This document shows, piece by piece, positions 1-36,432 of a stretch of DNA of 36,432 nucleotides (the first letter of the stretch is position 1; each line of letters starts with the position of its first letter). The DNA is from a bacterium (GTDB lineage: Bacteria > Patescibacteriota > Gracilibacteria > Peribacterales > Peribacteraceae). Location of the stretch: positions 1 to 36,432 of the forward strand of contig JAQCIJ010000008.1 of NCBI GenBank assembly GCA_027592135.1. Reading direction: 5' to 3'. Under the pieces are notes generated by a model. That model searched no databases, was not told the DNA's origin, and worked only from the letters and a program-made list of their open reading frames with translations. Made by a program: the position numbers and the translations under genes.

Positions 1-1
1 C

Positions 2-304
2 CTTGAAAACGCCAGTATATTAGATATTGTTGCTACGTTTGTAGCCCTCGGCTTGATTGTCGCTTCCATCCTCTGTTTGGCATACATTATTATTGGTGGT
101 ATTACTTTTATTCTCTCAGCAGGTAACGAAGAAAAGATTAAGAAGGCTGTTCACACAATTCGATTTTCTATCATTGGATTATTCGTCTCGTTCCTTGCAT
201 TCTTTGTTGTCGCATTCCTTGCAAAGCTCTTAGATATCCCATTCGATCTCGACTTTTCTCTTATTGTCGATCTTATGAGTGAGATCCTAAGCTCTCTTGA
301 GTAG
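2..304 (+). CDS. TrbC/VirB2-like small pilin (Mbov_0395 type), 5'-truncated by window edge
   Basis: The reading frame is open from base 2, with no start codon needed before the window edge, so the N-terminus lies outside. The visible 100 residues contain two hydrophobic helices separated by a short charged loop with SAGNEEKIKKA. This is the signature of the TrbC/VirB2-like pilin family annotated as Mbov_0395 in Patescibacteria: a GG(I/V)xxIxSAGxEEKIKKA turn between two membrane segments. Such proteins are inner-membrane pilin precursors for conjugation or type IV secretion-like systems. No other secretion gene is visible here. The stop lies inside the 3' end of the convergent surface-protein gene (18 nt overlap). 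A TTG at 53 could be read as a start, but the protein clearly continues upstream of it. Family call is by motif only. Confidence 0.7.
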   Translation, partial: LENASILDIVATFVALGLIVASILCLAYIIIGGITFILSAGNEEKIKKAVHTIRFSIIGLFVSFLAFFVVAFLAKLLDIPFDLDFSLIVDLMSEILSSLE

Positions 305-2140
305 CTTTCTGCGTTGCATCATTGTCTGAGCAGCCCCTGCAAGCCCTGTCATTCCAAGAAAGAGAGCATCAAATGCAGCTCCTGTTGGTGGTAAGTTAGA
401 GATAACACCAATCTCTGAAGTATATATACGGTCTTCAAGAGAAACGGTGTTCATTCCTTTTCCACTCACCGTTACTACGTTAGGGATAGTAACTCCGTGT
501 GGTGCTCTGTAATCAATCTGTGCTGTGTAGTCTGCATTCCAGTGCTGGCCTGGTTCTAGGACTGGGATCTCCCAAGCAATGCTATCACCGCTAAGGTTTC
601 CGTTGTCAGCCTGCAACACACGAATGTAATCTGAGCTCATACGGTCGTTTACACGCACGTTGTACAAAGCGTGGTCTGTAGTATTTGCCACAGAGACTGT
701 GTATCCAACACGTTCCCCTGGGCGTACTTCGCCTCGGTCTGCGTTCTTAGAAACAAGGACATCACTTCTCTGCGCGAGGCCTCGACCTGCAATAGTGTTT
801 CCGACTACTGTTGTATCGACAGATTCGTATCCGTTAACTGATACAGTGTTTCGTAGACGTTCACCAACTGGTGCGTCGCTTCGTACACGACCTGTAACTC
901 TAAGGCTTCGGTTACCACTAGGAGCTACTGCAAGGTTTTCCCATCGAACATTTGTTCCTGTCCAGTATCCACCTTCTGATGCATCTACGAATTCCAAGTA
1001 TCTCGGTAGGGCATTTGCAAGGTCTACTTCTGTAGCAAGTTGGTTTGTTCCGTTTTGCAAACCAATATCGTAGGTAACGAGTGCACCTGGAACTATTTGA
1101 TCTAGTCCGTCAGTAGTAGTTGCGATAATGGCATTTGGAAGTATACCGGTGTGTACTGTTGTCGTATCTGTAGAAAGAGCAGCTCCGATAGAAGCGCGAG
1201 TAGTAATATTAAAGAACTCCTTAGCGTCGTGTTTGATACGAACAGATACTGTATATTCACGAGCTCCATTAGGACCAATCTTGTGGTCATTCCAAGAGAT
1301 TGCTTGACGGTTACTTGAGTGATCTCCACTGACGTACTCGACAGTAGTATCTGTAGGGATTTGTAACCGAAGGTCGTATTCTCTTTCGCGGTTAGATGGG
1401 TTACGTACTGCAATGATATATTCAAGAGTTTCTCCTGGCTGTGCGTACTTCTTTCCGTCAGTCACTGTTACATTAAAAGGCAATCGTGATTGAATGACTT
1501 CATTATCTTCACGTTCTACACGTGTGGTATCCGTATCTTTTTCTCCTTCTGCAGCAGCCTGCGCTACAAGAAGAAGTTCATTTTGTGCATCTGGGTCTAC
1601 TTCTACAGTTACAGTGATCTTACGGACACGTCCAGGGTAGACTGATACATCGTTCCACCGAATGAGTTCTTCGTTCCGTGATCCTGCATCAGAAGTTCCT
1701 ATCAGGTTTGTCTGGTGCGGCATTTGGAAAAACACATCAGCAAGTACTGGTTCTTCTCTCTCTGTTCGTAGGCTAATGATGTATGTCAAACTTCCTCCTG
1801 CGTGAATGATATCTTTAGCGTCAGTTACAGAAACAAAGATTCCACGTCCTGTAGGACCTTCTGAGTCATCGTGAAGAGAAAGACACTGAGGATCTTGTGG
1901 GTAGTCTGTTCGTCCATCGTGATCGTTGTCTATTCCGTCAGCACATTCTGTAAACACAGCAGATGCGCTGTCTACTGGGAGTCCTGATACGCTACTGTGT
2001 ACTGTGATGACAAGCATTCCCATCAGTGAGACTGAAGCGAGTACTTTTCGGCGGTTTGGATGACAAGATTTCATAATTTCGGAGAGAAGTTTTCCAAAAG
2101 GCAGACTACTATAGTAACTTTTTTTATACTTGTCAAGCAT
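287..2140 (-). CDS. Surface protein with four DUF11-like repeats and LPPTG sorting signal
   Basis: The 617-residue exported protein has a hydrophobic segment near residues 38-52 and a likely signal cleavage after SASA (residue 61). A Cys-bracketed acidic loop follows (C66 to C86, DGIDNDHDG), typical of calcium-binding loops in surface proteins. Then come four beta-sandwich repeats starting near residues 102, 222, 337 and 462, each with a PGxxxxYxI/V pattern characteristic of the DUF11/TIGR01451 conserved repeat. The C-terminus is a textbook sortase signal: LPPTG at 583-587, a hydrophobic stretch, then the basic tail RRKLLKRA. The likely role is a wall- or membrane-anchored surface or adhesion protein; no sortase is in the window. 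ATG 2140 has a weak AAGG upstream. ATG 2074 (MKSC) would give a shorter signal peptide and is a credible alternative start. Confidence 0.8.
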   Translation of the reverse strand: MLDKYKKSYYSSLPFGKLLSEIMKSCHPNRRKVLASVSLMGMLVITVHSSVSGLPVDSASAVFTECADGIDNDHDGRTDYPQDPQCLSLHDDSEGPTGRGIFVSVTDAKDIIHAGGSLTYIISLRTEREEPVLADVFFQMPHQTNLIGTSDAGSRNEELIRWNDVSVYPGRVRKITVTVEVDPDAQNELLLVAQAAAEGEKDTDTTRVEREDNEVIQSRLPFNVTVTDGKKYAQPGETLEYIIAVRNPSNREREYDLRLQIPTDTTVEYVSGDHSSNRQAISWNDHKIGPNGAREYTVSVRIKHDAKEFFNITTRASIGAALSTDTTTVHTGILPNAIIATTTDGLDQIVPGALVTYDIGLQNGTNQLATEVDLANALPRYLEFVDASEGGYWTGTNVRWENLAVAPSGNRSLRVTGRVRSDAPVGERLRNTVSVNGYESVDTTVVGNTIAGRGLAQRSDVLVSKNADRGEVRPGERVGYTVSVANTTDHALYNVRVNDRMSSDYIRVLQADNGNLSGDSIAWEIPVLEPGQHWNADYTAQIDYRAPHGVTIPNVVTVSGKGMNTVSLEDRIYTSEIGVISNLPPTGAAFDALFLGMTGLAGAAQTMMQRRKLLKRA

Positions 2141-2201
2141 GTGTACCTTATGCGTCGTAGATAGGACGGATCGTAATCTGGCCGTCTTTTCATGTTATTT
2201 A

Positions 2202-2229
2202 TTGAGTTTTTGCCAAATATTAGTATTAT
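2202..2229 (+). promoter_or_regulatory. Promoter of tRNA-Val
   Basis: TTGAGT (2202-2207) and TATTAT (2224-2229) are separated by 16 nt and end 12 nt before the tRNA 5' end. This matches a sigma70-type promoter reasonably well. It may also feed into secG just downstream. Confidence 0.5.
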
Positions 2230-2241
2230 ATGTCGGCTAAA

Positions 2242-2319
2242 GGGCGCATAGCTCAGTTGGTCTAGAGCATCTCGTTTACACCGAGAGGGTCGGGGGTTCG
2301 ACTCCCTCTGCGCCCACCA
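2242..2319 (+). tRNA. tRNA-Val (anticodon UAC), CCA encoded
   Basis: The acceptor arms GGGCGCA and TGCGCCC pair perfectly, the discriminator is A and CCA is encoded in the DNA. The anticodon arm TCTCG/CGAGA encloses the loop TTTACAC, giving anticodon UAC (Val). The D-arm GCTCAGTTGG and the GGTTCGACTCC T-loop are canonical. The 3' end is only 22 nt from the secG start. Confidence 0.97.
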
Positions 2320-2329
2320 CTTCTTCCTG

Positions 2330-2335
2330 TATACT
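2330..2335 (+). promoter_or_regulatory. -10 hexamer TATACT adjacent to secG start
   Basis: TATACT lies 6 nt before the secG ATG, so transcription would begin at or near the A of ATG, giving a leaderless mRNA. There is no Shine-Dalgarno sequence. The 10-mer CTGTATACTC is shared with the priA and lipoprotein upstream regions. Confidence 0.45.
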
Positions 2336-2341
2336 CCACTT

Positions 2342-2554
2342 ATGTTAGAAATCATCCACATCATCGTTTCTATCCTTCTTGCGATCTGCATCACTGTGCA
2401 AACACGGTCATCAGGGCTTTCTGCTACATTCGGTGGATCTGGTGCTGCGAACGTTGTGCAGAGAAGAGGGGCTGAGAAACTTATCTTCAAGTTGAGTATT
2501 TACCTCAGCATCGCTTTCTTTTCGCTATCGGTAATTCGTTGGTACGTATACTAA
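2342..2554 (+). CDS. secG: Preprotein translocase subunit SecG
   Basis: SecG is the small, two-helix, non-essential subunit of the SecYEG channel that assists protein export across the cytoplasmic membrane. The 70-residue protein has the diagnostic layout. The first helix is followed by the conserved cytoplasmic loop TFGGSGAANVVQRRGAEK (family consensus lfGg.g....... rrg.e), and a second helix ends at the C-terminus. Length is typical (about 70-75 residues). It sits between tRNA-Val and a membrane-anchored solute-binding protein, with an 18 nt gap to the latter, so the two are probably co-transcribed. Confidence 0.93.
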   Translation: MLEIIHIIVSILLAICITVQTRSSGLSATFGGSGAANVVQRRGAEKLIFKLSIYLSIAFFSLSVIRWYVY

Positions 2555-2572
2555 GAGTTGTAGTATTTTTGT

Positions 2573-4783
2573 ATGGATAACGGTTCTTTTCGTGCACTGG
2601 CAACCCTAAACCAGAAAACTCTTCTCGGTATTTTTGGACTAGTCTTCTTCTTAATGCTGATATTTTTACTGAGAAAGTTCCATGCAGAAAACACCGTAAC
2701 TATTCCTACAGCTGGTGGAACGTATATAGAAGGATCTGTAGGAGAAATGCAGCCACTGATTCCATGGTTTACGGTCCAGAATGATGTGAATAGAGATATT
2801 CTCTCTCTCGTGAATCCAGGACTCTTAAAATATGATCCAGAAAGTAAGAATATTAAAGATGATCTTGCCACTCTTCTTGTCAGTAACGAAGGCAGGATTT
2901 ATACTGTAAAGTTAAAAGAAGGTTTGCAGTGGCATGACAGCACTCCGGAGAATCCACATCCGGTAACTGCAGATGATGTCCTTTTTAATTTTAAGACTAT
3001 TCAAGATGCTGCATTTCCTAACCCAATATTGCAACAGAACTTTTTGGGAGTGGACATTCAAAAGATGGATGACCGCACTATTCAATTTCGCTTAGATGAT
3101 CCGTATAGCTTCTTTGCAAGCAATCTAACACTTGGACTTGTTCCTGAAAGCAGCTTTACAGGAGTCCCTATAGCAAAGCTTGAGCAAGTACTCGATTTTG
3201 GATTTGCACCAATAGGAGCAGGTCCGTATAAATTTAAAAGCCTTGTTCAAACAGAACTCTCAACAGAAATGACTCTTGAGAGGTTTGCTCGTCCTGTAAC
3301 ACCTGAGTATCGTTTGGAGCAGATAATCTTTCGTATCTTTCCAGATTATTCGACTTTACTTTCAGATATTAGAAACCTTGATGGAATCCGTCATGTTCCA
3401 CGCAATGACAGTGGCCAACACTTAGTGCCACGACGCTTTAAAGCAGTAGAATATTTTTTGCCACAGTATGTTGCACTCTTCTTTAATCTCGACCATGCAA
3501 TTTTAGAGGATCGAAACCTTCGCATTGGTCTACAGCTAGGGACGAATAAGCAAGAGCTTGTAGAGCACATCAATGAATATCGTATAGTAGATACACCACT
3601 TATGGAGTTGGACTCTGCAGATTGGCGCTATACGTACGATCCAGAAGCTGCACAAGGGGCGTTCTTTGAGTCCAACTGGCACCTTCCAGAGAAGGTACGC
3701 CTTCAGAGGCTACTAGAAATACATGAGGCGAATTCTGTTGGTCCTTTGCAAATTGCTCCTATTGTCCTTCTTGATACTGGGGCAATTCTTTCTGTAACAG
3801 GATCACTACTGGATGCCCCTATTGGATCCACTTTAAATGGTCTTCCTCTTTATGAAGATTCTACGCAAACAGGGTCATGGATTGCTGCTCTTCCTACCTA
3901 TGGTGGTACGGGTTCTTTAAAGATGGGAAACAATCTTATTCGTCTGATTGACCCAGATGGAAACCCTATTGATTCATTTTATGTTTGGCGTACAGACAAT
4001 GGTCGAGAGTACAAGCGTGCTTCTGTTGAACAAGATCTTGTTGATCGTTTTATCGATACACGCAAAAACTCTGAGCATATTACAGAAGAAAATAGAATAA
4101 CTATTGCAAATCTTTTTCTTGAGAAAGGAATGATTCGTGAGCGATTATCTACAGACCCACAAGATATTCGTGTCAATGATGTTGGCGATAGGCTTTCTTT
4201 AACACTTCTGACAAGCCCTTCTCCTCCTCAGTACAGAACCATTGCAGAAGATATTGCTAAGCAATGGGCTGCTCTGGGTGTGCATGTTGGAGTCATTATT
4301 CCAGAATCAAGGCAGGAATTTGAAGAAAAGCTTCTTGCCCGTGAGTACGATGTCTTTTTATTTGGACAATCCCTATTGGACAATCTCGATGCGTATCCCT
4401 ACTGGCATAGTTCTGGAATGCAGAAACTTACCGATAGTAAATTTGATCTAAGAATTGATGCCTATAATTTATCTCAATACAGTTCGATTGCAGCAGATGG
4501 TCTACTCGAAGTTATTCGTCAGACTGGTGACGATAAAGAGCGACAGGATGCTCTTTCTGAGCTTCAAGAAACTCTCCAGAATGATGTTCCAGCTATCTTT
4601 CTCTACACCCCATATTATGCGTTTGCCTATCATGAACAAGTCAAAGGAATACAGATTGGAGCCCTTTCTTTGCACTCAGATCGATTCACTACTCTGCATG
4701 ATTGGTTCCTTAAAGAAGCATTGATCTTTAAGCCTGGCAAGAACTGGTGGAACTTCATTCCATGGCTATTTACGTTAATATAG
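2573..4783 (+). CDS. Membrane-anchored family-5 extracellular solute-binding protein with internal insert
   Basis: This is an SBP_bac_5 (oligopeptide/dipeptide ABC transporter) binding protein. It has an N-terminal uncleaved-looking helix (GIFGLVFFLMLIFLL, about residues 18-33). Next come the family hallmarks: IPWFTVQNDVNRDILSLV, LKEGLQWHDSTP plus VTADDVLFNFK, and a C-terminal lobe with DIAKQWAALGVHVGV and YDVFLFGQSL. At 736 residues it is longer than the usual 500-600. The excess is a beta-rich segment around residues 385-490 that resembles a lamin-tail-like domain (GNNLIRLIDPDGNPIDSF). No permease or ATPase gene is nearby, so its partner transporter, if any, is encoded elsewhere. The position directly after secG and the 18 nt gap suggest one transcript. 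Confidence 0.82.
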   Translation: MDNGSFRALATLNQKTLLGIFGLVFFLMLIFLLRKFHAENTVTIPTAGGTYIEGSVGEMQPLIPWFTVQNDVNRDILSLVNPGLLKYDPESKNIKDDLATLLVSNEGRIYTVKLKEGLQWHDSTPENPHPVTADDVLFNFKTIQDAAFPNPILQQNFLGVDIQKMDDRTIQFRLDDPYSFFASNLTLGLVPESSFTGVPIAKLEQVLDFGFAPIGAGPYKFKSLVQTELSTEMTLERFARPVTPEYRLEQIIFRIFPDYSTLLSDIRNLDGIRHVPRNDSGQHLVPRRFKAVEYFLPQYVALFFNLDHAILEDRNLRIGLQLGTNKQELVEHINEYRIVDTPLMELDSADWRYTYDPEAAQGAFFESNWHLPEKVRLQRLLEIHEANSVGPLQIAPIVLLDTGAILSVTGSLLDAPIGSTLNGLPLYEDSTQTGSWIAALPTYGGTGSLKMGNNLIRLIDPDGNPIDSFYVWRTDNGREYKRASVEQDLVDRFIDTRKNSEHITEENRITIANLFLEKGMIRERLSTDPQDIRVNDVGDRLSLTLLTSPSPPQYRTIAEDIAKQWAALGVHVGVIIPESRQEFEEKLLAREYDVFLFGQSLLDNLDAYPYWHSSGMQKLTDSKFDLRIDAYNLSQYSSIAADGLLEVIRQTGDDKERQDALSELQETLQNDVPAIFLYTPYYAFAYHEQVKGIQIGALSLHSDRFTTLHDWFLKEALIFKPGKNWWNFIPWLFTLI

Positions 4784-4796
4784 TATTTTAAGGCTA

Positions 4797-4826
4797 TTTA
4801 TTGCACTTTCTGGCAATAAAACTTTA
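4797..4826 (+). terminator. Hairpin after the solute-binding protein gene
   Basis: TTTATTGC (4797-4804) pairs perfectly with GCAATAAA (4813-4820) across an 8-nt loop, followed by ACTTTA. The T-tract is poor, so this is a weak intrinsic terminator at best. It sits correctly between the upstream gene end and the rplI promoter. Confidence 0.45.
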
Positions 4827-4829
4827 CCC

Positions 4830-4858
4830 TTGACGTATCTTATTTAGTTAACTAAGAT
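4830..4858 (+). promoter_or_regulatory. Promoter of rplI
   Basis: TTGACG (4830-4835), a 17-nt spacer and TAAGAT (4853-4858) form a good sigma70-type promoter. The leader before the ATG at 4883 would be about 18 nt and lacks a Shine-Dalgarno motif. Confidence 0.6.
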
Positions 4859-4882
4859 GAATCGGCTATTTTAAATAACTCT

Positions 4883-5329
4883 ATGGAAATACTTTTACTA
4901 GAAGACATCCCTGGCATTGGTAAGAAAAACGACCTCCTTCTGGTCGGTGATGGTTATGCTCTTAACTGCCTACTGCCTCGCAGACAGGCTCTTATCGCTA
5001 CTCCTACTGTTCGTAAGCGTTACGCTGAGATCATTAAGAAGCGTGCCCTAGAACGCCAGACAGAGATAGAGAGTAAGCAGAGTGCTGCAGCTGCAGTAGC
5101 TGGGAAGAAGATTTGCTTTACACGTAAAGCAACAAAGACTGGAAAACTCTACGGTGCAATCACCGAAAAGATCATTGCAGAAGCACTTCTTGAACAGCAC
5201 AAAATTGAGATCGAAGAGTCTGCTATTTCTTTAGTAGATCAAATAAAGGCTCTTGGTGAGTTCACAGCTTCTGTTGAAGTTGCTGGTCGCCATGAAAATC
5301 TTATGGTTGTTGTGGATCAAGAGAAATAA
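4883..5329 (+). CDS. rplI: Large-subunit ribosomal protein bL9
   Basis: bL9 binds 23S rRNA at the base of the L1 stalk and projects a long helix between ribosomes. The 148-residue product has the N-terminal L9 domain (MEILLLEDIPGIGKKNDLL, then VGDGYALNCLLPRRQA, where the family has V.dGYaRNyLiP.g.A). A charged connecting helix (residues 50-80) and the C-terminal domain (KLYGAITEKIIAEAL, IEIEES, LGEFTASVEV) follow. Length is typical. Some CPR lineages, such as Microgenomates, are reported to lack bL9, so its presence is mildly informative about the lineage. It has its own promoter and stands alone, not beside rpsF/rpsR/ssb. Confidence 0.95.
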   Translation: MEILLLEDIPGIGKKNDLLLVGDGYALNCLLPRRQALIATPTVRKRYAEIIKKRALERQTEIESKQSAAAAVAGKKICFTRKATKTGKLYGAITEKIIAEALLEQHKIEIEESAISLVDQIKALGEFTASVEVAGRHENLMVVVDQEK

Positions 5330-5335
5330 TCCCTT

Positions 5336-5348
5336 TGCGCCAGTAGCT
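5336..5348 (+). repeat. 13-bp copy of the tRNA-Ile 5' end
   Basis: TGCGCCAGTAGCT here is repeated exactly at 5448-5460, where it forms the tRNA-Ile 5' acceptor strand and adjacent bases. The copies are 112 bp apart in direct orientation. This could be a remnant of duplication or recombination at the tRNA. Confidence 0.6.
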
Positions 5349-5394
5349 TCCTCCTACGTCATTCTTTGGGATGACTTCGGTGGACAGGCAGCTT

Positions 5395-5418
5395 CCAGCT
5401 TCGCTTTGCTGGATTTTC
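5395..5418 (+). terminator. Hairpin between rplI and tRNA-Ile
   Basis: CCAGC (5395-5399) and GCTGG (5408-5412) form a short stem followed directly by ATTTTC. It is a modest intrinsic-terminator candidate for rplI. A second short inverted repeat (GTCAT/ATGAC, 5358-5375) lies upstream. Confidence 0.35.
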
Positions 5419-5448
5419 AACAGCAAACTCAATATCATTCATGCTACT

Positions 5449-5525
5449 GCGCCAGTAGCTCAGCTGGTTAGAGCCCCGGACTTATAAACCGGAGGTCGAT
5501 GGTTCAAGTCCATCCTGGCGCACCA
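5449..5525 (+). tRNA. tRNA-Ile (anticodon UAU), CCA encoded
   Basis: The acceptor GCGCCAG/CTGGCGC pairs perfectly, with discriminator A and encoded CCA. D-arm GCTC/GAGC and T-arm GATGG/CCATC are intact. The anticodon loop is CTTATAA, placing TAT at positions 34-36, that is UAU reading the Ile codon AUA. Most bacteria instead use a CAU gene whose C34 is modified to lysidine by TilS. The closing pair of the anticodon stem (31-39) is an A-A mismatch. The loop otherwise equals the usual minor-Ile loop CTCATAA with C34 changed to T. Confidence 0.88.
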
Positions 5526-5549
5526 TAAAACATGTAATAGTCAAACTAA

Positions 5550-5582
5550 GAGGGGTGACTTTAATTTTTAAGTCAACTCCTC
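5550..5582. terminator. Strong stem-loop between tRNA-Ile and the racemase gene
   Basis: GAGGGGTGACTT (5550-5561) pairs with AAGTCA, a bulged A, and CTCCTC (5570-5582), with one G-T pair. The loop is T-rich. It lies after tRNA-Ile on the plus strand and 22 nt after the minus-strand racemase-like gene, so it could end transcripts from both directions. Confidence 0.5.
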
Positions 5583-5604
5583 CTAGGTAATAGGAAGATT
5601 ATCC

Positions 5605-6396
5605 TTAGTCAATGATAAATGCAGTTCCACTGAGTAAAAGTTGAACATCACTGCCAAGCACTACTGTTCTCTTGCCAACTGTTTCTTGAATAGAAACATT
5701 GTAGGTAGCACCACTTGGCTGCTGAACACACACCTGTTTTTCATTTTGCGCCAATGCAAGTGCTACAGAGCCAGAGCCACAACCAGTCTCAGGAATAATA
5801 GAGTTGGTAGCAGGGACGCATACTACTGGTGCGATAACATATACACCGTTTTTGCGCCAAAACGGTATAACTCCAAACGCACCGTTCTTAGGAATGCGTG
5901 ATGCAAATCTTCCTCTTACTTCTTCAAATATTTTCAGTGCCGTAGCCTCTGGTACTGCCTCATCTAGGGGAATAAGAAGGTGTGTTATGCCTTCAAGAAA
6001 TACAGCCATGACCCTACTATCAAAATCAACAACTTCCACAGAAGATGGCAATGGTAGCTCTAAAGCTGTGTAGCACTCATTTTCACTGATGGGCGTACAT
6101 GAACATGAAACCAATTGCTCTGTGCCAGATGATGCTAGAATTATTTTCTCTCTGTTATCTCTCAATGATAATAATGTAGCGGTTGAACGTAGGGCATTTA
6201 TACACAACTCTCCTCCCATCATATCAAGACGAGGCGTGGTTGTATTCTCAGAAAGAAATCCCACCTGCTCTGATTGTACAAGCTGACCATTCATGAATGG
6301 TAGTGACATAATTGAACGCTGATTGGCTGCAATTTCTGACTGAATAATCACTGTATCATTTCCTCCTGCCGATAATTTAGTGAAGTTGATTCTCAT
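5605..6396 (-). CDS. DapF-superfamily racemase, closest by eye to CntK (histidine racemase)
   Basis: The 263-residue protein belongs to the cofactor-independent DapF/PhzF-like racemase fold, which uses two Cys as acid/base. Family landmarks are FTKLSAGGNDTVII at the N-terminus, SEQVGFLS, first catalytic Cys in GGELCINALR (about residue 68), second in ETGCGSGSVALA (about 206), then VQQPSG and a final SGTAFI. Order and wording follow staphylococcal CntK (EQVGFIE, GNEFCGN, SCGSG, VHQPGG, TGKAYI) more closely than ordinary DapF. CntK makes D-His for the metallophore staphylopine. The start overlaps the stop of the upstream 471-residue gene by 4 nt (ATGA), so the two are translationally coupled. 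Diaminopimelate epimerase or another amino-acid racemase remains possible. No nicotianamine-synthase-like or opine-dehydrogenase gene is in the window. Confidence 0.7.
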   Translation of the reverse strand: MRINFTKLSAGGNDTVIIQSEIAANQRSIMSLPFMNGQLVQSEQVGFLSENTTTPRLDMMGGELCINALRSTATLLSLRDNREKIILASSGTEQLVSCSCTPISENECYTALELPLPSSVEVVDFDSRVMAVFLEGITHLLIPLDEAVPEATALKIFEEVRGRFASRIPKNGAFGVIPFWRKNGVYVIAPVVCVPATNSIIPETGCGSGSVALALAQNEKQVCVQQPSGATYNVSIQETVGKRTVVLGSDVQLLLSGTAFIID

Positions 6397-7808
6397 GATT
6401 GCAGAGCGGAAAATTCACGACAAAATGACCTAAACTTTTCATATCCCTCGTTCATGAGCTTTGTTGTTTTTTCATCAAAACCTTTCTTTGCTTTGTAGCT
6501 ATAAGCAGTTTCCAAAGGTAACCCTTGAATATCTGCAACCACAGCTAATAAATCCCGTTTCATCCTTTCATCCATTGCTTGATCCTCTACTAGCTGTTCA
6601 AAGCTGCGACTGGCAACATCCTGAACACTCCAATCACCCGCATAGCTTCCGTAGACTGGAAGTTTTCCTGCTGAGCATATCAATTGCCCTCGCAGATATT
6701 CAACTGTTACATCTTCCTGCTGACAAGCAATTGGATCATCTAGTGAAATAATGCCTTCCGCCTCAATGCGTTCACGAAAATACTCTCTTGTGTCTTCTAT
6801 GTTAGCTTCGGCTTTGATTGCTTGTCGCACCAGCCAAAAGACACGTTCTTTGTCCCCTCCAACCATAAAGAGTTTCTTTGGCTTTGCTTCTGCATCTCTA
6901 AGAATTTTTCCAGTGACTGGTGCAATGTCATCACCAGAATAGAGGCTGTGTGCAGTGGAATAGCGCAGTGCATCCTCCGCAGTACTTCCGTTCTTCATGC
7001 CAATTCCTATTACCTTTCCTCTAGCTTTTTCAAAGCTGGGATCAGTTGTTTTCCGTAGTTTCATTGTAAAATAGTCCAATAGCCAATCTAAAGACGACTG
7101 CCTTTCAATTGGCATATCAGTATCAAATGAAATTAACTGCCCTACGTCTGGTTCAAGAAAATGTTCAATGTACGCTTGTAGTAGCGCAAAGTTTCTTTTT
7201 GCAGCTTCTTGCATTCCTTCTGTATCTGCTTGATTTGCATCTGCAACGAATGAATCTGCGGAGTAAAGCAGCACCTTGGGTCTGGCGAGTGTTGGAACAC
7301 GTTCACGCATGGATTCTAAGATTCTTTTTACTGCCAATAGATACGATGGCAGTCGCCCATTTGGTGCAGGTTGTTGGCTACAACCAAAGCCAATGCGTAT
7401 TTGCAGGTCTGAAAATTCTTGTGGGTTTTGGTAGCTGCGAAGCGACATGCGTAGGAGATCACAAATCGCTCGTTCATCAGCAGATTCAATAACTCTGTTG
7501 TTTTGATAGAAGCATGTGAAGATTCTTTTTGTATTTGCGATTGCCTCTTCTCGTTCAGCTACCGGAATAGCACTCAATTCCTGTACAAGAATCGTATTGA
7601 TTGCTTCCTTTTGGAAAACATCGGGGTTGATGCGCTGCTTTTCTGACGTAACGGTAAGAGCTGCACCTTGCCACTGTTTTGCAAGTTGGCTGAGTAAGGA
7701 TGTACGCCAGCTGTCTATCTCTGAGGTGCTGGGCAACGGATATGCCGATGGTGTAGATAATGAAGAAAGCTCCATTGGAAAAATGGGTAGATATAACAAT
7801 CCCCTCAT
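6393..7808 (-). CDS. Uncharacterised 471-residue protein, partner of the CntK-like racemase
   Basis: I do not recognise this family. It is a soluble, mixed alpha/beta protein without a signal peptide or membrane helices. A candidate nucleotide- or substrate-binding half runs from RIGFGCSQQP (about residue 137) through KVLLYSADSFVAD to QLISFDTDMP. A second part has KVIGIGMKNGS and KKLFMVGGDKERVFWLV. Cys-containing LICSAGKLPVYGSYAGDW lies near residue 385. The stop overlaps the racemase start (ATGA), which implies a shared pathway. ATG 7808 lies inside an RNA hairpin (see the 7799-7898 entry). ATG 7775 (MELSSL) is an alternative start outside it. Neither start has a Shine-Dalgarno motif. The gene is preceded by a small His-containing ORF and a promoter, which suggests a three-ORF operon. 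Confidence 0.8.
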   Translation of the reverse strand: MRGLLYLPIFPMELSSLSTPSAYPLPSTSEIDSWRTSLLSQLAKQWQGAALTVTSEKQRINPDVFQKEAINTILVQELSAIPVAEREEAIANTKRIFTCFYQNNRVIESADERAICDLLRMSLRSYQNPQEFSDLQIRIGFGCSQQPAPNGRLPSYLLAVKRILESMRERVPTLARPKVLLYSADSFVADANQADTEGMQEAAKRNFALLQAYIEHFLEPDVGQLISFDTDMPIERQSSLDWLLDYFTMKLRKTTDPSFEKARGKVIGIGMKNGSTAEDALRYSTAHSLYSGDDIAPVTGKILRDAEAKPKKLFMVGGDKERVFWLVRQAIKAEANIEDTREYFRERIEAEGIISLDDPIACQQEDVTVEYLRGQLICSAGKLPVYGSYAGDWSVQDVASRSFEQLVEDQAMDERMKRDLLAVVADIQGLPLETAYSYKAKKGFDEKTTKLMNEGYEKFRSFCREFSALQS

Positions 7809-7898
7809 CAGTGAGGAGGGGGAGATATCGGAGCTAGTTCTTCGTTATATTTAGATCATTACAGACGCACCGATGCCATCCTCTCCTCACAGGAGGGG
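7799..7898 (-). promoter_or_regulatory. Candidate attenuator/RNA switch with two mutually exclusive hairpins
   Basis: Read as minus-strand RNA, hairpin 1 is CCCCUCCU-GUG-AGGAGAGG (7898 to 7880, one C-A mismatch). Hairpin 2 is CCCCUC/GAGGGG (7821-7816 with 7806-7801) and holds the AUG at 7808-7806 of the 471-residue gene. The segment GUGAGGAG (7890-7883) is perfectly complementary over 8 bp to CUCCUCAC (7818-7811), with two more pairs after a mismatch. Forming that long-range duplex destroys both hairpins and frees the start codon. Hairpin 1 begins 6 nt after three tandem His codons of the leader ORF. The pairings are seen in the sequence; regulation is inferred. Confidence 0.5.
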
Positions 7899-7969
7899 CT
7901 GACATGATGATGCTGTTGCTGCTGAACAGCACTGAGAGAGCCTGTAACTGGTGATTGCATACTTTGCAT
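7859..7969 (-). CDS. Putative 36-residue leader peptide with QQQQHHH
   Basis: A short ORF starts at ATG 7969, 10 nt after the -10 element of a good promoter, and ends with TAA at 7859, 51 nt before the next gene. The peptide reads MQSMQSPVTGSLSAV, then four Gln and three consecutive His (residues 20-22, all CAT), then VSPSCEERMASVRL. Hairpin 1 starts just after the His codons, so a ribosome pausing there would cover its 5' arm. Amino-acid biosynthetic leader peptides, such as that of the his operon, use runs of the regulated codon. Here the downstream operon holds a histidine-racemase-like gene. It could also be a chance ORF or a small His-rich protein. Confidence 0.45.
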   Translation of the reverse strand: MQSMQSPVTGSLSAVQQQQHHHVSPSCEERMASVRL

Positions 7970-7979
7970 TTCTGCGGAT

Positions 7980-8007
7980 ATGTTACATAGATATTTTTAC
8001 GAGTCAA
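7980..8007 (-). promoter_or_regulatory. Promoter of the leader/unknown/racemase operon
   Basis: On the minus strand, TTGACT (8007-8002), a 16-nt spacer and TAACAT (7985-7980) form a sigma70-like promoter. Predicted initiation falls near 7973, only a few bases before the leader ORF ATG at 7969. Confidence 0.55.
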
Positions 8008-8022
8008 TAGTTTATAGGCATT

Positions 8023-8238
8023 CTAACCACCGGATGCATCTGTAATGTATGGTGCAGCATTCACTGGTTTCTTTAGGCTATTTACCTCCCTCACATACAC
8101 CCTCTCCCCACCTCTCCAAATACCATTTACTTTTCTAGGCTCAATCCTTTTGTCTAGTTCTACAGTAATACTAAACAGGTAGTAACCATTGGGTGCTTTA
8201 TCACCATTCGATTCGTCGCGCACGTATCGAAGTGCCAC
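8023..8238 (-). CDS. Short hypothetical protein (uncertain)
   Basis: A 71-residue ORF starts with GTG directly after an in-frame TAA. The protein is hydrophilic, with a run of charged residues (ITVELDKRIEPRKVNG) and no recognisable motif, signal or membrane helix. No Shine-Dalgarno or clear -10 element was found at the start. It ends 16 nt before the -35 of the leader-ORF operon. It lies in an accessory stretch that also holds a decayed gene, so it may be a remnant. I cannot assign a function. Confidence 0.35.
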   Translation of the reverse strand: MALRYVRDESNGDKAPNGYYLFSITVELDKRIEPRKVNGIWRGGERVYVREVNSLKKPVNAAPYITDASGG

Positions 8239-8327
8239 TTACTTTATGTCTTTTGTAAGCCATTTAAATAGATAAATAGATATATGAATAGTAAACTGCT
8301 AAATGACTTTTATGTAGTTAGGCATAG

Positions 8328-8648
8328 AGTCATGCAAAATGGATACATGCTCTTGGCATCTCGGTTGAAGACAAAACACCAATGGCACATGCGATGATTA
8401 CCCAGGCACTCGGTACGTTTCTACTTGCATGGATCATCGGCGTAACAGCGGAAGAAAGCTCACTACAGCTTGCTACTCTTGTCGCGCTTGCTATTGCTTG
8501 TTTGATCAAAGCCAATGGATTGTTAGCAAAGAAGAAGAGAGCTGCCATCGTAGTGGAGACTGCATTCGTACTCGCGATGGTTGTTGTCATGATTCTTGCT
8601 CACGCTGTTGTGCGTAGTTGCCATTTAATTTACGGTTCCATCTGTTGA
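8328..8648 (+). pseudogene. Decayed DUF1761-like membrane protein fragment
   Basis: The open frame runs from just after TAG (8325-8327). Family-like sequence (KWIHALGISVEDKTP, then MAHAMITQALGTFLLAWIIG) begins upstream of the first ATG at 8382, so an intact N-terminus is missing. DUF1761 proteins normally have an extra N-terminal helix before a WxxxxGxxxED loop of this kind. The remaining part has three hydrophobic segments ending AHAVV. The tail then runs 24 nt into the 3' end of the convergent peptidase gene with unrelated residues. Both ends therefore look damaged. The alternative is a genuine 88-residue protein starting at 8382. Confidence 0.5.
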
Positions 8649-9338
8649 TAGATAGTGGGTTTTTATTTCCATTTCATTATTTATATCTACCCAATATGCT
8701 TTTGCCTTTTTCCTGGAGCTTATTGCCAATTGAATTTCTTCATTAATGAAATGAACGGCAGCACCATCGTCAATAGCATAACCAGGTTTTGATTTTTTGC
8801 TTTTTATGAGCTTGATGTAGGAAGGCCTTCTTTTGGTTTCACCGTCATAGTGAGGACAGTGGCTTCCTGGCAAAATTCCTAAGCATTTGAGAGTGTATAA
8901 TGGTTGATTTTGTGGATCTGTAATGCCCTGTTCAAACCAACATATTGAACCTGCACTCAGACCTGAAAGGATAACCCCATTTTTGTAAGCTAACCTAAGA
9001 ATGTTATCAATGTTCCATTCTTTCCACAGAACTAGAGCATTTCGGGTGCTTCCACCTCCTACAAAGATAATATCCTGTGAAAGAAGATGGCTTTCAAGGT
9101 TAGAAAAATTTGGTTTGAATAATGATATGTGAGTGGGTATACAATCCATTTGATCAAAGCATTTGTAAAATCTTTGAATATAATCCTCGGAGTCGCCACT
9201 TGCTGTGGGCAAAAAACATATTTTGGGTTGCTGCTTATTAGATTGGTTTAGGATATATCTATCCAGTCTCTTGTTCCTAGGTTCCATAGAAAACCCACCT
9301 CCTCCAAATGCAATTATTTGTCTTTGTATGGGACTCAT
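8625..9338 (-). CDS. Peptidase E-like (S51 family) serine hydrolase
   Basis: The 237-residue cytoplasmic protein has the class-I glutamine-amidotransferase-like fold of peptidase E and cyanophycinase. The N-terminal strand IIAFGGGGF is followed by ICFLPTASGDS, IIFVGGGSTRNAL (about 90-102) and the nucleophile elbow GLSAGSICWF with the predicted catalytic Ser at residue 128. A later GxHCPHYDG segment supplies a candidate His. PepE enzymes cleave Asp-X dipeptides; this one is nearer to the broader PepE/YgaJ-type group, so the substrate is not certain. The start ATG 9338 fits the family N-terminus. Upstream (9339-9525) lies an array of inverted GTATAA boxes that may regulate it. Confidence 0.8.
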   Translation of the reverse strand: MSPIQRQIIAFGGGGFSMEPRNKRLDRYILNQSNKQQPKICFLPTASGDSEDYIQRFYKCFDQMDCIPTHISLFKPNFSNLESHLLSQDIIFVGGGSTRNALVLWKEWNIDNILRLAYKNGVILSGLSAGSICWFEQGITDPQNQPLYTLKCLGILPGSHCPHYDGETKRRPSYIKLIKSKKSKPGYAIDDGAAVHFINEEIQLAISSRKKAKAYWVDINNEMEIKTHYLSTDGTVN

Positions 9339-9379
9339 AAACAGATAGTAAATTAAATGGCTATTTCGCCTAACTAGTT

Positions 9380-9427
9380 ATTATACGAATTGTTTGTGTA
9401 TAATCTACCGAATTGGGTAGGTTATAC
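9380..9427. promoter_or_regulatory. Nested inverted repeats with three GTATAA/TTATAC boxes (operator candidate)
   Basis: GTATAATCTACC (9398-9409) and GGTAGGTTATAC (9416-9427) form 12-bp arms, one T-G pair, around GAATTG. The first arm also forms an inverted repeat with ATTATAC (9380-9386) across 11 nt that again contain GAATTG. The array lies 42 nt upstream of the peptidase E-like start. On the minus strand TATAAT occurs next to it, so binding here could block transcription. No T-tract follows, which argues against a terminator. Confidence 0.45.
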
Positions 9428-9480
9428 GTAGTATTTGATATATCGTAGAAAGTTCAGAAAACAGCCACTCTGGCCCATCA

Positions 9481-9518
9481 ATAAAAAGGCCCCTTACACA
9501 AGGAGCCTCTTTTTTTTA
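9481..9518. terminator. Bidirectional intrinsic terminator
   Basis: AGGC-C-CCTT (9487-9495) pairs with AAGG-A-GCCT (9500-9508) around ACAC, with one internal mismatch. It is flanked by AAAAA on the left and a run of eight T on the right. It sits just past the stop of the minus-strand membrane protein gene (9526), which it most likely terminates. Confidence 0.8.
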
Positions 9519-9525
9519 TACGTGT

Positions 9526-9909
9526 TTAAAGAATCGATCCTGCATAGACGAGTAATACACCCATTGCTGTAGCAGCAATTCCACCAAATGCGAGAGTAGC
9601 CTCGCTCTTCATGAATTTCTTTTTCATATTCACAGCAGTCTGGGGCCACCATGCATACATGAGGCCTTTAAGAAATACAGCCCAAGCCATTAGGGTAACT
9701 AACCCTTCTGGGTCTGCACTTACTGTGTAACCGTCTACAAGAACTAGTGTACCGAGCACTGTCATAAGTGCTCCTAATACACGCATCTCTATATCGTCCT
9801 TAAATAACTTATCAAGAAACTTCATAGTCTGCTTACTGTAAAATAATAGTGGCAAACCAAATAGGAGTTCTAATACTCCTATAGTGTAGGCAAATGTCGA
9901 TAATTCCAT
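9526..9909 (-). CDS. Small four-helix membrane protein
   Basis: The 127-residue protein has four predicted membrane segments (about 9-25, 42-63, 70-88 and 104-127), with a basic loop MKKKFMKSEAT between the third and fourth. I do not recognise a named family. The pattern resembles small DUF2065-like inner-membrane proteins, but that is only an impression. A TATAAT element lies about 28 nt upstream on the minus strand and a clear terminator follows the stop, so it appears to be a monocistronic unit between cca and the peptidase gene. Confidence 0.7.
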   Translation of the reverse strand: MELSTFAYTIGVLELLFGLPLLFYSKQTMKFLDKLFKDDIEMRVLGALMTVLGTLVLVDGYTVSADPEGLVTLMAWAVFLKGLMYAWWPQTAVNMKKKFMKSEATLAFGGIAATAMGVLLVYAGSIL

Positions 9910-9936
9910 ACATGAGAGTGGGAAAGAATTACTCTA

Positions 9937-11292
9937 TTATAGTTCTTTTCTTCGTATAAATTCTAGGGCTTCCTTCTTCGTCGTTACCTCCTTAGACTTC
10001 TGTGCTAAATCTAGGGCTGAAAGCACATTGCCAATTTGCTCTCCTTGCTGAATTCCTAGTGTTTCCATTATTTCATCACCACTAAGAAGTGCTTTTTTAG
10101 GTCTAGGGTTTTCATCAAGGAAATTGTTATAGTCACTGATGATGCATTCATAGAGATCAAAATTCGACGGTGTAGTACCTGCAATATCTAACCAAAAGAC
10201 CTGCAACAATTCGATAAACCATGGGTGGTAGTACCAGTGATGCTTTCTCTTGGTGTCTAATTCTGCAAATGCCCCCATCATCATATGATGCTCGATAATC
10301 CAGCAGATCTTATCTCTGCGAGAAGCTGGGAACTGTAATTGATCTAAGACTTCTTTTGCTATCTTTCCCCCTTGGCGTGCATGCTCATTAAATTTAATAC
10401 GCTCATTATCAATAGAGAATGTTACCGGCTTGCCAATATCATGTAGCAAAGCTGCCCACCGCGTATCTGCACCATGATCTTCTGTAAACGAAGAAATAAC
10501 CCGCATTGTGTGGTTCCAGACATCTCCCTCTGTATGAGCCTTAGAAGGCTGTGCTACACCTTTACAAGCGTGTAACTGGGGCAGCAAGGTCTCAAGAATA
10601 TCAGTCTCCCAGAGGTCTTCAAAAGCTATTTCGGGATTTGGACCAAGCAGTATCTTTTCGAGCTCTCTATAGCGTCTTGTGCCTGATAATACGGATACTT
10701 CCTTAGACTGAGTATGCAGAGCTTTGAATGTATCAGGGTGATACTGGCCATTGATAAGAGCTCTACATCGAATAACACGCAAAAGCCGTAATGCATCATG
10801 CTGTATGCGCACCTCTGGATCTCCGATAAATCGAATTAATGATTCTGACAAATCTCGTTGCCCTTCATAAGGATCATATAGTTCCGAACTGATTGGGTTC
10901 CAGTAGATCGCGTTTATGGTGATGTCACGACGTGCAGCATCAAATTCCCTATCGGTAAATTCGACAGATTCTGGAAACCGGCCATCGCTTAGCTCATGTT
11001 CTTTTCGATACGTTGTAATTTCGAGTGATTGCCCCTCTAGTGAAATAACAACCGCTCCGAGGTTTGCAGATGAGTTATCATTTTTTGGAAATATTTTTAT
11101 AATATCTTCGGGCAGTGCATTTGTTGCAATATCGATGTCTTCGGCAATTATTCCAAGCATCATATCTCGTACACATCCTCCGACCCACCACGCTTCGTGT
11201 CCTGAATCTAAAATTTTCTCACATACCGTATATGCTGCTGCCCCTTGAGGGGAACGCAATGTACGATCGATTATTTCTTGAGAAAGGATCAT
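9937..11292 (-). CDS. cca: CCA-adding enzyme / class II tRNA nucleotidyltransferase with HD domain
   Basis: The 451-residue enzyme adds or repairs the 3' CCA of tRNAs. The N-terminal nucleotidyltransferase core shows AWWVGGCVRDMMLG (about 34-47) and the metal-binding pair in EDIDIATNALP. It continues with RRDITINAIYWNP and a DALRLLRVIRC neck motif. An HD phosphohydrolase-like domain (RWAALLHDIGKP, about residue 280; IEHHMM later) occupies the C-terminal half, as in many bacterial class II enzymes. All five tRNA genes in this window already encode CCA, so repair rather than primary synthesis is the likely main job here. The start is divergent from the TIM-barrel gene across 46 bp that includes a heptad repeat. 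Confidence 0.93.
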   Translation of the reverse strand: MILSQEIIDRTLRSPQGAAAYTVCEKILDSGHEAWWVGGCVRDMMLGIIAEDIDIATNALPEDIIKIFPKNDNSSANLGAVVISLEGQSLEITTYRKEHELSDGRFPESVEFTDREFDAARRDITINAIYWNPISSELYDPYEGQRDLSESLIRFIGDPEVRIQHDALRLLRVIRCRALINGQYHPDTFKALHTQSKEVSVLSGTRRYRELEKILLGPNPEIAFEDLWETDILETLLPQLHACKGVAQPSKAHTEGDVWNHTMRVISSFTEDHGADTRWAALLHDIGKPVTFSIDNERIKFNEHARQGGKIAKEVLDQLQFPASRRDKICWIIEHHMMMGAFAELDTKRKHHWYYHPWFIELLQVFWLDIAGTTPSNFDLYECIISDYNNFLDENPRPKKALLSGDEIMETLGIQQGEQIGNVLSALDLAQKSKEVTTKKEALEFIRRKEL

Positions 11293-11313
11293 AATGATTC
11301 AAGATTGATAATT

Positions 11314-11334
11314 GCATTATCCACTATCCACTTC
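11314..11334 (+). repeat. Heptanucleotide repeat array (three units)
   Basis: Consecutive 7-mers GCATTAT, CCACTAT and CCACTTC lie in the cca/TIM-barrel divergent region and abut the start codon region at 11339. The 15-mer TGCATTATCCACTAT recurs exactly at 33519-33533. Confidence 0.65.
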
Positions 11335-11338
11335 TTTT

Positions 11339-12150
11339 ATGTTACACTTTGCCGTCGCCGGTGTCCCGTATTCTACTCCTGGAAAGGCAGGAACTCTCGA
11401 AGGGTTAGATCATGCACACTCACTTGGTATTACTGCTATGGAAATGGAGTGGGTACAACGTGTTCCTAAAAATGAAGAACACATCGAAAATATCAGACAT
11501 AAAGCTGAGGAACTCGATATGTATCTTACTGTTCATGCTCCGTATTTTATTAATCTTAACGCCGTAGAAGAAGAAAAGCTCGAAGCTTCAAAAATCAGAA
11601 TTCTTGATGCCATGGAAATGGGACAATTAGCAGGAGCACATTCTGTTTGTGTACACCCAGCATTTTACTTAAAGATGGACCCAGAAGAAGTCTACGACAA
11701 TGTCTACAGAGCAACGGACGACATCATGAAACGTGCCCACAAAAAAGGCCTGACGATTAACCTTGGTTTTGAAACTATGGGGAAAGGAACACAATTTGGA
11801 TCTTTAGAAGAAGTGCTAAAACTTTCGAAAGAATTTGGTATTTATCCAACGATTGACCCTGCCCACATGCATGCGCGAACCAATGGAGAATGGAATACCG
11901 AAGCTGAATGGAATGTGATGTTTGATCTGTATGAAAAATACTTAGGGAAGAAATCACTCAAGTCCGTACACATGCACTACTCCGGAATCGAATACACCGA
12001 AAAAGGAGAGCGTCGCCACTTACCACTGGAAAAAAGCGATGCTCGCTGGAAAGGCTTTATCAAAGTACTCAAGGACAGAGAAATTGAGGGGACAGTAGTC
12101 TGTGAATCCCCTATTCAAGAAGATGATACAATATTACTTCAAAAAACTTT

Positions 12151-12163
<13 letters not shown>
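11339..12163 (+). CDS. Endonuclease IV-like TIM-barrel (AP2Ec family) protein
   Basis: The 274-residue protein has the xylose isomerase-like/endonuclease IV TIM-barrel pattern. LHFAVAGVPYSTPG is strand 1, followed by MEMEWVQRVP, YLTVHAPYFINL (metal-ligand His), VCVHPAFYLK (His), LGFETMGKGTQFGSLEEVL (Glu), IYPTIDPAHMHAR (Asp and His), SVHMHYSG and VVCESP. Endonuclease IV cleaves DNA at abasic sites using three zinc ions. Several of those ligands are conserved, but the sequence is divergent and a sugar-isomerase role cannot be excluded. ATG 11339 is preferred over the TTG 27 nt earlier because it opens the first barrel strand. It is followed by gap with a heptad array between them. Confidence 0.78.
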
Positions 12164-13210
<1,047 letters not shown>

Positions 13211-13243
13211 TAGGTTTCTGCTTTTCTAGAAGTTCAGGATATT

Positions 13244-13259
13244 CTGGATACTCATCCAG
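13244..13259. terminator. Short hairpin between convergent genes
   Basis: CTGGAT and ATCCAG (6 bp, loop ACTC) lie between the ends of gap and the minus-strand orphan. The T-tract is interrupted (CTTATTACTTA), so this is only a weak terminator candidate. Confidence 0.35.
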
Positions 13260-13279
13260 CTTATTACTTAAGTAGGTAC

Positions 13280-13798
13280 TTACTTTTTCTTTGCACGTTT
13301 AACATTTGCAACTTTCTTTGCACACTTTGCAGGTGTAAAGATGTTTACATTGAAATGGGTATTCATTGCACTTGCGATGGTACTAAATTTGTTTCTCGTT
13401 CTAGGAGTGGTTGTATCAAGATCCATAAGGTAATTTGTTCTTTCATCATCGAATATCTGACTTCCTGTACGCATCTTTATCCTTGCAACCTGACCAGAAA
13501 TTAATTGCGATATTTCACTACGCTTGCTCCTGTGTATTTTTTCTCGTTCTTGTGCTGGAATCAGCTCTCGAACAACAAGTAATATCATGTTTATGCATGT
13601 TTTTTCACTACAGTAATTTCGCATTTCTAGACGGTCACCAAGTTTTACAAGCACACCTTCTCCAGTTTTAGATTGTCTGTATTCACGTAGAATATCCCCT
13701 AGAAGAATGGGTTCCTCGCGAATAATTCTTTCTGCTTCATCCTCCGCATGACGCTGTGCCATAATATTTGGTGTGATTGATTCAGTCTGAGTTAACAT
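13280..13798 (-). CDS. Hypothetical basic protein downstream of dnaK
   Basis: I do not recognise this 172-residue protein. It is soluble and helical in the first two thirds (AEDEAERIIREEPILLGDIL; LVVRELIPAQEREKIHRSKR). It carries two Cys in NYCSEKTCINM and ends in a very basic tail (KCAKKVANVKRAKKK), which hints at nucleic-acid or ribosome contact. It begins 30 nt after the dnaK stop on the same strand. The gap contains the perfect palindrome TATAGTACTATA (13804-13815) and a TATAAT 3 nt before the ATG. It may therefore have its own promoter and also be read through from dnaK. Confidence 0.65.
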   Translation of the reverse strand: MLTQTESITPNIMAQRHAEDEAERIIREEPILLGDILREYRQSKTGEGVLVKLGDRLEMRNYCSEKTCINMILLVVRELIPAQEREKIHRSKRSEISQLISGQVARIKMRTGSQIFDDERTNYLMDLDTTTPRTRNKFSTIASAMNTHFNVNIFTPAKCAKKVANVKRAKKK

Positions 13799-13828
13799 AT
13801 AATTATAGTACTATATTATATTACTATG

Positions 13829-15751
<1,923 letters not shown>

Positions 15752-15778
15752 TTAGCACTCGGGATTATAGAGTGCCAA
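15752..15778. promoter_or_regulatory. CIRCE operator (HrcA binding site) of dnaK
   Basis: TTAGCACTC, nine bases, then GAGTGCCAA matches the CIRCE consensus TTAGCACTC-N9-GAGTGCTAA with one mismatch. It lies 24 nt upstream of dnaK. HrcA binding here represses chaperone genes until heat stress titrates it through GroEL. The nine-base spacer holds the dnaK -10 hexamer, so a bound repressor would cover the promoter core. Confidence 0.93.
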
Positions 15779-15792
15779 CAAGAAGAGGTCAA
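15764..15792 (-). promoter_or_regulatory. dnaK promoter overlapping CIRCE
   Basis: On the minus strand, TTGACC (15792-15787), exactly 17 nt, then TATAAT (15769-15764) form a near-consensus sigma70 promoter. Predicted initiation falls inside the proximal CIRCE arm, giving a leader of about 30 nt without a Shine-Dalgarno motif. Confidence 0.85.
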
Positions 15793-15823
15793 CGATATTT
15801 TAGCGGAATTCCTACCCTTTCTC

Positions 15824-15829
15824 TATACT
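15824..15829 (+). promoter_or_regulatory. -10 hexamer TATACT adjacent to obg start
   Basis: TATACT is followed by 6 nt and the obg ATG (15836), the spacing expected for a leaderless transcript. No good -35 is seen 17 nt upstream. The divergent dnaK promoter and CIRCE lie in the same 108-bp region. Confidence 0.45.
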
Positions 15830-15835
15830 ACGCGC

Positions 15836-17128
15836 ATGTTTTTAGATGAAGCCACAATTACCGTTACAGGCGGTGCTGGGGGAAATGGATGCGTTTCCTG
15901 GCGTCAGGAGAAGTATGTTGCCAAAGGAGGCCCAGACGGTGGAGATGGCGGTAAAGGCGGTTCTGTCTATATTCAAGCTGATCCTAATACAGATACGTTA
16001 TCTGACTTTAGATCGGTAAAAAACTTTAAAGCCCAAAAAGGAGGATATGGAGAGGGTCAGAATAAACACGGTAAAAATGGAGATGACCTCCTCCTGATTG
16101 TGCCTCCTGGAACTCAAGTCAAAGAAAATGGCGTTGTCATCGCTGATCTAAAAGTTACAGGTCAGGAAATTGTCGTAATGACAGGAGGCCGTGGTGGATA
16201 CGGTAACGCTCACTTTAAAGGGCCAACAAGGCAACGACCAGATTTTGCAGAACAAGGAGAGCCAGGGAGCTCCAAAGAAATTACTCTCGAGCTAAAACTT
16301 GTTGCTGATGTTGGAATTATTGGGTACCCAAGTGTCGGAAAATCCACTCTCATTTCTGTTATCTCTGCTGCAAAACCAAAGATTGCAGAATATCATTTTA
16401 CTACTCTTGTTCCGAACCTTGGTGTTGTTACTGTTGATGATCGATCGTTTGTGGTCTGTGATGTCCCGGGTCTTATAGAGGATGCATCAGAAGGAAAAGG
16501 TTTAGGAATTCAGTTTTTAAAACACATTGAACGTTGTGCTGTACTGCTTCACCTACTCGATCTCTCTCGTGCAATGGTCGACGGAACTATTGATGCACAG
16601 GTATTAATTAATGACTATAGGGCTATTCGCAAAGAGTTAGAGCTCTATTCGAAGACTTTAGGAGAAAAGCAGGAAGTTGTTGTTATCAATAAGGCAGATC
16701 TCACAACGGAAGATCTTACCCCTATTCTTGAAGAACTAAACAAAGCAGGTATCACCGTCTATGGTGCTATCTCTGCAGCTGCGCACATAGGCACAGAAGA
16801 TCTTATGAAACACTTGTTGCCTATTGCCATTACGCAGCGAGAAAGTATTCCAGAAGAAACTACCGCGGATATAGTTCTGCAGCCGGATATCGATACTGGA
16901 AAAATGGGAGCGTATAAAATTGATCGTGAGGATGACCGCACTATCCGCGTAACAGGGAAACGCATTGAGCAATTTACGGTTATGACGAACTTTGCCAGCG
17001 AAGGAGCAATTTTACGATTTAAGGATGTACTGGAGAGAATTGGCCTCGGTAAAGCTATAGGTAGAGAGCGAGGAGATAGTGGGGCAGACGTATTTATCGG
17101 AAATGTGCAGGTGGATTCATATCTCTAA
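15836..17128 (+). CDS. obg: GTPase Obg/CgtA
   Basis: Obg is an essential GTPase in 50S ribosome assembly and stress signalling. The start at ATG 15836 gives the family N-terminus MFLDEATITVTGGAGGNGC. A longer frame upstream is spurious. The glycine-rich Obg fold (residues 1-158; GGPDGGDGGKGG, GRGGYGNAHF) is followed by the G domain with G1 GYPSVGKST, G3 DVPGLIEDASEGKGLG and G4 NKAD. A C-terminal OCT domain follows (DREDDRTIRVTGKRIEQF to DVFIGNVQVDSYL). At 430 residues it is a standard bacterial Obg. It is transcribed divergently from dnaK. Confidence 0.97.
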   Translation: MFLDEATITVTGGAGGNGCVSWRQEKYVAKGGPDGGDGGKGGSVYIQADPNTDTLSDFRSVKNFKAQKGGYGEGQNKHGKNGDDLLLIVPPGTQVKENGVVIADLKVTGQEIVVMTGGRGGYGNAHFKGPTRQRPDFAEQGEPGSSKEITLELKLVADVGIIGYPSVGKSTLISVISAAKPKIAEYHFTTLVPNLGVVTVDDRSFVVCDVPGLIEDASEGKGLGIQFLKHIERCAVLLHLLDLSRAMVDGTIDAQVLINDYRAIRKELELYSKTLGEKQEVVVINKADLTTEDLTPILEELNKAGITVYGAISAAAHIGTEDLMKHLLPIAITQRESIPEETTADIVLQPDIDTGKMGAYKIDREDDRTIRVTGKRIEQFTVMTNFASEGAILRFKDVLERIGLGKAIGRERGDSGADVFIGNVQVDSYL

Positions 17129-17146
17129 CACGCGTACGATGTGAGT

Positions 17147-17458
17147 ATGATTCAACATGCACCCTCTACAGGGTGGGAAGAATTGAATGCACAGCAAACT
17201 TTTGAGCGTAATCTCCTTTATGTCAGTGTTGCTTTTAATCAAATGCGGAAATATCAACATGATCTTTACGATGCTCTCATTTGTGATGGTTCAGAGCAAA
17301 ATAAAGCTCCTGACTCAACGTATTGGAAAGGCTTATCAGAAAGAGTGGACAACCTTAAAGCATTAATAGAAACAGATTCAGAAAGAAAGGGCGTACAATC
17401 TTCCTCTCATTATAATAAAGATCAACTGAGGATGAATCAGGTGATATCTGTAGCGTAG
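17147..17458 (+). CDS. Hypothetical 103-residue soluble protein
   Basis: The small hydrophilic protein has a predicted helical middle (FERNLLYVSVAFNQMRKYQ) and a second helix (WKGLSERVDNLKALIETDSE). It has no Cys pair, signal peptide or membrane segment. No family is recognised. It starts 18 nt after obg in the same direction and so may be its operon partner. ATG 17147 is chosen over the GTG two codons earlier. It ends 74 nt before tRNA-Phe. Confidence 0.55.
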   Translation: MIQHAPSTGWEELNAQQTFERNLLYVSVAFNQMRKYQHDLYDALICDGSEQNKAPDSTYWKGLSERVDNLKALIETDSERKGVQSSSHYNKDQLRMNQVISVA

Positions 17459-17532
17459 GCACAAATAATCTATTCCAAATTTACTTCTCCTCAGACCTCT
17501 TACTTGATATAGTTTTGCGGCTGATTCACAGT

Positions 17533-17608
17533 GGCCCGGTAGCTCAGTTGGTAGAGCACTCGCCTGAAGAGCGAGGTGTCACCAGTTCGAATCTGGTCTG
17601 GGCCACCA
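17533..17608 (+). tRNA. tRNA-Phe (anticodon GAA), CCA encoded
   Basis: The acceptor GGCCCGG/CTGGGCC (one G-T pair) has discriminator A and encoded CCA. The anticodon stem CTCGC/GCGAG encloses CTGAAGA, giving GAA (Phe). The T-loop is GTTCGAATC. The CCA end directly abuts the stop codon of the convergent M20 peptidase gene, with no spacer. Confidence 0.97.
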
Positions 17609-18697
17609 TTATATTCTTTCAAACAACTCCCTATACATCTTGTAATGCGATTGCAGTGAACTGATACTCACCCACTCATCTTTACTGTGGAGTCCTCCAC
17701 CTTTTGGTCCATACAAGAATGCAGGAATACCACGTTCAGTAAAATATCTGGCATCTGTTCCTCCGTGCTCGCGTTTAAATCCGATACTCGTACCGAGTGT
17801 TTTCTCTGCTACTTCTTTAAAGAGCAATACCATAGGATGATCTTCTGGTGTGCTTAACGGAGAAGCCGAACGAACTTCGCTTAACTCACACCCTTTTGGT
17901 AATACAGAAGATACGTTCTGTAGAGCTTTGGATGCTGAAGAGTAGAGCTCTGGAGGAAATCGTATATCGAGACCACACATCACCTGTGCATCAACTTGGT
18001 TGCGAGCAGCGCTTCCAGAAAGCGTCGTTGGAGAGACCGTCATCTGCCAGTCATCGTGACCTCCTGCTGGAAATGCCTCTCGGATCTTCTGAAGAGCTTC
18101 CGCAAGTAACCACACAGGATTCTCTGTATCCCAAGGATATGCGCCATGCCCCCCTTTGCCGTGAGCAATAAGCTCTGACCATACAACTCCTTTGTGCTGA
18201 CAAACGATTCCAATATCATTGCTGTCTGGTGTATAGGCAACTGGCGCTGTTACCACTCCGGTTTCTATAAGATGAGGAATAGTATTTCCTGCGACTTCTT
18301 CGTCTGTCGTAATCAGGATACTTATGCTTGGCTGACTCCCCTCTTTTATCGCATCTCTATATGCCATGAGAAACGGGAGAATATTTCCTTTCATATCGGA
18401 TGTTCCACGACCTTTTGCCGTGTCTCCATCTACGAACAGTTCAAACATTTCATCGTTTGCCGGTACAACATCACAGTGTGCAAAGACTAATAATTTGCAG
18501 TCGTCAGCAGGGAGATATAACCATGGTGATGCTTCAAAATCCCCTCTTTGTATAACGCTTTCTGATTTTCCCAGAAATGCAGCCTGAATCCAATCGAGAC
18601 ACTCTGTTTTACCAATCTCTTCTCCGTCAATAGATTCAAAGCTTATGAACACTTTTAGAAGATTGATTAGCTCATCTTTTTCGCAAGGTAAAGACAT
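17609..18697 (-). CDS. M20 family metallopeptidase (DapE/ArgE-like)
   Basis: The 362-residue protein has the di-zinc M20 signature: FAHCDVVPA (first His and Asp), KGRGTSDMKG with the bridging Asp, TTDEEVAGN with the catalytic Glu pair, PDSND, the dimerisation-domain segment KGGHGAYPWDTENP, and C-terminal GGLHSKDEWV with the last metal His. Members hydrolyse succinyl-diaminopimelate, acetylornithine or small peptides. The sequence alone does not fix the substrate, and no lysine or arginine pathway genes flank it. It is transcribed divergently from the VanW gene. TATAAC/TATATT elements lie 3-9 nt before its ATG. Confidence 0.9.
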   Translation of the reverse strand: MSLPCEKDELINLLKVFISFESIDGEEIGKTECLDWIQAAFLGKSESVIQRGDFEASPWLYLPADDCKLLVFAHCDVVPANDEMFELFVDGDTAKGRGTSDMKGNILPFLMAYRDAIKEGSQPSISILITTDEEVAGNTIPHLIETGVVTAPVAYTPDSNDIGIVCQHKGVVWSELIAHGKGGHGAYPWDTENPVWLLAEALQKIREAFPAGGHDDWQMTVSPTTLSGSAARNQVDAQVMCGLDIRFPPELYSSASKALQNVSSVLPKGCELSEVRSASPLSTPEDHPMVLLFKEVAEKTLGTSIGFKREHGGTDARYFTERGIPAFLYGPKGGGLHSKDEWVSISSLQSHYKMYRELFERI

Positions 18698-18718
18698 AGA
18701 AATATAGTTATAGTAGTA

Positions 18719-18747
18719 TTGCGTATTATGTCAAATTATTGTATAAT
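18719..18747 (+). promoter_or_regulatory. Promoter of the VanW-domain gene
   Basis: TTGCGT (18719-18724), a 17-nt spacer and TATAAT (18742-18747) precede ATG 18779 by 31 nt. This promoter shows that the TTG at 18719 is not the gene start. Confidence 0.7.
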
Positions 18748-18778
18748 AATAGAAGAAGTCAAACACACATTAACATTC

Positions 18779-20200
18779 ATGCACTACCTTATAAAATCTC
18801 ACCGTCGAAGTATAGCAACTCTTACAGGAGTTCTTACAATAGCATCTTTGATAACCTACCATCACACTGCTGTACTCTCTATGGAGCATAACGGTGGATG
18901 GCTTGCTATGAGCTCGAACTCACGATCATTTTCTCGAACGCAAAAAAATGAATATGCACATTCACCGACGCATAGAGTAGCACTTCGTATGCAAAATCGT
19001 CTCCGACGTAGAGGAAGCAGAGCCGTACCGAGTATTGATGTTCTTGCAAAGGCTGTGGAATCTCGTCAACAACTTCTCAAAAAACAAGTATCAGTACACT
19101 TTGCTACCGAAGAAAATCCAGAGCACACAGTGTGGGTTGTATCTGCATCTCGCTACCCTCTCTGGATCACTCCTTTATTTACAATGACAGAAGCAAGGTT
19201 TGTCTTTAATCCAGATCAAATAGAGAAATCATTTATCGATGAAAATATTCTTACTGTTGAACCTCCAGTACATGCGGTCTTACGGAACATCATACCTAAA
19301 GAACATGAGAAGTCTGTTGCGAGAGCAGAAATTGAAGGAACAGCTCGTTCTGGATACCTTGCAAATGAAAAACTCATAGCAACCTCTATAGCGAAAGCAT
19401 TCCATACTGAACTTGACCAGATTTCTATTCCTCTAGCAAAAGAAGATGGTCGCATTGTCAATATGACAGATCTGGATCTTGGTGATTTAAAACTCTGGGC
19501 ATCAGGAAGGTCTGACTACACCGGTTCTACGTATGCAAGAGCAAATAATGTACGAAAGGCACTCAACGAGCATGTTCAGAATACCGTTGTTGCCCCTGGA
19601 GATACGTACTCATTTAACTCGACATTAGACGGAGCGGTAAGTGTCGCTAACGGATGGAATATGGCGAAAGTGATCTTTAATGGTGGAGATTTGGAATACG
19701 CGCCTGGTGGTGGAATTTGTCAGGCTTCTACTACGGTTTTCCGTGCAATTGTGAATGCAGGATTCCCAGTAGTCGAACGGAGAGCACACAGCTTGTTTGT
19801 GAGTTACTACAAGAAGCACGGAGTAGGAATCGATGCGACTATATACCCGGGTAGCCAAGACTTGTCGTTTGTAAACGACTCAAGTAATTACTTGGTGATT
19901 CAATCATACAATGATGGATCCGAAGCATACGTCAATATTTACGGAACTCCAGATGGTCGCGCTGTAGCTTTAGCAGGACCATACTTTAGTTCTACAGCTC
20001 CAGAAAGTTTGTTATATAAAGGGAGACAGATAAAAGAGACGGAGATAGTTTGGGTGCAAAGGGTAGATTACCCAAATGGAGAAAGTCGTGAGTATCAAAT
20101 TGGATCTCGTTACAAAACTCTTCCGCAATCACTTGCAAAAGAGTACGAACCACAGCAAACAATACACGCTTCTGCACCACTTGCACGTCTGGATGAATAA
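18779..20200 (+). CDS. Exported VanW family protein
   Basis: The 473-residue protein starts at ATG 18779 with an N-terminal signal or anchor helix (IATLTGVLTIASLITY). A middle part (about residues 110-230) is compatible with the peptidoglycan-binding-like domain often found before VanW. The VanW domain follows: GRSDYTGSTYARANNVRKAL, VAPGDTYSFNSTLD, GGGICQASTTVFRAIVNAGF, RRAHSLFVSYYKKHGVGIDA and a C-terminal NDSSNYLVIQSY. VanW proteins occur in vancomycin-resistance clusters and widely in Gram-positive and CPR genomes, with no proven biochemical role. A cell-envelope function is expected. No resistance genes are nearby. Confidence 0.92.
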   Translation: MHYLIKSHRRSIATLTGVLTIASLITYHHTAVLSMEHNGGWLAMSSNSRSFSRTQKNEYAHSPTHRVALRMQNRLRRRGSRAVPSIDVLAKAVESRQQLLKKQVSVHFATEENPEHTVWVVSASRYPLWITPLFTMTEARFVFNPDQIEKSFIDENILTVEPPVHAVLRNIIPKEHEKSVARAEIEGTARSGYLANEKLIATSIAKAFHTELDQISIPLAKEDGRIVNMTDLDLGDLKLWASGRSDYTGSTYARANNVRKALNEHVQNTVVAPGDTYSFNSTLDGAVSVANGWNMAKVIFNGGDLEYAPGGGICQASTTVFRAIVNAGFPVVERRAHSLFVSYYKKHGVGIDATIYPGSQDLSFVNDSSNYLVIQSYNDGSEAYVNIYGTPDGRAVALAGPYFSSTAPESLLYKGRQIKETEIVWVQRVDYPNGESREYQIGSRYKTLPQSLAKEYEPQQTIHASAPLARLDE

Positions 20201-20217
20201 ACGATAGACTAGTAGTG

Positions 20218-20646
20218 ATGTACTTTCGCACACTACTTATCGCCGCTCTCTGCATTGGACTGAACTCTTCTTTATGTACAGGTGGTATATTTTCTGTAGG
20301 TGCAGCAGTTGCAAATCAGATTGCATATTCAGATCATGATACCGGCCAAATGTCGTACGGATCAATAGGGAATTTAAGTTGTAATAGTAGTAAAAGAACT
20401 GGAAACGAAATGGGATCAGTAGATATTGGTGGATGTAAAAATGCTACAGCATGTTTTACACAAGCACATTCGATTCTCGAAGATCGTGTCATTCCTATTT
20501 TTGTATCATTTGTAGAGAGTATTCCTCATGAGCTTTTTGTAGTGTCTATCGAAACCGACCCCCCTAAGTCTTTCGCTATTGCCAGAGTAGGACCACTATA
20601 TGAAGCCGCAAAATCCCAAACCCATACACTTTTAAAGTTAGAGTAG
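20218..20646 (+). CDS. Small exported protein of unknown function
   Basis: The 142-residue protein has a clear signal peptide (MYFRTLLIAALCIGLNSSL) and a Gly/Asn/Ser-rich mature N-terminal part with five Cys (LCTGGIF, LSCNSS, GGCKNATACF) and a final mixed segment. The Cys content would suit disulfides formed by the DsbA-like protein encoded next. No family is recognised. ATG 20218 is used rather than the GTG one codon earlier. It begins 17 nt after the VanW gene, so the two may share a transcript. Confidence 0.65.
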   Translation: MYFRTLLIAALCIGLNSSLCTGGIFSVGAAVANQIAYSDHDTGQMSYGSIGNLSCNSSKRTGNEMGSVDIGGCKNATACFTQAHSILEDRVIPIFVSFVESIPHELFVVSIETDPPKSFAIARVGPLYEAAKSQTHTLLKLE

Positions 20647-20653
20647 AAGCTGA

Positions 20654-20681
20654 TTGACCTTTTGGTGTAATTCACTAAACT
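20654..20681 (+). promoter_or_regulatory. Promoter of the DsbA-like gene
   Basis: TTGACC (20654-20659), 16 nt, then TAAACT (20676-20681) lie 31 nt before the ATG. With the strong terminator after the gene, this defines a separate single-gene unit. Confidence 0.55.
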
Positions 20682-20712
20682 TTTTTTACTATTTCTCTAC
20701 TCTAATTTTATT

Positions 20713-21420
20713 ATGGCTGATTCATCTAATAACCAATGGTTCGGTATCTCAATGGTCCTCGTAGGAGTCATTGTAGGATACGGCGTAGCCACAAGCTCAG
20801 GGGGTGCACCTATTCCTGCTAATGCTCCTACTGCAGCAGTAGCTCCTTCAGCAGCACCTAGTGCTCCTGCACCCGCTCCAACTGCAGACGACGTAAAACC
20901 TGTTGACCTTAAGCGTGACCACATCCGTGGAAACCGTAAAGCAAACATTGCTCTTATTGAGTACTCTGACGCTGAATGTCCTTTCTGTGGTCGTCACCAC
21001 CCAACTGCACAAGCTCTCATTGACGCCAACGACGACGTAATGTGGGTATACCGACACTTCCCACTTGGGTTCCACCAGAACGCAACTCCACTTGCAGAAG
21101 CTTCTGAGTGTGCTTGGGAACAAGGAGGAGACGATGCCTTCTGGGCATTTACTGACATGATCTTCGAAAAAGGTGCAGACGCATCTCGTATTGCAGAATA
21201 CGGAGACGCCTCTGGTGTCGATGGCCAGAAAGTTCAGGATTGTGTCGATGCAGGAACATACGCTCAATACGTACAAGATGACATGGCTGGCGGAAGTGCT
21301 GGTGGTGTATCTGGTACTCCTGGGAACATTGTTCTCAATATTAAGACAGGCGAGACTCGCCTCGTTTCTGGAGCTCAGCCTTTGGCTAGCTTCCAAGCTG
21401 CTGTAGACGCAATTAAATAA
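20713..21420 (+). CDS. DsbA-family thiol-disulfide oxidoreductase, membrane-anchored
   Basis: The 235-residue protein has an N-terminal anchor helix (FGISMVLVGVIVGYGVA), an Ala/Pro-rich linker (about residues 34-58) and a thioredoxin-fold DsbA domain of the BdbD/DSBA-like type. The redox motif CPFC occupies residues 89-92, in YSDAECPFCGRHH. Later landmarks are YRHFPLGFHQNA, ASECAWEQGGDDAFWAF and the cis-Pro loop GVSGTPGN. It probably catalyses disulfide formation or exchange in exported proteins outside the membrane. Several Cys-rich exported proteins are encoded nearby. Codon choice looks more biased (C-ending codons) than in neighbours, which together with the promoter and terminator suggests high expression. 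Confidence 0.92.
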   Translation: MADSSNNQWFGISMVLVGVIVGYGVATSSGGAPIPANAPTAAVAPSAAPSAPAPAPTADDVKPVDLKRDHIRGNRKANIALIEYSDAECPFCGRHHPTAQALIDANDDVMWVYRHFPLGFHQNATPLAEASECAWEQGGDDAFWAFTDMIFEKGADASRIAEYGDASGVDGQKVQDCVDAGTYAQYVQDDMAGGSAGGVSGTPGNIVLNIKTGETRLVSGAQPLASFQAAVDAIK

Positions 21421-21439
21421 ACAAAAGCAGTATTTATAG

Positions 21440-21465
21440 AAAAAGGCGGTAGATACCGCCTTTTT
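21440..21465 (+). terminator. Strong intrinsic terminator after the DsbA-like gene
   Basis: AAAAAGGCGGTA (21440-21451) and TACCGCCTTTTT (21454-21465) are perfect 12-bp arms with a 2-nt centre, followed by CTTATT. The GC-rich core and T-run fit a classical rho-independent terminator. Confidence 0.92.
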
Positions 21466-21511
21466 CTTATTGTGTAATATAAAGAAGAGTCTGTATACTC
21501 GTATACGATTT

Positions 21512-22459
21512 ATGAAAAATACTCTTTTTCTACTCGCCGTTTCATCCCTCGCACTCAGTGCGTGTGGTCTTGTAGAGGTTGAGTATGACAAGCTACCTAA
21601 AGACAGTGCGGCAGAGATTATCGAAGATGTACCAGTGCGAGAGACTAAGAATGTTACCTACACAGGTGTTGTTGCCCCTGCAGGGATTAGTGTATACAAC
21701 CAAGGAACACATCGACTTGTTCTTCCTGGAGGAAAGTTTATTCTTTTGGAGGCAAATGATATTGATCTTAACGGATACGTAGATGAAGAGGTTCAAATCT
21801 TTGGATCTTTACGTCCAACCGTAGAGGCTGGAGGAATGATCATGCGCGTAGAACGCATAGAACTTATCGAGAAAGAAGAAGAGCTTCCTGTGAATCCAGA
21901 TGACACAGACGATGTACCCTTTGAAGAGCAGTCTTCTGATGCAGATCTAGAGCCAGTAGAGTTGCCAGCGAATGAAGAAGTTATAGAAGAAATAGAGGAG
22001 TCAGAAGTAATAGAAGAAGCAGAGAAGTCAGAAGTAATAGAAGAAGCAGAGGAGGTATCGTCTGTTCCTTCTGCGGAGTTCAAAGCATTGATAGAGGTCA
22101 TGTCTCGTCAAGACTACGCTGCGGCCAATTGGACACAGCAATACTGTACTTCTCACATTTCATTCTGTGCGCCTGTCCACCGCAACTGGTGGTTCAAGTC
22201 TTTCGGAGCCACGAGCAGCACTCTCTGGCACGTAGAACTTTCCCCAGAGCCTATCGAAAGTCTTGGTCAAGGACCTCTCGTTATAGAGCTTATCGCAGGA
22301 AGTAATACCGATGCTGATGGAACTATTGACGTAAGCAACGGAAAAGCAGTTGGATACAAAGAATGGACCTTTGGTCGCCACTTCAGAATTTCTGGTGACG
22401 AAAGTCTTAAAGATGCAATACTCTATATTACGCAAAACATAACAGACTACGCTAGCTAA
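21512..22459 (+). CDS. Predicted lipoprotein with acidic tandem-repeat linker
   Basis: The 315-residue protein starts at ATG 21512 with a lipoprotein signal (MKNTLFLLAVSSLALSAC; lipobox LSAC, Cys18). A first domain (about residues 45-125) has short beta segments (YTGVVAPAGISVYNQG, HRLVLPGGKFILLE). A long Glu-rich linker follows, built from nine-residue units around SEVIEEAE. The final domain (residues 190-315) contains WTQQYCTSHISFCAPVHRNW, which may hold a disulfide. I do not recognise either domain. TATACT (21494) and TATACG (21502) precede the start by 12 and 4 nt. The next gene begins 10 nt after the stop. Confidence 0.75.
   Translation: MKNTLFLLAVSSLALSACGLVEVEYDKLPKDSAAEIIEDVPVRETKNVTYTGVVAPAGISVYNQGTHRLVLPGGKFILLEANDIDLNGYVDEEVQIFGSLRPTVEAGGMIMRVERIELIEKEEELPVNPDDTDDVPFEEQSSDADLEPVELPANEEVIEEIEESEVIEEAEKSEVIEEAEEVSSVPSAEFKALIEVMSRQDYAAANWTQQYCTSHISFCAPVHRNWWFKSFGATSSTLWHVELSPEPIESLGQGPLVIELIAGSNTDADGTIDVSNGKAVGYKEWTFGRHFRISGDESLKDAILYITQNITDYAS
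22001..22054 (+). repeat. 27-bp direct tandem duplication in the lipoprotein gene
   Basis: Units 22001-22027 and 22028-22054 are identical except for one base (GAGAAG versus GAGGAG at the end). A partly degenerate earlier unit lies just upstream. It keeps frame and encodes nine residues per unit, so length variation by slippage is expected. Confidence 0.85.
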
Positions 22460-22469
22460 TACGCGTCTC

Positions 22470-22937
22470 ATGACTACTTACACGTACCAGGCAACGGATC
22501 CTTCAGGAAAAACCCTTGATGGTACCGTAGATGCCTTTAGTCTTCAAGCAGCACGAGAAGCTGTTATTGCTCTTGGCCTAGAGCCTATAGAGATCTACGA
22601 AGTAGCAACTTCTGCCTCCAGTGTACCGAATGCTCCAGCACTTGCTTACTTCCCGCTTCTTGAAACTCTTCGACTCTATGCAGGATGGTTACTAGCATGG
22701 TATGCCATTGTGTATGCAGTAGGATCATATCAGTTTATGAAAGATGTACCATTGCATATTCCGTATGCGGAAAGTTTATTTTTGTCTCCACTCGTTCTCA
22801 GCTTTACCTTTGCTGCGTATCTCTTTTTGCTCCTTACAGGAATATATAAAATGACTGGTAGATCTAAGAAAATTGGAATCGTGCTATTTATCACAGGAGT
22901 GGCAGTATTCCTACTGTATAAGATGAACGTTCAATAG
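22470..22937 (+). CDS. GspF/PilC N-terminal-like motif fused to a three-helix membrane domain
   Basis: Residues 1-45 (YTYQATDPSGKTLDGTVDA, then ALGLEPIEIYEV) match the short soluble motif at the start of type II secretion/type IV pilus proteins GspF/PilC: Y.Y.A.d..G....G...A...A...l...Gl.P. Instead of GspF's helical cytoplasmic domains, three membrane helices follow (about 68-90, 104-125 and 132-151). The total is only 155 residues, against about 400 for GspF. The function is unknown; assembly with a pilus or secretion machine is one possibility. It is 10 nt downstream of the lipoprotein gene and converges on the polyproline gene with one base between stops. Confidence 0.7.
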   Translation: MTTYTYQATDPSGKTLDGTVDAFSLQAAREAVIALGLEPIEIYEVATSASSVPNAPALAYFPLLETLRLYAGWLLAWYAIVYAVGSYQFMKDVPLHIPYAESLFLSPLVLSFTFAAYLFLLLTGIYKMTGRSKKIGIVLFITGVAVFLLYKMNVQ

Positions 22938-22938
22938 A

Positions 22939-23586
22939 TTAGAGTCCAAGCTGCTTTCTGATGTCATCAGCTTGTCCTTGCTCTTGTTCACGAGCTCCTT
23001 GTTGGACAGTAATAGACTGCAAGTCTTTCCAGTCTTCTCCGTGCTTTTGTTCGAGCTTCTGCAATTGCAACAAGTGTTTAGGGCTGAGCTGTGAAAACTT
23101 ACGCTTTTCTTCATCGAGGATCTTTTTAAGTTCATCGATCTGGAACTGCGAAAGCTTTGGAATTGCTTGGATAATTCTCCACTTCTCATCACGAGTAAGG
23201 GAGATGCTTCCACGAAGGAGTGATAGGAAGTTCTGTTCATCAAACTGTGTTTCTGGGTGAGCAGGTACAACAATTTGGTCATTATTTAATGCGGTATTCA
23301 CTACCCCGAAACGATAGTCTCCTACTTCTTTGAGTACACGAATATCCTCATCATCAAATCCTGCTGCCTTTAACTCTTCATCAGAAGGAAGTGGTCCTGC
23401 TGGCGGGGGAGGAGGCCCTTGGTCCTGTGCCTGTGCTGATCCATCTGTTGGAGGTGGAGGAGGCGGAGGTGGGGGTGCAGCAAATACTTGTGTTGGATCC
23501 AATCCACCTATTGGTACACCGTCGCCAGGACGAGGTGGTGGAGGTGGAGGTGGAGGTGGTGGAGGTGGATTTGTAGGATCAGTCAT
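22939..23586 (-). CDS. Polyproline-rich protein with helical C-terminal domain
   Basis: The 215-residue protein begins MTDPTN, followed by 12 consecutive Pro, and later has runs of 9 and 5 Pro. The Gly-rich reading of the other strand is an artefact of the same GGT/GGA repeats. From about residue 67 it becomes a soluble, charged helical domain (LTRDEKWRIIQAIPKLSQFQ, ILDEEKRKF, LLQLQKLEQKHGEDW). There is no signal peptide. Such Pro runs would stall ribosomes without elongation factor P. The C-terminal pattern resembles orphan proteins of CPR genomes, but I cannot name a family. A scaffold or protein-interaction role is only a guess. Confidence 0.75.
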   Translation of the reverse strand: MTDPTNPPPPPPPPPPPPRPGDGVPIGGLDPTQVFAAPPPPPPPPPTDGSAQAQDQGPPPPPAGPLPSDEELKAAGFDDEDIRVLKEVGDYRFGVVNTALNNDQIVVPAHPETQFDEQNFLSLLRGSISLTRDEKWRIIQAIPKLSQFQIDELKKILDEEKRKFSQLSPKHLLQLQKLEQKHGEDWKDLQSITVQQGAREQEQGQADDIRKQLGL

Positions 23587-23668
23587 AATGTAGTGGATGG
23601 ATATTCGTATTAAGTCTAGCAGTAGCAGATCGCTGATAAAAGTGCATTTTTAGTGTTTTATCGAGAAG

Positions 23669-24637
23669 TTAACGCTGTGGTTCAATTTGTACATGCGCAT
23701 ATCCTTCTCTTGGTTGCTCAAATAGGTGATATGCGGATCGTTTTAATAGTGCTGGATCGTCGCTAGTCGTATCATACTTTGCAATGATATCTATATTCGG
23801 ATGATTTGGGTCTCCTCCGTTTGGATAGATAATCAACTCTCCCTCTGTACCACCCTCCAGTGAAGGAACTGCTCTAGCATCTTTTTGAATATCTCCAACA
23901 GTAACAGAAACCATATTCTTTCTTGTTTCAGCCACAGAACGCAGCCAATCTGCCTTGTTTTTAGCTTCTTGATCTCCTCCTTTTTGACCATAGGTAACCA
24001 TATTTCCATGAACATCAATGTAACGAACTGCACGAGTATCCATAGCTCCTGATGCTTTCAGTGTAACAGGATCAATGTTTTGCAATGCTATTTCTCGATC
24101 ATCAACGAGTGCATTATGAGCTGTTCGTGATCGATGTTGTTCTCCATTTGGCCAAAGGCCACCATTATCATTATTGGGAATACGCATAAGCCTTTTAATA
24201 TCGTCTGCGATAAGTTCCATTCCTTGGGAAGGAGAAACTATGCGGAGATTATGATCATTTGATCCAATATCGAATTCTGAAGGTTGATCACCATGTCCAA
24301 CTCGGGGTGCTGCATTTCCGAAAAGTCCTATATGTAAATTATGCTGTTGTAAGAGTTCTCCATATTCATGGCTCCACTGGGACATGATTCGTGCTATATG
24401 TTGCACTACTGGCATTCCTCTACCATGAAGGGTAAACATTCGGTCAATATGTAGATTTTTTATTGCTCTTGCGGAGCCTGCCTTCAACGTTTGAGCCACC
24501 CTTGCAAGATCTACCTCTAGCTGGACATCGATATCATCGACTCCAGATACAACTGGATTTTGCTCACGACCACCATAAGTGTCAGAGACTTTATATTCTA
24601 GTGCTAGGTCATACCATTGTGGTTCATGAATGCTCAT
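23669..24637 (-). CDS. Hypothetical 322-residue soluble protein
   Basis: No family is recognised. It is hydrophilic, with no signal or membrane helix, and rich in Asp/Asn/His. Notable segments are MFTLHGRGMPVVQHIARIM (about 68-86), LFGNAAPRVGHGDQPSEFDI (about 105-124) and RSRTAHNALVDDREIALQNI (about 169-188). The many His/Asp residues could form a metal or nucleotide site, but no known motif is met. A TATACA element lies 9 nt before the ATG on the minus strand, and a hairpin lies just upstream, so it is probably transcribed apart from recG. Confidence 0.7.
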   Translation of the reverse strand: MSIHEPQWYDLALEYKVSDTYGGREQNPVVSGVDDIDVQLEVDLARVAQTLKAGSARAIKNLHIDRMFTLHGRGMPVVQHIARIMSQWSHEYGELLQQHNLHIGLFGNAAPRVGHGDQPSEFDIGSNDHNLRIVSPSQGMELIADDIKRLMRIPNNDNGGLWPNGEQHRSRTAHNALVDDREIALQNIDPVTLKASGAMDTRAVRYIDVHGNMVTYGQKGGDQEAKNKADWLRSVAETRKNMVSVTVGDIQKDARAVPSLEGGTEGELIIYPNGGDPNHPNIDIIAKYDTTSDDPALLKRSAYHLFEQPREGYAHVQIEPQR

Positions 24638-24662
24638 AGTAAAGGGTGTATAGAGTAAAATA

Positions 24663-24681
24663 CCTCGCTTCTTGAGCGAGG
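24663..24681 (-). terminator. Hairpin downstream of recG
   Basis: CCTCGCT and AGCGAGG (7 bp, 5-nt loop) form a stable stem. On the minus strand it is followed by TATTTTA, so it may end the recG transcript. The 169-bp gap (24638-24806) holds further small inverted repeats (TGCC/GGCA, GGCG/CGCC) and a second copy of CCTCGCTTCTT at 24720-24730. Confidence 0.5.
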
Positions 24682-24806
24682 AGTGAATGTTCTGATTACC
24701 GTGTTAGATACGAACAATCCCTCGCTTCTTTCGAAGCATCATCATTGCCATAGGCATGAGAAGGGCGTTTCGCATCGCCGCTATCTTATGCCACTTTTCT
24801 CGTGCG

Positions 24807-26822
24807 TCAAGATATATTTAGATACTTTTGTGCAGCTTTTCGCGCTTTCACGACAAGCTCTGGATTGAGCAGGTTTGCAACAGATATTTCGGGTATTCCA
24901 CTTTGTCGAAGACCAAACATTTCTCCAGGACCGCGAAGTTTAAGGTCTATTTCTGCAAGCTGAAAGCCTGAGTCATGCTTTTCCATTGCCTTGAGCCTCG
25001 CACTTCTGGCTTGCTCTGGATTTGTTGTAAATAAGAAGCAGTGGCTCTTTGCATCACTACGACCTACACGCCCTCTAAACTGATGGAGTTGAGAGAGGCC
25101 AAATCGCTCCGCTCCCTCTATAACAATAATCGTAGAATTCGGAATATCTATTCCCACCTCAATAACTGAAGTCGATACTAAAATGTCATATTCTTTTTCT
25201 TTAAACGACCGCATAATGTTTTCTTTTTCCTGAGGCGTCATCTTGCCATGAAGCATTGCGATACGTCGGTGACTAAAACTTGCATCGAGTCGTTTTTTCT
25301 CTGCTTCGACATTTTTGATTTCTGCAAAGTCCTCGTTTGCAGATTCTTTGATTAGTGGACAAATAACAAATGCCTGCCTACCTGCTTCTAATTCTGTATC
25401 GATGAAGAGTTCTATTCTCATGCGATCTGCAGGAGATACTACCTTGGTATGAATCGGTTTTCTGTTTCCGGGTTTTTCTGTAAGAACAGAAAGGTCATGA
25501 TGCCCGTAAGCGGTAAGGGCGAGAGTACGAGGAATAGGCGTTGCCGTCATGCTGAGGAAGTGCGGACTGCCCTTTGCTTTTAAACGGTCACGTTGTGCAA
25601 CGCCAAACCTATGTTGCTCATCGACTATTACCAGCCTGAGATTTTTAAACTGCACCTTATCTTCGATAAGAGCATGTGTTCCTATGATAAGATCAAAGTT
25701 TCCTACTTCAATTTGATCTCTGATTTCTTGTCCCAAAGACTTTGGTGTAGACCCTGTTAGCAATGCAACCTTTGGGCATCGCATAGAAATGCCTTTTTTC
25801 TGGCAGTAGTTGTAAAATCCGACGAGTGTCTTACCAATAGATTCTGTGTGTTGCTTTGCCAGTACTTCTGTTGGAACCATAAATGCACACTGTCCTCCGT
25901 GCTCTATAACATTTGCAATTACCGCAGTGGCAACAAGTGTTTTTCCCGAACCTACGTCTCCTTCCAGAAGTCGGGACATTGGAACATCTCTTTCCATATC
26001 AGTAAGCAATTCAAAGATAGCTACTTTCTGTCCATCAGTAGGTGTAAATTTAAGTGAGGTAAAAAAATCTTTGATGAGGTCGACTTTCATTGGTACTTTA
26101 AACTTTTCGTTCTTTTCTCGCTGCCATTCCTTTTTTTGTCCTAAAGCTTGAATCTGAATTGCATATAAATCTTCGAAAGCGAACCGATCAAGAGCTTTTT
26201 GTACTTGAGTGGGGTCATCAGGGAAGTGCATTGCGTAGACTGCATCTGCACGAGATAAGAATCCTTCTTCTTTGATGACATCTTCTGGAAGTGTTTCTGG
26301 AAGATCTTTTATACATTCTTTAATAGAGCTGATTTTCTCTCGCATCCACTTTGTATTGATCTTGTCATGTTGAGGGTAAATAGGGACGAGTCTGCCAGAG
26401 TGTACTAAATCCCCTCTTCCAGCTTTTTCAAATGTAGGGCTTTGCATCTGTAACTTATAACCGTTTTCGAGAATTTTTCCTGTAAGCACTACAGTTTCTC
26501 CATCAGCAATCATCCGCTTTATGTGTGGCTGATTAAACCAAATCACTTCGCACGTAATTCCATCACTATCGGTAAATTTTCCGGTGACTAAGTGTTTTCC
26601 TGTCCGTGTACGAATAAGTCGTAAACTTTCTACAACTCCAGAAACCGTTACTTTTGTATCTAAAGGCGCAGAACCAAGTGTATGCATAAGAGAAAGATCT
26701 TCATGTGCTCTGGGTAGATAGAGCAAAAGGTCTTGGACTGTTTCTAGCTTCATGCCATGCAAAACTTCGATATATTCTTTCGTCGTACGTAAGACTTTCG
26801 AAAGTGGAGTTAAGAGTTGCAT
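24807..26822 (-). CDS. recG: ATP-dependent DNA helicase RecG
   Basis: RecG is a superfamily 2 translocase that remodels stalled replication forks and Holliday junctions. The start is ATG 26822 (MQLLTPLSKVL), giving 671 residues. An upstream extension to 26936 lacks family similarity and runs through the divergent gene. The wedge/OB domain occupies the first 160 residues (VTVSGVVESLRLIRTRTGK). Helicase motifs follow: I GDVGSGKTLVA (about 287), II DEQHRFGVAQR, III SMTATPIPRTL, then IV-VI with STSVIEVGIDIPN and QLHQFRGRVGRS. A C-terminal TRG-like hook (LRGPGEMFGLRQSGIPE) closes the set. Its -10 hexamer overlaps that of the divergent exported-protein gene. Confidence 0.97.
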   Translation of the reverse strand: MQLLTPLSKVLRTTKEYIEVLHGMKLETVQDLLLYLPRAHEDLSLMHTLGSAPLDTKVTVSGVVESLRLIRTRTGKHLVTGKFTDSDGITCEVIWFNQPHIKRMIADGETVVLTGKILENGYKLQMQSPTFEKAGRGDLVHSGRLVPIYPQHDKINTKWMREKISSIKECIKDLPETLPEDVIKEEGFLSRADAVYAMHFPDDPTQVQKALDRFAFEDLYAIQIQALGQKKEWQREKNEKFKVPMKVDLIKDFFTSLKFTPTDGQKVAIFELLTDMERDVPMSRLLEGDVGSGKTLVATAVIANVIEHGGQCAFMVPTEVLAKQHTESIGKTLVGFYNYCQKKGISMRCPKVALLTGSTPKSLGQEIRDQIEVGNFDLIIGTHALIEDKVQFKNLRLVIVDEQHRFGVAQRDRLKAKGSPHFLSMTATPIPRTLALTAYGHHDLSVLTEKPGNRKPIHTKVVSPADRMRIELFIDTELEAGRQAFVICPLIKESANEDFAEIKNVEAEKKRLDASFSHRRIAMLHGKMTPQEKENIMRSFKEKEYDILVSTSVIEVGIDIPNSTIIVIEGAERFGLSQLHQFRGRVGRSDAKSHCFLFTTNPEQARSARLKAMEKHDSGFQLAEIDLKLRGPGEMFGLRQSGIPEISVANLLNPELVVKARKAAQKYLNIS

Positions 26823-26828
26823 GATAGT

Positions 26829-26841
26829 AGTATACGATACT
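26829..26841. promoter_or_regulatory. Overlapping divergent -10 elements of recG and the exported-protein gene
   Basis: On the minus strand TATACT (26834-26829) is 6 nt from the recG ATG. On the plus strand GATACT (26836-26841) is 5 nt from the ATG at 26847. Only 24 bp separate the two start codons, so both mRNAs would be leaderless or nearly so. Confidence 0.45.
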
Positions 26842-26846
26842 GTGTT

Positions 26847-27374
26847 ATGAAGCGCATTATAGCAATCACCATACTTGCCATTGGCTTGATCCCAAGCCTT
26901 CCAGTAACTTCCGCTGACGCAATAGTCCCGAATCAAGAAGCTTTACAGCGTCATTGCAGAGATCGTCTAGGATTTGGCCAGACAGAACCTGTGTACGGAT
27001 CACTTCTTCTGCAACTACGTCGATGTATCGATAGCACACGGACACAATACAAGCCTGATCTGGTGCATTACTCCACAGTAGCTAAAAAAGAAACTGTTAC
27101 ACAACGCGAGACACAACGGACCCTCAACGAGCGAATGCATAACCAAGAACGCACACGTAAATCCTACTATCACAATGTCCCTCTTGCAGACCGAGAATTT
27201 ATCTTACAAGAACACAGAAGATCTAAGCGTCTAATAGTACAAGAGCAGGAGCGCCTTCTTCTGCGTCAGCGCACCGATAAACTCCAACGCTGGAGACAAG
27301 CATTGAAAACCTGTACATACTACGTGCGAGAAAATCGGCACGACTGTGTACAGTTTGAGTTGGTTGCACCGTAA
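26847..27374 (+). CDS. Exported four-Cys, Arg/Gln-rich protein (paralogue A)
   Basis: The 175-residue protein has a signal peptide (MKRIIAITILAIGLIPSLPV, cleavage near SADA). A first Cys pair (QRHCRDR and LLQLRRCIDSTR) is followed by a long basic helical middle rich in Arg, Gln and Glu, and a second Cys pair (KTCTYYVRENRHDCVQF). The segment REFILQEHRRSKRLIVQEQE aligns with the next gene's QDIFREARRSRREIVREAEG, and the Cys positions correspond, so the two are paralogues. The function is unknown. The four Cys suggest two disulfides, and the export machinery plus the DsbA-like protein would be relevant. It starts 24 bp from recG, divergently. Confidence 0.7.
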   Translation: MKRIIAITILAIGLIPSLPVTSADAIVPNQEALQRHCRDRLGFGQTEPVYGSLLLQLRRCIDSTRTQYKPDLVHYSTVAKKETVTQRETQRTLNERMHNQERTRKSYYHNVPLADREFILQEHRRSKRLIVQEQERLLLRQRTDKLQRWRQALKTCTYYVRENRHDCVQFELVAP

Positions 27375-27438
27375 GTTTCTCACTTTGTCATTCTCAAATT
27401 CTTGCGTTATATTCATTAATTGATGAAACTATGCCTTG

Positions 27439-28008
27439 ATGAAACAGTTTATGTTTATTGTCATAGGGATACTTCTCGCTCCGAGCGCACTTGCTCAGCC
27501 TGTATCGAATGATACTGTGGCTACATGTAAAGCTATGTATCCATTGCCTACGTTAAATATCAACGACGAAGTAGAGAGTACAGGACATGACCCTCGTCAG
27601 TTTCTTATTAGGCGTTGCATAACAAATGAGAGGAAGAAACTTATTAATCAACGGAGTGCAGAGAGGCAGCAGATTCGAGATGCAGCTCATTACGATAGAT
27701 CTGCAGCTAATGTGCAAAGAGTGCGGGTAACGTCAGAAAACTATCTTCAGGACGCAATACGTCGTCAAAATGTAAAAGAGCAACGATTTCGTTCTAGGAC
27801 GAACCTACTTGGTCAAGATATTTTCCGTGAAGCCCGTCGTAGCCGCAGAGAAATTGTTCGAGAAGCAGAAGGGACTGATCGCATCAATGCTATCCGAAGA
27901 AGTCTTCGATCATCAGACCTTCCAGATCCTTGCCTCAGCGTTGGTGCCATCCGTCAATTTAACAATCCCTGTAGTAATTACGGATCGAGAAGCGGGAGGA
28001 GGAGGTAG
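27439..28008 (+). CDS. Exported four-Cys, Arg-rich protein (paralogue B)
   Basis: The 189-residue protein starts at ATG 27439 with a signal peptide (MKQFMFIVIGILLAPSALA, cleavage before QPV). It shows the same plan as its upstream neighbour: Cys pair (VATCKAM and FLIRRCITNER), Arg-rich helical centre, Cys pair (LPDPCLSVGAIRQFNNPCSN), then the basic tail SRSGRRR. No known family is recognised. A shifted-frame ORF across its 3' end is treated as a shadow. It ends about 110 nt before tRNA-Pro. The high net positive charge of the mature protein could suit binding to nucleic acid or an anionic surface, but this is inference. Confidence 0.7.
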   Translation: MKQFMFIVIGILLAPSALAQPVSNDTVATCKAMYPLPTLNINDEVESTGHDPRQFLIRRCITNERKKLINQRSAERQQIRDAAHYDRSAANVQRVRVTSENYLQDAIRRQNVKEQRFRSRTNLLGQDIFREARRSRREIVREAEGTDRINAIRRSLRSSDLPDPCLSVGAIRQFNNPCSNYGSRSGRRR

Positions 28009-28116
28009 TCGGGGCAGCGCTCAGTTGGACAACGAGAATGCCCTAGCATTCGAGCAATATAAAAAGGTCGTGGTACTCTAGCCATTGCCTGTTTTTTAGA
28101 ATAATATCCTGTCTGT

Positions 28117-28193
28117 CGGGGTGTAGCTCAGTTGGCTAGAGTACGCGCTTTGGGAGCGTGGGGTCGGAGGTTCGAGTCCTCTCACCCCGACCA
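28117..28193 (+). tRNA. tRNA-Pro (anticodon UGG), CCA encoded
   Basis: The acceptor CGGGGTG/CACCCCG is perfect, with discriminator A and encoded CCA. The anticodon stem CGCGC/GCGTG encloses TTTGGGA, giving UGG (Pro). The T-arm GGAGG/CCTCT region with GTTCGAGTC is normal. A GC-richer, phage-like patch begins directly downstream, as is common for integration next to tRNA 3' ends. Confidence 0.97.
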
Positions 28194-28264
28194 TCATCGT
28201 TTTTGTCTCGTTTTGCCATGTAGCAAATGGCTCTTCTAGTTTAACACTAGCTACTTTGTTGCCT

Positions 28265-28587
28265 TCAATAAGTACGTTCGAGATAAGTAATTCTCCCATT
28301 CTGCGCTGCAATCACTTCCTTCGTTACTATCGGAGAGCCCCATTTCATCTCGTTTAGTACCTCTTCCGCTTTGCCCTTCTCTTTCTCGTTCGTACTCTTC
28401 AAGACGTTAATCTGCCGCCGGGTAGCGTCCATTTCCTCACGTTCTCCCTCCGGTGGAAACACAGCATGGAGTATGTCGGCAAAGGGATTTTCACCGGGTT
28501 TATTTGCGTGGTTGATTGCGCAATCACCGTCGGCTCTCCAAGCTCGGTTTTAACGGAGCACTCGCCGCTATCGAGCTTGGGTTGCAT
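28265..28587 (-). pseudogene. Frameshifted gene downstream of the terminase-like HTH gene
   Basis: One frame runs from ATG 28587 (MQPKLDSGECSVKTELGEP, then TQINPVK) and dies at 28399. A second frame (NPFADILHAVFPPEGEREEM to ITYLERTY) is open to 28265. Adding a single A to the AAAA run at 28491-28488 (minus strand) joins them into one hydrophilic product of about 105 residues reading INPVKNPFADIL. This looks like a one-base deletion, a sequencing or assembly indel, or conceivably programmed slippage. Its start lies 3 nt after the stop of the HTH gene. Codons are GC-richer than in flanking genes. No family is recognised. Confidence 0.6.
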
Positions 28588-28590
28588 GTT

Positions 28591-28851
28591 TTAAAATGCC
28601 GCCTCTTTTAAGTCCTTAAAATCCTCTACGGTGGACACGTAGCCCTCGCGTGCTTTCTCGTATTGAACGTCGTTTGCTTTTTTGTCGGCTTCGGCTATGC
28701 GCTCTTTCCACCCAAACGACTTCGCCCACTTGCGTACGGAAGTCTCGGAAAAACCGAACTTTTCCGCAACTTTGGCGTAACTGCGCTTGCCACCTAGTTG
28801 AAGATAATAGGCGTAGGCATCCACGTGCCTTCTTGATTCATGCTTTAACAC
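28591..28851 (-). CDS. Small HTH protein resembling phage terminase small subunits
   Basis: The 86-residue protein contains a helix-turn-helix (SYAKVAEKFGFSETSVRKWA) followed by KSFGWKERIAEADKKAND. The order HTH, then W-xx-R in GWKERIAE, is typical of TerS-like or DUF1804-like phage small subunits and of some transposon-linked HTH proteins. It is shorter than a complete TerS, and the companion gene just downstream is frameshifted. The pair therefore looks like a remnant of a mobile element rather than a working packaging enzyme. TACAAT lies about 19 nt upstream. GC content is visibly higher than in the surrounding genes. Confidence 0.6.
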   Translation of the reverse strand: MLKHESRRHVDAYAYYLQLGGKRSYAKVAEKFGFSETSVRKWAKSFGWKERIAEADKKANDVQYEKAREGYVSTVEDFKDLKEAAF

Positions 28852-28869
28852 AAATGCTATTGTACCAGT

Positions 28870-29415
28870 CTATTCTTTTTCCTCTATGTAGATAGGCTTT
28901 GCATCATTATTTACAACTCTTATAACAGCGTTCCTTGTATCTAATTCAATATTTAAAAATTCATTATCTGCAATTTTTGGAGTTACATCAATAATATTTG
29001 TGATACCAAGAGACAACAGATAAGTACGAATTTCTTGTTGCCAGTTTTGCAGTGGTATGTGATTTTTCTCTTCATCTTCATCCGTATCATCCTCACCTAC
29101 AATAACAGCCCTAGTGTCAGGCTTAATTATGTCAGGCGCATGTTCTATTAGTTTACCAAGAAGTTCTTCATGATTTTTAAAAGCAACGTCTACATGAATG
29201 AGTGCTCCTAATTTCGTATCTTCATTGATTAGTGCTATTATTCTACAAGGCCCACAAGATGATTCTACTCTATCAACATCTCTGCCTACTATGACGGTAC
29301 CGGCCTTTGCATACGGTTCGCCATAATATTCGTTGCTACCACCTAGCTGAAATTCTCCATCTTCATTAAGAAATGCTGTTTCGCCATCTGGAATTGTTAT
29401 TCTCTTTTTTGCCAT
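28870..29415 (-). CDS. Orphan CheD-like (putative deamidase-fold) protein
   Basis: The 181-residue protein carries SCGPCRIIALINEDTKLGAL followed by IHVD. The second Cys and the His are 17 residues apart, and GAL.H lines up with the CheD active site (GSC...KxGGLAH), where Cys and His also lie 17 apart. The C-terminal NIELDTRNAVIRVV resembles CheD's final hairpin (fd..tG.v.v). CheD deamidates receptor glutamines, and related CNF-type toxins deamidate host proteins. No chemotaxis gene is in the window. An acidic insert (GEDDTDEDEEK, about residues 118-128) is unusual. ATG 29415 is preferred over 29433 because TACAAT lies 8 nt before it. Confidence 0.55.
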   Translation of the reverse strand: MAKKRITIPDGETAFLNEDGEFQLGGSNEYYGEPYAKAGTVIVGRDVDRVESSCGPCRIIALINEDTKLGALIHVDVAFKNHEELLGKLIEHAPDIIKPDTRAVIVGEDDTDEDEEKNHIPLQNWQQEIRTYLLSLGITNIIDVTPKIADNEFLNIELDTRNAVIRVVNNDAKPIYIEEKE

Positions 29416-29433
29416 TTCACTACATTGTACCAT

Positions 29434-29665
29434 TTTTCTACACTTTTTGGTAGGTTCTTATGTTCGAGAAGGGGTCAGCTTATTGCTACTACGGATGCTT
29501 TTTCGCTCATTCTAGCCAAGTCTTTACTCGTTCTTGGGGTGTAGTTAGAGGTGAACTCTCGTATGACGCTTACCTACCGTTTGCCAATTGTGCCCCGTTC
29601 TTGCTGATATAATCGCAACCGTTCGAGTTGGGCTGCAAGAGCCCGACCAATATAAAAAAATACTG
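29434..29665. other. Intergenic stretch between the island and priA
   Basis: No convincing gene was found in these 232 nt. It holds a tRNA-3'-end-like sequence (29621-29649) and the short inverted repeat GGGCT/AGCCC (29630-29644). The rest shows no promoter beyond the -10 just before priA. Confidence 0.5.
29621..29649 (+). repeat. Sequence resembling the tRNA-Pro 3' end (possible attachment-site remnant)
   Basis: GTTCGAGT (29621-29628) and CCCGACCA (29642-29649) repeat the T-loop and the acceptor-CCA end of tRNA-Pro (28171-28193), but with 13 rather than 8-9 bases between them. Both short matches are partly generic tRNA features, so chance is possible. Confidence 0.3.
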
Positions 29666-29671
29666 TATACT
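29666..29671 (+). promoter_or_regulatory. -10 hexamer TATACT near priA start
   Basis: TATACT is followed by 8 nt and the priA ATG. A weak -35 (CCGACC, 29643-29648) lies 17 nt upstream. It shares the 10-mer CTGTATACTC with secG and the lipoprotein gene. Confidence 0.5.
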
Positions 29672-29679
29672 CTTTCCCT

Positions 29680-31785
29680 ATGCTCCTTACAGTATTAACT
29701 GCGGCGAAGTCCCCTGGTATCTCCGGAGGTTTGAGTTATGAGTCTGTGAATGACATCGCGGATGGGTGCGTTGTGCAGGTACCACTGAGAAATAACTTTG
29801 TAGAAGGAATCGTGCTGGGGTCGACAAAACCGGTAGGGGATTTTGACGTAAAGAAAATCCAAGAGACGCTCTACGACCAGCCTCTTGTTACGCAGGCTCA
29901 TATCCGCACTGTCCAGTGGATGGCAGAACATTACTGCTGTAGCTTGCGACAAGCGATGCGGGCGTTTTTGCCAAGTCCTCCATGGACCGCGCTTCTGCCA
30001 AAGAAAATTTTAAAGTACAAGATTCTAAATCAAACGAGTGTAAAAGCAGCAAAGCAACAATTGATTCTAGATTACCTTGCGAATAAAGAATCAGCTTCAT
30101 GGGATGATATACGATCTGAACTCGGAGTGAGTAGAGCAGTACTCAAGCCTCTTCTCGAAAAAGAGATTATTGAGGAAATCCGATCAAATGAATTCCCAAT
30201 TACCAATCATCAATCATCAATCACTATTAACTATCCTCAGTTAACCGATCAACAAAGAACTGCCTATAACATCATAAAAAATTCTGATAAGCCAACGCTC
30301 CTCTTTGGTGTCACCGGTAGTGGAAAGACCGAAGTCTACGCACAACTTATTGCTGATGCAGCAGATGCTGGTAAACAATCAATCCTCTTGGTTCCAGAAA
30401 TTCTACTGACAGAAGCAAATATTAATAGGTTCACAGCATTACTTGGAAAGGAATCTGTAGCAATGCTCCACAGCAGACTTACGCCTGCCCAAAAACGTGA
30501 TGAGTGGAAACGTATACGGTTTGGAAATGTGAAGCTTGTTATTGGTTCTCGATCGGCACTCTTTGCCCCAGTGACAGAGCTTGGGCTTGTTATTATCGAT
30601 GAGGAGCACGAGTGGACCTATAAGAATGAGCAAACTCCACGCTATCATGCCAGGGAAACTGCGCAGACTCTCTGCAAAGAGTTCGGGGCAAAGCTTGTTT
30701 TTGGAACTGCCACACCGTCTATAGAAGCTTGGTACAGAGCTTCGAAAACCAACCAGTATACCTTGGCAAGACTTGATGACCGATATGGAGATGCACAAAT
30801 GCCGCTTGTAAAAGTGATCGATCTTGCACAGGTAAAGTTTGGTAATGACTATCCGTTTAGCAATACTCTGATTGATGCCATAGAAGATCGACTTAAAAAA
30901 GGGGAGCAGAGTATTCTCTTTTTAAACCGCAGAGGAATTGCTACATCTATGATGTGCCTCGATTGTAAGAGAAGAATGGTTTCTCCAGATTCAAACCTTC
31001 CATTTACCGTACACAGAAGTGGTGAGTCTATGTATCTGCAGGATCACACAACAGGAGCTACAGCAGAGGTGCCAGCTGAGTGCCCAGGATGTAGTAGCAC
31101 AAATCTCAGGGCTATTGGGGCTGGGACTCAGAAAGTCGAAGATATCGTTGGGAGACGATTTCCGAATGCACGAATCATTCGTGCAGATGCAGACACCTTA
31201 AAACACCCCGAGCAAATGCGGTCAATGCTTACGAAGATGCTCGAGAACAAAGCAGACATATTATTGGGCACGCAATCTGTTGTAAAAGGTCTGGATCTTC
31301 CAAATGTGACACTTGCTGCAGTACTAGTGGCTGATGTTGGCATGAGCTTGCCACATTTTCGAGCAGGTGAACGAACGTTTCAACTGCTTACACAGCTCAC
31401 GGGCAGATCTGGGCGAAAAAAGCCTGGCGAAGTGATAATTCAGACATTTCGACCCGAATCACCCGAAGTTAAGCTGGCATCTCTGCACAAAACCGAAGAA
31501 TTTATTACGAAAGAACTCGAAATGCGCTTGATCGCCGACTACCCTCCTGTGTCATCAATGATACGTCTCATTTTCCGCGGCCCAGAGCCAAAAAGGCGCG
31601 CAGAAGTACAGCATGCTTCACTTATCAAGAACGCCGTGAACTTGCGTATGGGATGCGCCCCTACTCTTTTTGGTGGAGGAAAAGAATGGCATATTCTTAT
31701 TAGAGGAAAGGATCCCAAGAGTGCACTGCAATTTATAGACCTGAGTGACACTGTTGTTGATGTTGATCCTCTGGATTGTGTTTAA
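29680..31785 (+). CDS. priA: Primosomal protein N' / replication restart helicase PriA
   Basis: PriA reloads the replisome at repaired forks. The 701-residue protein has the N-terminal DNA-binding domain (AKSPGISGGLSYESVND), a helicase core with GVTGSGKTEVYA (residue about 210), IDEEHEWTYK, FGTATPS and a C-terminal half with GTQSVVKGLDLPN and TGRSGRKKPGEV. The zinc region keeps only C426-x2-C429 and C468-x2-C471. The second and third Cys pairs of the usual eight-Cys module are replaced (VSPDSNL and LQDHTTGA), so one of two zinc sites appears lost. A heptad DNA repeat encodes the linker around residues 172-186. It converges on trmH. Confidence 0.95.
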   Translation: MLLTVLTAAKSPGISGGLSYESVNDIADGCVVQVPLRNNFVEGIVLGSTKPVGDFDVKKIQETLYDQPLVTQAHIRTVQWMAEHYCCSLRQAMRAFLPSPPWTALLPKKILKYKILNQTSVKAAKQQLILDYLANKESASWDDIRSELGVSRAVLKPLLEKEIIEEIRSNEFPITNHQSSITINYPQLTDQQRTAYNIIKNSDKPTLLFGVTGSGKTEVYAQLIADAADAGKQSILLVPEILLTEANINRFTALLGKESVAMLHSRLTPAQKRDEWKRIRFGNVKLVIGSRSALFAPVTELGLVIIDEEHEWTYKNEQTPRYHARETAQTLCKEFGAKLVFGTATPSIEAWYRASKTNQYTLARLDDRYGDAQMPLVKVIDLAQVKFGNDYPFSNTLIDAIEDRLKKGEQSILFLNRRGIATSMMCLDCKRRMVSPDSNLPFTVHRSGESMYLQDHTTGATAEVPAECPGCSSTNLRAIGAGTQKVEDIVGRRFPNARIIRADADTLKHPEQMRSMLTKMLENKADILLGTQSVVKGLDLPNVTLAAVLVADVGMSLPHFRAGERTFQLLTQLTGRSGRKKPGEVIIQTFRPESPEVKLASLHKTEEFITKELEMRLIADYPPVSSMIRLIFRGPEPKRRAEVQHASLIKNAVNLRMGCAPTLFGGGKEWHILIRGKDPKSALQFIDLSDTVVDVDPLDCV
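30195..30236 (+). repeat. Heptanucleotide repeat array inside priA (six units)
   Basis: In 7-nt phase from 30195: CCCAATT, ACCAATC, ATCAATC, ATCAATC, ACTATTA, ACTATCC. Translated in frame it gives PITNHQSSITINYP, a linker between the N-terminal domains and the helicase core. It is the same repeat class as those at gene junctions. Confidence 0.75.
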
Positions 31786-31787
31786 TT

Positions 31788-31835
31788 GTCTGAACATCAT
31801 GTTCATCCTGTAATCTTGTTAATCATGGTTCAGAC
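31788..31835. terminator. Stem-loop between convergent priA and trmH
   Basis: GTCTGAAC (31788-31795) can pair with GTTCAGAC (31828-31835) as an outer stem, or TGAACAT (31791-31797) with ATGTTCA (31799-31805) as a tight hairpin; the two exclude each other. On the minus strand it reads as a quasi-periodic ATGATTAACA/AGATTACAGG/ATGAACATGA run. There is no T-tract. Confidence 0.35.
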
Positions 31836-32289
31836 TGTTTCGTAGGTGGTCTAATGCGATCCCTGCTGCAACGGAAACATTCAGCGATTCTTTTTTGCCA
31901 TGCATGGGGATATAGACGATGTCATCACAGAGTTTGATGATGTCTTCAGGTACGCCTGTCACTTCGTGACCAAGCACAAGACACACTTTTGTAGGTGGCT
32001 GGTAGTCCCCTATTTTCTCTGCGCCATCTTCCAATTCTAGACCGACGATCTTCCATCCTTCATTTTTCAAACCTTCAATCGCTTTCACTGGATCTTTCTG
32101 ATATTCCCAGTCGATCCAATCCTCAGCTCCTATGGCCGTCTTACTAATCTCTCTACGCGGTGGCTGTGCTGTGTACCCTGTAAGGTAGATCTTTTCGACG
32201 CCCATGGCGTCTGCTGTACGGAAAAACGACCCTACGTTCCACAGCGAGCGAATGTTATGGGCTAACAGTATGATCTGAGTATTAAACAT
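31819..32289 (-). CDS. SPOUT-class RNA 2'-O-methyltransferase (TrmH family)
   Basis: The 156-residue protein has only the catalytic SpoU core. Motif 1 is NIRSLWNVGSFFRTADA with the catalytic Arg. Motif 2 is LVLGHEVTGVPEDI, and motif 3 is IPMHGKKESLNVSVAAGIAL, which forms the trefoil-knot AdoMet site. It methylates a ribose in tRNA or rRNA; the exact position (for example TrmH Gm18 or TrmL-like) cannot be told from sequence alone. Its ATG overlaps the purQ stop by one base (TAATG), which shows tight coupling in the pyrH-frr-purQ-trmH cluster. Confidence 0.9.
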   Translation of the reverse strand: MFNTQIILLAHNIRSLWNVGSFFRTADAMGVEKIYLTGYTAQPPRREISKTAIGAEDWIDWEYQKDPVKAIEGLKNEGWKIVGLELEDGAEKIGDYQPPTKVCLVLGHEVTGVPEDIIKLCDDIVYIPMHGKKESLNVSVAAGIALDHLRNSLNHD

Positions 32290-33515
32290 TAGAGAAGTTC
32301 AAGTACGCTTGAGTGTGGGTTTCCGAAGATCTCTAAAACATCGCTTTTACAGACGTCCTCTTTTGAGACACCACTGCAGATATAACACACTCCAGTCTGA
32401 CTCCCCTCTTGTAGATTAGCAGCTCCTGTATCTGGAATGTCTCTTCGCACAAGAACTACCTTGTCTCTTTCTACTTCTAGTGGAACCTCTTTCTTAGCGT
32501 CTGCATCCCATGAGAAAAATTCTTTCCCCCTTCGAATAGTAGCTTTTTCTTTATTAGCATTAAACAGTGCAATATTACCAAGAACATCTTGTGGGTCTCC
32601 CGAGAGAGCAAAATATTTCATTTGCTTTAGGGAGATTTTACTCAGGAGTCTTTTTGCTGCTTGCTCTACTGTACGCTCCTCATTGTTTACGATGATTGTT
32701 TCGATAAACACTTCAGTTCCCATTGGATCTCTTTTCGGAAGATCGACCGAAGTGCTGTTTTTCATTTTTACAACAGATTTCGTGGTATCTACTGGGTGAG
32801 ACTCGATCCATTTCTTTACTGATGTAAAGTACGGGTCACCATTAGGTGTGCGCTCTGGATGTGGCATAAGTGCTACAACATTTCCTTGCTGGTTACAGAT
32901 ACCTGCTATCGCAAATTCTGATCCATTTGGCGTTACCGAAACATCTTCGGAAACATTTCCTTGTTCATCACTGTACTGGAATACAATTTGTGAATTCGAC
33001 TTCAGCCCTTCGTAGAGCGATTTGTCTGTAGTAGTAAACCTACCCTCTCCGTGAGCTATTGGCATGTGCATTACCCCTGTCCAATTACTTGTTGCACAGC
33101 GGTCTTGGTTACAACTTGGTGTGCACCAAATCCACTCACTTAAAAATCCGGTTGCCTTTCCGTCTACAGCATTGTGCGCTAAGCTCATTTGTAAGCCTTC
33201 TGCATTTGGAATCAATCCAGACTCGATAAGCACCTGTGCTCCATTGCAGTTACCGATAACCACTTTTCCTTTAGCGGCTTCATCTTTGATGAATTCTAGA
33301 ATTGGGTCTCTTGCAGAGATCATTCCTGCACGACCTCTGTCTTCGTAACTAAATCCACCGGGGATAAAATATCCATCAATGTCTTTCAGTCTTGATACAT
33401 CATCATTCCAGCGAAAATACACCGCCTTCATTCCAGCATTACGGATAGCACGCATAGACTCCACTTCGCAGTTATTCCCTGGAAATGAAACGACGGCTAT
33501 CTTTGGAATAGGCAT
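32289..33515 (-). CDS. purQ: PurQ-like phosphoribosylformylglycinamidine synthase glutaminase with C-terminal extension
   Basis: PurQ releases ammonia from glutamine for PurL in purine synthesis. The class I amidotransferase domain (residues 1 to about 255) shows VVSFPGNNCEVESMRA, IPGGFSYEDRGRAG, the nucleophile elbow GNCNGAQVL, PIAHGEGRF and the catalytic MPHPER. A Cys-bearing insert (WCTPSCNQDRC) lies between. The remaining roughly 150 residues (from DTTKSVVKMKNS to HSSVLEL, with CYICSGVSKEDVC) are not part of ordinary PurQ (about 225-270 residues), and I cannot name them. ATG 33515 (MPIPKIAV) is preferred over GTG 33530, whose codons lie in a heptad repeat. No other purine gene is in the window. 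Confidence 0.82.
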   Translation of the reverse strand: MPIPKIAVVSFPGNNCEVESMRAIRNAGMKAVYFRWNDDVSRLKDIDGYFIPGGFSYEDRGRAGMISARDPILEFIKDEAAKGKVVIGNCNGAQVLIESGLIPNAEGLQMSLAHNAVDGKATGFLSEWIWCTPSCNQDRCATSNWTGVMHMPIAHGEGRFTTTDKSLYEGLKSNSQIVFQYSDEQGNVSEDVSVTPNGSEFAIAGICNQQGNVVALMPHPERTPNGDPYFTSVKKWIESHPVDTTKSVVKMKNSTSVDLPKRDPMGTEVFIETIIVNNEERTVEQAAKRLLSKISLKQMKYFALSGDPQDVLGNIALFNANKEKATIRRGKEFFSWDADAKKEVPLEVERDKVVLVRRDIPDTGAANLQEGSQTGVCYICSGVSKEDVCKSDVLEIFGNPHSSVLELL

Positions 33516-33519
33516 GGAT

Positions 33520-33533
33520 GCATTATCCACTAT
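33520..33533 (+). repeat. Heptanucleotide repeat (two units) before purQ
   Basis: GCATTAT and CCACTAT lie immediately upstream of the purQ ATG. The 15-mer TGCATTATCCACTAT is identical to that at 11313-11327, here in the opposite orientation relative to the gene. Confidence 0.6.
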
Positions 33534-33566
33534 TTGTCGGCCATAGCCAATAGGCGACGGCTGATC

Positions 33567-33587
33567 CTCTACCCACTATCCACTATT
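33567..33587 (+). repeat. Heptanucleotide repeat (three units) at the frr stop
   Basis: CTCTACC, CACTATC and CACTATT run up to and touch the frr stop codon (33587-33589). Same class as the other junction arrays. Confidence 0.6.
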
Positions 33588-34129
33588 TATACGGTCATTA
33601 CTTCCTCCTCTTTAGCCTTTTTACTCTCTTCAATCTTTTCGTTTCCAGCCTTTACTGCCTTTTCGAGATCTTCAAGAAGGGTGTATCGAACATCTTCGTC
33701 TTTCTCTTCATCTTTGATTTTGTCATGAGCAGCTTGTCTCTGTTGACGGATAGAGATCCGACCTTCTTCCGAAAGCTGATGAACAAGTTTTACGAGTTGC
33801 TCGCGTCGCTCTGTTGTCATTGGCGGTAGATTTAGCCTGATAACAGACCCGTCATTTACAGGATTGATACCAATATCTGCTTTTGTAATAGCAGATTCCA
33901 CAGCTGCAAGCGTTCCTGCATCCCATGGTTGTACAACTATGGTCTTTGCATCGTGCACACTTACACCTGCTACTGCTTTGAGTGGTTGATTTTGGCCATA
34001 TGCAACAACAACAATATTTTCTACAAGTGCGGCATTTGCTCTTCCTGTTTGGAGTTTTGCAAATTCACCATGTAGGTATGTTAATACTTTTTGAACTTCG
34101 TTGTTGAAAGTTTCGATTCTGGAATCCAT
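33587..34129 (-). CDS. frr: Ribosome recycling factor
   Basis: RRF, with EF-G, splits post-termination ribosomes. The 180-residue product matches the two-domain family: three-helix bundle domain I (EVQKVLTYLHGEFAKLQTGR, then ANAALVENIVV) and domain II (YGQNQPLKAVAGVSV to NDGSVIRLNLPPMTTERREQ). It returns to domain I with LVKLVHQLSEEGRISIRQQR. Length is normal (about 185). It sits directly after pyrH, the usual bacterial order, and before purQ. A four-to-five unit heptad array precedes the start in place of a Shine-Dalgarno motif. Confidence 0.96.
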   Translation of the reverse strand: MDSRIETFNNEVQKVLTYLHGEFAKLQTGRANAALVENIVVVAYGQNQPLKAVAGVSVHDAKTIVVQPWDAGTLAAVESAITKADIGINPVNDGSVIRLNLPPMTTERREQLVKLVHQLSEEGRISIRQQRQAAHDKIKDEEKDEDVRYTLLEDLEKAVKAGNEKIEESKKAKEEEVMTV

Positions 34130-34131
34130 AA

Positions 34132-34166
34132 GAGTTTGTAGTGAGTAGTTTGTAGTGAGTAGAATA
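34132..34166 (+). repeat. Heptanucleotide repeat array (five units) upstream of frr
   Basis: In 7-nt phase on the plus strand: GAGTTTG, TAGTGAG, TAGTTTG, TAGTGAG, TAGAATA, which includes a perfect 14-bp tandem (TAGTTTGTAGTGAG class). It begins two bases before the frr start codon (minus strand). Confidence 0.75.
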
Positions 34167-34206
34167 CATCAAGTTGATAATTTTTGAATCATTTTATTTA
34201 GCATTC

Positions 34207-34911
34207 TCATTGTACCAACGTCCCAATCTTTTCCCCCTTGGCAGCTTTTAGCAAGGAACCATCCGCTGCAAATTTGAACACGCGAATTGGAAGGTTTTGA
34301 TCCATGCACAAACTAAATGCTGCTTGGTCCATCACATTTAAGTGCTGTTCGATTGCTTGTTGGTACGTCAGCTCTTCGTACATTACTGCATCAGAGTGCT
34401 TGTTGGGATCTTTATCAAAGACACCGTCAACATTCGTAGCTTTAAGAAGAACATCGCACTGAAGTTCGAGTGCTCTCAGTGCTGCTGCAGAGTCTGTTGT
34501 GAAGTACGGGTTTCCTGTTCCTCCAGCACAGATTACCACACGACCTTTTTCGAGGTGACGTTCTGCGCGACGTTTAAGATAGGGCTCTGCAAGCTGCGGC
34601 ACATCTATTGCACTACATACTCGAGTATTTTGACCAATAGATTCGAGAGCAGATTGCAATCCCACTCCGTTCATAATAGTTGCGAGCATTCCAATGGCAT
34701 CAGATGAAGTACGCTCGATTCCACTATCTTGTGTATCACGGAACCTCCAGATGTTTCCTCCTCCAACGACTACAACAACTTCTAACCCTGCATCAGCAAC
34801 GTCTTTTATGCTTTTGGCGACTTCCTCTAGTGCTTCGTGATGTAAACCAAATCCATCTTTCCGAGCGAAGAGCTCTCCAGAAAGCTTGATCATGATGCGT
34901 TTTCCGTTCAT
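34207..34911 (-). CDS. pyrH: Uridylate kinase (UMP kinase)
   Basis: PyrH phosphorylates UMP to UDP and belongs to the amino-acid-kinase fold. Landmarks are KRIMIKLSGELFA at the N-terminus, VVVVGGGNIWRFR, the family segment RTSSDAIGMLATIMNGVGLQ, and RRAERHLEKGRVVICAGGTG with PYFTTDSAAALRALEL. KATNVDGVFDKDP and MDQAAFSLCMDQNLPIRVF follow. ATG 34911 is preferred because a -10 element (TATGAT) covers the ATG at 34923. The stop is TGA. It heads the pyrH-frr-purQ-trmH cluster; tsf and rpsB, common upstream neighbours, are absent here. Confidence 0.96.
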   Translation of the reverse strand: MNGKRIMIKLSGELFARKDGFGLHHEALEEVAKSIKDVADAGLEVVVVVGGGNIWRFRDTQDSGIERTSSDAIGMLATIMNGVGLQSALESIGQNTRVCSAIDVPQLAEPYLKRRAERHLEKGRVVICAGGTGNPYFTTDSAAALRALELQCDVLLKATNVDGVFDKDPNKHSDAVMYEELTYQQAIEQHLNVMDQAAFSLCMDQNLPIRVFKFAADGSLLKAAKGEKIGTLVQ

Positions 34912-34918
34912 CCGTCGT

Positions 34919-34946
34919 ATCATACTTAATTTTGGCGAGAATGCAA
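34919..34946 (-). promoter_or_regulatory. Promoter of the pyrH cluster
   Basis: On the minus strand TTGCAT (34946-34941), 16 nt, then TATGAT (34924-34919) lie 7 nt before ATG 34911, again giving a leaderless-type arrangement. Confidence 0.55.
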
Positions 34947-35007
34947 GGCTTCGTAATGATGGTATTCTGTGCTAAAATATGTAGAATAAGCAAGATTTAT
35001 GACGTAT

Positions 35008-35084
35008 GCCCCGGTAGCTCAGCTGGATAGAGCAACACCCTTCTAAGGTGGAGGTCAGAGGTTCGAATCCTCTCCGGGGTACCA
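35008..35084 (+). tRNA. tRNA-Arg (anticodon UCU), CCA encoded
   Basis: The acceptor GCCCCGG/CCGGGGT (first pair G-T) has discriminator A and encoded CCA. The anticodon loop CTTCTAA gives UCU (Arg, AGA/AGG). The base pair at the top of the anticodon stem (27-43) is A-G, the rest pair. The T-arm CAGAG-GTTCGAATC is normal. Confidence 0.95.
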
Positions 35085-35140
35085 TTCGACTCGCGCTGCG
35101 GCTCTCATTCTCAAATAAGCTCCCCCAGAGAGTAGCACTA

Positions 35141-36232
35141 CTATGTATTTACACGCTTGTACCACGCTAACAAAACACACGTTATAGGAATCGCGATAAT
35201 TAATCCGAGAAGCCCAAGGAGCTTTCCCCAAATGGAGATTGATACTAATAATATTGCAGGACTTAAACCTGTAGCACTTCCCATTATGCGAGGTGTGAGT
35301 ATTGCATCATCGATAAATTGAATGACTATAAATAAAGCTGATATCACCCCTGTAGTAACCAAAAGACTTGCACCACTATCTATAGCTGCTAACCCTCCAA
35401 AGAGGACAGCAGGAATAATGCCTAATAATTGAGCATAGGGAATCATACTCATGAGGCCAATACTCAAACCAAGTACAATACCCATTGGAACCTTTATGAT
35501 AGTAAGACCAATAGCAAAAAGAACTCCTTGGATTAGTGCTATAAAAAGCCTGCTTCTAAAGTAGACACTCATAGCACTGTTAATATCTTGCAAGAACGAT
35601 AATAAGTTTTTGCGCCATGCTTTCGGTATCAGATTTTCTATCTCTCTTTGAACAGTATCAAAATCAACTAAGATAAATATGAGATAGAGGAAGATAACTC
35701 CAATAGAAAGAACACTTCCCATAATGGTAAATACACCATTAAAGAACCCCAAAGCTCCAGGGGCAATTTTTTGTAGTACTTGCCATACTATACTCCATAC
35801 CTCTTGTTGATGAAGCGTGTCTAAGACAATATCTTGTGATAGAGGAGAAACAATTGATTGCCACATGTCTTCGTTGACGATTCGCTGAATTTGATAAGGC
35901 ACTTCACTGCTACTCATAATCTTTTGTATAATACGTGCCATCTCTATCATTTGATTCCCTATCATGAGGCCTGTCATCCTAGCGATAGGAACGACTGCTA
36001 AAGCTATGAGCAAAAAGACTACAACTATAGCCCACACGCGACTGAGCCATTTTTGAAAAAATAGTACTGATGGATTTAGTAAATACGCACCGAGAAATCC
36101 AATGACAAACGGGAGTAAGATATCATTAAGGTAGTGCACTACTCCGATAACTCCTGCGATAAGTAAAAGTGAAATGCCGAGGCGAAAAACACGATCGAAT
36201 GTGTATACATCTTTTTGTGATAGTGAGCTCAT
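35141..36232 (-). CDS. AI-2E family (UPF0118) membrane transporter
   Basis: The 363-residue protein starts at ATG 36232 (MSSLSQKDVYTF); residues encoded further upstream are out of family. It shows the usual layout. An N-terminal helix pair contains LLPFVIGFLGAYLLNP, with VWAIVVVFLLIALAVVPI next. A central amphipathic region follows (about 95-170), and then C-terminal helices with RLFIALIQGVLFAIGLTII and MSMIPYAQLLGIIPAVLFG. The ending is PRIMGSATGLSPAILLVSI and KLLGLLGLIIAIPITCVLLA. Members include TqsA, proposed to export autoinducer-2, and sodium/proton antiporters. The substrate here is unknown. Confidence 0.9.
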   Translation of the reverse strand: MSSLSQKDVYTFDRVFRLGISLLLIAGVIGVVHYLNDILLPFVIGFLGAYLLNPSVLFFQKWLSRVWAIVVVFLLIALAVVPIARMTGLMIGNQMIEMARIIQKIMSSSEVPYQIQRIVNEDMWQSIVSPLSQDIVLDTLHQQEVWSIVWQVLQKIAPGALGFFNGVFTIMGSVLSIGVIFLYLIFILVDFDTVQREIENLIPKAWRKNLLSFLQDINSAMSVYFRSRLFIALIQGVLFAIGLTIIKVPMGIVLGLSIGLMSMIPYAQLLGIIPAVLFGGLAAIDSGASLLVTTGVISALFIVIQFIDDAILTPRIMGSATGLSPAILLVSISIWGKLLGLLGLIIAIPITCVLLAWYKRVNT

Positions 36233-36303
36233 GCAGAAAAAAGGAGGAGAAAGTCTTTGATGCTCATACTCTACAAGCTCGCTTCGATTAACAAAAGTGT
36301 AAT

Positions 36304-36432
36304 CTACTTCGCCACAAACGCTGTAGCTCCAAGCCATGCAAGGTCAAATATTGCCTTCATGGTCTTTGAAAGTGTCGGACTTTCGACAATCAGTCCGAGG
36401 CGTTCATCAGGATTTAGTGAGACGATCCCAAC
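36304..36432 (-). CDS. C-terminal fragment of a gene running off the window (TrmB/PLD-like ending)
   Basis: A minus-strand frame is open from the window edge to TAG at 36306-36304, giving 42 residues: VGIVSLNPDERLGLIVESP, then LSKTMKAIFDLAWLG and ATAFVAK. There is no start codon in view, so the gene's beginning lies beyond the window. The pattern GLIVESPxLSKTMKAIFDLAW resembles the end of TrmB-type transcriptional regulators or phospholipase D-like domains (ES..l...l..iF...W). That assignment is weak. It reads toward the AI-2E gene with a 71 nt gap, so the two may be co-transcribed. Confidence 0.55.
   Translation of the reverse strand, partial: VGIVSLNPDERLGLIVESPTLSKTMKAIFDLAWLGATAFVAK

Follow-up and report, generated by a model that had tools for sequence, protein, structure and literature searches.

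Organization of the locus and its leader region

The analysed window, i.e. the whole stretch of 36,432 nt, contains on its minus strand two adjacent genes which are preceded by a short leader region (Table 1). The promoter (TTGACT-N16-TAACAT), a 36-codon ORF and the sequence QQQQHHH within it had been described in the initial annotation, and all of them are present at the site. The leader ORF (MQSMQSPVTGSLSAVQQQQHHHVSPSCEERMASVRL) begins 10 nt after the -10 box and is apparently near-leaderless. Both of the described hairpins were found as well, with the coordinates of hairpin 1 slightly corrected from 7898-7880 to about 7901-7877. It indeed follows the CAT codons, its first pair lying 2 nt past them instead of the six nucleotides given before, and its strong core starts at 7895. 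The stem of hairpin 2 comprises seven pairs. The perfect pairing between segments of the two hairpins was confirmed in eight of eight positions (GUGAGGAG, 7890-7883, with CUCCUCAC, 7818-7811). This core is extended via AUCGG/CCGAU to a longer duplex of GGAUGGCAUCGG with CCGAUAUC, and a 106-nt piece with the extended duplex showed a folding energy of -39.2 kcal/mol and a z of -3.2.

Table 1. Features of the gene pair and its leader region, in order of transcription
Feature	Position	Strand	Remarks
Promoter	7980..8007	-	-35 TTGACT 8007-8002, 16-nt spacer, -10 TAACAT 7985-7980
Leader ORF, 36 codons, QQQQHHH	7859..7969	-	ATG 7969, TAA 7859
Three CAT (His) codons, CATCATCAT	7904..7912	-	read from sequence; putative stalling site
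Hairpin 1 (segments 1:2)	about 7877..7901	-	-9.4 kcal/mol
Antiterminator 5' strand GUGAGGAGAGGAUGGCAUCGGUG	7868..7890	-	folding and covariation
Antiterminator 3' strand CUCCGAUAUCUCCCCCUCCUCAC	7811..7833	-	folding and covariation
Hairpin 2 (segments 3:4), putative terminator	7801..7821	-	-11.7 kcal/mol; same hairpin in homologues, mostly with T-run
Weak U-tract AUUGUUAUAU after hairpin 2	7791..7800	-	5 U in first 8
Gene 1, 460 aa, class I aminoacyl-tRNA synthetase (TyrRS/TrpRS) fold	6393..7775	-	predicted structure; no Pfam/NCBIfam family
Gene 2, DapF fold, histidine-racemase-like	5605..6396	-	NCBIfam matches; C65, C206

Upstream of the leader, the intergenic DNA at 8084-8308 showed 73-84% identity to intergenic stretches in two other genomes (G003 and G011). 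A short motif of this region, AAATGGCTTACA, is also intergenic in several genomes. The region as a whole looks like a repeat or gene debris. When the same intergenic DNA was sought in close relatives, only fragments 5' of the leader matched. Five tRNA genes (Val, Ile, Phe, Pro and Arg) are distributed across the window at 2242, 5449, 17533, 28117 and 35008.

The downstream gene pair

Sequence searches of gene 1 against Pfam, NCBIfam and PDB as well as an hhalign comparison with the genome's own TyrRS gave no match. Its assignment originates from the AlphaFold model (pTM 0.82), for which structural comparison (VIA) gave a Z of 17.9 with 299 aligned residues and an rmsd of 4.1, and Foldseek a match to the synthetase fold with an E of 7.7e-5. 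Neither HIGH nor KMSKS was apparent when the conserved columns were read by eye. Cyclodipeptide synthases were considered as well, as they comprise a TyrRS fold and take aminoacyl-tRNA as substrate; they are not among the 50 structural matches listed for gene 1, which proves nothing. As a working guess, the TyrRS-fold protein might act together with the racemase on a D- or L-amino acid or on its tRNA ester.

Gene 2 matched the NCBIfam models of CntK and of the Fusobacterium histidine racemase with E of 3.6e-20 and 3.5e-22, at scores of 72.6 and 79.3 bits that lie below the curated cut-offs of 300 and 400. Its profile matched the histidine racemase structure 9cr6 in the PDB with an E of 2.3e-41. 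It shares with these enzymes the DapF fold and two conserved cysteines, C65 and C206, which are invariant in six relatives and which we take, by analogy to DapF, to be the catalytic pair. It differs from them, besides the low scores, in its TyrRS-fold partner, and no CntL or CntM was seen adjoining.

The pair (5605-7775 on the minus strand here; L022, L036, L023 and L037 elsewhere) is rare, each protein being found in 10 of 353 genomes, and its named relatives belong to Candidatus Peregrinibacteria and Gracilibacteria. In most relatives it adjoins hisS. It follows this gene in G017, G040 and, with one 120-aa ORF in between, G218, while hisS lies about 3 kb from the pair in G287. G307 has the racemase-like gene behind hisS, with a gene for an aromatic amino acid lyase nearby. 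The pairs adjoining hisS in G017, G218 and G040 showed no His-codon attenuator element. A TTG/GTG ORF ending in YHHTF before the racemase of G017 was considered as a leader and rejected, as it leaves no room for hairpins.

The link between a histidine-responsive control and a racemase-like gene, drawn in the initial annotation, is supported by these hisS neighbourhoods and by a further genome (G030), in which the element precedes a histidine-racemase-like gene. Judged from sequence and neighbourhood, the pair probably comprises histidine-handling genes, and the element points to a function related to histidine for this so far unnamed combination of a racemase and a TyrRS-fold protein. A shorter homologue of the latter was found beside an Asp/Glu racemase in three genomes (G002, G003 and G213; L039, L040 and L041). 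Racemase-like fusions at two other loci are followed by D-Ala-D-Ala dipeptidase-like genes (Peptidase_M15; L038, 4309-5025, and L116, 2000-2539), which hints at D-amino acid metabolism.

Homologous elements in related genomes

A first covariance model built from four seeds, this locus included, detected the element at E<=0.5 in 45 genomes out of the 353 available for the class, and a second model detected it in 48 genomes at E<=0.1. Within the family Peribacteraceae (Candidatus Peregrinibacteria, CPR), the second model found it in 41 of 74 genomes at E<=1e-9. Since this locus was among the first seeds, it contributed in part to the collection of the relatives. A model made from 26 relatives without this locus matched the site with an E of 4.4e-17 (70.9 bits), while elsewhere in 0.88 Mb of this genome, the antisense of the site itself apart, no match was better than an E of 0.51.

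The same 26 relatives, again without this locus, were aligned by plain, structure-free MAFFT. In this alignment, 92.1% of the antiterminator cells were paired, and 42 cells carried double changes, compared to 14.8+-4.6 in shuffled and at most 6 in slid versions. With 41 sequences, the double changes amounted to 128 versus 45.8+-5.8 in shuffles. On the evidence of these alignments, the long-range pairing covaries strongly. The test proposed in the initial annotation, i.e. a covariation of the pairing in homologous operons, gave a positive result: the leader, hairpin 1, the alternative pairing and the terminator recur in some 40 relatives, for the most part ahead of genes for histidine biosynthesis, and many of the changes are compensatory.

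Inspection of 40 leaders revealed HHH in 17 and HH in another 17, while four comprise spaced His and two Tyr-Tyr; in some of the leaders with HH only, these two residues are part of a YerC motif located more 5'. The element is followed by hisG or phosphoribosyl-AMP cyclohydrolase (hisI) genes in at least 22 of the 40 cases. Neither Rfam His_leader nor T-box matched at 7600-8700 up to an E of 5, and at gathering scores no Rfam match was obtained in the window or in six relatives; as far as these searches reach, the element is covered by no Rfam family.

Folding of the leader RNA and proposed mechanism

For the RNA 7973-7790 without a ribosome, the predicted probability of the long-range duplex was 0.05, and it rose to 0.96-1.0 once a ribosome was placed on a His codon. 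The initial proposal that a paused ribosome would open hairpin 1 and allow the long-range duplex agrees with both folding and covariation. For transcripts extended to 7750 or 7700, a weaker switch was predicted, which depended on the assumed footprint. With the RNA cut shorter at its 5' end, equilibrium folding at this locus already favoured the antiterminator without a ribosome, and the same was observed for several homologues. The OFF state must therefore rest on the order of co-transcriptional folding. These equilibrium results, the weaker switch of the longer transcripts, the weak T-run after hairpin 2 at this locus and the pairs next to hisS in G017, G218 and G040, which lack the element, speak against the mechanism proposed below.

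From the architecture, its recurrence in the family, the compensatory changes in 2:3 and the agreement of the leader codons with the pathway served by the gene that follows, we consider it very likely that the element acts as a classical 1-2-3-4 attenuator, which responds to histidine by means of the translating ribosome. Transcription would start near 7973 and the leader ORF would be translated at once. With plentiful histidine, the ribosome would pass the His codons, hairpin 1 (1:2) would form or re-form behind it, and the subsequent formation of hairpin 2 (3:4) would end transcription before the operon. If charged tRNA-His is scarce, the ribosome would stall on CATCATCAT and cover segment 1, so that segment 2 could pair with segment 3 (7890-7868 x 7833-7811). 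Hairpin 2 would thereby be blocked and the TyrRS-fold and His-racemase-like genes would be transcribed. The initial interpretation of a control by histidine supply via the leader codons appears largely right, as homologous elements precede his genes.

Start of gene 1 and the role of hairpin 2

The level at which hairpin 2 acts depends on the start of gene 1. The homologues of gene 1 align from the ATG at 7775, which probably represents its start instead of the ATG at 7808. Hairpin 2 consequently lies in the untranslated region, the place of a classical attenuator terminator, and probably functions as a (weak) intrinsic terminator. In the homologous elements it likewise lies upstream of the start codon, with clear T-runs in most relatives; since an automatic terminator scorer picked wrong hairpins at a few loci, only the general trend was used here.

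The initial annotation had instead placed the AUG of the next gene at 7808, buried in hairpin 2 and freed by the long-range duplex. In favour of this translational attenuation, the AUG at 7808 does lie within hairpin 2 and the T-run of hairpin 2 is weak at this locus. However, the homologues start at the position of 7775, the G of the AUG 7808 usually remains paired in the antiterminator state, and T-runs such as TTTTTTT in G030 follow the homologous hairpins ahead of the genes. A burial of the start codon is thus doubtful and we regard it as rather unlikely; the freeing of the start codon is the one weak part of the initial proposal, and termination fits better.

No -10 box was found before 7808 or 7775, so that gene 1 depends on an upstream transcription start. 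A survey of start signals in 546 kb of the same genome (G000) gave Shine-Dalgarno-like sequences for 3.4% just before starts compared to 10.2% further upstream, and the -10 boxes peaked genome-wide 6-9 nt before the ATG. Judged from these signals, most mRNAs in this organism appear to be leaderless. The spacing of 10 nt in front of the leader ORF roughly fits this peak.

Leader peptides as tails of TrpR/YerC-family regulators

The C-terminal tail of a TrpR/YerC-family gene (HisR-type, TIGR02531) serves as the leader peptide in most relatives, and these TIGR02531 proteins sit directly upstream of his genes. In G017, for example, the tail GHHHEAHTREETLASMS lies 70 nt before hisG, and other genomes are similar. 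The leader in G030 is such a tail as well, and HHH, a hairpin and the terminator follow in the same layout before a racemase-like/GNAT fusion. The 36-codon leader ORF is homologous to these tails (HHH...ER-MAS), and no YerC domain was found upstream of it at this locus, which thus carries the stand-alone form. Stand-alone leaders before his genes were found in several other genomes; those of the relatives mostly show TTGAC[AT]-16/17-TANNNT, 6-10 nt before the leader ATG. A further stand-alone His leader precedes a SAM methyltransferase-like gene (L197, 1247-2177).

The missing YerC domain, together with the weak U-tract and an upstream DNA (8308-8084) that resembles debris common to other intergenic regions, could also be explained by a decayed relic, i.e. 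an element inherited with a since-lost YerC-type regulator gene and no longer working. Against such decay stand the perfect pairing segments (8/8), a promoter and spacing that match the rule of the genome, the stand-alone leaders of other genomes, and the score of 70.9 bits against a model made without this locus, which render the relic improbable.

A scan for arbitrary pairs of local hairpins that are connected by an alternative duplex of 8 bp gave such a switch in 0 of 2000 dinucleotide shuffles of the leader and in 1 of 436 upstream regions of the genome, namely this locus; as its settings had been chosen with the present case in view, these counts are a guide and not a clean probability. 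A short ORF with HHH occurred in 2 of 256 upstream regions. That a CAN-repeat and CU-rich hairpins came together by chance, for which the simple repeat CAGCAGCAACAGCATCATCAT and 19 intergenic (CAY)3 sites in the surveyed part of the genome might speak, has a practically negligible probability in view of these counts, the presence in more than half of the family genomes and the match of the model built without this locus, and is already refuted by the family-wide covariation.

Comparison with known attenuation systems

Attenuation of his genes has been described in Proteobacteria and a few Firmicutes (PMC9413887), and a text search of the literature found no paper on attenuation in CPR/Patescibacteria. 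The element shares with the his attenuator of Gammaproteobacteria (Rfam His_leader) a leader ORF with tandem His codons, hairpin 1, the competing antiterminator and, putatively, a terminator before the operon. It differs in sequence and lineage, has no Rfam match, possesses a near-leaderless leader ORF without a Shine-Dalgarno sequence and would control a racemase-like/TyrRS-fold pair.

In Firmicutes (Bacillus cereus group, Peptostreptococcaceae and Erysipelotrichales), His attenuators comprise three to five His codons directly before the attenuator structures and occur where HisR is absent (PMC9413887). The position of the codons is alike, whereas a TrpR/YerC-family gene contains or precedes most of the elements described here. 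HisR/YerC of the TrpR family is a DNA-binding repressor in Firmicutes (PMC9413887). The TIGR02531 proteins directly upstream of the his genes correspond to it, but in the relatives their C-terminal tail can in addition be read as the leader peptide of an attenuator, and at the present locus the tail alone is found. This double use of a regulator tail points to one way in which attenuators may come about. Furthermore, the conservation in about 40 genomes suggests a coupling of transcription and translation in these reduced, uncultured bacteria, and a sensing of individual amino acids by this means.

Leaders for other amino acids

Weaker relatives of the element carry codons for other amino acids, which correspond to the gene behind them: thrS (604.9 bits) is preceded by eight Thr codons (Thr8), citramalate synthase by IISSIII, prephenate dehydrogenase by Tyr-Tyr and aspartokinase by TMKKMTK. 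The genome of the present locus contains a second attenuator-like leader (MTRRTIIISIIIPRSARG, IIISIII) at 7863-7750 on the minus strand of L088 (G000:C35); TATACT precedes it by 10 nt, and a terminator with a T-run is present. It is followed by a PLP enzyme (PF00291), which reads like a threonine deaminase. A generic attenuator scan of the genome gave 19 candidates, mostly chance, among which the Ile leader alone was persuasive. Read from sequence, the agreement between codons, promoter, hairpins and pathway provides the best argument for a function that can be made without an experiment.

Taken together, we somewhat favour a broader reading in which Peregrinibacteria possess a lineage-wide set of ribosome-mediated attenuators for amino acid genes with leaderless leader ORFs. 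The His version would usually reside in a TrpR/YerC tail, so that one ORF provides both transcription factor and sensor peptide. The present locus would then be a detached copy over a new histidine pathway, formed by the racemase and a TyrRS-fold enzyme that perhaps uses His-tRNA.

The same layout of hairpins, together with leader codon runs for Thr, Lys/Met/Thr, Ile, Tyr or Met, was observed at L241 (879-976), L249 (2257-2362), L251 (996-1092), L253 (3169-3275), L240 (2532-2630) and L242 (994-1089). Several of this group precede matching amino acid genes, and the Met leaders (MMMSMMM) precede unnamed proteins. A leader with SYYAF is located before a TauD-family dioxygenase (L244, 853-1673).
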